Below are positions 1 through 64,000 of a stretch of DNA of 64,000 nucleotides, piece after piece. Under the pieces are notes generated by a model that saw only the letters and a program-made list of their open reading frames with translations, had not been told where the DNA came from and did no database searches. Positions within the stretch are counted from its first letter, which is position 1. Each line of letters starts with the position of its first letter. Made by a program: the position numbers and the translations under genes. Source of the stretch: Flavobacteriales bacterium (GTDB taxonomy: Bacteria; Bacteroidota; Bacteroidia; Flavobacteriales_F; PHOS-HE28); assembly GCA_030584065.1 (NCBI GenBank), contig CP129489.1, forward strand, positions 3,698,235-3,762,234. The letters are read 5' to 3'.

Positions 1-1
1 C

Positions 2-448
2 ATGAGCGTGCAGAACGGCTTCTGGTTCTTCGACCAGCGCGAGATGGCGCTGGTCCGCGTGGATGCCCAGCTGAGGCCCCTGGCCAATACAGGCCGCCTC
101 GACCAACTGCTGGGGCGGACCCTGGCGCCCACGCGGATGCTCGAGCACGAGAGCCGGCTCTACGTCCTCGATCCGCAGGCGGGCATCCATGTGTTCGATC
201 TGTTCGGCACCTTCATGCGCACCATTCCGGTGATGGGCGCCGAGAGCTTCTCCGTGCGCGGCTTCCATCTCCATTGGTTCGCCGACGGCATGCTGCACGA
301 GTACGACATGCGGTCGTTCGCCGTGCGCGACATCCCCGTGCAAGGCGGCCTCGAGGGCCCGGTGCGCGATGCGCGGAGCGAGCGCGGGCTGCTGTACCTG
401 CTCACGGATGCGGGCATCACGGTGCGCACGGTGCCCGATCAGCGTTGA
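2..448 (+). CDS. C-terminal part of an unknown protein (5' partial)
   Basis: Open frame ending in TGA at 446-448. It probably enters from beyond the left edge, because the ATG at position 2 has no visible upstream context. The 148 residues are rich in short strands with repeated hydrophobic-aromatic patterns (FWFFDQRE, LYVLDPQAGIHVFDLFG, LLYLLTDAGITV). This resembles the blades of a beta-propeller, but I recognise no family. The gene lies 115 bases upstream of the kinase gene on the same strand. The candidate -7 box at 495-502 suggests the kinase has its own promoter. Coding status is likely from the consistent GC-rich codon use; function is unknown. Confidence 0.6.
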   Translation: MSVQNGFWFFDQREMALVRVDAQLRPLANTGRLDQLLGRTLAPTRMLEHESRLYVLDPQAGIHVFDLFGTFMRTIPVMGAESFSVRGFHLHWFADGMLHEYDMRSFAVRDIPVQGGLEGPVRDARSERGLLYLLTDAGITVRTVPDQR

Positions 449-494
449 TGCGGAGCGAGTTTTCCACAACACCGCCCGCCACGCGCGGTGCGGG

Positions 495-502
495 TATCTT
501 CG
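495..502 (+). promoter_or_regulatory. candidate -7 box (TATCTTCG) for the deoxynucleoside kinase
   Basis: TATCTTCG fits the Bacteroidetes -7 consensus TAnnTTTG with one C for T. The same word with the same flank (GGGTATCTTCGC) occurs ahead of carA. It would give a leader of about 55-60 nt. No TTTG -33 element is seen at the usual distance. Confidence 0.35.
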
Positions 503-563
503 CCATCGCTCGTTCTCAGCGCAGCGATCCACAAGCGCTCAACCCTCAACATCAACCAGCGAG

Positions 564-1292
564 ATGCACATCGCCATCGCGGGCAACATCGGCTCAGGCA
601 AGACCACCCTCACCCAGCTCCTCGCCAAGCACTACAAATGGGAGCAGCTGCAGGAGGCGGTGGACAACAACCCGTACCTCTTCGACTTCTACAAGGACAT
701 GCAGCGCTGGAGCTTCAACCTCCAGATCTTCTTCCTCAACAGCCGCTTCGAGCAGTTGCTGGAGATCCGCCGCACTGGCCGCAACGTCATCCAGGACCGC
801 ACCATCTACGAGGACGCCTACATCTTCGCCCCCAACCTGCACGCGATGGGGCTGATGACCACGCGCGATTTCGAGAACTACCACCGCCTCTTCCTGAACA
901 TGGAGAGCGCCATTCAGCCGCCTGACCTGCTCATCTACCTGCAGGCCCCGGTGGAGAAGCTGGTGAGGCAGATCGCAGAACGCGGCCGCGACTACGAGGC
1001 CTCCATCAGCATCGACTACCTCAAGCGGCTGAATGAGCGCTACGACGCCTGGATCGAGAAGTACGACAAGGGCAAGCTGCTGGTGGTCGATGTGGAGGAC
1101 AATGCCTTCCATGCCGACCCGGAGCACTTGGGCCAGATCATCTCGCGGATCGATGCGGAGATCCATGGCCTCTTCCCGATGGAGAAGCCCGTGCGCAAGG
1201 ACGAGGCGAAGCCCGCCAAAGCCGCAGTGAAGGTGGCTGCCAAGGGAGCGCCCGGCAAGAATGGGGCAAAGGCCCTCGCGAAGAAGCGCTGA
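564..1292 (+). CDS. deoxynucleoside kinase (dNK/dGK family)
   Basis: A 242-residue soluble kinase that phosphorylates deoxynucleosides for nucleotide salvage. The P-loop GNIGSGKTT lies at residues 7-15. A QDRTIYED stretch matches the DR(S/T)-type substrate motif, and ERGRDYE matches the arginine-rich lid of the dNK superfamily. The start is set by the MHIAIAGNIGSGK beginning; a longer frame runs upstream but is junk-like and overlaps the preceding gene. The last 40 residues form a Lys/Ala-rich tail without a fold signature. It stands alone between a convergent hppA and the unknown gene upstream. Substrate preference cannot be read from sequence. Confidence 0.9.
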   Translation: MHIAIAGNIGSGKTTLTQLLAKHYKWEQLQEAVDNNPYLFDFYKDMQRWSFNLQIFFLNSRFEQLLEIRRTGRNVIQDRTIYEDAYIFAPNLHAMGLMTTRDFENYHRLFLNMESAIQPPDLLIYLQAPVEKLVRQIAERGRDYEASISIDYLKRLNERYDAWIEKYDKGKLLVVDVEDNAFHADPEHLGQIISRIDAEIHGLFPMEKPVRKDEAKPAKAAVKVAAKGAPGKNGAKALAKKR

Positions 1293-1306
1293 TCCCATCC
1301 GTCCGA

Positions 1307-1344
1307 AACGGGAGCGCCCCGGCCATGGCCGGGGCGCTCCCGTT
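1307..1344. terminator. 38-bp perfect palindrome, bidirectional terminator
   Basis: Every base of 1307-1344 pairs with its mirror position, centred on CCATGG, so both strands fold into the same strong GC-rich hairpin. It sits between two converging stop codons (kinase at 1292, hppA at 1361), as expected for a shared terminator. There is no clear T-run on either side. Confidence 0.7.
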
Positions 1345-1360
1345 GAATACTGTTCCGCGC

Positions 1361-4048
1361 CTAGCGCTCGCTCACGCGAAGGGCAGGGCCCTGGGTGGAG
1401 GGCTTGTCGAGGTAGAGCGGCTTGCTGGCGAATGGAGCATCGGCTCCATAGCCATTGGCCACCAGGCGATCCGATGCGATGCCTTTGGCGATGATGGCAT
1501 TACGGAGCGCTTCGGCCTTGGTTTGCGCATCGGCGCCACCGGCTCCCAACTCGAGCTTCAGGGTGGGGTAGGCCTTGAGGATCTCGGCCGTATTGGTCAC
1601 CTGGGCATCGGAAGCGGGGGTGAGCGCGGTGCCGGCATAACCCACCTCGTTGAAGGCGATCCAGGTGGTCTTGTCGGCGGGGATGGCGCGCATGATGAAG
1701 GTCATCAGGTCGTTCTCCATTCCGCCACTGGCGCCCTTCACCTCGAAGCCGGTGATCAGCTTGGTGCTGTAATCGGTGGCCCGGGCCTCCATGTGCCCGA
1801 GGGCCTCCCGGTCGGCGTCGGCGGCCTCCTGGGTCGCGCCCTCGGCATGGGCTGCAGCATGGCCGGCGGCAGGCGCGGCCTCCATCGCGGGCACCGCAGC
1901 GCCAGCCGCGTGATGGCCGGCCTCATTGATGTGCGGGGCGATGATAAGCGCTACGATCGAGGTGAGCTTGATGAGGATGTTCATCGAAGGACCGCTGGTG
2001 TCCTTGAAGGGATCGCCTACGGTGTCGCCGGTCACGGCTGCCTGGTGCGGGGGCGAGGGCTTGTCGCTCTTGTGCTTGTAGTACATCTGCCCGTCGATCT
2101 CCACGCCCTTCTCGAAGCTCTTCTTGGCATTGTCCCACGCGCCGCCCGCATTGTTCTGGAAGATGCCCATGAGCACCCCGCTCACGGTGATGCCCGCCAG
2201 CAGGCCGCCGAGCGCCTCAGGACCGAAGGCGAAGCCCACGATCACGGGGCTCAACAGGGCGAGCGCACCGGGCAGGATCATCTCGCGGATGGAAGCCTGC
2301 GTGCTGATGGCCACGCACTTCTCGTACTCGGGCTTGCCCTTGCCCTCCATGATGCCGGGGATTTCCTTGAACTGGCGGCGTACCTCGCGCACCATGTCCA
2401 TGGCGGCCTTGCCAACGGCGCTGATGGCCATGCTGCTGAAGAGGAAGGGGATCATGCCGCCCACGAAGAGCATGGCCAGCACGTCGGCCTTGTAGATGTC
2501 GATGGCAGTGATGCCCGCCAGGCCCACGTAGGCCGCGAAGAGCGCAAGGGCGGTGAGTGCGGCGCTGGCGATGGCGAAGCCCTTGCCCGTGGCGGCGGTG
2601 GTGTTGCCCGTGGCGTCGAGGATGTCTGTGCGCTCACGCACCTCCTTGGGCAGACCGCTCATCTCAGCGATGCCGCCCGCGTTGTCGGCGATGGGGCCGA
2701 AGGCGTCGATGGCGAGCTGCATGGCCGTGGTGGCCATCATGCCCGCCGCGGCGATGGCCACGCCGTAGAGGCCGGCCAGCTGGAAGGACCCGAAGATGCC
2801 CGCCGCCAGCACGATGACCGGGAGGAAGGTGCTCTCCATGCCCACGGCGAGGCCGCCGATCACGTTGGTGGCATGGCCGGTGCCGCTCTTCTTCACGATG
2901 CTCATCACGGGCTTGCGGCCCATGGCGGTGTAGTACTCGGTGATGTAGCTCATCAGGAAGCCCACCACCAGGCCGAGGATGATGGCCCAGAACACGTTCA
3001 TGCGGGCGATTTCCAGCACCACATCACCGCGCTGGAACGACATCGTCTCGGGAAGCATCCACCCGATGACGAAATAACTGGCCACGGCCGTGAGCAGGAT
3101 GCTGCCGATGTTGCCCTTGTTGAGTGCGGCCATCACGCTGTCGGTGTCCTTGCTGATGCGCACGAAGAAGGTGCCGATGATGCTGAAGAGGATGCCGAGG
3201 CCCGCGATCACCATGGGCAGCAGGATCGGGGAGAGGCCGCCGAAGCTGTCACCGGTGGCGATCACCTCGCGGCCGAGCACCATGGTGCTGAGGATGGTGG
3301 CGACATAGCTGCCGAAGAGGTCGGCGCCCATGCCGGCCACGTCGCCCACGTTGTCGCCCACGTTGTCGGCCACGGTGGCGGGGTTGCGCGGATCATCCTC
3401 CGGGATGCCGGCCTCCACCTTGCCCACGAGGTCGGCGCCCACGTCGGCTGCTTTCGTGTAGATGCCACCGCCCACACGGGCGAAGAGCGCGATGCTCTCG
3501 GCGCCCAGCGAGAATCCGGCGAGCACCTCCAAGGCCTTCATCATCTCCTCGCCGTTCGGTGAGGCGCCATTGACGTACATCCGGTAGAACACGATGAACA
3601 GCACGCTCAGGCCCAGCACGGCCAGGCCGCTCACGCCAAGGCCCATCACGGTGCCGCCATTGAAGCTCACCTGCAGGCCCTTGGCCAGGCTGGTGCGGGC
3701 GGCCTGCGTGGTGCGCACGTTGGCTTTGGTGGCGATGCTCATGCCGATCCAGCCGGCGAAGGCGCTGAAGAAGGCGCCGATCAGGAAGGCCACGGCGATC
3801 ACCCAGTCGCTGTGCTCCACCAGCGTACCGCTCCAGGCCAGCAGCACGGCGGCCAGCACAGCGAAGATCCCGAGCACCTTCCATTCGGCCTTCAGGAAGG
3901 CGCTGGCACCGCTGGCGATGTAGCCAGCCAGTTCCTTCATGTTGGCGTCGCCGGCATCCTGCTTGTTCACCCAGAGCGCCTTGGCGATCATCACTATCAG
4001 GCCCACCACGCCCAGCGCGGGGATGTAGTACATCAGTTCACTTCCCAT
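1361..4048 (-). CDS. hppA: membrane-bound ion-translocating pyrophosphatase with C-terminal OmpA-like domain
   Basis: Integral membrane pyrophosphatase that couples PPi hydrolysis to H+ and/or Na+ export. Residues 1 to about 700 form the multi-span pump. The substrate signature [11 protein letters not shown] is at 202-212, followed by acidic motifs ([20 protein letters not shown]). The segment [10 protein letters not shown] at 481-490 has Ala485 and Gly488 where K+-independent enzymes have Lys and Thr, so it belongs to the K+-dependent class; H+ or Na+ use cannot be told. At 895 residues it is far longer than the usual ~700. Residues 706-760 are an Ala/His/Glu-rich linker and about 765-870 resemble an OmpA-like domain ([17 protein letters not shown], then a KAEAL..GI..DRL..NGYG pattern). 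The pump part is secure; the tail assignment is moderate. Confidence 0.93.
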
Positions 4049-4116
4049 GTGTCTCGTCGATTGTCTTGTATGCGCTTGTCAGTCAAGGTATTCGCCCATT
4101 CCGGCGAACGAGGGCG

Positions 4117-4124
4117 CGAATGTA
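4117..4124 (-). promoter_or_regulatory. candidate -7 box (TACATTCG) for hppA
   Basis: On the minus strand TACATTCG fits TAnnTT(T/C)G and lies about 68 bases before the hppA ATG. No TTTG -33 element is seen at the usual distance. Confidence 0.35.
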
Positions 4125-4225
4125 GCCAAGCGGCCCGATCCAGGAAGCCCTCCTTTCCAAGGCGACGGCAGCGCCGATCCGAGGGTATGGGCCCGTGCCA
4201 GGCAATCAGCGCCTAACATTGCCCC

Positions 4226-5812
4226 ATGACCGCCGCAGCCTTCCGCTGGTCGCTGGCCGGCTTGGCCGCTGTGGCGCTCTCGGGCGCCGGCCTTGATGTG
4301 ATGGAGGTGGATGCCGCCCAGTACGCGGCCATGTCGCGCGATATGCTGGCGCAGGATGACTGGCTCAAGCTCTACCACCGCGGGCGCGACTACCTAGACA
4401 AGCCGCCATTGCTCTTCTGGCTCTCAGCGCTCTCCTTCAAGCTCTTCGGCGTGCACAATTGGAGCTACAAGCTCCCCAGCATACTCTTCGCATTCCTCGG
4501 CGTATTCAGCACGTACCGCTTCGCGCAGCTCTTCCACGGCGCGGCCATCGCACGCCGCGCCGCGGTCATGTTCGGTGCGAGCGCGGCCTTCCTGCTCATG
4601 ACCAATGACGTGCGGTGCGATACGCTCCTCACCGGCTCGGTGGTCACGGCCATCTGGGCGGGCGCTACCTGGATGCAGCAGCGTCGTTGGTGGCAGCTGT
4701 TGGCGGCGGCTGCCGCGGTGGCGGCCGGCATGCTCGCCAAGGGCCCCATGGGTGCTGTGGCCCCCGTGGCCGCCTTGGGGGCCCACCTGGCCTTGGGCGG
4801 TCACTGGCGGGCTCTGCGCGACCTCCGATGGCTGGCCGCTCCGTTGCTCGTGGCCCTCGCCCTCATCCCGATGTGCATCGGCCTCTATGAGCAGCACGGT
4901 GTGCACGGCATCCGCTTCTATTTCTGGGAGCAGAGCTTCGGGCGCATCACGGGCGAGAACCGTTGGAGGGATGATAGCACGGTGCTCTTCTTCACCCATG
5001 AGCTGCTCTGGCAGGTGCTGCCGTGGACGCTGTTCGTGGTCGTCGGTCTTGGGCAGCATGTCATCGCCGCCTTCCGGCGCCAGCCTATGCCGGAGCATGC
5101 CGCCATGGGCGGCAGCCTGCTGGTATTCGCTGCGCTATCGCTGTCACAGTTCAAGCTACCGCATTACCTCTATGTCATCATGCCCTTGCTCGCGGTGCTC
5201 GGTGCCATCGGCTGGGACCATGCTGCGGCCCGATGGGCACGGTACGGGCAGGCCGCCGTGGTCTCGTTCTTGGCCGTGGCGCTCATCGCATTGACGGCAT
5301 GGTGCTTCCCCACGCGCTGGTGGCCCATCATCCCGCTTGCACTTGCGCCCGGCGGCGTTTTGCTCTGTCGTGGTCTGGCGGCTCAGCATCGTGATCAGCT
5401 CTTCACCGGTACGGTATGGGTCTGGCTGGTCGCAGGCCTGGGGCTGAACACGCTGATCTACCCTGAGGTGCTGGGCTACCAGGCCAATGCCCGGGCAGGG
5501 CGGTGGGCGAAAGCGCAGGGGCTGGATGCCAACCGATTCTTTGTGCTGAACGCTGGCGGCACGGCACTCGACTTCTATGCGGGGTTCACCCCGGGAGGAT
5601 TGGCTTCAGCCGAACAGGCCGCAGAGGTGGTCAATCCCGGATTCGCCATCTATACCGACGCTCAGGGCCTGAAGGAGCTGTCGGCAAGTGGGCTCGTGAC
5701 GGATAGGGTGCTGGAATTCGAGGACTACCGCGTACAGCTCCTCTCCCTGGACTTCATCCTCCCAGGGACGCGGGCTGAGGCGACGGACCGTCGTTATGTG
5801 GTGGTGTATTGA
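4226..5812 (+). CDS. ArnT/PMT-like membrane glycosyltransferase (GT39/GT83 type)
   Basis: Polytopic protein of 528 residues with about 10-12 hydrophobic spans. It starts with a membrane segment followed by the acidic loop DVMEVDAAQYAAMSRDM, which corresponds to the catalytic Asp/Glu loop of GT-C enzymes. YLDKPPLLFW at about 54-63 is the hallmark of ArnT-like transferases. Members transfer a sugar from a polyprenyl-phosphate donor to lipid or protein on the outer side of the inner membrane. The C-terminal third is a soluble domain. It is divergent from hppA and not in an obvious glycan cluster, so acceptor and sugar are unknown. A weak box TAACATTG (4214-4221) lies 4 bases before the ATG. Confidence 0.85.
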   Translation: MTAAAFRWSLAGLAAVALSGAGLDVMEVDAAQYAAMSRDMLAQDDWLKLYHRGRDYLDKPPLLFWLSALSFKLFGVHNWSYKLPSILFAFLGVFSTYRFAQLFHGAAIARRAAVMFGASAAFLLMTNDVRCDTLLTGSVVTAIWAGATWMQQRRWWQLLAAAAAVAAGMLAKGPMGAVAPVAALGAHLALGGHWRALRDLRWLAAPLLVALALIPMCIGLYEQHGVHGIRFYFWEQSFGRITGENRWRDDSTVLFFTHELLWQVLPWTLFVVVGLGQHVIAAFRRQPMPEHAAMGGSLLVFAALSLSQFKLPHYLYVIMPLLAVLGAIGWDHAAARWARYGQAAVVSFLAVALIALTAWCFPTRWWPIIPLALAPGGVLLCRGLAAQHRDQLFTGTVWVWLVAGLGLNTLIYPEVLGYQANARAGRWAKAQGLDANRFFVLNAGGTALDFYAGFTPGGLASAEQAAEVVNPGFAIYTDAQGLKELSASGLVTDRVLEFEDYRVQLLSLDFILPGTRAEATDRRYVVVY

Positions 5813-5906
5813 GGTCTTCGCCTCCACCTGCCGGCGTTCATGATTTTTCGTGTTTCCGTGAACAGTCTTGGGCGGGGCGTGTTCTCCCCGCACTAACCCA
5901 TACCCC

Positions 5907-8900
5907 ATGAACTGGTTACCTACCCCTCGTTCACGGTTCCGTGTCATGACACGGGCCGTGCTGGGCGGCCTCTGGGCCGCCGCTGCGCTGTCCATGGCGC
6001 AGCCTTCCCTGGCCCAATCGGGCGGTGCATGCAGTGCGCAAGCCGGCACGCTCCGTGGCTTCAAGGCCACCGATTGCCTCCAGGATGGCGGTACCTACAT
6101 CGGCGGCATCTCCATGGGCGACCAGGTTGTCCCGCCGGGCTTTCAGTCCATTTTCGTCCTTACCAAAGGCCCGGGCCTGGTGATCCAGGCGGTTGCCAAC
6201 CAGCCCATATTCAATGTCTCCAGCACCGGACTTTACACCATTCATCGCCTGGTGTACGATCCCGCCACGCTCGACCTCTCCATCGTCCAGTTCGGTATCA
6301 CCACCGGCTTCGATGTCAACGGCCTGCTCATCCAAGGCGGAGGCAGCATCTGCGCCAGCTTGGATGTCAATGGCACGAGCGTGCTCGTGGACAATCCGGA
6401 TGCCGGCAGCCTGTCGGCGCTGAATCCGGCGCCCTGCCTGGAGGGGGGTGTCGCCATGCTCGATGCAACGGTTGCGGATGCCCCGTACGTGCCCGAGGGC
6501 TACTCCGTGGCCTACGTGCTCACGCAAGGTCCGGGCCTGGTCATCATCGGCGCAGGCGGTGAGCCCTCATTCCAGGTGAACGCACCGGGCAGCTACACCA
6601 TCCACACCCTTGTGTACGACCCCACCACGCTGGATCTCGGCATCGTGCAGCCCGGTGTCACCTCCGGCTTCGATGTCAACAGCCTGCTCATTCAAGGCGG
6701 CGGTGCGATCTGCGCGGCGCTGGATGTCCCTGGCGCCTCCTTCCAAGTGGCCGATTGCCCTGCGCCTTGCACTGCCTTTGCCGGAACGCTTTCGGGCTTC
6801 AAGCCCACGGATTGCCTGCAGGAGGGCGGGACTGTCATTGGGGGCATCTCCAATGGAGACCACATCGTGCCTCCCGGCTATCAGTCGCTCTTCGTGCTTA
6901 CCAAGGGGCCTGGCCTGGTGGTCCAGGCCGTTTCGGACCAGCCCGTTTTCACCGTCTCCAGCACCGGTCTCTATACCATCCACCGGCTGGTATACAATCC
7001 CGTCACGCTCGACCTTTCCATCGTTCAGTTCGGCGTCACCACCGGGTTCGATGTCAACGGTCTGCTCATCCAGGGCGGCGGCAGCATCTGTGCCAGCCTG
7101 GACGTCACCGGAACGAGCGTGCTGGTGGACAATCCGGATGCCGGTAGCCTCTCGGCTGTCAATGGCTCGGTTTGCTTGGAGGACGGCTCTGCCGTGCTCG
7201 CCGCCTCCGTGGAGAATGCGCCCGTTGCGCCTGCTGGCTATGCGGTGGCCTATGTCCTTACGCAGGGCACGGATCTGGTGATCGCGAATGCCGGCGCCGA
7301 GCCCTCGTTCGAGGTGACCGCTCCTGGGACCTATACGATTCACACGCTGGTCTACGATCCCGCGACGCTCGATCTGGGCATCGTCCAACCGGGCCTCACC
7401 ACCGGGTTCGACGTCAACAGCCTGCTCATCCAGGGCGGAGGCACCATCTGCGCTGCCCTCGATGTGCCCGGTGCTGTTTTCGAAGTGAGCGCGTGTGAAG
7501 AGCCGTGCACGGCGGATGCCGGCACCCTTTCCGCCAACACCCTCGAGGACCTTTGCCTGGTGGAAGGAAGTGCGACCTTGAGCGCGACGCCCAATGGCGA
7601 TATCGCGGTGCCTGCGGGCTACAGCGTGGTGTACGTGCTGACGAGCGGCGCCGAGCTGACGATCGTGGGCGCGGGCGCTTCGCCGGAGTTCACGGTGGAT
7701 GCCGAGGGCCTCTACACGATCCACACGCTGGTGTACGACCCGGCGACGCTGGACCTGGGCATCGTTGAGCTGGGCGTGACCACGGGCGTGGATGTGCTGA
7801 ATGCGGTGGTGGCCAACGGACTGTGCGCGAGCCTCGATGTGGCGGGCGCGGCCTTCAACGTGGTGGCCTGCGCGGAGCCTTGCACGGCGGATGCGGGCAC
7901 GCTGACGGCGAACAAGTCGGCCTGCCTCGATGGCACCCTGACCTTGAGCGCGACGCCCAATGGCGACATCGCGGTGCCTGCGGGCTACAGCGTGGTGTAC
8001 GTGCTGACGAGCGGCGCCGAGCTGACGATCGTGGGCGCGGGCGCTTCGCCGGAGTTCACGGTGGATGCCGAGGGCCTCTACACGATCCACACGCTGGTAT
8101 ACGACCCGGCGACGCTGGACCTGGGCATCGTTGAGCTGGGCGTGACCACGGGCGTGGATGTGCTGAATGCGGTGGTGGCCAACGGACTGTGCGCGAGCCT
8201 CGATGTGGCAGGCGCGGCCTTCAACGTGGTGGCCTGCGCGGAGCCTTGCACGGCGGATGCGGGCACGCTGACGGCGAACAAGTCGGCCTGCCTCGATGGC
8301 ACCCTGACCTTGAGCGCGACGCCCAATGGCGACATCGCGGTGCCTGCGGGCTACAGCGTGGTGTACGTGCTGACGAGCGGCGCCGAGCTGACGATCGTGG
8401 GCGCGGGCGCTTCGCCGGAGTTCACGGTGGATGCCGAGGGCCTCTACACGATCCACACGCTGGTGTACGACCCGGCGACGCTGGACCTGGGCATCGTTGA
8501 GGTGGGCGTGACCACGGGCGTGGATGTGCTGAACGCGGTGGTGGCCAACGGACTGTGCGCGAGCCTGGATGTGGCGGGCGCGGCCTTCAACGTGGTGGCC
8601 TGCGCGGAGCCTTGCACGGCGGATGCGGGCACGCTGACGGCGAACAAGGCGGGCTGCCTCGATGGCACCCTGACCTTGAGCGCGACGCCCAATGGCGACA
8701 TCGCGGTGCCTGCGGGCTACAGCGTGGTGTACGTGCTGACGAGCGGCGCCGAGCTGACGATCGTGGGCGCGGGCGCTTCGCCGGAGTTCACGGTGGATGC
8801 CGAGGGCCTCTACACGATCCACACGCTGGTGTACGACCCGGCGACGCTGGACCTGGGCATCGTTGAGGTGGGCGTGACCACGGGCGTGGATGTGCTGAAT

Positions 8901-9233
8901 GCGGTGGTGGCCAACGGACTGTGCGCGAGCCTGGATGTGGCGGGCGCGGCCTTCAACGTGGTGGCCTGCGCTGGTCAGAATGAAGGCTTCTCGCTGACAG
9001 CGTGGCCGAGCCCTGCCAACGACATCGTGCGGGTGACCGTCAGGAATCCCATGGTCCGCGCCGAGATGGGCATCTACACCCTTCAGGGGGAACTGGTGAT
9101 CCCGGTCCGCGCGCTTGCCAAGGGTGAGCAGACCATCGCGGTCGACGTCCAGGAGTTGCCGGTAGGCACCTATGTGGTGCGCGTCATCGGAGGCGATCAG
9201 GTTGCCACGCAGCGCATCATGCGCATGGAGTAA
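5907..9233 (+). CDS. secreted eight-module repeat protein with T9SS type A sorting domain
   Basis: 1,108 residues with an N-terminal signal peptide (Arg-rich start, hydrophobic core, Ala-Gln cleavage region near residue 36). Eight modules of about 122-128 residues follow, each with the core VLT.G..L.I..A...P.F.V...G.YTIH.LVYDP.TLDL and paired cysteines. Modules 1-2 and 3-4 are two copies of an A-B pair; modules 5-8 are nearly identical. The last ~85 residues (WPSPANDIVRV ... YVVRVIGGDQVATQRI) are a type A T9SS sorting domain, so the protein is expected to be exported and cell-surface attached or released. The modules are probably beta-sandwiches (inference). No catalytic motif is seen; a structural or adhesive role is plausible. 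The ATG at 5907 is chosen because it opens the signal peptide. Confidence 0.88.
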   Translation: MNWLPTPRSRFRVMTRAVLGGLWAAAALSMAQPSLAQSGGACSAQAGTLRGFKATDCLQDGGTYIGGISMGDQVVPPGFQSIFVLTKGPGLVIQAVANQPIFNVSSTGLYTIHRLVYDPATLDLSIVQFGITTGFDVNGLLIQGGGSICASLDVNGTSVLVDNPDAGSLSALNPAPCLEGGVAMLDATVADAPYVPEGYSVAYVLTQGPGLVIIGAGGEPSFQVNAPGSYTIHTLVYDPTTLDLGIVQPGVTSGFDVNSLLIQGGGAICAALDVPGASFQVADCPAPCTAFAGTLSGFKPTDCLQEGGTVIGGISNGDHIVPPGYQSLFVLTKGPGLVVQAVSDQPVFTVSSTGLYTIHRLVYNPVTLDLSIVQFGVTTGFDVNGLLIQGGGSICASLDVTGTSVLVDNPDAGSLSAVNGSVCLEDGSAVLAASVENAPVAPAGYAVAYVLTQGTDLVIANAGAEPSFEVTAPGTYTIHTLVYDPATLDLGIVQPGLTTGFDVNSLLIQGGGTICAALDVPGAVFEVSACEEPCTADAGTLSANTLEDLCLVEGSATLSATPNGDIAVPAGYSVVYVLTSGAELTIVGAGASPEFTVDAEGLYTIHTLVYDPATLDLGIVELGVTTGVDVLNAVVANGLCASLDVAGAAFNVVACAEPCTADAGTLTANKSACLDGTLTLSATPNGDIAVPAGYSVVYVLTSGAELTIVGAGASPEFTVDAEGLYTIHTLVYDPATLDLGIVELGVTTGVDVLNAVVANGLCASLDVAGAAFNVVACAEPCTADAGTLTANKSACLDGTLTLSATPNGDIAVPAGYSVVYVLTSGAELTIVGAGASPEFTVDAEGLYTIHTLVYDPATLDLGIVEVGVTTGVDVLNAVVANGLCASLDVAGAAFNVVACAEPCTADAGTLTANKAGCLDGTLTLSATPNGDIAVPAGYSVVYVLTSGAELTIVGAGASPEFTVDAEGLYTIHTLVYDPATLDLGIVEVGVTTGVDVLNAVVANGLCASLDVAGAAFNVVACAGQNEGFSLTAWPSPANDIVRVTVRNPMVRAEMGIYTLQGELVIPVRALAKGEQTIAVDVQELPVGTYVVRVIGGDQVATQRIMRME
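7505..8968 (+). repeat. tandem array of four ~366-bp near-identical repeats inside the secreted protein gene
   Basis: Units at about 7505-7870, 7871-8236, 8237-8602 and 8603-8968 have an exact 366-bp period (122 codons). The last three are nearly base-for-base identical. The first differs in its opening ~70 bases, then matches closely from about 7578. Identity includes synonymous positions, which suggests recent duplication or gene conversion rather than selection on protein alone. Copy number may be mis-assembled from short reads. Confidence 0.9.
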
Positions 9234-9521
9234 CGGGGGTAGGGCCCCGATAGGCCGGGTCCGGGGGCGAAGACGAGCGATCGTCGGGTCCTCCGGATCC
9301 GTGCTTTTCCAGAGGTGCTGTGCCGGGGCGAAGTCCTCCTCGCATTCCGGCGATCGGTGCCGTTTGCGGCATCCCGTGGCCATCGGTTCATCCGCCTGGC
9401 GCTGAAGGCCGCCGCGATTGGCAGGCTTCACCCGGACGCAGCCCGGAAGGAACGGTCCGTTCTGATTACCGTGATCGGGGTATTGCCCACCAGCTCGCCG
9501 GCAGGGTGCTTTGCGGCCGAA

Positions 9522-11741
9522 ATGAAGGGTCGCATGGAACGCGTGAGCGGATGGCGGAGCGCTTTGATGCTGGTGTCAGCCTTATGGGTCAGCGGTGGGC
9601 TTCGGGGTCAGGAAGGCGATAGCGTGAAGGTGGTCGGCCTCCGCTCCGTGGAGGTGGTCGGCGATCGGCACGGGCATGCTGCAGCGCGGCTTCCCGAATT
9701 CCACGAGACCCTGATCATGGCTGGCAAGAAGAACGAAGTGCTCCGCTTGCGCGCCCGTGAAGCAGACCTCTCCACCAACCTGGCGCGCCAGGTATTCGCC
9801 AAGGCTCCGGGCATCACCGTGTGGGAAAGCGAAGGCTCGGGCATCCAGACTTCCATCGCGGCGCGCGGCCTCAGCCCGAACAGGTCCTGGGAGTTCAATG
9901 TGCGGCAGAGCGGATACGACATCTGCGCCGAGGCATTCGGCTATCCTGAGGCGTACTACAGCCCGCCCTTGGAGGCGGTGGAGCGGATCGAGGTGATACG
10001 GGGCGCCGCTTCGCTGCAGTTCGGCCCCCAGTTCGGCGGGCTGGTCAATTACCGCATGAAGCGCGGAGCCCCGGACAGGCTGGCCGCGGTGGAGCTGCGG
10101 CAGACCACCGGCTCCTACGGGCTCAGCAATACATACGCATCCGTGGATGGCACCTGGCGTCGCCTGTCCTATCATGTCTTCCATCAGCGGCGCAGCGCCG
10201 ATGGATGGCGGTCGAACAGCCGGTACACGACATCCGCCTCCGGCGCATCGGTGGCCTGGGCGGCCTCCGGCCGCTTGGAGCTGGGGCTCGAGTACACGCG
10301 CATGGATTATGTGTCCCAGCAGCCCGGTGGACTCACGGACCATGACTTACAAGTGGGTCCGAGGTCGAGTCAGCGGGCCCGCAATTGGTTCAGCGCGCCG
10401 TGGAACGTGGCCGCCATCACGGCTGACCTCCGGCTCAACCCGCGCTCTCGGGCCAGCCTCAAGGTGTTCGGCACGCTCGCCGAGCGCAACAGCGTCGGAT
10501 TCCTCCGCCCGATCCAGGAGCCGGACACCTTCATCACCGCCCTCGGGTCATTCGCTCCCCGACAGGTCGATCGCGATGCATACGCCAATACGGGAGCCGA
10601 ACTGCGCATCCTGCAGGGATTCAGCGCCGGGCGCGTCAAGGGCAACCTCTCCGCAGGCCTGCGGCTCTACCGGGGGCGCACGGACCGGCGTCAGCAGGGC
10701 AGGGGCACGGCGGGGAGCGATTTCGACCTTGCACTGACCGATGCTTTTGCCAGGGACCTGGCGCTAACGACGGAGAATGCCGCGGTATTCGCCGAGAGCC
10801 AGTTCAAGTTGGGCGAGCGCCTGAGCATCGTGCCCGGTGCCCGCATCGAACTGATCCGATCCGCCGTGCAGGGCCGGGTCGCCGCTCTGCCACGTGGGGA
10901 GCTTCCGCGTGATGCGCGCGAACGGCGCGTGGTGCTCTACGGCGTCGGTGCCGAGTATCGCGTCACCGCCACGGCTTCGCTCTATGCCAACTACAGCACG
11001 GCCTACCGGCCGGTGCTCTTCTCCGAGCTCACGCCGGCGGCCACCACCGACATCGTCGACCCTGCGTTGCGCGATGCCAGCGGCGCCAACGCGGACCTGG
11101 GCTACAGGGGCAATATCGGCCGCTTCATCGCCTTCGATGCCGGCGTGTACCGCCTCGTGTACCGCGATCGCATCGGAACGGTGCAGCGCGACGGCGGCGT
11201 GTTCCGCACGAACATCGGCGACTCGGAGAGCCGGGGCGCGGAGGCCTATGCGGAGGCGGATGCCCTTGGCCTGCTGGCGCCGCACGGCCGCTGGGGAGCG
11301 CTCCGGGTCTTCGCATCGGTCGCCGTCATGAGCACGCGCTACACCCGTTGGAGCAACCCGGCGCTGGCGGGCGATCCGGTGCGCGGCATCGAGGGCAAGC
11401 GCGTGGAGTATGCGCCCGAGCGCGTGGAGCGCTATGGGCTCACATATGCGCGCAAGCGGGTGTCGGTGACGGCGCTGGTCAACCGGGTCGGCGATGTATA
11501 CACGGATGCTGCGAATTCGGAGGCCCCCAACGGCGCCGCTACGGTGGGTCGCATCGATGCCTATCAGCTGCTCGACCTCTCGGGGTCCTGGCTCCTGCGT
11601 GAGGGCGTCGAGGTCATCATCGGCGTCCGCAATGCCGGCGATGCGGTCTATGCCACGCGGCGTGCGGGCGGCTATCCAGGCCCGGGACTGCTTCCGGGCG
11701 AGGGCCGCACGTTCTACCTGACGCTATCGGCCCGGCTCTGA
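9522..11741 (+). CDS. TonB-dependent outer membrane receptor, FecA-like
   Basis: About 740 residues with a signal peptide (MERVSGWRSALMLVSALWVSG). A plug domain carries R..D.STNLARQVFAKAPGI, followed by VRQSGYDICAEAFGYPEAYY and VERIEVIRGAASLQFGPQFGG, which closely follow ferric-dicitrate receptor FecA-type plugs. A 22-strand-type beta barrel then ends in the aromatic FYLTLSARL. Such receptors import ferric chelates using TonB energy. The start is 9522 or the in-frame ATG at 9534; both keep the signal peptide, and no decisive ribosome site is seen. No FecR/sigma factor pair lies beside it, so regulation is not visible here. The ligand is inferred only. Confidence 0.88.
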   Translation: MKGRMERVSGWRSALMLVSALWVSGGLRGQEGDSVKVVGLRSVEVVGDRHGHAAARLPEFHETLIMAGKKNEVLRLRAREADLSTNLARQVFAKAPGITVWESEGSGIQTSIAARGLSPNRSWEFNVRQSGYDICAEAFGYPEAYYSPPLEAVERIEVIRGAASLQFGPQFGGLVNYRMKRGAPDRLAAVELRQTTGSYGLSNTYASVDGTWRRLSYHVFHQRRSADGWRSNSRYTTSASGASVAWAASGRLELGLEYTRMDYVSQQPGGLTDHDLQVGPRSSQRARNWFSAPWNVAAITADLRLNPRSRASLKVFGTLAERNSVGFLRPIQEPDTFITALGSFAPRQVDRDAYANTGAELRILQGFSAGRVKGNLSAGLRLYRGRTDRRQQGRGTAGSDFDLALTDAFARDLALTTENAAVFAESQFKLGERLSIVPGARIELIRSAVQGRVAALPRGELPRDARERRVVLYGVGAEYRVTATASLYANYSTAYRPVLFSELTPAATTDIVDPALRDASGANADLGYRGNIGRFIAFDAGVYRLVYRDRIGTVQRDGGVFRTNIGDSESRGAEAYAEADALGLLAPHGRWGALRVFASVAVMSTRYTRWSNPALAGDPVRGIEGKRVEYAPERVERYGLTYARKRVSVTALVNRVGDVYTDAANSEAPNGAATVGRIDAYQLLDLSGSWLLREGVEVIIGVRNAGDAVYATRRAGGYPGPGLLPGEGRTFYLTLSARL

Positions 11742-11761
11742 GCGCGATGCCTGGATGCAGG

Positions 11762-11795
11762 CCGCAGCACGGAGGTGCGTCACTTGGTGCTGCGG
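11762..11795. terminator. weak hairpin between converging genes
   Basis: CCGCAGCAC at 11762-11770 pairs with GTGCTGCGG at 11787-11795 around a 16-base loop. It lies between the receptor stop (11741) and the adenine deaminase stop (11810). There is no T-run; possible shared terminator. Confidence 0.35.
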
Positions 11796-11809
11796 GTGGT
11801 GCCGCAAGG

Positions 11810-13435
11810 TCAGGCGAGCAGCCGGAAAGAGTCCCCGTCGAAGAGCCCCAGGTCGCTCAGCTTCAGGTGAGGGATGACCAGCAGCGCCATGAAGGAGAGC
11901 GTCATGTAGGGAGCGGAGAGCGACGATCCGAGGGCCTTGGCCTCACGGTCCAGCGCGGCATACGCATCGGCCACGATGTAGGCGTCGGCATCGCTCATGA
12001 TGCCGGCCACCGGGAGCGGCAGCACCCGGCGATGCGCTCCGTCCGCCAGGCTGATGCCTCCGCGATGCTCGATGACGAGATTGATGGCGGCGCAGAGGTC
12101 CTCGTCGTTGGTGCCTACGGCCACGATGTTGTGGCTGTCGTGCGCCACGCTACCGGCGATGGCTCCGCGCTTCAGACCCGTGCCGGTGATCCAGGCCTTC
12201 GCGGGAGGAGCGTCGGCATACCGGTTCACGACGGCGATCTTCAGCAGATCCTTCTCCGTATCGGCAACCAGCGCGCCTTCGCGCACCGTGGGCGGCATCC
12301 AGCGCTTGCGGGTGATCAGCTGGCCATCGATGGCTTCGATGGCCAGCACATCGCCGGCAGTGGCCGGCATGCGGAAGTCGGCGGGGCGCTTCGGTGCGCA
12401 GGCGAAGCGGTTGGGTGCCGTGCAGGGCACGCGATCGATGAGGCTCCGGCCATCCGCGGCCACGAGGCGGCCGCTGATCCAGGTGCGCTTCACCCTGAAG
12501 CGCTCAAGGTCCTCCACCAGGATGAAATCCGCCGGATCGCCCACCCGCAGGCGACCGATGGATAGGCCGTAATGGAGGATCGGATTCAGGCACGCGGCCC
12601 GGAGCACCTTGAAGACGTCGATGCCGCGGGCCACCGCCCGTGCGCAGAGGTCGTTCACATGGCCTTCCACCAGGCTGTCGGGATGCTTGTCGTCGCTGCA
12701 CAGCATCATGCGGTCGCTCCAGTCGTGAAGGAGGTCGATCAGGGCTTCGAAGTTCTTCGCCGCGCTGCCCTCGCGCACCTGCACGCGCATGCCCTGCTCC
12801 AGCTTGAAGCGCGCCTCCTCAGCGGTGAAGCACTCGTGGTCGGTGCTGATGCCTGCGCCGATGTACCGCGTTGCCGCATCGCCGTGCAGCCCTGGCGCAT
12901 GCCCGTCGATCGGCTTGCCGAGGAGCTTGGCGTGGGCGATCTTCCGCATCACCTCGGCCTCCCCACTGAGCACGCCGGGGAAGTCCATCACCTCGCTCAG
13001 GTACAGCACTTCCTTCCGCGCAAGGAGGCGCGCCACCCCATCGCTGTCGATGCGGGCGCCCGCCGTCTCGAAAGCGGTGGCGGGCACGCAGCTCGGCGCG
13101 CCGAAGAAGAAGTGGAAAGGCACCTGGCGGCCATTGGCGATCATGTACTCCACACCGGCCTCGCCCAGCACGTTGGCGATCTCATGCGGGTCGCTGATCG
13201 TGCCCACCGTGCCATGCGTCACCGCCAGGCGGGCGAATTCGCTGGGCACGAGCATGGAGCTCTCAACATGGACATGCGCGTCGATGAAGCCGGGGAGCAG
13301 GTAGCCTTCCGTGAAGCCCTTGGCCTCCGTGATGGAGGCGATGCGGCCATCGGCCACGCTCACCTCGGCGGGGAGGATGCACCGGCCCTCGATGTCCACG
13401 AGGCGGGCACGGATGGTGAATGCCCCGCTCTCCAT
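11810..13435 (-). CDS. ade: adenine deaminase (amidohydrolase family)
   Basis: About 541 residues; converts adenine to hypoxanthine in purine salvage. The metal-binding start of the amidohydrolase barrel is GFIDAHVHVESSM. Family-typical segments follow: THGTVGTISDPHEIANVLG, IDGHAPGL, STDHECFT and MLCSDDKHPDSLVEGH. Length and order match the bacterial Ade family. The chosen ATG (13435) gives MESGAFTIRARLV. An in-frame GTG at 13444 overlaps the stop of the upstream DUF2167 gene as GTGA, so translational coupling is likely whichever start is used. Confidence 0.9.
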   Translation of the reverse strand: MESGAFTIRARLVDIEGRCILPAEVSVADGRIASITEAKGFTEGYLLPGFIDAHVHVESSMLVPSEFARLAVTHGTVGTISDPHEIANVLGEAGVEYMIANGRQVPFHFFFGAPSCVPATAFETAGARIDSDGVARLLARKEVLYLSEVMDFPGVLSGEAEVMRKIAHAKLLGKPIDGHAPGLHGDAATRYIGAGISTDHECFTAEEARFKLEQGMRVQVREGSAAKNFEALIDLLHDWSDRMMLCSDDKHPDSLVEGHVNDLCARAVARGIDVFKVLRAACLNPILHYGLSIGRLRVGDPADFILVEDLERFRVKRTWISGRLVAADGRSLIDRVPCTAPNRFACAPKRPADFRMPATAGDVLAIEAIDGQLITRKRWMPPTVREGALVADTEKDLLKIAVVNRYADAPPAKAWITGTGLKRGAIAGSVAHDSHNIVAVGTNDEDLCAAINLVIEHRGGISLADGAHRRVLPLPVAGIMSDADAYIVADAYAALDREAKALGSSLSAPYMTLSFMALLVIPHLKLSDLGLFDGDSFRLLA

Positions 13436-13440
13436 TCTGA

Positions 13441-14346
13441 TCACCGCCGCTTACGGATGAAGAGGAACCAGATGCCGATCAGCAGCAGGAGGAGCCCGAG
13501 GAATGCCCCGATCGCCACCTTCACCGCAAGGCCGATCACCTCCTTCACGCGTTCGCGCGTCTTGCCATCGATCAGGCCGTCCAGGCCCTGGTCGGCAACG
13601 GCATCCGTGGCAGGGTCGAATTGCTCATACCGGTGGCCATCGTTGAACCGGGCCATGCCCAGGATCAAGGGCAGCTCGGCCTGCACCATCTCCAGATGGT
13701 CCATGCCTGACACGGCGTTGATCACCAGCACGCCATGGCGCCCAAGGATGCGGATGTTGTAGTTGAGCACGTTGCGGTCGCTGCTCTCGCTCACCATTTC
13801 CTTGGCCCAGTGCAGCGCTTTACGCTCCTTGTCATAGTACGGCGGCGCTGCCCAGCCCACCAGGAGGAGCGAACCGTAGCCGTCGGCGCGCCGCTGTTCG
13901 TTGGCGATGCTGTCCTCGCGCAGCATCTCCTTGAGCTTCGCATCGTAGTCGATGCCATCGGCATCCTCATCGCGCACATAGCCGATGCGCTCGTAGTAGA
14001 GGATGTAGGACGGAACGTCGTCGTACACGCCGGCGTCGGCCGGCATCACCACGCCGAGCAGGTCCTCTGCGATGCCCGGCGGGTTCTCCCACACCTCCAC
14101 CACGAGCTGCTCCGCCTGCTCTGCTCCCAGGAATTTGTAGCCCGGCGGCACGGTGAGGGTGGCGGCTCCCTCCGCCAGCTTAGCCTCACCCTCGACGAAG
14201 GCGAACGCGCCGATCAGCGAATCGATATAGGCTTCATGGTCGCGCTCGCCGTCATCGCTGTAGAGGGCGGTGCTGTCCTGCGCAAGCAGGCAGGCCGGCA
14301 CCAGGGCGATCAGGAGCAGCGGCAGGATTCGGGGGTGGGTCTTCAT
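13441..14346 (-). CDS. DUF2167 membrane-anchored protein
   Basis: 301 residues with a signal peptide (ILPLLLIALVPACLLAQ) and a C-terminal transmembrane helix (about residues 274-293) ending in basic residues. The middle has DUF2167 features: LPPGYKFLGAEQAEQLV, then VMPADAGVYDD, then GWAAPPYYDKERKALHWAKE. The bulk should be periplasmic. The family has no settled function. It is the first gene of a pair with ade, overlapping or abutting it. A near-match -7 box (TTCCTTCG at 14359-14366, minus strand) lies upstream. The start is set by the signal peptide; a longer frame adds only MPSFAARA. Confidence 0.85.
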   Translation of the reverse strand: MKTHPRILPLLLIALVPACLLAQDSTALYSDDGERDHEAYIDSLIGAFAFVEGEAKLAEGAATLTVPPGYKFLGAEQAEQLVVEVWENPPGIAEDLLGVVMPADAGVYDDVPSYILYYERIGYVRDEDADGIDYDAKLKEMLREDSIANEQRRADGYGSLLLVGWAAPPYYDKERKALHWAKEMVSESSDRNVLNYNIRILGRHGVLVINAVSGMDHLEMVQAELPLILGMARFNDGHRYEQFDPATDAVADQGLDGLIDGKTRERVKEVIGLAVKVAIGAFLGLLLLLIGIWFLFIRKRR

Positions 14347-14601
14347 GGCTCTTGCGGCGAAGGAAGGCAATGATCAGCGGATGGCCGCGCCGGCCCTTTC
14401 CCGGCAATCCAGGTGGCGGTTACGCGCCCCCGGTGGGCGGGGCTGCGGCGCTCTGGCCGCTGTCCGGCAGAACGGGTCGCCTTGGTGGTGGAACAGGAGC
14501 GCATCGCGGCTGCTGATGGTGAACAGTGGGCGACCGTCACCGGCAGCGGGATGGCCCGCATGAGGACATCGCACCGATGGCCACCAACAGAGGGTGCGCT
14601 T
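14347..14601. other. intergenic stretch without a recognised gene
   Basis: Apart from the near-match promoter box at 14359-14366 and the hairpin after dnaJ, this stretch holds only short overlapping frames of 70-80 codons. None has a family signature or a convincing start. It may contain the long leader of the DUF2167-ade pair. Confidence 0.5.
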
Positions 14602-14618
14602 AACCCGGTGCACGGGTT
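14602..14618 (-). terminator. hairpin downstream of dnaJ
   Basis: AACCCG and CGGGTT pair around a 5-base loop, 20 bases after the dnaJ stop on the minus strand. No T-run follows. Probable end of the grpE-dnaJ transcript. Confidence 0.5.
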
Positions 14619-14637
14619 GAAGGCGGCGGCCGGCCGA

Positions 14638-15765
14638 TCAGTGCCCGAACATCTCCTTCACCCGCTCGAAGAAGCCCTTGTCCTTGGCGGTGGGCCGCGG
14701 CTGGAATCCCGGGCTGTGGCGCAGCTTCTCCAAGGTCGCACGCTCCTCCTTGCTCAGGTCGCTCGGCGTCCACACCGCCACATGCACGAAGAGGTCGCCT
14801 TGGCCGTGGTGCTGCACGCTCGGGAGCCCCTTGCCCTTCAAGCGGAGGACATGGTTGCTCTGCGTGCCGGGATCGATCTTCACCTTGGCCTTGCCGCTCA
14901 CCAACGGCACCTCGATATGGGTGCCGAGCGCCGCATCCACCATGCTGATGAAGGCCTCGTGGTGCAGATTCATGCCGTCACGTTTCAGGTCGGGGTGCGC
15001 TTCCTCCTCGATCACCACGAGCAGGTCGCCCGGAACGCCCCCGGCGGGGGCCTCGTTGCCCATGCCGCTGATGTTCAGCTGCATGCCCTCCTCCACGCCG
15101 GCGGGTATCTTGATCGGCACCACCACCTCTTCGCGCACCAGCCCGTGCTCATCGCTGCCCGGTGCACGCTTGCTCACGGTCTGCCCGATGCCGCCGCAGG
15201 CCGGGCAGGTGCTCACCGTCTGCATCTGTCCGATGAAGGTGCTCTGCACGCGCCGCACCTGGCCGCTGCCGCCGCACGTGCCGCAGGTGCCGTATTCGCT
15301 GCCCTTGGCGCGCACCAGCTTGGTCACCTTGATCTTCTTCTCCGCGCCGTGCGCGATCTCCTCCAAGGTGAGCTTGATGCGCACGCGGAGGTTGCTGCCC
15401 TTGACGGTGCGGCCGCGTGACCGCCCGCCGAAGCCTCCGAAGGCGCCTCCCCCGAAGGCATCGCCGAAGATGTCGCCGAACTGGGAGAAGATATCCTCCA
15501 TGTTCATGCCGGCCCCGCCTTGGAAGCCCCCGCCGCCCATCTGCGGACCGGCATGGCCGAAGCGGTCGTACTTCGCCTTCTTTTCGGGGTCGCTCAGGAT
15601 CTCATAGGCCGAGGCCGCTTCCTTGAAGCGCTCTTCGGCAGCCTTGTCCCCGGGGTTCTTGTCCGGGTGGTATTTGATGGCCAGCTTCCGGTAGGCCTTC
15701 TTGATGTCGTCCGCGCTCGCGCTGCGGTCGACGCCGAGGACTTCGTAGGGATCGCGCTTGCTCAT
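14638..15765 (-). CDS. dnaJ: chaperone DnaJ (Hsp40) with reduced zinc finger
   Basis: 375 residues. The J domain (1-70) has the HPD motif at 33-35, which activates DnaK ATPase. It is followed by a Gly/Phe-rich linker (about 77-118), a zinc region and C-terminal substrate-binding domains. Only two of the four CxxCxGxG motifs remain (Cys161/164 and Cys187/190). The first and fourth are replaced by VRAKGSE and [10 protein letters not shown], so the second zinc centre is kept and the first is lost. From memory this pattern is common in Flavobacteriales DnaJ. It lies 44 bases downstream of grpE in one operon; dnaK is not in the window. Confidence 0.95.
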
Positions 15766-15809
15766 TTCTGTTGTGCTTCCGGCTCGTGCCGGGCCATGGT
15801 GTCCCGCAT

Positions 15810-16448
15810 TTACTCGCCCACTACCACCTTGGCGTAGCGAATCACCTTGTCGTGCAGCGTGTAGCCGTTCTCCACCACGTCGATCACCTTGCCGCGGAGC
15901 TCATCGCTCGGTGCGGCCGCCTTAGTGATGGCCTCGTGGCGGTCCGTGTCGAAAGGCTGGCCCTTGGCATCGGGCATCGGCTTCACGCCCTGGCTGCCGA
16001 GGATGTGGAGCAGCTTGCTCTGGATGAGGTGGAAGCCCTCCCGCACCACGGCGATGTCATCGGTCTTCCCGTTGCTGGCGATGGCACGCTCCATATCGTC
16101 CAGCACCGGCAGCAGGTTCTTGATGACGTTCTCGCCGGCGAACTGGATCAGGTCGATCCGCTCCTTCGCGGTGCGCTTGCGGAAGTTGTCGAACTCGGCG
16201 CTGAGGCGGATCCATTTGTCCTTCAGCTCCGCTGCATCCGCCCTCGCTGCGGCGAGCTCCGCGGTCAGCTCCGCGATGTCTTCGCGGCCATCCGCGGCGG
16301 AATCGTGCATCACATGCTCCGCAGCGGCTTCACTGGCCGCGCTGAGCGGGTCCCTTTCCGCTTCGTTCTGGGCATCTGAGGGCAGGGCATGATGAGCCGC
16401 TTTGTCAGCAGCGGCATCGGCGGGACTGACATCCGGTCGTTCCGACAT
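15810..16448 (-). CDS. grpE: nucleotide exchange factor GrpE
   Basis: 212 residues. An acidic, Ala-rich N-terminus (1-60) leads into a coiled coil ([38 protein letters not shown]), then the beta domain ending in [24 protein letters not shown], the family signature. GrpE releases ADP from DnaK in the Hsp70 cycle. The start MSERPDVS at 16448 is chosen over an upstream in-frame start that would run into the hairpin after the neighbouring protease gene. A GACCTTCG word at 16525-16532 (minus strand) is one base from the local -7 pattern. First gene of grpE-dnaJ. Confidence 0.95.
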
Positions 16449-16559
16449 GGTCTTTCGGCGCTTTTTGAAGATCATGAGCACAGGGTCAATCACGGTGCCA
16501 AGGGGCGCTCCGTTCAATGCGGCGCGAAGGTCGGGGACTTTTTGGCAGCGTGGCGATAG

Positions 16560-16593
16560 CGAGGAGGGCCGCTCCATGGGGCGGCCCTCCTCG
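16560..16593 (-). terminator. strong hairpin after the M43 protease gene
   Basis: 13-base arms (CGAGGAGGGCCGC with its complement) enclose an 8-base loop, 20 bases beyond the protease stop. No T-run follows. It also separates that gene from grpE. Confidence 0.65.
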
Positions 16594-16613
16594 GTTGGTG
16601 CTGTTGGCGGGGC

Positions 16614-18917
16614 TTACCGCTCGATGAGGAAGCGCTGCTGATGCACCTGCTCGCCTTCCATGATCCGCAGCACATACATGCCGCTCCGCAGGTCGGTGAG
16701 GGGCAGGCCGAAGGTGGACAGGCCCTCCGGCATTCCTTGCTGCAGGGTCATCACCTCGCGCCCCATCGCATCGATCACCGTCAGCTGCAGGGCGGTCTCT
16801 GTCTGGGCCAGGTAGTCGACGTTCAGCTTGTCGGCCGCCGGATTGGGGTAGAGGTTCACCGGGCCGCTCGAGACCTGCTCCGCCACCACCGCTTCATGAT
16901 CGCCGGCGAATTCTCCCTCACGGAAGTTGGTGCCGCTTATGCTGGCCCTCAGCGTGTAGCACTGGCTGGCATTGAAGGCGCCGTTGTAGCCGTACACGCG
17001 GATGTAGTAGGTGGCCACCGTGGAGGTGTTGAGGATGATGGCTTCATTGGCGGTGCCGCCGTTCTGGCTGATGCCCACCTGCGTGCTGGTGCCCCGGTAG
17101 AGGCGCACATCGTAGTCGGCGGGCAGGTTGGTGAGGTCGATGCGGATGCGCCGTTGCGAGCTGGTGTTGCTGAACCTGAACCAGTCCGCATCGGTGCTGG
17201 TGCCGATGGCGGCCTGGATGTTCGTGTTCACGGAGATCAGCTTGGCGGCACTCGCCGAGTTGTTGCTTTCCCACGTGTCGCAGCTGGTGGCCACCGGCGT
17301 GGCGCTGGCATTGAGCGCGTAGCACTGCGTGGCGCTGAAAGCGCCGTTGTAGCCGAACACATGGATGAAGTAGGTGCCGGCCGGAGCGTTGCTGTAGGAG
17401 ATGCTCTCGCTGGTGGTGCCGCCGTTCGCGCTGCTCGCGAGCTGGGTGCCCGCGCTGTTCAGCAGGCGCAGGTCGTAGTCGCCGGCCAGGTTGCCCAGCG
17501 TGATACCGAGGTTGTTGGTGCCGGTGGTGGTGAACCGGTAGTAGTCGGCGTCGGTGCTGCTGGCGATCAGCGCGTTCAACGCGAGCGGCAGGCTGACTGA
17601 TGCTGGCGCCGATGTGCTGTTGTTGGGCTCCAGCGCATCGGGGCATCCGCCGGTGCTCTGCGTGGTGAAGCTGCCAGCAGCGCTGTAGGCGCTGCTTCCG
17701 CTGCTGCAGTTGGCGCGCGCCTGATAGTTGTAGGTGGTGGCGCTTGCCAGGCCGCTCAGGCCGAAGGAGGTGGCCGTGGTATTCACCGTGGTCCAGGTGC
17801 TGGACGCTGCGGTCTTGTACTGCAGGTCATAGCTGGCCGCCCCGCTCACCGCGCCCCAGCTCACGGTGGCGCTGCTTGCGGTGATATTGGATGCGGCCAG
17901 CCCGCCGGGAACCGCGCAGGTGCCGCCACCGCTGGGAGGCACGCAGCCCAGGGAATTCAGCAGCGCCGCACGCGAGCCGCCGGTGCCGAAGAGCGCCTGC
18001 ATGCGTGTCTTCTGGCCCAGCGTGAAGATGTTCATGCAGCCGTCGTTGCTGTAGTCCATGTAGTTCATGCTCATCTCCACGGGCGTCCCGGTGCAGGTGC
18101 TGTAGTGCGGATAGGCGGGGCAGCCGCTGTTGGCCGCGTTATGCACCGGCGTGTCGCTCACCTGGTCGTTGCCGCAGGTGGCATCGCCCCAGATGTGGCG
18201 CAGGTTCAGCCAGTGGCCCACCTCATGCGTAAGCGTGCGGCCCAGGTTGAAGGGCGAGGCCGTGCCGGGGCTGGCGATGCTGCCCACTGAGCTGAAGAGC
18301 ACCACCACGCCATCCGTAGCGGCTGTGCCGCCCGGGAACTGCGCGTAGCCGAGCAGCCCGCCGCCCAGGTTGCAGGTCCAGATGTTCAGGTAGCTGTCGC
18401 GCGGCCAGGCGTTGCTGCCGCCGTTGGCCGTGTACTTCACCGCGTCGTTGCTGCTGAAGCTGGTCACCGTGGTCTGGCGGCGCACGATGCCCGTGGTGGG
18501 GTTGCCGCTGGGGTCGCGCTGCGCCAGGCAGAACTGCACCTCGGTGTTGGCGGCCACGCCGGTGAAGATGCTGGGCGTCTGGTTGGCATCGCTGTTCAGG
18601 CGCGCGAAGTCGGCATTGAGCTGATTGAGCTGGGCCTGGATCTGGGCGTCGCTCAGGTTCTCGGCGGTGGTGCGCCACACCACATGGAACACCACCGGGA
18701 TGGTGACCACCGCGCGCTCCTCCTCGCCGTGGGCCGCGGCCCAGTCGTGGGCGTGCTGGTCGATGGATTGCAGGAACTCGCCGCGATCGGGGTCGGCCAG
18801 GATCTGCTGCTGCAGGTACTCCATGCTGCCGCAGTTGCGCTGGGCGCTGAGCGGTACTGTGAGCATGGCAATGAGGAGGAGCAGGATCACGCGCAAGGGA
18901 GAGGTACGGTGGCTCAT
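16614..18917 (-). CDS. secreted M43-type metalloprotease with Fn3, two PPC domains and T9SS sorting domain
   Basis: 767 residues. Signal peptide 1-26, then a propeptide-like segment. The metzincin catalytic domain has HEVGHWLNLRH at 231-241 (zinc ligands His231, His235, His241; Glu232 general base) and a Met-turn in MNYMDY (284-289), as in pappalysin/cytophagalysin M43 peptidases. A fibronectin type III domain follows (about 332-420). Then come two pre-peptidase C-terminal domains with matching DADYYRF and DADWFRF cores. The type A T9SS domain starts at VNLYPNPAADKL and ends in QRFLIER. The enzyme should act outside the cell, degrading proteins. ATG at 18917 is used; an upstream TTG only adds two residues. 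Confidence 0.9.
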   Translation of the reverse strand: MSHRTSPLRVILLLLIAMLTVPLSAQRNCGSMEYLQQQILADPDRGEFLQSIDQHAHDWAAAHGEEERAVVTIPVVFHVVWRTTAENLSDAQIQAQLNQLNADFARLNSDANQTPSIFTGVAANTEVQFCLAQRDPSGNPTTGIVRRQTTVTSFSSNDAVKYTANGGSNAWPRDSYLNIWTCNLGGGLLGYAQFPGGTAATDGVVVLFSSVGSIASPGTASPFNLGRTLTHEVGHWLNLRHIWGDATCGNDQVSDTPVHNAANSGCPAYPHYSTCTGTPVEMSMNYMDYSNDGCMNIFTLGQKTRMQALFGTGGSRAALLNSLGCVPPSGGGTCAVPGGLAASNITASSATVSWGAVSGAASYDLQYKTAASSTWTTVNTTATSFGLSGLASATTYNYQARANCSSGSSAYSAAGSFTTQSTGGCPDALEPNNSTSAPASVSLPLALNALIASSTDADYYRFTTTGTNNLGITLGNLAGDYDLRLLNSAGTQLASSANGGTTSESISYSNAPAGTYFIHVFGYNGAFSATQCYALNASATPVATSCDTWESNNSASAAKLISVNTNIQAAIGTSTDADWFRFSNTSSQRRIRIDLTNLPADYDVRLYRGTSTQVGISQNGGTANEAIILNTSTVATYYIRVYGYNGAFNASQCYTLRASISGTNFREGEFAGDHEAVVAEQVSSGPVNLYPNPAADKLNVDYLAQTETALQLTVIDAMGREVMTLQQGMPEGLSTFGLPLTDLRSGMYVLRIMEGEQVHQQRFLIER

Positions 18918-19034
18918 GGGCAAGCGGCTTTGGTGTGTGGTCGTTCGGTCACCACAACGTTAATCCAACGGTTCGTCCCTTCCAAGAGGCCGGGAAGTGG
19001 CTCCCGTGCAGAATCGCCGGTCGGTAGGAATGCA

Positions 19035-19061
19035 GAAGCCCCCGGGATTTCCGGGGGCTTC
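19035..19061 (-). terminator. hairpin after the thioredoxin-like gene
   Basis: GAAGCCCCCGG and its complement form an 11-base stem with a 5-base loop, 21 bases downstream of the stop at 19083 on the minus strand. No strong T-run. Confidence 0.65.
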
Positions 19062-19082
19062 CGCGCAGAGGAGCGGCTCCCC

Positions 19083-19664
19083 TTACAGGCTCTTCACGTG
19101 CTTGTCCAACTCCTGGTGCAGTGCCATGCCGCGCAGGTTCTTGGCGATGATGATGCCGTTCGGGTCCACCAGGAAGCTCATGGGGATGGAGCTCACGCCG
19201 TAGAGCTGGGCGCCCTGCGATTGCCAGAACTTGAGGTCGCTCACGTGGTACTTCCAGGCCAGGTTGTCCTGGGCAATGGCCTGCTTCCACTGCTCGCGGC
19301 TGCGGTCCAGGCTCACGCTGTACACCTCGAAGCCCTTGGCATCGGCGAACTTGGCCTTGCTGTACTTCTGGTAGGCGGCCACCACGTTGGGGTTCTCCAT
19401 GCGGCAGGGGCGGCACCAGCTGGCCCAGAAGTCGATGAGCACGTACTTGCCCTTCAGCTCGGAGAGCTTCAGCACCTTGGTGCTGTCGGGATTGAGGAAG
19501 GCCAGCTCGGGCGCCTTGTCGCCGATGCTGGTGCCCACTTTGGCCTTGCCCGATTGCGGGGCTTCGGAGGCCTGGTTCCGGGCGGTGAAGCCATAGACGG
19601 CCAGCAGGGCCACAGCGGCAATGGTGAGGATGCGCATCTTGGACATGAGCGTACGGGGATTCAT
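19083..19664 (-). CDS. membrane-anchored or periplasmic thioredoxin-like protein (TlpA/ResA type)
   Basis: 193 residues. The N-terminal hydrophobic helix (about 10-26) is a signal peptide or anchor. The thioredoxin fold begins at GDKAPELAFLNPD. The redox site FWASWCRPCRMENP has Cys84 and Cys87, and a cis-Pro region is seen in VSSIPMSFLVDPNGIII. Such proteins reduce disulfides in the periplasm, for example in cytochrome c maturation; the partner is unknown. The start at 19664 is supported by a -7 box (TACCTTCG) that ends 4 bases before it; an internal ATG at 19646 is possible. Confidence 0.85.
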   Translation of the reverse strand: MNPRTLMSKMRILTIAAVALLAVYGFTARNQASEAPQSGKAKVGTSIGDKAPELAFLNPDSTKVLKLSELKGKYVLIDFWASWCRPCRMENPNVVAAYQKYSKAKFADAKGFEVYSVSLDRSREQWKQAIAQDNLAWKYHVSDLKFWQSQGAQLYGVSSIPMSFLVDPNGIIIAKNLRGMALHQELDKHVKSL

Positions 19665-19668
19665 GCGG

Positions 19669-19676
19669 CGAAGGTA
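19669..19676 (-). promoter_or_regulatory. candidate -7 box (TACCTTCG) for the thioredoxin-like gene
   Basis: Minus-strand TACCTTCG lies 4 bases before the ATG, giving an almost leaderless transcript. The same word stands at the same distance ahead of the UvrD-type helicase. Confidence 0.4.
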
Positions 19677-19734
19677 GGCGGATGGTTGGGCCGGCTCTTC
19701 AGCCAAAGTCGTGCCGGAGGAGGGAAGGCCATTA

Positions 19735-19760
19735 CCCGGGCTGCGACCCTGCAGCCGGGG
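19735..19760 (-). terminator. possible hairpin after murA
   Basis: GGCTGC and GCAGCC pair around a 6-base loop, with further C/G pairs outside a mismatch. It starts 22 bases past the murA stop on the minus strand. Confidence 0.35.
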
Positions 19761-19782
19761 GGCCGGGCCGCCGGCTCCGTGC

Positions 19783-21087
19783 TCACACCACCTCGATCTT
19801 GGCGCCGATGGCGTTCAGCCGGCCCTCGATGTCCTGGTAGCCGCGGCGGATCTGCTCGATGTTGTCGATGGTGCTGGTGCCTTCGGCGCTGAGCGCGGCG
19901 ATGAGCAGCGAGACCCCGGCCCGGATGTCGGGACTGGTCATGCGGATGGCGCGCAACGGGATCTGGAAATCGTGGCCGATGACCAGCGCGCGGTGCGGGT
20001 CGCACAGCGTGATCTGGGCCCCCATCTCGATGAGCTTGTCCGTGAAGAACAGGCGGCTCTCGAACATCTTCTGGTGGATGAGCACGCTTCCCTTGGCCTG
20101 GGTGGCGGTGACGAGCACGATGCTGAGCAGGTCGGGGGTGAAGCCCGGCCACGGCGCATCGGCGATGATCATGTTGCTGCCGTCGATGAAGCGGGTGATG
20201 GTGTAGTGCTCCTGGGCCGGGATGTAGATATCGTCGCCCTTGCGCACCACCACGATGCCCAGGCGGCGGAAGACATCGGGGATGATGCCCAGGTGGTCGT
20301 ACCCGGTGTCCTTGATGGTGATCTCGCTCCGTGTCATGGCCGCGAGCCCGATGAAGGAGCCGATCTCGATCATGTCCGGCAGCATGCGGTGCTCGGTGCC
20401 GCCCAGTTCCCGCACGCCATCGATGCGCAGCAGGTTGCTGCCGATGCCCTCGATGCGGGCGCCCATGCGGACGAGCATATGGCACAGTTGCTGGATGTAG
20501 GGCTCGCAGGCGGCGTTGAAGATGGTGGTGCGCCCCTGGGCGAGCACGGCGGCCATGATGATGTTGGCCGTGCCGGTCACGCTGGCCTCATCGAGCAGCA
20601 TGTAGCAGCCTTTGAGCTGCTTGGCCTCGGCGCGGTAGAAGCCCTCCTTCGCATCGTACCGGATCTCGGCGCCCAGCCGCTCGAAGCCCGTGAAGTGCGT
20701 ATCCATCCGGCGCCGCCCGATCTTGTCGCCGCCCGGGCTGGGGATGTAGCCGCGTCCGAAGCGCGCCAAGGCCGGACCGGCCACCATCACGCTGCCGCGC
20801 AGGCTGCCCCCCATGCGCTTGTACTCCGGATCGAGGAAGAACTCCAGGTTCACCGACTTCGCCTGGAACCGGTAGCTGCCCGGAGCGAGCTTCTCCACGG
20901 ATACGCCCATGGCGCGCAGCAGCTCGATGAGCTTGTTCACATCCACGATGTCGGGGATGTTGTGGATGGTCATGGGCTCGCTGGTGAGGAGCACCGCGCA
21001 GAGGATCTGCAGGGCTTCGTTCTTGGCGCCCTGCGGCACCAGTTCGCCCTTCAGCCGTCGGCCGCCCTCGATTCGGAAGCTGTGCAT
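19783..21087 (-). CDS. murA: UDP-N-acetylglucosamine 1-carboxyvinyltransferase, Asp active-site variant
   Basis: 434 residues, the normal length. Cytoplasmic enzyme for the first committed step of peptidoglycan synthesis: enolpyruvyl transfer from PEP to UDP-GlcNAc. GAKNEALQ at 20-27 has the catalytic Lys22-Asn23 pair. The active-site loop reads FGRGYIPSPGGDKIGRRR, with Asp121 in the place of E. coli Cys115. That Cys is the target of fosfomycin, and Cys-to-Asp enzymes are known to be active but resistant. It lies 138 bases downstream of a DUF4290 gene, a pairing common in Bacteroidetes, and probably shares its promoter. Confidence 0.96.
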   Translation of the reverse strand: MHSFRIEGGRRLKGELVPQGAKNEALQILCAVLLTSEPMTIHNIPDIVDVNKLIELLRAMGVSVEKLAPGSYRFQAKSVNLEFFLDPEYKRMGGSLRGSVMVAGPALARFGRGYIPSPGGDKIGRRRMDTHFTGFERLGAEIRYDAKEGFYRAEAKQLKGCYMLLDEASVTGTANIIMAAVLAQGRTTIFNAACEPYIQQLCHMLVRMGARIEGIGSNLLRIDGVRELGGTEHRMLPDMIEIGSFIGLAAMTRSEITIKDTGYDHLGIIPDVFRRLGIVVVRKGDDIYIPAQEHYTITRFIDGSNMIIADAPWPGFTPDLLSIVLVTATQAKGSVLIHQKMFESRLFFTDKLIEMGAQITLCDPHRALVIGHDFQIPLRAIRMTSPDIRAGVSLLIAALSAEGTSTIDNIEQIRRGYQDIEGRLNAIGAKIEVV

Positions 21088-21225
21088 GGTGATGCGTGTT
21101 GCCGCGAAGCAACAACGCCTGCCCGGGGCTCCGCGGTGCGCTGCTGCCGCGGTACTAACAGCACGGTGTGGCTCCCCGCCGTTGCAGGCGGCCGGCCGTG
21201 CGCTTCAGCGCAACCCGCCCCGGCC

Positions 21226-21885
21226 TCAGAAACGGTTCTTCCGGCGGTTGCGGTGCCGCTTCTTGCCGCCCTGACGCTTGCGCGTATCCACCTCGTTGCG
21301 CGGACCGCTCTGCTGTGCGCGGAGCAGGTCGGCGGTCTGGGCCAGCTGGGCGTCCGGGGCAGGGCGCACCTTCCCCGCGCTCAGGTCGCTCAGGTCCTTC
21401 AGGATAACGCCATCGGGCACCGTGTCACGGTTCCAGGCCAGGAACTGCCGCTTCATCAGGTTGGCGATCAGCAGCGCATAGGCATCGCGCTTCTCGCCGG
21501 GCTCCATGGCCGCGCATTGCGCTGCCATGCGCTGCACCATCTTGCCGTAGTGCCCGAATTTGATCTCCGACTGCGGGTAGGGCACGCGCTCGGGCTTGCT
21601 GTCGAGCTCCTCGGGCGTGGGCTTGGGGTACGGGGCGTCCACATCCAGCTTGAACTCGCTCATGATGTGGAGGTGGTCCCACAGCGTTCGCTCGAAGGTG
21701 TCGCTGTTGCGCAGCTGCGGGTTCAGCCGGGCGATGACCTGGATGATGGCTTTGGCCGCGCGCGTGCGCTGCTCGCGGTCCTCCAGGTCCATGCAATGCT
21801 GCACCATGCGCTGCACGTTGCGGCCGTACTCGGGGATGATCAGCCGCGGGCGCTGCGTGTTGTAGTCGAACGGGATGCTGCTCAT
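21226..21885 (-). CDS. DUF4290 family protein
   Basis: 219 residues, predicted soluble and mostly helical. It opens with FDYNTQRPRLIIPEYGRNVQRMV and has IKFGHYGKMVQRMAAQCAAM, typical of DUF4290. The C-terminus (last ~20 residues, KRQGGKKRHRNRRKNRF) is a strongly basic tail that could bind RNA or DNA (inference). Function unknown. The conserved position just upstream of murA suggests a link to cell-wall synthesis or growth, but this is only context. A TACTTTCG box lies 63 bases upstream. Confidence 0.85.
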   Translation of the reverse strand: MSSIPFDYNTQRPRLIIPEYGRNVQRMVQHCMDLEDREQRTRAAKAIIQVIARLNPQLRNSDTFERTLWDHLHIMSEFKLDVDAPYPKPTPEELDSKPERVPYPQSEIKFGHYGKMVQRMAAQCAAMEPGEKRDAYALLIANLMKRQFLAWNRDTVPDGVILKDLSDLSAGKVRPAPDAQLAQTADLLRAQQSGPRNEVDTRKRQGGKKRHRNRRKNRF

Positions 21886-21947
21886 CGGGGAGCGGTTCAG
21901 GGATCGGGAGCGGGCGCCACGGCAGCAAGCCGGCGGCAGCCGAGGGG

Positions 21948-21955
21948 CGAAAGTA
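21948..21955 (-). promoter_or_regulatory. candidate -7 box (TACTTTCG) for DUF4290-murA
   Basis: Minus-strand TACTTTCG, identical to the box ahead of rpsL, about 63 bases before the DUF4290 ATG. It is divergent to the box at 21992-21999, with 36 bases between. Confidence 0.4.
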
Positions 21956-21991
21956 GGAAAGCCGCCGCAGCGGCTGCCGCCCGGCCCCGGC

Positions 21992-21999
21992 TACTTTTG
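21992..21999 (+). promoter_or_regulatory. candidate -7 box (TACTTTTG) for the rhamnosyltransferase-like gene
   Basis: Exact match to TAnnTTTG, 6 bases before the ATG at 22006. No TTTG element is seen 17-21 bases upstream, where the sequence is pure GC. Confidence 0.4.
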
Positions 22000-22005
22000 G
22001 CCGCC

Positions 22006-22842
22006 ATGCGGCCCCAGGTCTTCATCAACACCCGCTTCAACATCGTGCTGAAGGAGGCCATCGAGCGGGTGGACAAGGCCGGCGCGCCCACTGGCACCGA
22101 GGCCTGGCTGCAGCGCCGGTTCGACCTCTTCGAGAGCACCTGCCTGCCCAGCCTGATGGCGCAGACCGACCCGGACTTCACCTGGCTCGTGTTCTTCAGC
22201 CACCGTACGCCACAGCCCTTCCTGACGCGCATCGCGGAGATCCAGCGCCGCTTCCCGGCCTTCACGCCGTGCTTCCTGCAGGATGGCGAACTGCAGGTGC
22301 GGCGCTACCGCCAGGAGGTCCGCCAGCGGCTAGGCCCCTCCGACACCCACGTCATCACCGGCCGCATCGACAACGACGACGCCTTCCACCGCACCTATGT
22401 AGAGCGCCTGCGTTCGGAGTTCCATGGACAGGAGGATGAGATCATCAACTTCCTCAACGGTATCCAGTACGACATGGACCGCGGCGTGGCCGTCGACCTG
22501 CGCAAGCCGAGCAATCCGTTCATCGCGCGGATCGAGCGGGTGAAGGAGGGGGCGCTGAAGACCGTGCTCGATGTGATGCACCATCAGGCCCAGGATACGG
22601 GCCTGCTCCGCGATGTGGAGAACAGGGAGCCGCTCTGGCTTCAGCTGATCCACGGCGGCAATGTGCTCAATCGCCTGGCCAGCGGGCGTGTGCGCTTCGG
22701 CATCGACCTGAACCTGGAATTCGGGCTCGTCGGGGCGCTGCGCTTCAATCGCATGGCGGCGGTGCGCGTGGCCGCGGAGCACCTCATCGGCCGCCCGCTG
22801 TCCCGCGCCCGGTCCCTCTGGCGCAGGGCCATCGGCCGCTGA
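22006..22842 (+). CDS. putative rhamnosyltransferase-family glycosyltransferase
   Basis: 278 residues, soluble. Matches the pattern of the putative rhamnosyl transferase family: FINTRFNIVLKE start, then W...R..LFE..CLPSL..QT..DFTWLVFFS, then VITGRIDNDDAF around residue 115-125, where the acidic cluster is the likely metal/nucleotide-sugar site. No signal peptide or membrane span, so it should act in the cytoplasm on a lipid-linked or nucleotide precursor. The frame is open for over 2 kb upstream but that part is antisense to murA and DUF4290. It stands alone, convergent with the helicase gene (5 bases between stops). Donor and acceptor are unknown. Confidence 0.75.
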   Translation: MRPQVFINTRFNIVLKEAIERVDKAGAPTGTEAWLQRRFDLFESTCLPSLMAQTDPDFTWLVFFSHRTPQPFLTRIAEIQRRFPAFTPCFLQDGELQVRRYRQEVRQRLGPSDTHVITGRIDNDDAFHRTYVERLRSEFHGQEDEIINFLNGIQYDMDRGVAVDLRKPSNPFIARIERVKEGALKTVLDVMHHQAQDTGLLRDVENREPLWLQLIHGGNVLNRLASGRVRFGIDLNLEFGLVGALRFNRMAAVRVAAEHLIGRPLSRARSLWRRAIGR

Positions 22843-22847
22843 CCGCC

Positions 22848-25265
22848 TCAGCCTTCCACCACCGTCAGCTTCGCGAAGCGCAGCAGCAGTTGCTTCTGCC
22901 CGGCGCTGGGGAAGAAGACCGTGGCCTTGAGGTCGGGCGGGGTGCCTTCCACCTTCAGCACCTTGCCCTTGCCGAAGCGCTCGTGCTCCACGGTCTGGCC
23001 CTCGGCGATCTCGGTGGCCATGGCGCCCAGGGTGCTGGTGGCCTGCAGGGGCGTGCCGCTGGCGCTGATGCGCTTCAGGTTCTTGCGTTCCGGTTCGGTG
23101 GAGGTTGGTGTGCGCGCGGGCGGCGTTGGCTTGGCATAGGGGGCCGCCTTCGCGATGCCGGGTGCGCTGCGTTCGCGGCCATACACCGGTTTGGATGAAT
23201 GCTCGTCGCTGGCGCGGTCGCTCCCTGCCGCCTTGCGTGCCCATGGAGGTGTATTGCGGTCGAAGCCGCCGAAGAGCGCGGGCCGTTCGGCCTGCCGCGG
23301 CATCTCCAGGTACTTCGGGTCGATCTCGTCGATGAAGCGGCTGGGCTCGCTGGCGGTGAGGTTGCCCCATTTGTAGCGGCTCATGGCGTAGCTCAGCGTG
23401 CAGCGCTTCTCGGCACGCGTCAAGGCCACATAGAACAGGCGGCGCTCCTCTTCCAGGTCGGCGCGGCTCTGCACGCTCATCATGTTCGGGAAGAGCTCTT
23501 CTTCGAGGCCCACCACGTGCACGTAGGGGAACTCCAGGCCCTTCGCCGCGTGTATGGTCATCAGGCTCACGCGGTCGTTGTCGTTGGGGTCGTCATTGTC
23601 GGCGTCCGTGAGCAGCGCCACGTCGATGAGGAAGTCGCTCAGCGTGCGCGGCACGTCGATGCCCTCGGCCTGTGCATCGCTGAACTCCTTCATGCCGGCG
23701 AGCAGCTCCTGGATGTTCTCGTAGCGGCTCACGCCCTCGGGCGTCTTGTCGGCGAAGAGCTCCTTCAGGATGCCCGTGCGCCGCGCGATCTCCTCGCCCA
23801 GCACCGCAGCGCTGTGCGTGGCCAGCTGAGACTGGAAGGCCTGGATCATCAGCACGAAATCGGCCAGGGCCTTGCGCGTGCCGCCGTGGAAGTCGAGTTC
23901 CTGCAGGTGGTTCAGGATCACGTCCCAGACGGGCATCTGCCGCTCGGCCGAGGCCACCAGCAGCTTATCCACCGTGGTCTGACCGATGCCGCGCGTCGGG
24001 TAGTTGATCACGCGCTTCAGGGCCTCCTCATCGCGCGGGTTGCACACCAGGCGGAAGTAGCTGATCAGGTCCTTGATCTCCTTGCGCTGGTAGAAGCTGA
24101 GGCCGCCGTAGATGCGGTAGGGGATGTTGAGCTTGCGCAGCGCCTCCTCCATGCTGCGGCTCTGCGCGTTGGTGCGGTACAGGATGGCGAAGCCCTTGTT
24201 CGGCACCTGGTTCTGCATCTTGGTCTCGAAGATGCTGTGGGCCACGAAGGCGCCCTCCTCATTGTCGCTGAGGGCGCGGTGCACGCGGATCTTCTCGCCC
24301 TCGCTGTTGTCGGTCCAGATGGTCTTCTTGATCTGGTCCTTGTTCTTCTCGATGAGCGAATTGGCCGCGCCCACGATGGTCTTCGTGCTGCGGTAGTTCT
24401 GCTCGAGCTTGAAGAGCTTGTGGTCGGCGTAATCGCTGCGGAAGTTGAGGATGTTCTGGATGTTGGCGCCGCGGAAGGCGTAGATGCTCTGGCTGTCGTC
24501 GCCCACCACGGTGAGGTTCTCGTGGCGCGCGGCCAGCGTCTTCACGATCTGGTACTGCACCAGGTTCGTGTCCTGGTACTCGTCCACCAGGATGTACTGG
24601 AAGCGGCTCTGGTACTTCACCATCGCGTCCGGGTGGTCGCGGAACAGCAGGGCGGTGTTGTAGAGCAGGTCATCGAAGTCCATGGCGCCCGCACGGAAGC
24701 ACTTCTCCGCATAGGCCTTGTAGATCTCGCCGATCTTCTCGCGGCCCACGGCGGCATCGCCGGCCATCAGCTCGCCGTTGGCCAGGTACTCCAACGGCCC
24801 GATGAGGTTGTTCTTCGCGATGCTGATGCGCGCATGCACCTGATTGGGCTTGTACAGCTTGTCATCGAGCTGCCACTCCTTCAGGATCGACTTGATCACG
24901 CTGCGGCTGTCGTCGGTGTCGTAGATCGTGAAGTCCTTCGGGTAGCCCAGCTTGTCGGCTTCGGCGCGGAGTATGCGGCTGAACACGCTGTGGAAAGTGC
25001 CCATCCACAGGTTGCGCGCCTCGGTGCTGCCCTGTGCGCCCAGGATCTTCGCGATCCGCTCCTTCATCTCGCGCGCCGCCTTGTTGGTGAAGGTGAGGGC
25101 GAGGATGCGGAAGGGGTCCACGCCCTTGGCCGCCATCAGGTGGGCGATGCGCACGGTGAGCACGCGCGTCTTGCCGCTGCCCGCGCCGGCGATCACCATC
25201 ATGGGGCCTTCGGTGGCCTCCACGGCGGCGCGCTGCGCGGGGTTCAGGCCGTCGAGGTAATTCAT
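22848..25265 (-). CDS. UvrD/PcrA-type DNA helicase (superfamily 1)
   Basis: 805 residues. Walker A AGAGSGKT at 26-33, VDEYQDTN (motif II), GDDSQSIYAFRGA (motif III), LEQNYRST (motif IV), TIHAAKGLEFPYVHVVG and VALTRAEKRCTLSYA (motifs V-VI). The C-terminal ~60 residues (VEHERFGKGKVLKVEG ... LLLRFAKLTVVEG) are the Tudor-like end found in PcrA, which contacts RNA polymerase. Role: 3'-5' unwinding in repair and transcription-replication conflicts. The start MNYLDGLNPAQRAAVEA at 25265 is the family start and lies just after a TACCTTCG box; an upstream start would run into the neighbouring gene. Confidence 0.95.
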   Translation of the reverse strand: MNYLDGLNPAQRAAVEATEGPMMVIAGAGSGKTRVLTVRIAHLMAAKGVDPFRILALTFTNKAAREMKERIAKILGAQGSTEARNLWMGTFHSVFSRILRAEADKLGYPKDFTIYDTDDSRSVIKSILKEWQLDDKLYKPNQVHARISIAKNNLIGPLEYLANGELMAGDAAVGREKIGEIYKAYAEKCFRAGAMDFDDLLYNTALLFRDHPDAMVKYQSRFQYILVDEYQDTNLVQYQIVKTLAARHENLTVVGDDSQSIYAFRGANIQNILNFRSDYADHKLFKLEQNYRSTKTIVGAANSLIEKNKDQIKKTIWTDNSEGEKIRVHRALSDNEEGAFVAHSIFETKMQNQVPNKGFAILYRTNAQSRSMEEALRKLNIPYRIYGGLSFYQRKEIKDLISYFRLVCNPRDEEALKRVINYPTRGIGQTTVDKLLVASAERQMPVWDVILNHLQELDFHGGTRKALADFVLMIQAFQSQLATHSAAVLGEEIARRTGILKELFADKTPEGVSRYENIQELLAGMKEFSDAQAEGIDVPRTLSDFLIDVALLTDADNDDPNDNDRVSLMTIHAAKGLEFPYVHVVGLEEELFPNMMSVQSRADLEEERRLFYVALTRAEKRCTLSYAMSRYKWGNLTASEPSRFIDEIDPKYLEMPRQAERPALFGGFDRNTPPWARKAAGSDRASDEHSSKPVYGRERSAPGIAKAAPYAKPTPPARTPTSTEPERKNLKRISASGTPLQATSTLGAMATEIAEGQTVEHERFGKGKVLKVEGTPPDLKATVFFPSAGQKQLLLRFAKLTVVEG

Positions 25266-25270
25266 CGGGC

Positions 25271-25278
25271 CGAAGGTA
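25271..25278 (-). promoter_or_regulatory. candidate -7 box (TACCTTCG) for the helicase
   Basis: Minus strand, 5 bases before the chosen ATG. It is identical in sequence and spacing type to the box before the thioredoxin-like gene. Confidence 0.4.
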
Positions 25279-25321
25279 GGATCGCGCGGGAGGCCCCGGC
25301 CGGCCGTTTTCTCCACAGCGC

Positions 25322-26989
25322 TCACCTCCGCTCGGGCAGCGCCATCAGGTGCGCATAGAGCCCCTTCAGCACCGGGTGCAGCACCAGCGCGTAAAGCGCC
25401 ACGCCTCCCCAGAGGGCCGCCATCATCGTGCGGTGGATGCGCTGCTGCAGTGCGGTGAGCGCGGCGTTGAGCGCAGGCAGCCGGGGGTCGTCCGGGTCGG
25501 ACAGGGCGATCTCGCTGATGGCAGCGCTCAGTCGATCCCTGCCGAAGACGTCGAATCCCTCATGCAGCAGCAGCAGCGTGAAGAGGGCGAAGAAGGGGAG
25601 CACGGCGCTCGCCAGTACGGTCATCACCGCGCGGCGCGTGCTGTAGGCACGCAGCCGCCGCACGGTGGCGAGCTGCGCGATCATCGCGGCCATCAGCAGC
25701 CAGTGGCCGTACGCCATGATGTCGTCATCGCTCCACGGGAGCACATCGCGCTCCACGATGAGCGCGAAGACCAGGAGCAGCACGGGGGTGAGCGCCCCTG
25801 TGATCACGGCGATGAGGAAGGGCTGCCAGTAGAGGCTCTTGAATGCCGTGAGCAGGATCGCCAGGGCCAGCGAAAGCAGCGCGATGGCATGGAAGAAGCC
25901 CTCCTCGTCCCAGAAGAAATAGCGCATCTCCTTGGCGCGGGCGATCCGCTCGAGCTGCAGCCGCGCCAGCCGCAGCTGGGCGGAGCTGCGCACACGGCGG
26001 TCGAATTCGCGCTGCACCCCTTCGGCGCCGATGAGCCGGACGCCGCCGTGGTACTTGCGCGCTATGGCCAGTGCCCGGGTCACGGCCGCGGTATCCATGG
26101 GCGCTCCGGCGGCCGTGCGCTGCAGGTAGCGCTGCTCCAGCACGCTGTCGGCCAGGTAGGGCAGCGTGCTGCCAGCCGGCGTGTACCAGCCGTGATGGAT
26201 ATAGAGCAGCGGGCGGCTGCGCTCGATGGAATCGGCCTTGGCCAGATAGAGCCGTGCGGTATCCGGCGCATAGCCGTTTCGGTCGATACTGTCCATGGCG
26301 TAGGCGGCCCGGCTCAGGTAGCCCTCGTAGATGTCATGCAGCTCGGGCACCTCGGAGGTTCGGGCGCGTTCGGCGGCATCGTGGCGCAGCCCGTACTCCT
26401 GCAGGCTCCTGAAGAAGCGGTGCGAACCCGCGCCCTGGGGTGCCCTGGTGCGGCTGCCGCCTGCGGCAGCCGCCTCCGCGGCGTGCACCTCCGCGAGTTC
26501 AGGCTCCTCCCAATACTCATCGTGGCCGTAGAACCACGGTGCCTGCTCGTTCAGCAGGTCCACTTCGGCGGTGAACTGCGCATCGGGGGTGAGGTGCGCG
26601 GCGCGCTGGGCCACGGTGAACGCCAGGGTGAAGGGGAGGCTGAGGATCAGCAGCAGGCTGGCCCATAGGATGAGGAGTTCCGCCGCATCGCTGATGGCGC
26701 TGTGCCTCCCGAAGCGCTTCTCGGCATTGAATCGGGCAGCCCTGTAAACCCAGAAGGCGGCGTAGGCGGCGGCGGGGACCAGCATGTAGGCGAAGAGCCC
26801 CTCCGGGTTGGGGAAGCGGTGGTGATCCACGCGGATCAGCAGTCCAACGGCGACCGCCGCAGCATTCAGCAGCAGCAGGAACCAGGCGTGCAGGTGGAAG
26901 CGCGTGGCCCACAGCCGCGGATGGTCCTGCAGGAGCCGCAGGTCCCATGACCAGAGCAGGTCGGGCACGAGCTTGCGCAGGGCGTTCAT
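25322..26989 (-). CDS. multi-span membrane protein, likely partner of the ABC ATPase
   Basis: 555 residues. Three N-terminal transmembrane segments (about 31-52, 66-86, 107-130) are followed by a large hydrophilic region (about 135-370) and a hydrophobic C-terminal half with five or six more spans (for example IALLSLALAILLTAF and LLLVFALIVER). No named family is recognised. The start codon overlaps the stop of the ABC ATPase gene as ATGA, so the two are translationally coupled and probably form one transporter or membrane-remodelling complex. The large soluble insert between the two membrane blocks resembles the layout of ABC-2 type permeases with extracytoplasmic domains (inference). Confidence 0.75.
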   Translation of the reverse strand: MNALRKLVPDLLWSWDLRLLQDHPRLWATRFHLHAWFLLLLNAAAVAVGLLIRVDHHRFPNPEGLFAYMLVPAAAYAAFWVYRAARFNAEKRFGRHSAISDAAELLILWASLLLILSLPFTLAFTVAQRAAHLTPDAQFTAEVDLLNEQAPWFYGHDEYWEEPELAEVHAAEAAAAGGSRTRAPQGAGSHRFFRSLQEYGLRHDAAERARTSEVPELHDIYEGYLSRAAYAMDSIDRNGYAPDTARLYLAKADSIERSRPLLYIHHGWYTPAGSTLPYLADSVLEQRYLQRTAAGAPMDTAAVTRALAIARKYHGGVRLIGAEGVQREFDRRVRSSAQLRLARLQLERIARAKEMRYFFWDEEGFFHAIALLSLALAILLTAFKSLYWQPFLIAVITGALTPVLLLVFALIVERDVLPWSDDDIMAYGHWLLMAAMIAQLATVRRLRAYSTRRAVMTVLASAVLPFFALFTLLLLHEGFDVFGRDRLSAAISEIALSDPDDPRLPALNAALTALQQRIHRTMMAALWGGVALYALVLHPVLKGLYAHLMALPERR

Positions 26990-28188
26990 GGATCCTGGTG
27001 GAAGAGCTTGCGGGTGCTGGTGCTGATGTCACGGAAGTAGCTCACCTCGGCCTCGGCGGCCGTGAGGGCCCTGAGCACCTCGCGCGGGCCGATGGCGCGT
27101 GGGGTGATGAGGCGCCAAACGAGACCCGTGTCATCGAGCGCCAGCGCGTTGCCCTCGCCCAGGGCTGCCAGGAGACGGCTGCGGTCCACCGCGCCCTTCA
27201 GCTCGAAGACGTTGCTGCTGCGGTCCTGGTCGAAGGCCGCGGTGGACCCGCTGTACATGGGCCGTCCGTTCCTCAGGAAGATGATGCGGTCGGCGATGGA
27301 CTCGATCTCGTGCAATTGCTGCGAGCTGAGGATGATGGCCACCGGGTCGCGGGCGGCGGACGCCAGGTGGCACAGGTCCTGCAGGAAGAGCTGCTGGGCC
27401 TGCAGGTCGAGGTTGGCGATGGGCTCATCCAGTACGAGCAGGCGCGGTCGCCACACCACCATGCGCGCCAGCTCGAAGCGCAGCTTGTAGCCGCTGCTCA
27501 GCTCGTTCCAGCTGAGGTGAGCGAATCGGGTGAGTCCCAGCCGGTGGAGCGTGTACCGCACCCGGTCCTCGTTGGCATCGCCTGCGATTCCGTGGATGGC
27601 GGCGGTGAAGCGCAGGTTCTGCAGCAGGGTGCCGTACCAGCGCGCGCTGCGCTGCGGGATCCAGGCGATGGTGGCCCGTCTTGCATAGGGGTCGGCGGGC
27701 GCCAGCGGCCACTGCTGCGTGCCACCGTCATGGTCAAGCATTCCGGCCACCTGGCGCAGGAGCGTTGTCTTGCCGTTACCGTTCTCGCCCACCACGCCGG
27801 TGATCTCGCCCGTGCGCAGCTCCAGGTCGATGGGCCCGAGGGTGAAGCGATGGCCGCCGCTGCTGAAGTGCTTGGTGAGCGCGGCGCTCCGATAGGCCGT
27901 TTCCGCAGCGGTTGCCGCAGGCCCATTGGCGCTTCCGGGGCGCGCCGCGATCGCGCTCAGGAGCTCCGACACCCGGGTCCGGATGGCCTGGGCCCTGTCG
28001 CCGTTCATTTCCCCGGCGCCCAGGTCACGGCCCAGGTTGTACTCGGCGCGCAGCTGCATGGCCGGTTGACGCAGGTCGTGCAGGGTCTCGTAGTCATCGC
28101 AGAGGTCCATGAGCCGCCGGGTGGCGAGGCTCAGGTCCGTGCCCTTCAGGAGCGCGCGGAGCTCCTCGATGCGGTGATGCGCGCTCAT
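26986..28188 (-). CDS. ABC transporter ATP-binding protein with extra N-terminal domain
   Basis: 400 residues. The ABC domain starts near residue 100: Walker A GENGNGKTT (134-142), signature LSSGYKLR in place of LSGGQ, Walker B LLVLDEPIANLD, then a His-loop region in SSQQLHEIESIADRI. The first ~95 residues are a charged helical segment (IEELRALLKGTDLSLATRRL...) not usual in ABC ATPases. About 70 residues after the ABC core make a C-terminal extension. The gene forms a two-gene unit with the membrane protein that follows. Substrate unknown. The ATG at 28188 is preferred because the longer frame upstream is poor in coding character. Confidence 0.85.
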   Translation of the reverse strand: MSAHHRIEELRALLKGTDLSLATRRLMDLCDDYETLHDLRQPAMQLRAEYNLGRDLGAGEMNGDRAQAIRTRVSELLSAIAARPGSANGPAATAAETAYRSAALTKHFSSGGHRFTLGPIDLELRTGEITGVVGENGNGKTTLLRQVAGMLDHDGGTQQWPLAPADPYARRATIAWIPQRSARWYGTLLQNLRFTAAIHGIAGDANEDRVRYTLHRLGLTRFAHLSWNELSSGYKLRFELARMVVWRPRLLVLDEPIANLDLQAQQLFLQDLCHLASAARDPVAIILSSQQLHEIESIADRIIFLRNGRPMYSGSTAAFDQDRSSNVFELKGAVDRSRLLAALGEGNALALDDTGLVWRLITPRAIGPREVLRALTAAEAEVSYFRDISTSTRKLFHQDP

Positions 28189-28315
28189 GGTCCGGTCGTG
28201 CTGCTTGATAACTGCCGCGCGCCAAGGATAGTATGCAGCGCGCGGTCGGTTGTGCCGGAATGCCCCGAGCGGTCGCCCGGTCGGCCCGGAGCCGGTGCGG
28301 CGCATGCAGAGAGGC

Positions 28316-29299
28316 CTATGCCAAGCGGTACTGCATGCTGCGTCCGCCGCCGCTGGGCACGAGCTGGGCGGCCGCCACGGCCCCCTTCAGGTCCCGCGTA
28401 GCCGTTGCCGTGCTCAGCCAGGGGTGGAAGTCCATGTAGTCGCGCCGGCGGAAGGGCTGCTCGATCTGGCCGGCGCGCCGGCGGTGCTGCAGGAAGGCGG
28501 CGATGCGCTCCGGAGATGTGCGGATGGGGTCGGGGGAGGCCAGCAGTTCAGCGAGCGCTTCGTCCGTCCGCTCGAGCATGTAGACGATGAAGCCGCCGCA
28601 GTCGCCGCGGCGATCGGCGAACTCCAAGGCGGCGTGGTAGGCGGGCTCCGCGCGGTGGATGAAGGCTTCCACGGGCAGGTAGGCGAATACGGGCCAGTGC
28701 CGCATGAGCAGGGCGCGCTGCCAGAGCCGCGCAAGCCGGCCATTGCCGGCGCTGAAGGGCCGCAGGTAGATGAGGCCGAAGTGGAGCACGCAAGCGGTGA
28801 TCAGCGGCGGGAAGTCATCCTCTTCGGCATAGCGCAGCAGCTCCTGCACGGCCACGGGGAGCCCCTTGGCGGGCGATGTGCGCAGGGGCTGCGGGTCGCC
28901 GTAGAAGACCTCGATGGGCCCGGTGCGGTAGTGACCGGCATCCACGGCCAGCCCGTGCATGAGCACACCGTGGGCGTGGCGAAGGTCCTGGTCGGAGAAA
29001 GGGTCGAGGCCGTTGAGCAGGTCGTACGTGCGATGGGTGTTCAGCGCCTCAAGGGCGGCCGGCCCCTGGCTGCTGGCGGTGTGGTCCTCGGCCAAGGCGG
29101 CTACGGGCAGCGGGTCGAGCTGGCCGCCCTCGATGGCCAGGGTGGCGCTAACGATGCTGGCGCGGTAGGCCTTGGCCAACTCGGCGGCCGGCTGATGGAA
29201 ATGGCGGGCATGGGCGGCGCCCAAGCGCTCATGCACACGGCCCAGCAGGTGGAGGATCCGGGGGCTGATGGAATAGTAGGTGATGCTCCCGATGTCCAT
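28316..29299 (-). CDS. Fic-fold protein with degenerate active site (His to Arg)
   Basis: 327 residues. Fic proteins move AMP or other phosphate-containing groups from a nucleotide onto proteins. The core here reads YLRPFSAGNGRLAR at 178-191, against the canonical HPFx(D/E)GNGRxxR. The catalytic His is Arg180 (codon CGG) and the metal-binding acidic residue is Ala184, while GNGR is intact. An inhibitory-helix motif is kept near the N-terminus (TLAIEG at 53-58, matching [S/T]xxxE[G/N]). The C-terminal ~80 residues resemble a winged-helix segment. It may be a dead or repurposed Fic. No antitoxin partner is adjacent. The start at 29299 follows a TATCTTTG box. Confidence 0.85.
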   Translation of the reverse strand: MDIGSITYYSISPRILHLLGRVHERLGAAHARHFHQPAAELAKAYRASIVSATLAIEGGQLDPLPVAALAEDHTASSQGPAALEALNTHRTYDLLNGLDPFSDQDLRHAHGVLMHGLAVDAGHYRTGPIEVFYGDPQPLRTSPAKGLPVAVQELLRYAEEDDFPPLITACVLHFGLIYLRPFSAGNGRLARLWQRALLMRHWPVFAYLPVEAFIHRAEPAYHAALEFADRRGDCGGFIVYMLERTDEALAELLASPDPIRTSPERIAAFLQHRRRAGQIEQPFRRRDYMDFHPWLSTATATRDLKGAVAAAQLVPSGGGRSMQYRLA

Positions 29300-29519
29300 A
29301 ATACAAATCAAATGATTCGAACAAAGATAGCGTTCACCAATCGCGTTGTTACTCGCTGAAGGCTTCGGTCCCTGACCAGCGGAGTTCTTCCATGGGCATG
29401 GCAAGAACATTCGTAATGCACTACTAGACAGGTTGATATGACTAATCTTTCCGTTGCGCCCAAGGGTTCAATGCTGGTGGAGCGGAGGGGCGTCGGCGGA
29501 TTTTTCCTTCAACAGGCGG
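29300..29519. other. intergenic region between divergent Fic and rpsL genes
   Basis: A relatively AT-rich stretch with no credible ORF. It holds the Fic promoter box (29322-29329, minus) and the start of the region that controls the ribosomal cluster. No riboswitch or RNA fold was recognised. Confidence 0.55.
29322..29329 (-). promoter_or_regulatory. candidate -7 box (TATCTTTG) for the Fic gene
   Basis: Exact TAnnTTTG match on the minus strand, 22 bases before the ATG, within a locally AT-rich stretch. Confidence 0.45.
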
Positions 29520-29549
29520 TTGTTGGAAGCGCATTTCAGCTACTTTCGC
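29520..29549 (+). promoter_or_regulatory. promoter of the ribosomal protein cluster (TTTG-N18-TACTTTCG)
   Basis: TTTG at 29520-29523 and TACTTTCG at 29542-29549 are 18 bases apart. This matches the Bacteroidetes sigma-ABfr layout (TTTG, about 19 bases, TAnnTTTG) with one change. It lies 58 bases before rpsL and is the best complete promoter in the window. Confidence 0.65.
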
Positions 29550-29607
29550 AGCCCGTTTTCCGGAAGAAAAAGTCGAAAACGCCTGAAAGTCAAGCCGAAA
29601 GGACCTC

Positions 29608-30006
29608 ATGCCAACGATTCAGCAGCTCATCCGCAAGGGCCGGGAGAACCCGGTCTACAAGAGCAAGTCGGTCGCTTTGACCCGCTGCCCGCAGCGCCGT
29701 GGCGTCTGCACCAAGGTGTACACCACCACCCCGAAGAAGCCGAACTCGGCGCTCCGCAAGGTGGCCAAGGTGCGCCTGGTGAACGGCTATGAAGTGATCG
29801 CCTACATCGGCGGCGAAGGCCACAACCTGCAGGAGCACAGCATCGTGCTGGTGCGCGGCGGCAGGGTGAAGGACCTGCCCGGCGTGAAGTACCACATCGT
29901 GCGGGGCGTGCTCGACACCAGCGGGGTGGAGGGCCGCAACCAGCGCCGCAGCAAGTACGGCACCAAGAAGCCGAAGCCCGGCCAGGCGCCCGCCAAGAAG
30001 AAGTAA
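29608..30006 (+). CDS. rpsL: 30S ribosomal protein S12
   Basis: 132 residues, decoding-centre protein. [13 protein letters not shown] and [11 protein letters not shown] carry lysines at the two positions where streptomycin-resistance changes occur, so the sequence is wild type there. The basic tail [11 protein letters not shown] is typical. First gene of the long ribosomal run. It is preceded by AAAGGA at 29598-29603, one of the few clear Shine-Dalgarno sites in the cluster. Confidence 0.98.
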
Positions 30007-30031
30007 CCGTTCACGCAGAGCCTAGAGTACC

Positions 30032-30496
30032 ATGCGCAAGAAAGCGGTCAAGCACACCACGCTGCCCGATCCCAAGTTCGGCGACGAGCAGGTGACCAAG
30101 TTCGTGAACAACCTGATGTACGACGGCAAGAAGAGCAAGTCGTTCGACATCTTCTACAATGCCCTCGACATCGTAGCCGAGAAGAGCGGGGAGGACGGGC
30201 TGGAGATCTTTCGCAAAGCCCTCCAGAATGTGACCCCCCAAGTGGAGGTGCGCACGCGTCGCGTGGGCGGTGCCAACTTCCAGATCCCCCAGCAAGTGCG
30301 CGACGAGCGGAAGAAGAGCCTCGCCATGAAATGGCTGATCGGCTATGCCCGCACGCGCAATGAGCGCAGCATGGCCCAGAAGCTCGCCAACGAGATCCTG
30401 GCCGCTTCCAAGGAGGAGGGCGCTGCCTTCAAGAAGAAAGAAGAAGTCCACAAAATGGCCGAAGCGAACAAGGCCTTCAGCCACTTCCGCTTCTAA
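30032..30496 (+). CDS. rpsG: 30S ribosomal protein S7
   Basis: 154 residues; nucleates assembly of the 30S head and lines the E site. Family pattern: MRKKAVKH start, then [13 protein letters not shown] and [20 protein letters not shown]. In E. coli S7 represses the str operon; no comparable leader was recognised here. 25 bases after rpsL. Confidence 0.98.
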
Positions 30497-30514
30497 GCCA
30501 ACGAGCACAGCCAC

Positions 30515-32620
<2,106 letters not shown>

Positions 32621-32633
32621 TCCGCGAACCGAG

Positions 32634-32939
32634 ATGACCCAGAAGATCCGGATCAAGCTCAAGTCGTATGACCACAACCTGGTCGACAAGAGCGCCGAGA
32701 AGATCGTGAAGACGGTGAAGACCACCGGCGCCGTGGTGAGCGGTCCCATCCCCCTGCCCACCCACAAGCGCATGTTCACCGTGCTGCGGAGCCCGCACGT
32801 CAACAAGAAGGCGCGCGAGCAGTTCCAGCTGTGCAGCTACAAGCGCATGATGGACATCTACAGCAGCAGCAGCAAGACCATCGATGCGCTGATGAAGCTG
32901 GAGCTCCCCAGCGGCGTGGAGGTGGAGATCAAAGTCTGA
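32634..32939 (+). CDS. rpsJ: 30S ribosomal protein S10 (NusE)
   Basis: 101 residues. Also the transcription antitermination factor NusE, which binds NusG or Nus[22 protein letters not shown] and [23 protein letters not shown] are family stretches. The start at 32634 ([10 protein letters not shown]) is 13 bases after fusA; the longer in-frame start lies inside fusA. Confidence 0.98.
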
Positions 32940-32958
32940 CCGATAGCACCACAGAGCC

Positions 32959-33576
32959 ATGAGCGGATTGATCGGCAAGAAGATCGGGATGACCAGCCTG
33001 TACGACACGGACGGCAGCCTTGTGGCATGCACCGTGATCGAGGCGGCCCCCAACGTGGTCAGCCACGTGAAGACCCTGGAGAAGGACGGTTACCAGGCCG
33101 TGCAGCTCTCCGCGGGCGAGCGCCGTGCGAAGAGCACGCCCGCTGCGGCCATGGGCCACTACAAGAAGGCCAGCACCACCCCCAAGGTGATGGCCCACGA
33201 GTTCAAGGAGTTCGAGAGCGAGCTGAAGCTGGGCGACACCATCGGCGTTGACCTCTTCGAGGAGGGCAGCTTCGTGACGGTGACCGGCAACAGCAAGGGC
33301 AAGGGCTTCCAGGGCGTGGTGAAGCGCCACGGCTTCAGCGGCGTGGGCGAAGCCACCCACGGCCAGCATGACCGCAGCCGTGCTCCCGGTTCGCTGGGCG
33401 GCAGCTCGTATCCCAGCCGCGTGTTCAAAGGCATGCGCATGGCGGGCCGCACCGGCGGGAACAAGGTGACCACCGAGAACCTGAAGGTGGTGAAAGTGGA
33501 CGCATCCAAGAACCTGTTGCTGCTGCGCGGTACCGTCCCCGGTCCTAAGGGCAGCTTCGTGATCATCTGGAAGTAA
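32959..33576 (+). CDS. rplC: 50S ribosomal protein L3
   Basis: 205 residues, with an extension reaching toward the peptidyl transferase centre. [19 protein letters not shown] start and the loop containing [21 protein letters not shown]-type residues ([11 protein letters not shown] at about 139-149). The Gln of the methylated GHGQ-like site is in THGQHDRSR. Start context AGCCATG, no Shine-Dalgarno. Confidence 0.97.
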
Positions 33577-33577
33577 G

Positions 33578-34210
33578 ATGGAACTCGAAATCTACGGCAA
33601 GGACGGCAAGTCCACCGGCAAGAAAGCCAAGCTGAGCGACGCGGTGTTCGCGATCGAGCAGCCCAACGACCACGCCATCTGGCTGGACGTGAAGCAGCAT
33701 CTCGCCAACAAGCGCCAAGGCACCGCCAAGACGCTGGAGAAGAGCGAGGTGAGCGGCAGCACCAAGAAGCTGCACCGGCAGAAGGGCACGGGCGGCAGCC
33801 GCAAGGGCTCCATCAAGAGCCCGCTCTTCCCCGGCGGAGCACGCGTGTTCGGCCCCCAGCCGCGCGACTACCACTTCAAGCTGAACAAGAAGGTGAAGGA
33901 CCTGGCCCGCCGCAGCGCCCTCACCTACAAGGCCAAGGACGGTGCCATCAAGGTGCTGGACAGCGCTGCCATGGGCGCCCCGAAGACCAAGGAACTGGCT
34001 GCGATGCTCAAGGCCTTCGAGCTCGGCACGCGCAAGGCCGTGGTGGTGGTGCCCGCCAAGGATGATAACCTGCTGCTCAGCAGCCGCAACCTCCAGCGCG
34101 CCCGCGTGGTGGTGGCCAGCGAGCTCAGCACCTACGACATCATGAACGCCAACGGCCTGCTCATCGCCAAGGACGCGATCGCACCGCTGGAGGCCATCCT
34201 CACCAAGTAA
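33578..34210 (+). CDS. rplD: 50S ribosomal protein L4
   Basis: 210 residues, lines the exit tunnel. The tunnel loop carries SGSTKKLHRQKGTGGSRKGS, and the globular end follows. One base after rplC, so translation is surely coupled. In E. coli L4 represses the S10 operon; no comparable leader hairpin was recognised upstream. Confidence 0.97.
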   Translation: MELEIYGKDGKSTGKKAKLSDAVFAIEQPNDHAIWLDVKQHLANKRQGTAKTLEKSEVSGSTKKLHRQKGTGGSRKGSIKSPLFPGGARVFGPQPRDYHFKLNKKVKDLARRSALTYKAKDGAIKVLDSAAMGAPKTKELAAMLKAFELGTRKAVVVVPAKDDNLLLSSRNLQRARVVVASELSTYDIMNANGLLIAKDAIAPLEAILTK

Positions 34211-34213
34211 GCC

Positions 34214-34507
34214 ATGAGCCAGATCATCATCCGACCGATCGTCACCGAGAAGATGACGGCCCAGGGCGAGAAGGAGAACCGCTACGGCTTCGTCGTCGCC
34301 CGCACCAGCAACAAGGTGCAGATCAAGCAGGCCGTCGAGAAGGAGTACAACGTCACCGTCACCGGCGTGCGCACCATGATCTCGCACGGCAAGCGCCGCA
34401 CGCGCTACACGAAGAGCCTCATCCTTCGCGGCCGCACCCCGGCCACGAAGAAGGCCATCGTCACCGTGAAGGCCGGAGACACCATCGACCTCTACAGCAG
34501 CATCTAA
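34214..34507 (+). CDS. rplW: 50S ribosomal protein L23
   Basis: 97 residues, at the tunnel exit where SRP and trigger factor dock. IIRPIVTEKMTAQGEKENRYGF is the family N-terminus and the basic loop RTMISHGKRRTRYTKS follows. Three bases separate it from rplD (context AAGCCATG). Confidence 0.97.
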   Translation: MSQIIIRPIVTEKMTAQGEKENRYGFVVARTSNKVQIKQAVEKEYNVTVTGVRTMISHGKRRTRYTKSLILRGRTPATKKAIVTVKAGDTIDLYSSI

Positions 34508-34510
34508 GCC

Positions 34511-35350
34511 ATGGGTATCCGCAAGCTCAATCCCGTCACCGCCGGCACCCGCCACCGGGTGATCACCGACTTCGAGGGCGTGACGACCAACGTGCCGGAG
34601 AAGTCCCTGACCAGCGGTCGCAACAAGTCCGGCGGCCGCAACAATCAGGGCAAGATGACCATGCGCTACATCGGCGGCGGTCATAAGCAGCGCTACCGCG
34701 TGGTCGACCTGAAGCGCGACAAGCACGGCATCCCTGCGGTGGTGAAGACCATCGAGTACGACCCGAACCGCAGCGCGCGCATCGCCCTGTTGAGCTACGC
34801 CGATGGCGAGAAGCGCTACATCCTGGCGCCGAACGGCCTGCAGGTGGGCCAGACGCTGGTGAGCGGCCGCAGCGGCGTGGCGCCCGAGGTGGGCAACACG
34901 CTCCCGCTGAGCGAGATCCCGCTGGGCACGGTGGTGCACAACATCGAGCTCCAGCCCGGCAAGGGCGGCGCCATCGCCCGCAGCGCGGGCACCTTCGCCC
35001 AGCTGAGCGCCCGGGAGGGCAAGTATGCCACGCTGAAGATGCCCAGCGGCGAGCTGCGCATGGTGCTGGTGGCCTGCCTGGCCACGGTGGGCACCGTGGG
35101 CAATGCCGAGCACATGCTGCAGAAGAGCGGCAAGGCCGGCCGCAGCCGCTGGCAGGGCCGCCGCCCACGCACCCGTGCGGTGGCCATGAACCCGGTGGAC
35201 CATCCCATGGGCGGCGGCGAAGGCCGCGCCTCCGGCGGCCACCCGCGCAGCCGGAAGGGCCTGTTGGCGAAGGGCAAGAAGACCCGCGCGCCGAAGAACC
35301 GCAGCAACCGCTTCATCCTCGAACGCATCAACGCCAAGAAGGGCGCCTGA
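34511..35350 (+). CDS. rplB: 50S ribosomal protein L2
   Basis: 279 residues, near the peptidyl transferase centre and needed for subunit joining. The conserved end [18 protein letters not shown] contains the His of the L2 signature. The N-terminal [17 protein letters not shown] and central [16 protein letters not shown] also fit. Three bases after rplW. Confidence 0.98.
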
Positions 35351-35365
35351 TCCCCCCGATAGCCA

Positions 35366-35635
35366 ATGAGCCGTTCACTCAAGAAACCGCCGTTCGTCCA
35401 CTACAAGCTGAGCAAGCGCGTGGGCGAGGCACAGTCCTCGGGCAAGAAGAACGTGATCAAGACCTGGTCGCGTGCCAGCACCATCACCCCCGAGTTCGTG
35501 GGCCTCACCATCGCGGTGCACAACGGCAACAAGTTCATCCCGGTGTACGTGACCGAGAACATGGTGGGCCACAAGCTGGGCGAATTCGCCCCCACCCGCA
35601 CCTTCCGCGGCCACTCCGGTAACAAGAGCAACTGA
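35366..35635 (+). CDS. rpsS: 30S ribosomal protein S19
   Basis: 89 residues, in the 30S head next to S13. [15 protein letters not shown] start and [21 protein letters not shown] ending are diagnostic. 15 bases after rplB; weak AGCCAATG start context. Confidence 0.98.
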
Positions 35636-35643
35636 GCAAGCCC

Positions 35644-36042
35644 ATGGGAGCCCGTAAGAAACTAGCAGCGGACAAGCGCAAGGAGGTCATGAAGACCGTG
35701 GCCATCGCGCACCTGCGCAATGTGCCCACCTCGCCGCGCCGCATGCGCCAGGTGGCGGACCTGATCCGTGGCCAGCAGGTGGACAAGGCGCTGGGCATCC
35801 TGCGCTTCAGCACCCGCCACAGCAGCCGCGACCTGGAGAAGCTGCTGATGAGCGCCATCGCGAACTGGGAGGCCAAGAACGAGGGCCGCAAGGCCGACGA
35901 GGCCGGCCTGGTGGTGAAGAGCGTGCAGGTGAACGAGGCCCGCGGCCTCAAGCGCATGCTGCCCGCGCCGCAGGGCCGTGCCTACCGCATGAAGAAGCGC
36001 AGCAACCACGTGAGCCTCATCGTCGACAGCACCCAGGCCTAA
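35644..36042 (+). CDS. rplV: 50S ribosomal protein L22
   Basis: 132 residues, part of the tunnel constriction. [26 protein letters not shown] and the hairpin end [22 protein letters not shown] match. The N-terminal ~20 residues ([18 protein letters not shown]) are a lysine-rich extension typical of Bacteroidetes. Eight bases after rpsS. Confidence 0.97.
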
Positions 36043-36059
36043 GCCGAGAACAACGCACT

Positions 36060-36860
36060 ATGGGACAGAAAGCACATCCGATCGGAACGCGCCTCGGCTT
36101 CATCAAGGGCTGGGACAGCAACTGGTACGGCGGGAACGACTACACCGAGAAACTGGTGGAGGACGAGAAGATCCGCCAGTACCTCATGGCGCGCCTGAAG
36201 AAGGCCAGCGTGAGCAAGATCGTCATCGAGCGCACGCTGAAGCTCGTTACCGTCACCATCAATACGGCACGTCCGGGGGTGATCATCGGCAAGGGCGGCG
36301 CCGAGGTGGACAAGCTGCGCGAGGAGCTCAAGAAGCTCACGGGCAAGGACGTCCAGATCAACATCTTCGAGATCAAGCGCCCCGAGCTCGACGCCCGCCT
36401 GGTGGCCGACAGCATCGCCCGCCAGCTCGAGGGCCGCATCAGCTTCCGCCGCGCCATGAAGATGGCCGTGGCCAGCACCATGCGCATGGGCGCCGAGGGC
36501 ATCAAGCTCACCGTTGCAGGACGCCTCAACGGGGCGGAGATCGCCCGAACCGAGAGCTACCGTGAGGGCCGTGTGCCCCTGCACACCCTGCGCGCCGATA
36601 TCGACTTCGCGATCACCGAGGCGCACACCAAGATGGGCCGCATCGGGGTGAAGTGCTGGATCATGCGCGGCGAGGTTTACGGCAAGCGCGACCTGAGCCC
36701 CAACGTGGGCCAGCCCAAAGGCGGCCCGGCAGGTCCCCGCATGGGCGGCGACCGTCCGGAGCGCCGCGAGCGCCGCGGGCCCGGTGCCGGTGAGCGCCGT
36801 GGTGGAGGAGGAGAGCGCCGTGGCGGGGATCGCCGTGGCGGAAACAACCGTAACAGCTAA
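36060..36860 (+). CDS. rpsC: 30S ribosomal protein S3 with Arg/Gly-rich tail
   Basis: 266 residues, at the mRNA entry tunnel. The KH domain contains [20 protein letters not shown], and the C-terminal domain has [22 protein letters not shown]. After about residue 225 comes a low-complexity tail rich in Arg, Gly and Glu ([22 protein letters not shown], ending NNRNS), absent from E. coli S3 (233 residues). The tail probably adds RNA contacts (inference). Confidence 0.97.
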
Positions 36861-36865
36861 GAGCC

Positions 36866-37288
36866 ATGTTGCAACCGAAGCGCAGCAAGCGCCGCAATAT
36901 GCACAAGGGCCGCATGAAGGGCACGGCCCAGCGCGGCCACCGTGTCACCCTCGGATCCTTCGGCCTCAAGGCCATGGAGAGCGTTTGGCTCACCAGCCGC
37001 CAGATCGAGGCCGCCCGTGTGGCGCTCACCCGCCATATGAAGCGTGAAGGCCAGGTGTGGATCAAGGTGTTCCCCGATAAGCCCGTGACCAGCAAGCCCG
37101 CCGAGGTGCGAATGGGCAAGGGCAAAGGCTCGCTCGACCACTGGGTGGCGGTGTGCCATGCGGGCCGCATCATCTTCGAGGTGGACGGCGTGCCGATGGG
37201 CACCGCGCAGGAGGCCCTGCGCCTGGCGGCCCAGAAACTGCCCATCCCCACCAAGTTCGTGGTGCGCGAGGATTACGACGGCCAATAA
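36866..37288 (+). CDS. rplP: 50S ribosomal protein L16
   Basis: 140 residues, near the A site. [19 protein letters not shown] start and [20 protein letters not shown] are family-defining. The conserved GKGKG loop that positions tRNA is intact. Five bases after rpsC; context AGAGCCATG. Confidence 0.98.
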
Positions 37289-37297
37289 GCGAGAGCC

Positions 37298-37510
37298 ATG
37301 AAGAAGAAAGGACTGGAACTGAATGACCTCACCGTGCAGGAACTGCAGGACAAGCTGCAGGAGGAGCGCAGCGGATTGACCAAGCTGCGGTTCAACCACA
37401 CCGTGAGCCCCATCGAGAACCCGATGCAGCTGCGCTCCAAGCGCAAGGAGGTGGCCCGCATCCTCACCGAGCTCCGCAAGCGCGAGCTCGCCAATACCGC
37501 CGGCAAATGA
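37298..37510 (+). CDS. rpmC: 50S ribosomal protein L29
   Basis: 70 residues forming a two-helix hairpin at the tunnel exit. [20 protein letters not shown] and the end [16 protein letters not shown] match. Its TGA overlaps the ATG of rpsQ (ATGA), coupling their translation. Confidence 0.96.
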
Positions 37511-37782
37511 GCACCGAGACGAGCACCACCGACCGCAACCTGCGCAAGGAGCGCATCGGCGTGGTCACCAGCGACAAGATGAGCAAGAGCATCACCGTCA
37601 CCGTTGAGCGGCGCGTGATGCACAAGAAGTACGGGAAGTTCGTGAAGCTCTCCAGCAAGTTCATGGCGCACGACGAGAAGGGCGAGGCGCATGTGGGCGA
37701 CACGGTGCGCATCATGGAGACTCGCCCGGTGAGCAAGCTCAAGCGCTGGCGCCTGGTGGAGATCATCGAACGAGCCAAGTAA
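37507..37782 (+). CDS. rpsQ: 30S ribosomal protein S17
   Basis: 91 residues, an early 16S rRNA binder. [30 protein letters not shown] and the end [16 protein letters not shown] are typical, here cited in part only. The start overlaps the rpmC stop by four bases. The N-terminal [11 protein letters not shown] is a short non-conserved lead. Confidence 0.96.
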
Positions 37783-37795
37783 TCCAAGCACAGCC

Positions 37796-38164
37796 ATGAT
37801 CCAACAGGAATCCCGGCTCAATGTGGCCGACAACAGCGGCGCCAAGGAGGTGCTGTGCATCCGGGTGCTCGGCGGCAGCGGCCGTCGCTACGCCCGCATC
37901 GGGGACACCATCGTGGTGAGCATCAAGGACGCCATGCCAAACGGGCAGGCCAAGAAGGGCACCGTGCACAAGGCGGTGGTGGTGCGCACCAGGAAGGAGA
38001 CCCGCCGCAAGGACGGCAGCTACATCCGCTTCGACGACAACGCCGTGGTGATCCTCGACGCCGCCGGCGAGATGAAGGGCACCCGCATCTTCGGCCCCGT
38101 GGCGAAGGAGCTGCGCGAGAAGAAGTTCATGAAGATCATCTCCCTGGCCCCCGAAGTACTGTAA
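37796..38164 (+). CDS. rplN: 50S ribosomal protein L14
   Basis: 122 residues, forms intersubunit bridges. [18 protein letters not shown] start, [16 protein letters not shown] and the end [10 protein letters not shown] are characteristic. This is among the most conserved proteins of the cluster. 13 bases after rpsQ, context CAGCCATG. Confidence 0.98.
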
Positions 38165-38167
38165 GCC

Positions 38168-38488
38168 ATGCAGAAGAAGACGCACATCAAGAAGGGCGAC
38201 ATGGTGAAGGTGCTCGCCGGCGAGGACCGCTCCAAGCAGGGGCGCGTGCTCGAGGTGGACCGTGACCGCATGGTCGCCATCGTCGAGGGCCTCAACATCA
38301 ACAAGAAGCACAGCAAGCCCACCACGGCCAACCCCCAGGGCGGCATCGTGGAGAAGGAGGGCCCCATCCACATCAGCAACCTCATGCTGATCGATGCCAA
38401 GACGGGTGAACCGGGCCGCGTAGGCCGCCGGCTCGCCAAGGAGGGCAAGCTGGAGCGCTACGTCAAGACCAAGAAATCCAAGGCCTAA
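38168..38488 (+). CDS. rplX: 50S ribosomal protein L24
   Basis: 106 residues, an initiator of 50S assembly. The KOW motif is in KKGDMVKVLAGEDRSKQGRV; NKKHSKPTTANPQGGIVEKE follows. Three bases after rplN, context TAAGCCATG. Confidence 0.97.
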   Translation: MQKKTHIKKGDMVKVLAGEDRSKQGRVLEVDRDRMVAIVEGLNINKKHSKPTTANPQGGIVEKEGPIHISNLMLIDAKTGEPGRVGRRLAKEGKLERYVKTKKSKA

Positions 38489-38491
38489 GCC

Positions 38492-39046
38492 ATGAGCTAC
38501 GTTCCCAGGCTCCGCGCCAAATACACCGAAGAGGTGGCCCCCAAGCTCCAGAAGGAGTTCGGGTACAAGAGCCCCATGCAGGTGCCCCGCATCGTCAAGA
38601 TCAGCCTCAACCAGGGCCTTGGCAGCGCCGTGGGCGACAAGAAGGTGGTGGAGAACGCCGTGGCCGAGATGACCACCATCGCGGGCCAGAAGGCGGTTGC
38701 CACCACCTCCAAGAAGGACATCAGCAACTTCAAGCTGCGGAAGGGCATGCCCATTGGCGCGCGCGTGACGCTGCGCGGCGATCGGATGTACGAGTTCCTG
38801 GATCGCCTGATCGCAGTGAGCCTGCCCCGTACGCGCGACTTCCGCGGAGTGAAGCCCGGAGGCTTCGACGGCCGTGGCAACTTCACCTTCGGGGTGAAGG
38901 AGCAGATCATCTTCCCGGAGATCGACATCGATAAGGTGACGAAGATCCAGGGGATGGACATCACCTTCGTGACCACCGCCAAGACCGATGAGGAGGCCAA
39001 GAGCCTGCTCACCGCCTTCGGCTTCCCCTTCGCAGACAAGAAATAA
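38492..39046 (+). CDS. rplE: 50S ribosomal protein L5
   Basis: 184 residues, binds 5S rRNA and contacts P-site t[20 protein letters not shown] start, [16 protein letters not shown] and [16 protein letters not shown] are family stretches. Three bases after rplX, context TAAGCCATG. Confidence 0.98.
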
Positions 39047-39057
39047 CACAAGAGACC

Positions 39058-39327
39058 ATGGCCAAGGAATCCATGAAGGCCCGCGAGCGCAAGCGCGCCA
39101 AGATGGTGGAGAAGTTCGCCGCCAAGCGCGCTGCCCTGAAGAAGGCCGGCGAGTGGGAGAAGCTGCAGCAGCTGCCCGCGAACGGCAGCAAGGTGCGCAT
39201 GCACAACCGCTGCCAGATCAGCGGCCGTCCCCGGGGCTACATGCGCCTGTTCGGCATCTCCCGCAACATGTTCCGCCAGATGGCGCTGGAGGGCAAGATC
39301 CCCGGCGTGACCAAAGGCAGCTGGTAA
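39058..39327 (+). CDS. rpsN: 30S ribosomal protein S14, zinc-free long form
   Basis: 89 residues, the length of the zinc-independent form. No CxxC pairs are present; the only Cys is in [11 protein letters not shown]. The end [18 protein letters not shown] is diagnostic. S14 completes the 30S head. 11 bases after rplE. Confidence 0.97.
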
Positions 39328-39348
39328 ACCTGGAACCGCATTACGACC

Positions 39349-39747
39349 ATGACCACCGATCCCATCGCCGATTACCTCACCCGACTGCGCAACGCCATCC
39401 AGGCGCGCAAGAAGGTCGTCACGGTGCCCGCGAGCAACCTGAAGAAGGACATCACGCGCATCCTGTACGACAAGGGCTACATCCTCTCCTGGAAGGCCGA
39501 GGAGGACGGCAAGCAGGGCCTGATCAAGATCGCCCTGAAGTACGACCCGCAGACCCGCCAGAGCGCCATCCGCGAGCTGAGCCGCGTGAGCACGCCGGGC
39601 CTGCGCAAATACGCCCACGTGGAGCAGCTGCCCCGCGTGATGAACGGCCTGGGCGTGGCCATCATCTCCACCAGCAAGGGCGTGGTCACCGACAAGGAGG
39701 CGCGCGCGCTGAACGTGGGCGGTGAAGTGCTGTGCTACGTGAGCTAA
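39349..39747 (+). CDS. rpsH: 30S ribosomal protein S8
   Basis: 132 residues, central-domain organiser; in E. coli it also represses the spc operon. DPIADYLTRLRNAIQARK start and the end GVVTDKEARALNVGGEVLCYV match. 21 bases after rpsN, the longest gap in this part of the run. Confidence 0.97.
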   Translation: MTTDPIADYLTRLRNAIQARKKVVTVPASNLKKDITRILYDKGYILSWKAEEDGKQGLIKIALKYDPQTRQSAIRELSRVSTPGLRKYAHVEQLPRVMNGLGVAIISTSKGVVTDKEARALNVGGEVLCYVS

Positions 39748-39760
39748 GAACGAAAGGAAC

Positions 39761-40315
39761 ATGAGCCGCATCGGAAAAGCGCCGATCGAACTGCCCAAGG
39801 GGGTGGAGATCAGCATCAGCGATAAGAACCTGGTTACCGTGAAGGGCCCGAAAGGCACCTTGGAGCAGGCCGTCGACCCGGCCATCAGCCTGAAGAAGGA
39901 CGGCGCCGCGGTGACCGTGGAGCGCCCCAGCGACGCCAAGCCGCACCGTGCCAAGCACGGGCTCTACCGCGCACTCATCGCCAACATGGTGAAGGGCGTG
40001 AGCGAGGGCTTCGTGATCGAGCAGGAGCTCGTGGGCGTGGGCTATCGCGCCACCGCCAAGGGCCAGCAGCTGCAGCTCGCGCTCGGCTTCTCGCACACCG
40101 TCACCCTGGTGCTTCCCCCGCAGATCAAGGTGGCGGCGGCCCAGGAGAAAGGGAAGAACCCCATCATCCGCCTGGAGAGCGCGGACAAGCAACTCATCGG
40201 CCAGGTGGCCGCCAAGCTGCGCGCGCTGCGCAAGCCGGAGCCTTACAAGGGCAAGGGCGTGCGGTTCGTGGGCGAGGCAGTGCGTCGCAAGGCCGGCAAA
40301 GCGGCAGGCAAATAA
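39761..40315 (+). CDS. rplF: 50S ribosomal protein L6
   Basis: 184 residues, near the factor-binding site. [17 protein letters not shown] start and the second-domain end [22 protein letters not shown]-type sequence ([11 protein letters not shown]) are diagnostic. An AAAGGA at about 39753-39758 gives a real Shine-Dalgarno site here. Confidence 0.98.
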
Positions 40316-40326
40316 TCCGAGGAGCC

Positions 40327-40680
40327 ATGGCATTCAGCAGGGAATCACGCAGACTCAAGATCAAGCAACGGGTGCGCAAGAGCGTATCCGGAACGCCGGA
40401 GCGCCCGCGCCTCTCGGTCTACCGCAGCAACACGGGCATGTACGCCCAGATCATCGACGACGAGGCTGGCCGCACGCTGGTGAGCGCCTCCTCGCACAAG
40501 GACAAGAAGGCCCAGGGCGTGCCCAAGATCGAGCAGGCCAAGCTGGTGGGCCAGGCCATCGCCGAGAAGGCGAAGGCGGCGGGCATCGAGAAGGTGGTGT
40601 TCGACCGCAATGGCTACCTCTACCATGGCCGCGTGAAGGCGCTGGCCGAAGCCGCCCGCGAAGCAGGCCTCAACTTCTGA
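40327..40680 (+). CDS. rplR: 50S ribosomal protein L18
   Basis: 117 residues, 5S rRNA binder with L5. Basic N-terminus [22 protein letters not shown], then [14 protein letters not shown] and [20 protein letters not shown]. 11 bases after rplF with GAGGAGCC before the ATG. Confidence 0.97.
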
Positions 40681-40693
40681 TCACACCGAACCC

Positions 40694-41212
40694 ATGTCCG
40701 ATACGAACGTCAAGAAGGTCAAGAGCAGCGATCTGGAGCTGAAGGATAAGCTCGTCGCCCTCAACCGTGTTACCAAGGTGACCAAGGGCGGCCGCACCTT
40801 CACCTTCGCCGCCATCGTGGTGGTGGGCAATGAGAACGGTGTGGTGGGCCATGGCCTGGGCAAGGCCAAGGAGGTGCAGGAGGCCATCGCCAAGGGCATC
40901 GACGACGCCAAGAAGAACCTGGTGAAGGTGCCGGTGCTGAAGGGCACCATCCCGCACCCGCAGGAGGGCAAGTTCGCCGGGGCCCAGGTGTTCCTGAAGC
41001 CTGCCGCGCACGGCACGGGCGTGATCGCCGGCGGCGCCATGCGCGCCGTGCTCGAGAGCGTCGGGGTCACCGACGTGCTCGCCAAGAGCAAGGGCAGCAG
41101 CAACCCGCACAACGTGGTGAAGGCGACCATCGAGGCCCTTACGAGCATGCGCGACGCCAACATGGTGTCCCGCCAGCGCGGCGTGAAACTGGAGCGCGTA
41201 TTCAACGGATAA
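40694..41212 (+). CDS. rpsE: 30S ribosomal protein S5
   Basis: 172 residues, involved in decoding accuracy. [19 protein letters not shown], then [15 protein letters not shown], and the loop [21 protein letters not shown]. 13 bases after rplR. Confidence 0.98.
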
Positions 41213-41246
41213 AGACCCCGCCCGCCAAGGCTATGGCGGACGAACC

Positions 41247-41426
41247 ATGAGCAAGATCATCATCACCCAGACCAGCAGCCAGATCAAGTGCCCGAAGCGC
41301 CAGAAGGCGACCCTGAAGGCCTTGGGCCTGGGCCGCATCGGCAAGAGCACCGTGCTCGAAGGCACCCCCCAGGTGCTGGGCATGGTGCGCAAGGTGGAGC
41401 ACCTGGTGAACGTGAAGCAGGCCTGA
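41247..41426 (+). CDS. rpmD: 50S ribosomal protein L30
   Basis: 59 residues. KIIITQTSSQIKCPKRQKATL start, GLGRIGKSTVLEGTPQVLGM core and a short end VRKVEHLVNVKQA. The gap after rpsE holds a small inverted repeat (CCGCCA/TGGCGG, 41222-41239), which ends 7 bases before the ATG and might modulate initiation. Confidence 0.96.
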   Translation: MSKIIITQTSSQIKCPKRQKATLKALGLGRIGKSTVLEGTPQVLGMVRKVEHLVNVKQA

Positions 41427-41446
41427 ACCCTTAGCACCGAACGACA

Positions 41447-41914
41447 ATGGACCTGAGCAGACTGAAACCGGCCGAAGGGGCCACCAAGAAGAACAAGCGC
41501 CTGGGCCGTGGCCAGGGCAGCGGCCGTGGCGGCACCTCCACCAAGGGGCACAAGGGCCAGAAGGCCATCAGCGGCTACAACCGCAAGCGCGGCTTCGAGG
41601 GCGGCCAGATGCCTCTGGTGCGCCGTGTGCCGAAGTTCGGCTTCACGAACCCCACCCGCGTGGAGTACAAGGGCATCAACCTGGATGCGATCCAGGCGCT
41701 GGCCGATGCCAAGAAGCTCACGGCGATCGACCCCGAGGTGCTTCGGGCCAACGGCATCATCGCCAAGAACGACAAGCTGAAGGTGCTGGGCCGCGGCGAG
41801 CTCACCGGCGCCCTCACCATCACCGCGCACGCTTTCAGCGCCACCGCCAAGGCCGCCATCGAGGCCAAAGGCGGCAAGGCGGAGACCATCGCCACCGTAG
41901 CCCCCAAGGCCTAA
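41447..41914 (+). CDS. rplO: 50S ribosomal protein L15
   Basis: 155 residues. The long basic N-terminal arm has NKRLGRGQGSGRGGTSTKG and KGQKAISGYNRKRGFEGGQM, followed by the globular end. 20 bases after rpmD. Confidence 0.97.
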   Translation: MDLSRLKPAEGATKKNKRLGRGQGSGRGGTSTKGHKGQKAISGYNRKRGFEGGQMPLVRRVPKFGFTNPTRVEYKGINLDAIQALADAKKLTAIDPEVLRANGIIAKNDKLKVLGRGELTGALTITAHAFSATAKAAIEAKGGKAETIATVAPKA

Positions 41915-41917
41915 GGC

Positions 41918-43255
41918 ATGAAGAACCTGATCGAAACGGTCAAGAACATCTGGCGCATCGAGGAGCTGCGCAACCGCATCCTCATCACGCTGGGCCTGCT
42001 GCTGGTGTACCGGATCGGCAGCTTCATCGTCCTCCCCGGGGTGGACAGCACCAAGATGTCCGATGCCTCGTCGGCGGCCGGGGGTATCGCAGAGATCCTC
42101 TCGATCTTCACCGGCGGCGCCTTCACGCGCGCCAGCATCTTCGCCTTGGGCATCATGCCCTACATCTCGGCGTCCATCATCATGCAGTTGGCCGGCATCG
42201 CCATCCCGGCCGTGCAGAAGAAACAGAAGGAGGAGAGCGGCAGGCGCCAGCTGAACCAATGGACGCGCTACCTCACCATCGCCATCTGCGTGGCACAGGC
42301 GCCGGGCTACATCTACACCAGCATCGAGCCCGACGCTGCCCCGCTGGACAGCTGGGGCTGGGTCTGGTCGAGCGTCGTGATCCTCACCGCCAGCACGCTG
42401 TTCGTGATGTGGCTCGGTGAGCGGATCACGGAGCGGGGCCTTGGGAACGGCATCTCCCTCATCATCATGATCGGCATTCTGGCTCAGTTCCCGCAGAGCT
42501 TCGCCCAGGAGGTGGTGGGCCGCATGGGCCCCGGTGGCGGCGGCTTGGTGCTGCTGCTGGTGGAGGTGGTGATCTGGGTGCTCATCATCGCCGGCTGCAT
42601 CCTGCTGGTGCAGGGCACGCGGCGTATCCCGGTTCAATTCGCCAAGCGCGTCGTTGGCAACAAGCAGTACGGCGGCGTTCGGAACTACATCCCGCTTAAG
42701 GTGAACGCCGCAGGGGTCATGCCGATCATCTTCGCCCAAGCCATCGTTCTGGTGCCGATGTACATCGCCCAGGCGCCCTTCCTAAGCGAGTCGGTGCGCA
42801 ACTGGATGAACACGGCGGCCAGCAGCCAGGGCTGGGGCTACAACATCGCGCTCTTCCTCATGGTGGTGGCCTTCACCTATTTCTATACCGCCATCACCGT
42901 GAACCCGAACCAGCTTGCAGATGACATGAAGCGGAACGGCGGCTTCATCCCCGGCGTCAAGCCCGGGAAGGCCACGGCATCGCACATCGATGAGCTGCTC
43001 TCGCGGATCACCTTGCCCGGTGCCATCTTCCTCGGCATCGTGGCCATCCTGCCGACGTTCGCCGGCATGATGGGCATCAAGCAGGGCTTCGCTCAGTTCT
43101 TCGGCGGGACTTCATTGCTGATCATGGTGGGCGTGCTCTTGGACACGCTCCAGCAGATCGAGAGCCACCTACTGATGCGTCATTATGACGGTCTGATGAA
43201 GAGCGGGCGCATCAAGGGGCGGAGTCAGGGAGCGGCCTACGGCATGGCCGGATAG
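41918..43255 (+). CDS. secY: protein translocase subunit SecY
   Basis: 445 residues with ten membrane spans; the channel of the Sec translocon. NIWRIEELRNRILITLGLLL start, GIMPYISASIIMQL (plug and TM2 region) and NPNQLADDMKRNGGFIPG, the conserved cytoplasmic loop between TM8 and TM9. Three bases after rplO. Adk, often next, is absent; map follows directly. Confidence 0.98.
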   Translation: MKNLIETVKNIWRIEELRNRILITLGLLLVYRIGSFIVLPGVDSTKMSDASSAAGGIAEILSIFTGGAFTRASIFALGIMPYISASIIMQLAGIAIPAVQKKQKEESGRRQLNQWTRYLTIAICVAQAPGYIYTSIEPDAAPLDSWGWVWSSVVILTASTLFVMWLGERITERGLGNGISLIIMIGILAQFPQSFAQEVVGRMGPGGGGLVLLLVEVVIWVLIIAGCILLVQGTRRIPVQFAKRVVGNKQYGGVRNYIPLKVNAAGVMPIIFAQAIVLVPMYIAQAPFLSESVRNWMNTAASSQGWGYNIALFLMVVAFTYFYTAITVNPNQLADDMKRNGGFIPGVKPGKATASHIDELLSRITLPGAIFLGIVAILPTFAGMMGIKQGFAQFFGGTSLLIMVGVLLDTLQQIESHLLMRHYDGLMKSGRIKGRSQGAAYGMAG

Positions 43256-43258
43256 ACC

Positions 43259-44065
43259 ATGGGGAGCAAGCCCCTGGTCCATCTGAGCGATGACGAGATC
43301 GCAGTGCTGAGAGAGAGTTCTTTGCTTGTTGGGAAGACCTTGGCCGAAGTGGCGAAGCGCATCGCGCCCGGCGTCACCACCGGTGAGCTCGACCGCCTTG
43401 CGGAGGAGTTCATCCGCGACAATGGCGCGGTGCCCGGCTTCAAGGGCCTGTACGACTGCCCGAGCACGCTGTTGATCAGCGTGAACGAGGAGGTGGTGCA
43501 TGGCCTCCCGGGCCAGCGCACGCTGCGCGATGGCGATGTGGCCAGCGTGGACTGCGGCGTGCTGATGAACGGGTTCTACGGCGACAGCGCCTTCACCTTC
43601 ACGGTGGGCGAAGTGGCCGAGCCGGTGCGGCGCCTGTTGCAGGTGACGCGCGAGTGCCTGGAAAGGGGCATCGAGGCGGCGATCGAGAACAACCGCACGG
43701 GTGACATCGGGCACGCCATCCAGCAGCACGCGGAAGCCAATGGCTACAGCGTGGTGCGGGAGCTGGTGGGGCACGGCGTGGGCCGCAGGCTCCACGAGGC
43801 GCCGGAAGTGCCGAACTACGGCCGCCGCGGGCACGGCGTGAGGCTGCGCACCGGCATGGTGCTCGCCATCGAGCCCATGATCAACATGGGCGTGAAGGAG
43901 GTGAAGCAGCTGGGCGACGGATGGACGGTGGTGACGCGCGATGGCAAGCCCAGCGCGCACTACGAGCACAACGTGGCGGTGCGCCCGGGAAAGGCAGAGG
44001 TCTTGTCAACATTCAGCTACATCGAGGATGTGCTGAAGTCGAAAGGTGAATCGATCACCGCATAA
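43259..44065 (+). CDS. map: type I methionine aminopeptidase
   Basis: 268 residues. Removes the N-terminal Met from new proteins. Metal ligands are visible in order: two Asp in [16 protein letters not shown], His in [16 protein letters not shown], Glu in [10 protein letters not shown] and Glu in [10 protein letters not shown]. No N-terminal zinc-finger extension. Three bases after secY (AGACCATG). Confidence 0.97.
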
Positions 44066-44135
44066 GGGCGCAAGAAGGCGCCATGATGCGGGGAGCGGAA
44101 ACGGAGAGGAAACGAACAAGAGAACGAACGGAAGG

Positions 44136-44357
44136 ATGAGCAAGACGGGGACCATAGAGCAGGACGGCGTCATCAAGGAGGCGCTGAGCAATGCCATGTT
44201 CCGTGTCGAGCTGGAGAACGGTCACGTGATCATCGCACACATCAGCGGGAAGATGCGGATGCACTACATCCGGATCCTGCCCGGCGACAAGGTGAAGGTG
44301 GAGATGAGCCCGTATGACCTGAGCAAAGGCCGCATCACCTTCCGATACAAGAGCTAA
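44136..44357 (+). CDS. infA: translation initiation factor IF-1
   Basis: 73 residues, a single OB fold. Blocks the A site during initiation. [20 protein letters not shown] and the end [19 protein letters not shown] are diagnostic. The start at 44136 is preceded by GGAAGG, a plausible Shine-Dalgarno; the longer frame upstream overlaps map and lacks conservation. Confidence 0.97.
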
Positions 44358-44371
44358 GAACACAGGAAACC

Positions 44372-44488
44372 ATGAAGGTCAGGGCCTCCCTCAAGAAGCG
44401 CTCGGCGGACTGCAAGATCGTCCGCCGCAAAGGGCGCCTGTACATCATCAACAAGAAGAACCCTAAGTTCAAGCAGCGTCAGGGCTGA
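44372..44488 (+). CDS. rpmJ: 50S ribosomal protein L36, zinc-free form
   Basis: 38 residues: [19 protein letters not shown], then a short strand and [10 protein letters not shown]. Of the four zinc ligands of the classic form (three Cys, one His) only Cys14 is left; the others are Ser, Lys and Phe. This is the C-minus type usual in Bacteroidetes. 14 bases after infA, context GAAACCATG. Confidence 0.96.
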
Positions 44489-44501
44489 TAAACGCACGAG
44501 C

Positions 44502-44879
44502 ATGGCACGTATCGCAGGCATCGACCTACCCAAGAGCAAACGGGGCTGCATCGGCCTCACCTACATCTACGGCATCGGCCGCAGCACAGCGCTGGACATC
44601 CTCCAGAAGAGCGGTGTGGATCCCGACACCAAGGTGGAGGACTGGACCGATGAGGAGCAGGCCCGCATCCGCCAGCACATCAACGAGCATGTGAAGGTGG
44701 AGGGCGCGCTGCGCAGCGAAGTGCAGCTCAGCATCAAGCGCTTGGTGGACATCGGCAGCTGGCGCGGCCAGCGGCACCGCAGCGGTTTGCCCGTGCGTGG
44801 ACAGCGCACCCGCACCAACAGCCGGACCCGCAAGGGCAAGCGCAAGACCGTGGCCAACAAGAAGAAGGCGACCAAGTAA
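44502..44879 (+). CDS. rpsM: 30S ribosomal protein S13
   Basis: 125 residues, in the 30S head and contacting P-site t[22 protein letters not shown] start and the tail [19 protein letters not shown]. 13 bases after rpmJ; opens the alpha-operon part of the run. Confidence 0.98.
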
Positions 44880-44950
44880 GAATCAGCCGCCCGTTGTCAG
44901 CCGTCGGCAGCTGCTGACCGCCGGCAACGGACACCGACAACTGAACAGAC

Positions 44951-45358
44951 ATGGCAAAGCAGCAAGAGAAAGGCGCCGCTTCCGGCAAGAAGAAGAAGAA
45001 GAACGTGGTGGTGGAGGCCTTCGGCCAGGCCCACATCCAAGCCTCGTTCAACAACCTCATCATCAGCCTCACCAACAACAAGGGCGAGGTGATCAGCTGG
45101 TCGTCCTCCGGCAAGCAGGGCTTCCGCGGCAGCAAGAAGAACACGCCGTACGCGGGCCAGGTGAGCGCCGAAGAGGCGGCACGCGAGGCCTTCGAACTGG
45201 GCCTCCGCAAGGTCAAGGTGTTCGTGAAGGGCCCCGGGAGCGGGCGCGAGAGCGCCATCCGCGCCCTGCACAACAACGGCGTGGAGGTCACCGAGATCGT
45301 CGACATAACCCCTATGCCCCACAACGGCTGCCGTCCGCCCAAGAAGCGCCGCGTTTAA
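44951..45358 (+). CDS. rpsK: 30S ribosomal protein S11
   Basis: 135 residues, forms the platform. [39 protein letters not shown] and [20 protein letters not shown] fit. The 71-base gap after rpsM is unusually long for this cluster and contains inverted words (GTTGTC with GACAAC, GTCAGC with GCTGAC) that could form a leader structure. No known regulator site is recognised. Confidence 0.98.
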
Positions 45359-45441
45359 CCATAAATCAACCTGTAGGAGCGTGATTGACGCACGCTCCGC
45401 TGTCGGTGCGGGAAACGAAGGCCGCACCCAAAACGAAGACC

Positions 45442-46047
45442 ATGGCACGTTACACTGGACCCAAGACCCGCATCGCCCGCAAATTCAGCGAGGCCATCCT
45501 CGGCCCCGACAAGTGGATGGAGCGCAAGCCCCATGCCCCCGGCCAGCACGGCCCGAGCAAGCGGCGCAAGAAGGACAGCGAGTACTCCACCCAGCTGCGC
45601 GAGAAGCAGAAGGCCAAGTACACCTACGGCATCCTTGAGCGGCAGTTCGAGAAGATGTTCCACACGGCCGCCAGCAAGAAGGGCATCACCGGTGAGGTGC
45701 TGCTTCAGCTCTGCGAGGCCCGGCTCGATAATACGGTGTTCCGCCTGGGGGTTGCGCCCACCCGGCGTGCTGCCCGTCAGCTGGTGAGCCATGGCCACAT
45801 CACGGTGGACGGCCAGGTGGTGAACGTGCCCAGCTATACGCTCAGGCCCGGACAGAGCGTGGCCGTGCGCGAGAAGAGCCGCTCGCTTGAGACCATCACC
45901 AACAGCGTGAACGTGAGCAGCAGGCGCTTCGACTGGCTCGAGTGGAACCCTGCGAGCATGACCGGCAAGGTGATCGCCATGCCCGAGCGTGCGCAGATCC
46001 CCGAGAACATCCGCGAGCAGCTCATCGTGGAACTGTACTCGAAGTAA
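45442..46047 (+). CDS. rpsD: 30S ribosomal protein S4, zinc-free form
   Basis: 201 residues, a primary 16S rRNA binder. [19 protein letters not shown] lacks the CxxC pairs of zinc-bearing S4. The S4 RNA-binding domain has [20 protein letters not shown] and [14 protein letters not shown]. In E. coli S4 represses the alpha operon. 83 bases after rpsK. The ATG at 45442 is the family start. Confidence 0.98.
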
Positions 46048-46115
46048 TCCGCCCTTGGGGCACGAACGAGGCGGAGGAGCATCCACTGACGAACGAACAC
46101 ACGAACAACCCAACC

Positions 46116-47105
46116 ATGCCCATTCTCGAATTCCAGCGGCCCGACAAGGTCACGATGATCGAATCCGATGACAAGCGCGGCACCTTCGAGTTCCGGCCGC
46201 TTGAGCCCGGCTATGGCATCACCATCGGCAACTCCCTGCGCCGCATCCTGCTCTCCAGCCTGGAGGGCTACGCCATCACCAGCGTGCGGATCGACGGCGT
46301 GGACCATGAGTTCACCACCATCAAGGGAGTGATCGAGGACATGACCGAGATCGTGCTCAACCTGAAGCAGGTGCGCTTCCGCCGCCAGCTGGAGGACAGC
46401 AGCACCGAGCGGGTGAGCCTCACCATCACCGGCAAGGACATCTTCACCGCCGGTGATATCGGTCGCCAGACCACCGGATTCCAAGTGCTTAACCCTGAAC
46501 TGGTGATCTGCCACATGGAGCCGGGCGTGAAGCTGCACGTTGAGCTCGCCATCGGGAAGGGTCGCGGTTACGTCCCTGCTGACGAGAACAAGACCAACGC
46601 CCCGGTGGGCACCATTTTCATCGACTCCATCTTCACGCCCATCAAGAACGTGAAGTACACGGTGGAGAACACCCGCGTGGAGGAGAAGACCGACTACGAG
46701 AAGCTCACCATCGAGGTGGTCACGGACGGCAGCATCACGCCGAAGAACGCCCTGCAGGAGGCTGCCAAGATCCTGATCCATCACTTCATGCTCTTCAGCG
46801 ATGAGCGCATCAGCCTTGAGGTCGAGGAGCGCGTGCAGGAGGAGGGCTTCGACGAGGACAGCTTGCACATGCGCCAGCTGCTGAAGACCAAGCTGGTGGA
46901 CATGGACCTGAGCGTGCGCGCGCTGAACTGCTTGAAGGCCGCCGATATCGAGACCCTCGGCGACCTGGTGAGCTACAATAAGAACGACCTGTTGAAGTTC
47001 CGCAACTTCGGCAAGAAGAGCCTCACCGAGCTGGAGGACCTGGTGGAGAACAAAGGCCTGAGCTTCGGGATGAACCTGAGCAAGTACAAGCTGGATAAAG
47101 AGTGA
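46116..47105 (+). CDS. rpoA: RNA polymerase subunit alpha
   Basis: 329 residues. The N-terminal dimerisation domain (1 to about 230) has [20 protein letters not shown] and [20 protein letters not shown]. The C-terminal domain ends with [20 protein letters not shown] and [16 protein letters not shown], the DNA- and activator-binding part. The start [11 protein letters not shown] at 46116 is the family start; the longer frame overlaps rpsD. Confidence 0.98.
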
Positions 47106-47109
47106 GCGC

Positions 47110-47133
47110 AGTGGCGACGCGTGCGTCGCCACT
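47110..47133 (+). other. strong hairpin between rpoA and rplQ
   Basis: AGTGGCGACGC and GCGTCGCCACT form an 11-base perfect inverted repeat (effectively a 10-bp stem with a 4-base loop), starting 4 bases after the rpoA stop and ending 23 bases before the rplQ ATG. It could act as an RNA processing or attenuation site setting rplQ level. No T-run. Confidence 0.6.
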
Positions 47134-47156
47134 TACGCGAGCGAAAGTCAACGACC

Positions 47157-47648
47157 ATGAGACACGGAAACAAGAACAACGCCTTGGGCCGCAAGAAGGC
47201 CCACCGCGACGCCCTGCTGAGCAACCTGGCCGTCTCGCTGATCGAGCACAAGCGCATCGAGACCACGCTGGCCAAGGCCCGCGCGCTGCGCCGGTTCGTG
47301 GAGCCCATCATCACCCGCAGCAAGGACGACAGCACGAACAGCCGCCGCATGGTCTTCGCCGACCTGCAGAACAAGTCGGCAACGGCGGTCCTCTTCCGCG
47401 ATGTGGCCCCCAAGGTGGCGGAGCGTCCCGGTGGATACACCCGCATCATCAAGCTGGGCAATCGCCTAGGCGATGCGGCTGAGATGGCCATGATCGAACT
47501 GGTGGACTTCAACACCGTTTACGTGAAGGAGAAGGCCGGCGCCGAGGCGAAGAAGACGCGCCGCAGCCGCCGCAGCACCGGCAAGAAGGCCGAGGGCGGC
47601 GCTGAGGCCAAGGCTGAGGGCGGTGCCGAGGAGGCCAAGGGCGAGTGA
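47157..47648 (+). CDS. rplQ: 50S ribosomal protein L17 with low-complexity tail
   Basis: 163 residues. [20 protein letters not shown] start, then [23 protein letters not shown] and [20 protein letters not shown]. After about residue 128 a basic patch ([13 protein letters not shown]) is followed by an Ala/Glu/Gly/Lys repeat tail ([12 protein letters not shown]...). Last gene of the ribosomal run. Confidence 0.97.
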
Positions 47649-47670
47649 TCGCCGCAATGAGATTCGCGGG

Positions 47671-47692
47671 GAGGCGCTCGAGAGGGCGCCTC
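47671..47692 (+). terminator. terminator of the ribosomal cluster
   Basis: GAGGCGC and GCGCCTC pair around an 8-base loop and are followed by TTT, 22 bases after the rplQ stop. This is the only hairpin in the window with a following T-run. Confidence 0.7.
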
Positions 47693-47755
47693 TTTGCGTT
47701 GGGCTGTATTCGTTCATGGTCAACCCAAGGGAGTGTCATCCGTCCGCGTCCAGCG

Positions 47756-48100
47756 ATGCGGCTCGGCCCTTCCATCCGGTACGCTGCACTCCTTGCGCTC
47801 GCGGCGATGTGCGCCATGCCGCTGCATGATCAGCCTGGGCGCCATCACCAGCTCATCCTGAAAGGGCGCATCACCGATGGCATCATCGGCGAGCCCGCCC
47901 CATTCACATGGATCGAAGCGGCTGGAGGCAATGCAAGTCCGCGCACCGCAGACATCATTGGGGCTGCCTGCTCCGGCCGGATCTGCCTCCTGGGCGTTGA
48001 GCGGTTCTGCGCCAAGGGCGATGGGCCCCGCACCGAAACCGTGGAGCTCCGCCGCGACCGGGCAGTGAATCTCGACAAGAGGCTTTCCCTTATCCGCGCT
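47756..48100 (+). pseudogene. possible decayed signal-peptide protein with carboxypeptidase-regulatory-like segment
   Basis: An ATG at 47756 opens a frame with a convincing signal peptide (SIRYAALLALAAMCAMP). Then comes LKGRITDGIIGEPAPFTWIEA, which resembles the start of CarboxypepD_reg-like domains, and TVELRRDRAVNLDKRLSL, which resembles their end. The frame then runs on without a stop into carA in the wrong frame, overlapping it by over 300 bases. A TGA lies in another frame just after the domain-like end (near 48100). This suggests a frameshifted remnant or a sequencing error. The end given is approximate. Confidence 0.35.
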
Positions 48101-48153
48101 GACCTTTTCAACAGCTGTGGAAGATCCCTCCCGCCCGCATGCGAAGGGCCGGG

Positions 48154-48161
48154 TATCTTCG
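48154..48161 (+). promoter_or_regulatory. candidate -7 box (TATCTTCG) for carA-eno
   Basis: TATCTTCG lies 15 bases before the carA ATG. It shares GGGTATCTTCGC with the region before the deoxynucleoside kinase. No TTTG -33 element is seen. Confidence 0.4.
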
Positions 48162-48176
48162 CGCCCGCTGCCCGTC

Positions 48177-50607
<2,431 letters not shown>

Positions 50608-50663
50608 GGGCCCCGTTCTTGTCCTGCGCACGGATCACCCGGTGGCATGCGTTGTTACCGGGA

Positions 50664-51518
50664 ATGAAGTCGCATTGGATCGTGATGGCAGGGCTTGCAG
50701 CGATGCCTGCCGGGCCTGTGAGCGGAGTCCCAAGGGAGCTGCTCGATTCCCTCCTGCGCTCGGGCCTTGTGGAGTTGCGCGCCTTCGGCTCAGGTGGCCA
50801 TGCGGGCGAGGTGCTGTCGGTGGAGGCCTTCAACCCACAGGCGCGGTCCCTTCGTCTGGTGATACCGCCGGGCTGGCGCTTCGCGAGCCAGGACAGTGCC
50901 GTGCAGGACCTGCTGGTGGTGGAGGAGTCGGTGCTGGTGCTGGCCCCGCGTGCCAGCGGTGCGGTGCGGTGCCGGGTGTTCTGCTGCGAGGCTTCCAAGT
51001 CAGGCCCTCAAGCGGGGAGCGTGTATCTGGCGGGAGGCCCAGCTGATGGCCGTCTTGTGCAGCTGGCGAGGCACCTCAGCGCGCACCGTTATCCCGACCA
51101 AGCGGTGCAGCAGGCCGTTTGGTCGGTGAGCGACGGCCATCCGATCAGTGCCATCGATGGCGGGGATGCGGGCTCAACCCTTGCGCTGCGGCGCCTCGTG
51201 GCCGATGTTACCGGCCAGTCGGTGCCGTGGTACACCACAGCGTACGCTGTGCCGGAGCCGGGCAGGCTGTTCAGCAACGAGCCGGTGAGCGTGTCCGGCA
51301 CGGTGGAGTTCCAGCAGCGGCATCCGGGGCTCCTGAGCATCGTTGTGAAGGATGCCGCAGGCCGCACGGTGCGCGTGATCGAGGATGGCCGCGTGCTTGA
51401 GAAGGGCCGCTTCACCATCGAGGTGGCGATGACGGTGCGCGGCTGGCCCAAGGGACGGTACAGCCTGCTCTTCGCCACGGATGGCGTTTTGCGTGAACGC
51501 CAGTCGTTCGATCTGTAG
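50664..51518 (+). CDS. secreted protein of unknown function
   Basis: 284 residues. A short N-terminal hydrophobic stretch (WIVMAGLAAMPAGPVSG) is a probable signal peptide. An Ig-like strand-rich segment follows (about 25-110). A middle part has SAHRYPDQAVQQAVWSVSDGHPISAI. The last ~70 residues (LLSIVVKDAAGRTVRVIEDG ... GRYSLLFATDG) look like a FlgD- or sorting-domain-like beta sandwich. I do not recognise the family as a whole. 56 bases after eno; converges with the M1 peptidase gene (8 bases between stops). The ATG at 50664 is chosen for the signal peptide. Confidence 0.65.
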   Translation: MKSHWIVMAGLAAMPAGPVSGVPRELLDSLLRSGLVELRAFGSGGHAGEVLSVEAFNPQARSLRLVIPPGWRFASQDSAVQDLLVVEESVLVLAPRASGAVRCRVFCCEASKSGPQAGSVYLAGGPADGRLVQLARHLSAHRYPDQAVQQAVWSVSDGHPISAIDGGDAGSTLALRRLVADVTGQSVPWYTTAYAVPEPGRLFSNEPVSVSGTVEFQQRHPGLLSIVVKDAAGRTVRVIEDGRVLEKGRFTIEVAMTVRGWPKGRYSLLFATDGVLRERQSFDL

Positions 51519-51526
51519 GGCCCGGC

Positions 51527-53980
51527 TCAGTCAACCAGCACCCTGCCCACAGCGGAGGGGGCGCCCATCGCCGGTGAGAACAGGAGCTGGTAGTTCCCGC
51601 GTGCCAGTCCCCCGAGGCCGAGCACGGCGGAGTCGCCATTCATCGGCAGCCAGCGCACAAGGCGGCCGCGTCCATCATAGAGTTCGAGGACGCCTTGCTG
51701 CTGCATCCCTCCTGTGCTTACCGTGGTAGAGTGCGCCGCAGGGTTGGGATGGATGTTCCAAGCGGTGATGCCTCCGGTCGTCTCCACGACGTTCACCGGG
51801 CTCTTGCGCCACGCCAGGCAGTACTCGCCCGCACGCAGGCCATTGATGTCGATCCGTCCGGAGCGATCGGTGGCATTGCCCACCGTATTCAGCGTCTGGT
51901 CCGGGTGCCTGACCCAGGGCCAGCGCGCATCGGGCCGGTATAGCAGCACCAGGCTGTCCTCCCGGAAGGCGAGCCCGTTGAACGGCTGCATAAGTCCGCT
52001 GTCGAACGATACCGCGGGTGCGGGCCTCCCGTCATAGGTGAAGCGAGCACTGATGCTGGCCCCCTCCGGCATGCTGCCCAGGATGCGCCAGTACCGATCG
52101 GGCGAGACCACATAGGCGAACGACTCCTCCGCCTCGGGGTCTGCGGCCACCCAGTATTCCTCCACGCGGAGCGCGAACGGGTGGGGGGTGCTGTTGACCG
52201 TTACGCGAAGGTCGGCGTTGGCATAGACCCGCGTGGCCGGCCCGGTGATGGAATCGGCATCGAAGGTCTGCGCCAGGCTGATGCGCTCATCGCCGTTGAG
52301 GATGGCCCAGCGCGGCATGAAGGGCGGTGCGGAAGCGGCCATGCTCTGCGGGCCGCCGAGCAGCTTGGGCTCAGGGTCAGTCCATGTGGTGCCATCGGCA
52401 GCCATGAAGGAGAGGGTGACGGGAACGTTCTGGTAGGGCTGGGAAGGCCCTCGTTGCTTCTGCTGCACATGGACAGTGGTGGGGAAGGTGCCGTCAGGCA
52501 GCGGTATCGCGGCCACGTCCATGGAGTCTACCTCGAAGGCGGCCCAGCCCGGTTGCAGTATCCAGTCGTTGAAGTAGTCGGTGAGGTCGAGGCCGGTGGC
52601 CTGGTTGAGATGGTCGCGCAGCATCACCGTGTTCACATGCTGCAGGGCATGGGCATCCAGGAAGCTCGTAAGGCCCCCCCGAAAGAGGCTGTCGCCCATG
52701 TAACTCCGCAGGGTATGGAGCACATCCGCGCCCTTGTTGTAGGAGTGCTCGCCGTAGGTCCATTCCTGCGGTACATCGGCCAGTGCCCACCAGCCTTCGT
52801 CGTCGAGGTGGGCGCGGAGCAGCATGGTGCGGTGGTTGGCACGCACACGGTCCCGGTAGGCGGCTTCCCCCTCCACGGCCTCGATGAAGAGGAAGCTCAG
52901 GTATTCGGCGAAGCCCTCATTGATGTACATCTCCTCGGCGCGCTCGCAGGTCACGAGGTTGCCGAACCAGCTGTGCGCCAGCTCATGGGCCATGATGTCC
53001 TGGTAGGAAAGCGACCCATTGGCGATGCTCTGCGGGTAATGGATGCTGGTGGCGTGCTCCATCGCGCCCAGCGGTGTGAGCACGTACCCGATCCGTTCCC
53101 ACCTGTAGGCCCCGAACCACTCCTCGAATCGCGCCAAGGCGATGGGGAGGTTGACGAAGGAGCTCTTCATGGCGGTGGTGTCCCCGGGTTTGGCCACAAG
53201 GTCAACGGGCACCGGCTCGCCCGCAAGGCTGGGCAGGGTGTCGCGCACCACCACGTAGTCGGAGGCGGCTACTGCGGCGAGGTAAGCGGGAATCGCCGTG
53301 TCCAGCCGCCAGTGCCGCGTGCGCTTGCCGGCTGCCGGCATCCATTCGCCCAGCAGCGTTCCGTTGCACCATGCATTCCAGGCCGAGTTCGTGGTGATGA
53401 TGAATTCATAGGTGCTGCGCTCCGTGAAGTTGTCGGCGCAGGGGAACCACGCTCGTCCGTAGCTGTGCGGGACGCTCTGGAAGGCCACGCCCAGGTTGTA
53501 GGTGTACTGGCTGGTGGTGTAGAGGCCACCGAATCCGCTCGGGTCCAATGCAGGGTCGCCTCGGTAATGGACTGTGACCGTGATGGTGTCCTGCATGCCG
53601 ATCGGCCCCGGGAGGTCGATCATCAGGTCCTCGCCATCGTGCACGAATGGGAGCGGTATGCCTGCCAGCACCACCGAGTCGACGTTCAGCGCCAGCAGCT
53701 GAAGGGGCAACTGGGTGGCGCCTTCGGTGCGCGGGGTCGCTGTCAAGGCGCACTGGCCGGAGATCACGCTGCCCTGGCTCAGGTCCAGTTCGATTCGGTG
53801 ATGAAGCAGGTCCCACGGCCATGGCGCAGGCCCGCCACCTTTCACCGCGCCGGCGTGTGCATGTCCCTTCTGCGCCTTGCAATCGTGCTGGGCGAGCGTT
53901 GCATCGGGATCGAGGAAAGCGGTGAAGAGCGCGACGAGCATAGGAATCGGCCCGATGAGCCGAATGGGAGGGCAAGCCAT
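51527..53980 (-). CDS. secreted M1-family aminopeptidase with T9SS sorting domain
   Basis: 817 residues. Signal peptide about 1-31. Zinc site HELAH at 332-336 and the third ligand Glu355 in NEGFAEY, with the exact M1 spacing. The exopeptidase motif is GAMEH at 305-309, with His in place of the usual Asn of GAMEN. The C-terminal ~80 residues (WNIHPNPAAHSTTVS ... GNYQLLFSPAM) match a type A T9SS domain, so the enzyme should work outside the cell on peptides. The ATG at 53980 opens the signal peptide and is only 4 bases from a TACATTTG box. Confidence 0.9.
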   Translation of the reverse strand: MACPPIRLIGPIPMLVALFTAFLDPDATLAQHDCKAQKGHAHAGAVKGGGPAPWPWDLLHHRIELDLSQGSVISGQCALTATPRTEGATQLPLQLLALNVDSVVLAGIPLPFVHDGEDLMIDLPGPIGMQDTITVTVHYRGDPALDPSGFGGLYTTSQYTYNLGVAFQSVPHSYGRAWFPCADNFTERSTYEFIITTNSAWNAWCNGTLLGEWMPAAGKRTRHWRLDTAIPAYLAAVAASDYVVVRDTLPSLAGEPVPVDLVAKPGDTTAMKSSFVNLPIALARFEEWFGAYRWERIGYVLTPLGAMEHATSIHYPQSIANGSLSYQDIMAHELAHSWFGNLVTCERAEEMYINEGFAEYLSFLFIEAVEGEAAYRDRVRANHRTMLLRAHLDDEGWWALADVPQEWTYGEHSYNKGADVLHTLRSYMGDSLFRGGLTSFLDAHALQHVNTVMLRDHLNQATGLDLTDYFNDWILQPGWAAFEVDSMDVAAIPLPDGTFPTTVHVQQKQRGPSQPYQNVPVTLSFMAADGTTWTDPEPKLLGGPQSMAASAPPFMPRWAILNGDERISLAQTFDADSITGPATRVYANADLRVTVNSTPHPFALRVEEYWVAADPEAEESFAYVVSPDRYWRILGSMPEGASISARFTYDGRPAPAVSFDSGLMQPFNGLAFREDSLVLLYRPDARWPWVRHPDQTLNTVGNATDRSGRIDINGLRAGEYCLAWRKSPVNVVETTGGITAWNIHPNPAAHSTTVSTGGMQQQGVLELYDGRGRLVRWLPMNGDSAVLGLGGLARGNYQLLFSPAMGAPSAVGRVLVD

Positions 53981-53984
53981 GTGA

Positions 53985-53992
53985 CAAATGTA
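53985..53992 (-). promoter_or_regulatory. candidate -7 box (TACATTTG) for the M1 peptidase
   Basis: Exact TAnnTTTG match on the minus strand, 4 bases before the ATG. Divergent partner of an identical box at 54041-54048. Confidence 0.45.
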
Positions 53993-54040
53993 CCGTTGCA
54001 AACCCTGGAGAGCGCGAAATTCGAAGGCTGTTGGGAGTCC

Positions 54041-54048
54041 TACATTTG
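54041..54048 (+). promoter_or_regulatory. candidate -7 box (TACATTTG) for the helical-repeat gene
   Basis: Same word as the divergent box at 53985-53992, on the plus strand, 33 bases before the ATG at 54082. Confidence 0.45.
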
Positions 54049-54081
54049 GATTGTCCCTTTGGATTCGTAACCGCGTAGCCG

Positions 54082-55620
54082 ATGAAGCCGAGCACCGAAC
54101 TGCATGATCTAATCAAGTCGCTGACAAAGTCGGAGAAGCGCTTCTTCAAGCTGCACAGCGCACTCCAGAGCGGCCCGAAGAACTACCTGCGGATCTTCGA
54201 CGCCATCGACAAGCAGGCCGTATACGATGAGGATGCGATCAAGAAGCAGTTCGCCAAGGAGACCTTCATCAAGCACCTGCCGTCGGAGAAGAATCACCTG
54301 TACAAGCTCATCCTCAAGGCCCTGCGGGCATTCCACGCAGAGAGCTCGGTGAGCGGCATCCTGAAGCAGGAGATCAAGAACATCGAGATCCTTTACCAGA
54401 AGGCCCTCTATTCGGAGTGCAACAAGCTGCTGCACCGTGCGAAGCGCATCGCCCGCGAGAATGAGCGGTTCTACTATTGGTTCGAGCTCCTCAGCTGGGA
54501 GAAGATGCTGCTCGAGGAGGCCTACGAGAGCGGCGAATTCACCAAGGACCTGGATGCGCTCATCGAGGAGGAGCGCGAGGTGATCGAGAAGCTCAGGAAC
54601 CTTGCCGCCTACCAGATCCTCTATTCGAAGATCAACTATGTGTTCCGGAGCGGCGGCTATGTGCGCACCGAGGAGGAGCATGCGATGGTGGAGGAGATCA
54701 GCGACCACCCGCTGATCAAGGGCCGGAACACCGCCCTCAGCCGCCGTGCCGCGACCATCTGCTACTACACCCAGGGCTTCTGCCACTGGGCCAAGCGCGA
54801 TTGGCGCACGAGCCTCGAGAAGTTCATGCGGGTGAAGCAGATCCTCGATGAGAATCCCTCGATCAAGGCTGATCTCGCGGAGCGCTACATCCGCACGCTG
54901 CATTACATCATCAACGCTCAGGTGGAACTGCACGACCTTGATGGTGCGCGGCAGAATACGAGGCTCATGCGGTCGCTCACGGAGGAGCCCGGCTTCGGCG
55001 GCATCAACATCGAGACGCAGGTCTTCGTGACGAGCTACCTGAGCGAGCTGCGCTTGTTGGACCGTGCCGGCGATCATGCCAAGGCCGTGGCGATGTCAGG
55101 GGAGGTCATCGAGGGCATGGAGCGCCTCGGCGACCGACTGCACAAGGAGCAGGCCCTGGAGTTCCAATGGAGCATGGCCTGCGTGCATTTCGGCGCCGGA
55201 CAGATGAACAAGGCGCTGTTCTGGCTGAACAAGGTGCTCAACGACAATGAGCCCACCCTGCGCCAGGACATCTTCACCTACGCCCGCCTATTCAATCTGG
55301 TGGTGCATTATGAGCTTGGCAATTTCGACCTGCTCGGCTACATCGTCCGCTCCACGCAGCGCTTCCTTGGGAAGCGCCAGCGGGCGCACCAGGTGGAGAC
55401 CCTGCTCATGGACCAGATCAAGAAGCTTGCACGCGCTGGTGAGGCAACGCAGCGGCGAGAGCTCTTCAAGTCCCTGCACGAGCAGCTGCTCGTGCAGCTC
55501 AAGGATCCGAACGAGAGCCTTGTGCTCAAGTACTTCGATGTGCTGGCTTGGGCGGAGAGCCATGTCCTCGGCCTTCCTTTCAGCGAGGTGGTGCGCCGGA
55601 GGGCCGTGCAGAAGGCCTAG
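54082..55620 (+). CDS. TPR-like helical-repeat protein of unknown function
   Basis: 512 residues, no signal peptide, predicted almost wholly alpha-helical. The N-terminus (ELHDLIKSLTKSEKRFFKLH) precedes a conserved-looking basic/acidic block. From about residue 120 on there are degenerate tetratricopeptide-type pairs (for example GFCHWAKRDWRTSLEKFMRV and CVHFGAGQMNKALFWLNKVL). A cytoplasmic scaffold is likely; partners are unknown. Its stop codon and that of the convergent PorE-like gene share the four bases CTAG (55617-55620). Confidence 0.8.
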   Translation: MKPSTELHDLIKSLTKSEKRFFKLHSALQSGPKNYLRIFDAIDKQAVYDEDAIKKQFAKETFIKHLPSEKNHLYKLILKALRAFHAESSVSGILKQEIKNIEILYQKALYSECNKLLHRAKRIARENERFYYWFELLSWEKMLLEEAYESGEFTKDLDALIEEEREVIEKLRNLAAYQILYSKINYVFRSGGYVRTEEEHAMVEEISDHPLIKGRNTALSRRAATICYYTQGFCHWAKRDWRTSLEKFMRVKQILDENPSIKADLAERYIRTLHYIINAQVELHDLDGARQNTRLMRSLTEEPGFGGINIETQVFVTSYLSELRLLDRAGDHAKAVAMSGEVIEGMERLGDRLHKEQALEFQWSMACVHFGAGQMNKALFWLNKVLNDNEPTLRQDIFTYARLFNLVVHYELGNFDLLGYIVRSTQRFLGKRQRAHQVETLLMDQIKKLARAGEATQRRELFKSLHEQLLVQLKDPNESLVLKYFDVLAWAESHVLGLPFSEVVRRRAVQKA

Positions 55621-57521
55621 TGCGCGCTGTGCTCCTCGGTGAGCATGGGCTGCACCTTCACCACCTTGAATTCGGTCCGACGGTTGGCCTGGTGCTCCTC
55701 CTCCGTGCATTCCACCCCGTCCACGCAGCGATTCACGGGCCTGCCCTCCCCATAGCCCTTCGCGCTGAGACGTTCGGGGGGCACGCCCTTGCGGATCAGG
55801 TAGTCCACGGCGCTATTGGCGCGGGCATCACTGAGCACCAGGTTGTAGGCCGTGCTCGCGCGGCTGTCGGTGTGCGACCCCAGCTCGAAGCTCAGCGACG
55901 GATTGTCGAGGAACAGACGCGCCACCTTGTCGAGCTCCTGGGCCGCATCGGGCCTGATCTCCCATCGGTCGTAATCATAGTAGATGTTCTCGATCACGAT
56001 GGGCTTGTCGACCACCACGCGCCTCATGCGGAACTCCTCCTCATAGGTCCTGCTGGTGCGCTGCCCCTTGGTGCTCACCGTTCGGCTCTCCGTGAAGACG
56101 CCATCCTTGCTCGCCATCACCTCGTACAGGCGATCCACCGTCAGGGGCAGCGTGATGTGGCCGTCATCGCCGGTGAAGAGCACCACGGGCTCGGGCTCTG
56201 TGGGCTCCAGCATCCTCACCTCCACGCCAGCCATGGGCGAGCCGTCCTCCTCGTCGAGGAATGCGGCATGCAGGCTCAGTGACGGGTCATGCGAGGTGAT
56301 CCGATGGATCGCATCCCTGCCGGTGCGATTGCTGCTGAGGTAGCCGCTGCGGCCGTCGCCGAGCATCACCAGCGCGAAGTCGTCGTGCTGCGTGTTGATC
56401 GGATAGTTCATGTTCTCCGGCACGGACCATTCGCCGTCCCTCAGCATGGTGCGGAAGATGTCCAGCCCGCCGATCGCACGATGGCCGTTGGAGGAGAAGT
56501 ACATGGTGTCGCCCTTGATGGTGGGGAACATCTCGTTCGCTGCGGTGTTGATCGCAGGGCCCAGGTTCCGCGGATATCCCCAGCCCTCCGGCGTGCGCTG
56601 GCAGGCATAGATGTCCGTTCCGCCGAGGCCCCCGGGCATGTCGCTGATGTAGTAGAGGGTGTTCCCATCCGCACTCAGGGCGGCGTGGCCGGCGGAGAAG
56701 TCCAGGCCGTTGTAGGCGAATGAGCTCACGGCTCCCCAACTGCCATCGGGCTGTTTCTCGGCGCGGAACAGCATGAGGTGGCTGGTGCCGCTCTCGTCCT
56801 TGTTGAGCCGGAACCGGTAGTAGTCGCTTCGGGTGAAGTACATGGTGCTTCCATCAGCGCTCAGCACGGCGGGACCGTCATGGAACCGTCCGTTCACCGC
56901 TCCGGCCAGCGGAACGGCAGCGGTGGCGCCGCCGCCTGAGAGGTCTGCGGTGTACAGGTCGAGGAACGATGCACCGTTCCAGGGGTTGGCGCGGCCGGAG
57001 CCCGCTGCGCGGTCCGCGGCGAAGAGGATGCCGTTGCCGAAGGGCACTGCGCCGAACGCGCTGTGCACGCCGGGGATGTGCACCGGTGCCACGGTGAACA
57101 GCGTGGTGTCCTCGTAGAAGGCCTCCTGGTCGGCGATGGAAAGGCCCATCTCGCGCGCAACCGCGTCCTCGGGGCGCTCGGCAAGCACCTGCTCGAGGAG
57201 CCGGGCCGCCTCTCCGGTGCGGCCCAGGGACTGCAGCGCCCGGCCGAAGGCAAGGGCTTCCTCGGAGGAGAGCGGCGCCATGCGTTCCGCATACGCGTAC
57301 CAATCGGCGGCCTTTGCGTACTGGTTCAGGCGGGCATAGGCATCCGCAGTTCGGAGCGCCAGCGCGCGGTCGTTGATGCGCGCAAGGGCCTTTTCATAGT
57401 GGCAGGCGGCGTCGGCATAGGCCATACGGCCATGGGCCTTGTCCCCTTGCAGGGCATGGTGCTGCGCGCACCCGGCCAAGGCGATTGCGAGGAGGGGGAG
57501 TGCGAGCTTGTTCATGGCCAT
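55617..57521 (-). CDS. PorE-like lipoprotein: TPR, PD40 propeller, OmpA domain
   Basis: 634 residues. Lipobox LAGC with Cys18. TPR-like repeats (about 25-130), then a WD40/PD40-type beta-propeller (about 140-400) with motifs such as AALSADGNTLYYISDMPGG and GGTDIYAC. A small carboxypeptidase-regulatory-like domain follows (about 410-480). The C-terminal OmpA domain (about 500-620) has ELGSHTDSRASTAYN and LSDARANSAVDYLI, so peptidoglycan-binding Asp and Arg are intact. The domain order equals PorE of the T9SS. Third gene of the adhesin operon. ATG at 57515 is an alternative start. Confidence 0.88.
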   Translation of the reverse strand: MAMNKLALPLLAIALAGCAQHHALQGDKAHGRMAYADAACHYEKALARINDRALALRTADAYARLNQYAKAADWYAYAERMAPLSSEEALAFGRALQSLGRTGEAARLLEQVLAERPEDAVAREMGLSIADQEAFYEDTTLFTVAPVHIPGVHSAFGAVPFGNGILFAADRAAGSGRANPWNGASFLDLYTADLSGGGATAAVPLAGAVNGRFHDGPAVLSADGSTMYFTRSDYYRFRLNKDESGTSHLMLFRAEKQPDGSWGAVSSFAYNGLDFSAGHAALSADGNTLYYISDMPGGLGGTDIYACQRTPEGWGYPRNLGPAINTAANEMFPTIKGDTMYFSSNGHRAIGGLDIFRTMLRDGEWSVPENMNYPINTQHDDFALVMLGDGRSGYLSSNRTGRDAIHRITSHDPSLSLHAAFLDEEDGSPMAGVEVRMLEPTEPEPVVLFTGDDGHITLPLTVDRLYEVMASKDGVFTESRTVSTKGQRTSRTYEEEFRMRRVVVDKPIVIENIYYDYDRWEIRPDAAQELDKVARLFLDNPSLSFELGSHTDSRASTAYNLVLSDARANSAVDYLIRKGVPPERLSAKGYGEGRPVNRCVDGVECTEEEHQANRRTEFKVVKVQPMLTEEHSAH

Positions 57522-57525
57522 GCGC

Positions 57526-58458
57526 TTAGAAGTACCGCGGCGACTTGATGCGGACGAGTTCCTTTCCGAAGTCGAGCCCCAGCATCACCTCGTGGCTGCC
57601 CGTGGTGTAGCTGCGCAGACGCGAAGTGGTCATGTCGTAGGCATAGCCGATGCGCAGCTGCGGGCTCACCTGGTACTCGGCCATGGCCACCAGGGCATCA
57701 CCGGTCCGGTAGCCCAGGCCCAGCCAGATGCGTTCCCGGTAGAGTACGTTGCAGTTCACATCGGCCTCCATCGGTGCACCCGGTGAGTACTTGATGAGCG
57801 TGCTGGGCTTGATGTCCAGCGATTCGCCCAAGGGGAAGACCTTTCCCGCGTTCAGGTAGTAGTGCTGCGTGAAGTAGTGCTGCATGGCATGAGGCGCGTC
57901 GAGGGTGATGCGCCCGTCCGCCGCGTAGATGGTGGGTACGCTGAGGCCGACGTAGCTGCTGGCGTCATACCAGTAGATGCCGAAGCCGAACTTGCCCACG
58001 GGGGCATTCGCGATGTCGGACTGGTACATCGGGTCGTTCGCGTCCCAGTACCGCAGGTCACTGAGGCGCGCGCTGTAGAGCGAAAGGCCGCCGCGCAGCC
58101 CAAGCGCGATGCGGCTGCTCGGGCCCACGCGGAGGTGGTAGGCATAGTGCGCGCTGATGTCGAGGTCGCGGCTGATGCCGATCTGGTCATGCACCAATGA
58201 GAAGCCGACGCCCATCCGGTTGCCCATGAGCGGGCCGTCGATGGCGAGCATGCTGGTGCGCGGTGCGCCCTCCATCTGCATCCACTGGCTCCGGTGCAGC
58301 AGGCTGGAGGTGGCGTATCCGTGGCTGCCCGCATAGGCCGGATTGAGGAAGAGCCCGTTGAACATGTATTGGCTCACCATCACCTCCTGCTGCGCGGAAG
58401 CGGCCAGCCCGGCCAGGATCATCCCGGCCGATAGGATTCGCCGCACTGGATTCTTCAT
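57526..58458 (-). CDS. PorP/SprF family T9SS outer membrane protein
   Basis: 310 residues, signal peptide about 1-22 (ILSAGMILAGLAASAQ). A beta-barrel-like sequence opens with QQEVMVSQYMFNGLFLNPAYAGS, the family hallmark. It also has GVGFSLVHDQIG and the end RSYTTGSHEVMLGLDFGKEL. SprF is required for secretion of SprB-type adhesins, and PorP/SprF proteins usually sit beside a type B sorting-domain partner. Here it is 12 bases after the giant adhesin and 4 bases before the PorE-like gene, so one operon is very likely. Confidence 0.92.
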   Translation of the reverse strand: MKNPVRRILSAGMILAGLAASAQQEVMVSQYMFNGLFLNPAYAGSHGYATSSLLHRSQWMQMEGAPRTSMLAIDGPLMGNRMGVGFSLVHDQIGISRDLDISAHYAYHLRVGPSSRIALGLRGGLSLYSARLSDLRYWDANDPMYQSDIANAPVGKFGFGIYWYDASSYVGLSVPTIYAADGRITLDAPHAMQHYFTQHYYLNAGKVFPLGESLDIKPSTLIKYSPGAPMEADVNCNVLYRERIWLGLGYRTGDALVAMAEYQVSPQLRIGYAYDMTTSRLRSYTTGSHEVMLGLDFGKELVRIKSPRYF

Positions 58459-58470
58459 GTGGCTGCTGGA

Positions 58471-61400
58471 TCAGCGGCGGAGGTCGACGTACCCCTGCAG
58501 GGTGCGCTCGCCGTTGTTGATGTTGAGGATGACGAAGTAGGTGCCGTTGGGCAGCGCATCCCCGGTGCTGCTGTCCCCGCTCCAGTCGTTGCGGTAGTTC
58601 AGCTGTTCGAAGACCACGTTGCCCCAGCGGTTGAGCACGGTGAGCAGGTTGGCCGGATGGGCATCGAGCCCTTGGACGATGAAGGCGTCGTTGAATCCGT
58701 CCTGATTCGGCGTGAATCCCGTGGGCATGATGAGGTCCTCGGGCGCAGTCAGTTCGATGGTGAGCTGCGCACTGCAGCCGTTCGCATCGGTCACCGTTAC
58801 CGTGTAGATGCCGGCCCCGAGCGCGTTCGCAGCGCTCCCTGAGGCGCCATTCGACCAGCTGTACGCATAGGGCGGGGCACCACCGCTAACGGAAAGATCG
58901 ATGCTGCCATCCTGGCCTTGATGCGTGCTCACCTCATATCCGCCGGAGTAGTTGCTGGTCACGGCATCGATGATCAGCTCGGGGCGCTCCTCGATGGTCC
59001 AGGCCTGGCTCCAGGTACAGCCATTGGAATCCGTGATCATGATCGCATAGGTGCCAGCGGAAAGGCCCATGGCATCGCTGGTGGCGAGCCCGTGGCTCCA
59101 CGCATAGGCGAATGGAGCGGCGCCGGAGGTGACGTTCACGGTGATGCTGCCGTCGGTGCCGCCGTGGCAGATCGCGTCGGAGGCGGTCCCTTCCGCGACC
59201 AGCGGGGGAGTGGACCCAACGAGGGCCTCAGCGGTGGCGGTGCAGCCATTGGCGTCGGTGACGACCACGGAATAGGAGCCGCCCGCCAAGCCATCGAGGT
59301 TCTGCATGGTGCTGCCTTGGCTCCAGGCGTAGATGTAGGGAGCGGTACCGCCCGACACCGCCAGATCGGCCGTGCCCGTGCTTTCTCCGCACGAGGCATC
59401 GCTTGCGGTCGTTGATGCGGTGAGGGCCTCGGGGCCCGTCAGGGTTACGCACTGCTGCGCTGCGCAGCCATTGGCATCGGTTGCCGCAAGGCAATAGGCG
59501 CCGGGCGCAAGGCTGCCGATGGCGGCGCCGGAGGCCGCGAAGCCGCCTGGTCCCGACCATTGGAAGCTGATGCTGCCGGCACCGCCGCTGATTTCGGCGA
59601 CGATGCTCCCATCGTCAGCGCCGGCGCAGGAGATGTTCACGCCCCCATTGAACAGCCCGGGGACCAGTTCGGTCACGATGGCGTCCGGAGCGGAGAGGAG
59701 GAGGTCATGCGTCGCCGTGCAGCCGTTGATGTCCGTGACCGTTAGCGTGTATGCACCGGGTGAGAGGCCCGCCAGCGCAGCGAGGTCGCTGCTGAAGCCT
59801 GCGGGTCCGCTCCAGTTGATGGTGTACCCTCCGCTGCCGCCGGAGAAGAGGGCCTCCAGCGTGCCGTCGGCGGCGCCCGGGCAGCTGATGCCGTAGCCAT
59901 TGTAGGCACTGGCGATGGCACCTGCTTCCAGCGCACTATCGGGCTCGGTGAGGGTCACTTCCGTCGCGAACGCGCATTGGTTCGCATCGATCACGACGAG
60001 CTCGTAGGCATAGGTACCGGCAGGCAGGCCGGTGATATCCTCACTGCTGAAGGCGAGGCTGTCCGGACCGCGCCAATCGAACGTGTAGGGTCCTGAGCCG
60101 CCGCTCACGGTGGCGTCGATCCAGCCGTCACTGGCGCCATGGCAACTCACATTGGAGCCGCTGGGATAGTTGCTGACCTGCAGGCTGGCGCCGATCTGTG
60201 AGGGCGGCTCGGTGAGCGCGATCAGCGTATCCAGCTGGCAGCCATTGCCATCGGTGATGCTCACGCTGTAGGTGCCTGCAACGAGGCCATTGTTCAAGGG
60301 GGTATTCGAGGCGAATCCACCCGGCCCTGCGATCATCACCGTCCATGGCGCGGTTCCGCCCACGGGTTCCAGCTCGATGACGCCGCTGCTGTCCCCTTGA
60401 CACTGCAGGTTGTAGCTGCCGTAGAAGGATACGTATGCTCCAGTGCCCAGCGGGAGCGGGCTGTCCACGGCGGCGGTGAGCGTGGCGGTGCAGCCGAGGG
60501 CGTCGGTGATGGCCACCGTATAGTCTCCGTTTGAGAGGCCTGTGATATCCTCGACCGCGCTGGCGAATCCTCCGGGACCGCTCCATGCGAAGGAGTAAGG
60601 TGCAGCGCCGCCCACCACCGTGAGGTCGATCAGTCCTGCGGCCCCTGTCGGGCAGTTGTTCGCGGTGCTTGAGAACGTCACCTCCAGCGGCGGAGGGGCG
60701 GTGAGCGTAATGGTTGCCACGGCCTGGCAGCCGTTGGCATCGTTGATGACCAGTGCATAATTTCCGGCTGCAAGCCCGCTGATCGAGGCTTGCGTGCTGG
60801 TGAATCCACCGGGGCCGCTCCAAGCGATGCCATAGGGTTGCGTTCCGCCGGCGATGTTCACCGAGGCGCTCCCATCGTTCCCTTGGCAGCTGACGCCGTA
60901 CCCGTTGAGGTCGGTGACCGAGGGCGTGGCAGCCAGCGGCTGCGGCGCTTGCAGCGTGATGGAGGCAGCCCCGGTGCAGCCGTTGGAATCGGTCACGGTC
61001 ACGGAGTAGTCACCGGAGGCCAAGCCGGTGATGGAGGGCGCTTGACTGCTGTATCCATCAGGGCCGCTCCATGCATAGCTGTGGCTGCCTGTTCCGCCTG
61101 TTGCATTGGCCACCGCGCTTCCATTGCTCAATCCGGCGCAGGGGATCGCATGGCCGCCGTTGTAGCTGCTGGCAGTGATGGTGACTGAGATGCCCGATGG
61201 TTCGGCGATCGACAGCTCGGCATTGCCGATGCACCCGCTGGCATCGGTCACGGTGAGCGCATAGGTGCCGGCCCCGAGCCCGTCGATGCTGGCGCTTGCC
61301 GCTGCAAAGCCATCCGGTCCGCTCCATAGCAACGTGTAAGGGGCGCTGCCGCCAGTGATTCCGGAAGCGATTGCACCGTCGGCGGCTCCGGGGCAGGTCA

Positions 61401-64000
61401 CTGCCGCCTGTTCCGCATTGAGTGAGATGGCCAGCGCATCGGGCGCGACGAGGTCGTAGGTGGCCGTGGCGGAGCAGCCGTTGGCATCGCTCACCTGCAC
61501 CGAATAGGCGCCGGCACCTATTCCGCTGAGGTCTTCCGTGGCATCACCCGTGCTCCAGTCGAAGAGATAGGGCCCGGTGCCGCCGGAAGCGGTGAGGTTG
61601 ATGCTGCCATCGGTGGCATCGGAGCAGCTCACATGGCTGCCATTCGCACCGGAAAGGATGGCGGTGAGGCCGATGGGCGCGGGCGCTTCAAGCACCGCCA
61701 GCACCGAAGTGCTGCACCCGTTGGCGTCCGTAACCGTGGCTTGGTAGCCGCCCGCTTCAAGTCCGCTGATATCCTCTTCAATGCTGGCGTACCCTAGGCC
61801 ATTGCTCCAGACGATGGAATAGGGAGGGGCTCCGCCGAGCACGGCAAGGTCGATGGCGCCGTCCGCAGCGCCGGCGCAGGAGATCGCTGAGCCGCCCGGG
61901 TGGAAGAAGGGTGTGGCGGTCGCGGTGAGTGCCGGGGGAGCGGTGATGGTCGCGGATGCCGTGGCGGTGCATCCGTTCGCATCCGTGGCGGTAACGGTAT
62001 AGCCGCCCACTGCGAGGTCCTGGATCGTCGCTCCGCTTGCCACGAATGCATCGGGCCCGCTCCAGGCGAAGGTGATGGGCGCGATGCCGCCGGAAACGGA
62101 TGCGGAAAGGACACCATCGGATGCGCCGGCGCAGCTTGTGCCATAGCCATTGTAAAGCGCTGCGGTAATCGAGGTGGTCAGCGTGTCCGGCGCCGTGACC
62201 TCGATCTGGGCCGATTCCCGGCATCCGTTGCTGTCCGTCACGGTGAGCAAGTAGGTGCCGGCCCCAAGGCCGCTGATATCCGCATCAGCGCTGGTGTACC
62301 CACCCGGTCCTGACCAGGATACCGTGAGCGGTGCCGTGCCGCCTGAGATCGTGGCATCGATCGCCCCGTCCATTGCATCGGGGCAGCTCACGCCTGCGCC
62401 GTTGTGATCGGCCACGGTGAGCGATATGACGATATCGCCCGGCTGGGTCACGGTGTAGGTGGCGGATGCGGTGCAGCCGTTGGCATCGGTGGCGACGAGC
62501 TGGTAACTCCCGCTCGCCAATGCGCTGATGTCTTCCGTCGTAGCGGCGAATCCCTCAGGCCCGCTCCATGCAAAGCTCAACGCCCCTGTGCCGCCTGAGG
62601 CTGCTGCATCGATGGCGCCGCTCGCCAGGCCGGAGCACTCGGCAGGGCTCACCGATGCGGTGACGGCGATCGCTGGGGGTTCGGTCAGCGTGAATGCGGT
62701 GTCGTAGACGCACCCGAGCGCGTCGAAGGCATGCAGGTAGTAGACGGCCGGCCCGAGGCCCGTGAGGTCCTCGATGCCGGTGGCGTTGCCGAAGCTGTCG
62801 CTCCACTGATGCGTGTAGGGCGCAAGGCCTCCGCTCATCTGCAGGTCCACGGCAGCATTCTCGGCCCCGTTGCAGCTGATCGGCGTTACCGCCAGGGTGA
62901 CCGCCAGCGGACCCGCGGGACCAAGGATCGTGAGCGGCACGTACTTCGTTTCGTCACAGCCGTTGTTGTCCGACACGGCCACGAGGTAGTCGCCCGGGGC
63001 GAGCCCGGTGGCGGTGAGGCCGGTCTGTGGCGGAGCCGTGTTCCAGAGGATGCTGTAGGAGCCGCTGCCGCCGCTCACATCAAGCGTGGCGGTGCCATCG
63101 GCCTCGCCGAAGCAGGTGACGTGCGTGACGGATTCGAAGTAGGCCCAGAGCTCGGCGGAAGCGCCGCCCACGATCGCTGCCGCAGCCGTTTCGCAGCCGA
63201 GCGCATCGGTGACCGTCACGGTGTAGCTGCCCGCAAGGAGGCCTGTGGCGCTCGGACCGCCCTGTGCAGGGCTGGTGTTCCATGCAAAGGCATAAGGTGC
63301 GGTGCCTCCGGTGGCAGCAGCCTGTGCGCTGCCCGTGGCCGCATCGAAACACAGTGCATCGGTCGTGCCCGTGATTACGGCTTGGAGCGGCTGGAGCGGC
63401 TGGCCGATAACGGCTTCCGCGATTGCGGTGCAGCCATAGGCGTCCGTGATGGTGCAGGTGTAGGTGCCCGCGGCCAATCCGTCGGCCACCGTGCCGTCCT
63501 GACCGGGACTGGTGGACCATGCGTAGCTATAGGGTGCATTACCGCCCGCTGCCAGGATGGATGCCGAACCATCGTTGCCGCCATGGCAGCTGGCATCCGC
63601 AATGGAGGCCACGGTGCCCGTCAAGGGTGGTGGCTCAACCAGCATATACGTTGCCGTAGCGCTGCAGCCATGAGCGTCCGTCGCCGTCAGCTGATAGTTG
63701 CCGGCAGCGAGGCCGCTGAGGTTCTGCTGCACGGCTGAGAATCCGTTGGGGCCGGACCAGGCAAAGCCATAGGGCCCGGTCCCGCCATCGATGTTCGCAC
63801 TCAGCGCACCGGTGCTTTCGCCGCCACAGGCGATGTTCTGCCCGAAAGGGAGGATGGAAGGGGTGAGTGCGATGGAGAGCGGCGCCGGGCTGCCCACGTT
63901 GAATGCCCGCGTGTGGTTGCATCCATTCGCATCGGTGATGGTTACGGCATAGTCGCCGGTTCCGATCCCCACCAGGTCCTCGGTGGCGGCGGTGAATCCG
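58471..64000 (-). CDS. giant SprB-repeat surface adhesin, T9SS type B sorting domain (5' partial)
   Basis: At least 1,842 residues in the window; the frame is open at the right edge, so the signal peptide and N-terminus lie outside. There are 22 visible copies of a ~75-85 residue SprB-like repeat. Each has the core GG..PY.F.WSGP.GF....DI.GL..G.Y.V.VTDANGC. About half the copies carry an added YNGYG.SC.GA.DG segment, so two repeat types mix along the chain. The last ~95 residues (PTGFTPNQDGFNDAFIVQGL ... RTLQGYVDLRR) are a gliding-motility/CHU_C type B sorting domain. Expected to be a secreted, cell-surface filamentous adhesin for gliding, attachment or biofilm. First gene of the adhesin-PorP/SprF-PorE operon. 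Confidence 0.93.
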   Translation of the reverse strand, partial: GFTAATEDLVGIGTGDYAVTITDANGCNHTRAFNVGSPAPLSIALTPSILPFGQNIACGGESTGALSANIDGGTGPYGFAWSGPNGFSAVQQNLSGLAAGNYQLTATDAHGCSATATYMLVEPPPLTGTVASIADASCHGGNDGSASILAAGGNAPYSYAWSTSPGQDGTVADGLAAGTYTCTITDAYGCTAIAEAVIGQPLQPLQAVITGTTDALCFDAATGSAQAAATGGTAPYAFAWNTSPAQGGPSATGLLAGSYTVTVTDALGCETAAAAIVGGASAELWAYFESVTHVTCFGEADGTATLDVSGGSGSYSILWNTAPPQTGLTATGLAPGDYLVAVSDNNGCDETKYVPLTILGPAGPLAVTLAVTPISCNGAENAAVDLQMSGGLAPYTHQWSDSFGNATGIEDLTGLGPAVYYLHAFDALGCVYDTAFTLTEPPAIAVTASVSPAECSGLASGAIDAAASGGTGALSFAWSGPEGFAATTEDISALASGSYQLVATDANGCTASATYTVTQPGDIVISLTVADHNGAGVSCPDAMDGAIDATISGGTAPLTVSWSGPGGYTSADADISGLGAGTYLLTVTDSNGCRESAQIEVTAPDTLTTSITAALYNGYGTSCAGASDGVLSASVSGGIAPITFAWSGPDAFVASGATIQDLAVGGYTVTATDANGCTATASATITAPPALTATATPFFHPGGSAISCAGAADGAIDLAVLGGAPPYSIVWSNGLGYASIEEDISGLEAGGYQATVTDANGCSTSVLAVLEAPAPIGLTAILSGANGSHVSCSDATDGSINLTASGGTGPYLFDWSTGDATEDLSGIGAGAYSVQVSDANGCSATATYDLVAPDALAISLNAEQAAVTCPGAADGAIASGITGGSAPYTLLWSGPDGFAAASASIDGLGAGTYALTVTDASGCIGNAELSIAEPSGISVTITASSYNGGHAIPCAGLSNGSAVANATGGTGSHSYAWSGPDGYSSQAPSITGLASGDYSVTVTDSNGCTGAASITLQAPQPLAATPSVTDLNGYGVSCQGNDGSASVNIAGGTQPYGIAWSGPGGFTSTQASISGLAAGNYALVINDANGCQAVATITLTAPPPLEVTFSSTANNCPTGAAGLIDLTVVGGAAPYSFAWSGPGGFASAVEDITGLSNGDYTVAITDALGCTATLTAAVDSPLPLGTGAYVSFYGSYNLQCQGDSSGVIELEPVGGTAPWTVMIAGPGGFASNTPLNNGLVAGTYSVSITDGNGCQLDTLIALTEPPSQIGASLQVSNYPSGSNVSCHGASDGWIDATVSGGSGPYTFDWRGPDSLAFSSEDITGLPAGTYAYELVVIDANQCAFATEVTLTEPDSALEAGAIASAYNGYGISCPGAADGTLEALFSGGSGGYTINWSGPAGFSSDLAALAGLSPGAYTLTVTDINGCTATHDLLLSAPDAIVTELVPGLFNGGVNISCAGADDGSIVAEISGGAGSISFQWSGPGGFAASGAAIGSLAPGAYCLAATDANGCAAQQCVTLTGPEALTASTTASDASCGESTGTADLAVSGGTAPYIYAWSQGSTMQNLDGLAGGSYSVVVTDANGCTATAEALVGSTPPLVAEGTASDAICHGGTDGSITVNVTSGAAPFAYAWSHGLATSDAMGLSAGTYAIMITDSNGCTWSQAWTIEERPELIIDAVTSNYSGGYEVSTHQGQDGSIDLSVSGGAPPYAYSWSNGASGSAANALGAGIYTVTVTDANGCSAQLTIELTAPEDLIMPTGFTPNQDGFNDAFIVQGLDAHPANLLTVLNRWGNVVFEQLNYRNDWSGDSSTGDALPNGTYFVILNINNGERTLQGYVDLRR
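58471..64000 (-). repeat. tandem SprB-like repeats in the adhesin gene
   Basis: 22 modules of about 225-255 bp, from the window edge down to about 58770. They are diverged at the DNA level, unlike the 366-bp repeats near 8 kb, so this array is old. Each module contains two cysteines, one before the WSGP core and one at the TDANGC end, which may form a disulfide within the fold (inference). Confidence 0.8.

Follow-up and report, generated by a model that had tools for sequence, protein, structure and literature searches.

Within a 64,000-nucleotide stretch from the genome of an uncultured Flavobacteriales bacterium (hereafter the window), one gene encodes a secreted protein built from tandem modules, some of them almost identical in DNA and others diverged. 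This contrast raises the question of whether the near-identical part of the gene reflects a recent amplification or an ongoing exchange between its units, and whether changes in module number might alter the reach of a protein held at the cell surface. To answer it, we delimited the repeats, considered how the protein may be exported and folded, and compared the locus with its relatives—among species, and in one case within a species.

Layout of the gene and its near-identical array

The open frame spans 5868–9233, where the list of open reading frames places a TTG at 5868 ahead of the ATG at 5907. Starting from the ATG, the protein consists of a leader, eight modules of ~120–126 aa recovered with a module HMM, and a type IX secretion system (T9SS) type A sorting domain. 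The features of the locus are as follows:

4226–5812 (+): PMT_2-type glycosyltransferase (PF13231), the directly upstream neighbour (Pfam; synteny by tblastn)
5907–9233 (+): coding sequence of the module protein, ATG start, 1108 aa (open reading frame list; HMM domain scan, 8 modules)
5907–6032 (+): leader, signal-peptide-like, judged by eye from the translation
6033–6392 (+): module 1, type A of an older A-B-A-B pair repeat
6393–6770 (+): module 2, type B
6771–7130 (+): module 3, type A; DNA 81% identical to module 1
7131–7508 (+): module 4, type B; DNA 71% identical to module 2
7509–7883 (+): module 5; near-identical to modules 6–8 from 7574 onward, its first ~65 bp diverged
7884–8249 (+): module 6
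8250–8615 (+): module 7
8616–8987 (+): module 8; array identity stops at 8971
7574–8971 (+): near-identical array; 366-bp in-frame unit of 122 codons, 3.8 copies; defined by a Tandem Repeats Finder score of 2726 and by pairwise differences
9003–9218 (+): T9SS type A C-terminal sorting domain (Por_Secre_tail; PF18962, TIGR04183), residues 1033–1104

Neither the HMM scan nor Pfam revealed a separate N-terminal domain in the window protein—its modules start right after the leader, and no N-terminal Pfam domain had any stretch that passes alone.

Tandem Repeats Finder returned a single strong array at 7574–8971 (period 366, 3.8 copies, 98% matches, no indels), the second-best of its six rows for the window scoring only 71. 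Pairs of units differ at 3/366, 6/366, 3/300, 7/366, 4/300, and 1/300 positions, that is, by 1–7 differences or 0.3–1.9%. A prior sequence-only reading of this DNA had already pointed to near-identical 366-bp repeats, and on this it was right; the interval that it gave, 7505–8968, is also essentially right, although the exact borders are those given above, and where it counted three units the near-identity in fact spans four modules (5–8) and 3.8 in-frame units. As whole modules, 6–8 share 97–99% DNA identity, and module 5 is 93–94% identical to them, a lower value owing to the ~65 bp at its start, which precede the array.

The near-identity was further said to include silent sites, and a comparison of synonymous differences between units, which the same reading had proposed as a check, upholds this: dS is 0.041–0.063 among modules 6–8 and 0.125–0.149 between module 5 and modules 6–8 (whole modules, with the diverged head included), against 0.76–1.59 for every pair involving one of modules 1–4. 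These first four modules are diverged, as had been noted, with the nuance that they form an older A-B-A-B pair repeat, in which modules 1 and 3 (81%) and modules 2 and 4 (71%) are more alike in DNA than neighbours are (59–61%). Together, the A-B-A-B arrangement of modules 1–4 and the near-identity of modules 5–8 therefore indicate two layers of amplification in the gene, the older with a unit of two modules and the younger with a unit of one.

Two other frames of the window deserve mention. Opposite the module gene lies a 954-aa antisense open frame (6567–9431, −), most probably a shadow cast by G+C-rich codons, repetitive because the sense strand is. At 1361–4048 (−), an H+-pyrophosphatase (PF03030, residues 14–703) carries a C-terminal extension of ~190 aa (704–895) that appears OmpA-like by eye and in which Pfam recognized no second domain.

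Export, predicted fold, and comparison with known repeat proteins

The C-terminus of the module protein matches PF18962 at 31.4 bits (cut-off 27) and TIGR04183 at 29.5 bits (cut-off 23), and the genome encodes the translocon component SprA (TIGR04189, 2569 bits). The protein thus combines the two marks of a T9SS type A cargo, a Por_Secre_tail at its C-terminus and SprA in the same genome, in keeping with its earlier description as a T9SS protein. It is probably anchored at the cell surface via the C-terminal sorting domain, the sequence itself being compatible with release as well as with anchoring. In a wider count for genome G000, 148 of 150 scored type IX sorting-domain candidates exceeded the cut-off; the cell therefore exports a very large set of T9SS cargo.

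The module itself corresponds to no Pfam family, since no single family was matched at E 0.01 by more than 7 of the 98 module pairs. Apart from the sorting domain, the other Pfam matches to the whole protein contain no stretch that passes alone and are therefore sums of weak repeat matches, and a candidate match to the NCBIfam P13 porin was rejected, at 33.4 bits against a cut-off of 100. A search by sequence for a solved relative gave a single match (E 0.52), which we took as chance, and no description of the module or the locus was found in the literature as judged by titles and abstract starts. For a module pair, AlphaFold2 produced a model with a pLDDT of 95 and a pTM of 0.68 from 98 aligned pairs (the window pair plus 97 of 125 distinct module pairs). 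The model comprises two beta-rich domains, each with one longer helix, and the pair is accordingly predicted to form tandem Ig/FN3-like beta-sandwiches. In a fold search of solved structures, nothing stood well above the rest and only the general Ig/FN3 class was recovered: the matches were generic Ig/FN3 tandems of many kinds, with Z no higher than 8.0 and TM-scores that were low across the pair. Among these matches were fragments of the Aureispira grappling-hook protein GhpA (PDB 9flx, 9flw) at Z 6.8, a value in the range of any Ig/FN3-like tandem, with no sequence relation to the module shown.

Surface proteins with near-identical tandem arrays are already known; this module is not described in Pfam. 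The closest parallel is with the Periscope Proteins—SasG, Rib, Sgo_0707/SHIRT, CdrA, and CshA—as Whelan et al. 2021 (PMC8201768) and a review (PMC9704523) present them in their main text. According to these texts, Periscope repeats are long (over 50 aa) tandem folded modules of very high DNA identity in surface proteins; most are Ig-like beta-sandwiches, and changes in length have been proposed to arise via intragenic recombination. Like the proteins portrayed there, the window protein combines long, high-identity tandem modules (366-bp units, with the module identities of 97–99% and 93–94% given above) with a putative C-terminal attachment signal, and its repeat is a folded domain by prediction (pLDDT 95, Ig/FN3-like matches). 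Unlike them, it has a T9SS sorting domain and no Gram-positive cell-wall motif, its module is not in Pfam, its four N-terminal modules are constant, and the separate N-terminal functional domain typical of Periscope Proteins is absent from the window copy. Variation in repeat number, another Periscope trait, was counted here between species (7, 8, 9, and 10 modules), the sole same-species assembly being gapped. Neither main text contains the terms “Bacteroid” or “type IX”. On the best reading, the window protein would work like a Periscope protein, and we stop short of filing it as a proven one. Repeat number is also described as varying between isolates of Flavobacterium psychrophilum, both for LRR surface proteins and for one protein associated with gliding motility (PMC8400371); these are different proteins with different repeats, and within the portion of that report considered here no relation to the module was seen.

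Probable turnover of the array between species and between strains

Module genes related to the window copy occur both in its own genome and in other species. The genome itself holds two more: six modules lie in a frame of 1464 aa, where the best pair reaches 77%, and three in a frame of 721 aa. MAG-315 (L040) provides a complete relative of 4+3 modules that carries its own three-unit array set at the corresponding place in the gene. Its array modules are 86–87% alike in DNA and 70–72% like those of the window, with dS of 0.41–0.51 within the set and 0.92–1.21 against the window array. In a further relative, KLAP54 (L045/L047, L048), the modules themselves are broken up, with one contig stopping in module 5 and a second beginning inside a module; because of these breaks we abandoned KLAP54 as a source of copy number.

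A tree was built from 74 modules of 14 loci, on few columns and with bootstrap support not settled. In it, module 1 of the window, UBA2426, MAG-315, and KLAP54 forms one clade (98/86), and both modules 1 and 3 cluster by position across these four relatives. For modules 2 and 4, grouping by position is only partial and does not extend across all four. The array modules of the window and UBA2426 instead form one clade (100/99), and the three array modules of MAG-315 form a separate one (99/92). Modules 5–8 thus cluster by genome, whereas modules 1–4 cluster mostly by position across species, a pattern that points, for one place in the gene, to homogenisation specific to each lineage or to separate amplification.

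UBA2426, the only same-species assembly found, allows a comparison between strains. Its flanks are 99.6–99.7% identical to those of the window; its scaffold has a gap of 13 N (N13) inside the array, for which reason we abandoned it as a measure of copy number. Over both flanks, 40 of 13,831 positions differ (0.29%), less than the 0.3–1.9% by which the units of the window differ among themselves, and under positional inheritance alone matching units should therefore differ by only about 0.3%. The two array units that can be anchored, the first by unique sequence at its left and the last by unique sequence at its right, instead differ at 9 of 663 positions (odds ratio 4.7, Fisher p = 3.3e-4), a comparison weakened in that UBA2426 bases near the gap may be a blended consensus of units. 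At site 7649, all four window units carry C and all three UBA2426 copies carry T, the one site on which strain-wide clustering rests. Reshuffling of units after the two strains split would best account for the excess of differences in the array. Both lines of comparison—the tree, in which modules 5–8 group by genome and modules 1 and 3 by position, and the strains, in which array units differ more than the flanks and one site distinguishes all units—lend weight to the earlier proposal of recent amplification or ongoing exchange.

We consider it likely that the gene encodes a Periscope-like stalk, exported by the T9SS, in which homologous recombination renews the segments on the anchor side. 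Such a stalk would consist solely of tandem Ig/FN3-like modules, possibly rod-shaped, secreted by the type IX route and held at the surface by the C-terminal sorting domain. Its four N-terminal modules would be the stable part, evolving mostly position by position, and its four anchor-side modules a recombinogenic array, in which near-identical 366-bp units could misalign and recombine via unequal crossing-over or gene conversion. Recombination of this kind would add, delete, and homogenise units and would give a constant tip carried on a stalk whose length can change—the working principle of Periscope Proteins. Length may then vary within the species, and the architecture and predicted fold suggest that module number would change the reach of the protein, as the sequence-only reading had supposed; the stalk might also have some adhesive function. 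If this account is true, length-changing surface stalks, so far described mainly from cultured pathogens, would also use the type IX route in uncultured Bacteroidota.

Spread of module genes and alternative accounts of the array

A PMT_2-type glycosyltransferase adjoins a module gene in the ten other loci where it was found by tblastn, nine of them in the first synteny set (UBA2426 included) and one among 16 further loci. Three of the ten hold complete frames, six run off a contig end in or after a module, and UBA2426 is gapped. In complete frames beside the glycosyltransferase, species differ in their module count: the window has 8, L040 7, L051 10, and L052 9. A similar non-module N-terminal domain precedes the modules in six relatives (L051, L065, L068, L069, L072, and L081), and Pfam identifies that of L051 as GEVED. 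More broadly, the module-pair profile matches 30 of 395 genomes of the class and 9 of 196 genera.

Module pairs at least 90% identical in DNA are present in 7/52 module ORFs (UBA2426 row left out) and in 6/16 further ones (three of these 16 have a single module); the loci were chosen by match strength, and these fractions are not population rates. The remaining 45/52 and 10/16 module ORFs have no such pair, and the near-identical state is recurrent, not universal, among module ORFs. It also takes different forms: in G317, a genome in a single contig, the alternate modules that come first share 95–99% identity and neighbours 57–64%, corresponding to a two-module unit, and G352 has about ten copies of a 375-bp unit in a row.

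These distributions bear on an alternative that we think unlikely, though not negligible—that the array stems from a single recent chance amplification, by unequal crossing-over or slippage, involves no evolved length device, and will decay as modules 1–4 have done. The four window units carry distinguishing bases at 8 sites, and their differences fit a plain duplication tree, ((1,2),(3,4)), without requiring conversion; modules 1–4 resemble an older, decayed two-module duplication, and most relatives' module genes lack a near-identical pair. On the contrary, separate near-identical sets occur at the same place in relatives and also in other families, and the array units of the two same-species assemblies diverge beyond their flanks, where one event before the split with no later exchange fails as an explanation.

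That the repeat was expanded or collapsed in assembly strikes us as quite improbable. Assemblers do fail at such sites: draft contigs end inside module regions 18 times against 7.0 expected (46 module ORFs; Poisson p = 3.4e-4, calculated with rounded genome sizes and contig counts and with at least one broken fragment, G034 contig 297, left out), and UBA2426 is gapped at the array. However, the window genome was assembled as a single 3.92-Mb contig (99.97% complete), in which the four units are told apart by their bases at the 8 sites, and the independent same-species assembly breaks at the array, as it would at a true repeat. The exact number of four units rests on one assembly. Because contigs end so often inside module genes, the number of modules that a draft metagenome assembly gives for such a gene is not to be relied on. 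Finally, purifying selection on the protein sequence alone, without DNA exchange, is favoured by the share of silent changes among variable sites of the window units (5 of 8, versus 28% expected if random; p = 0.04) but is ruled out, to near certainty, by the silent sites themselves, with dS of 0.04–0.06 among modules 6–8 against 0.92–1.21 between the window and MAG-315 arrays.

Beyond the window, the stalk account might be extended to a larger claim that we put forward tentatively, as plausible but somewhat short of probable. Under this extension, a group-wide T9SS stalk system would be built on the non-Pfam Ig-like module, and its glycosyltransferase-linked locus would keep a constant tip while anchor-side modules are renewed per species, and even between strains, by one- or two-module units; the system would have been overlooked because drafts break inside the arrays. 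Separately, a neighbouring module protein in genome G024 (L052:10090–15939, 1950 aa), of which only the sorting domain is named above the Pfam cut-off, has three modules followed by long near-identical cysteine-rich repeat blocks that precede this sorting domain—the same pattern, here formed by another module.
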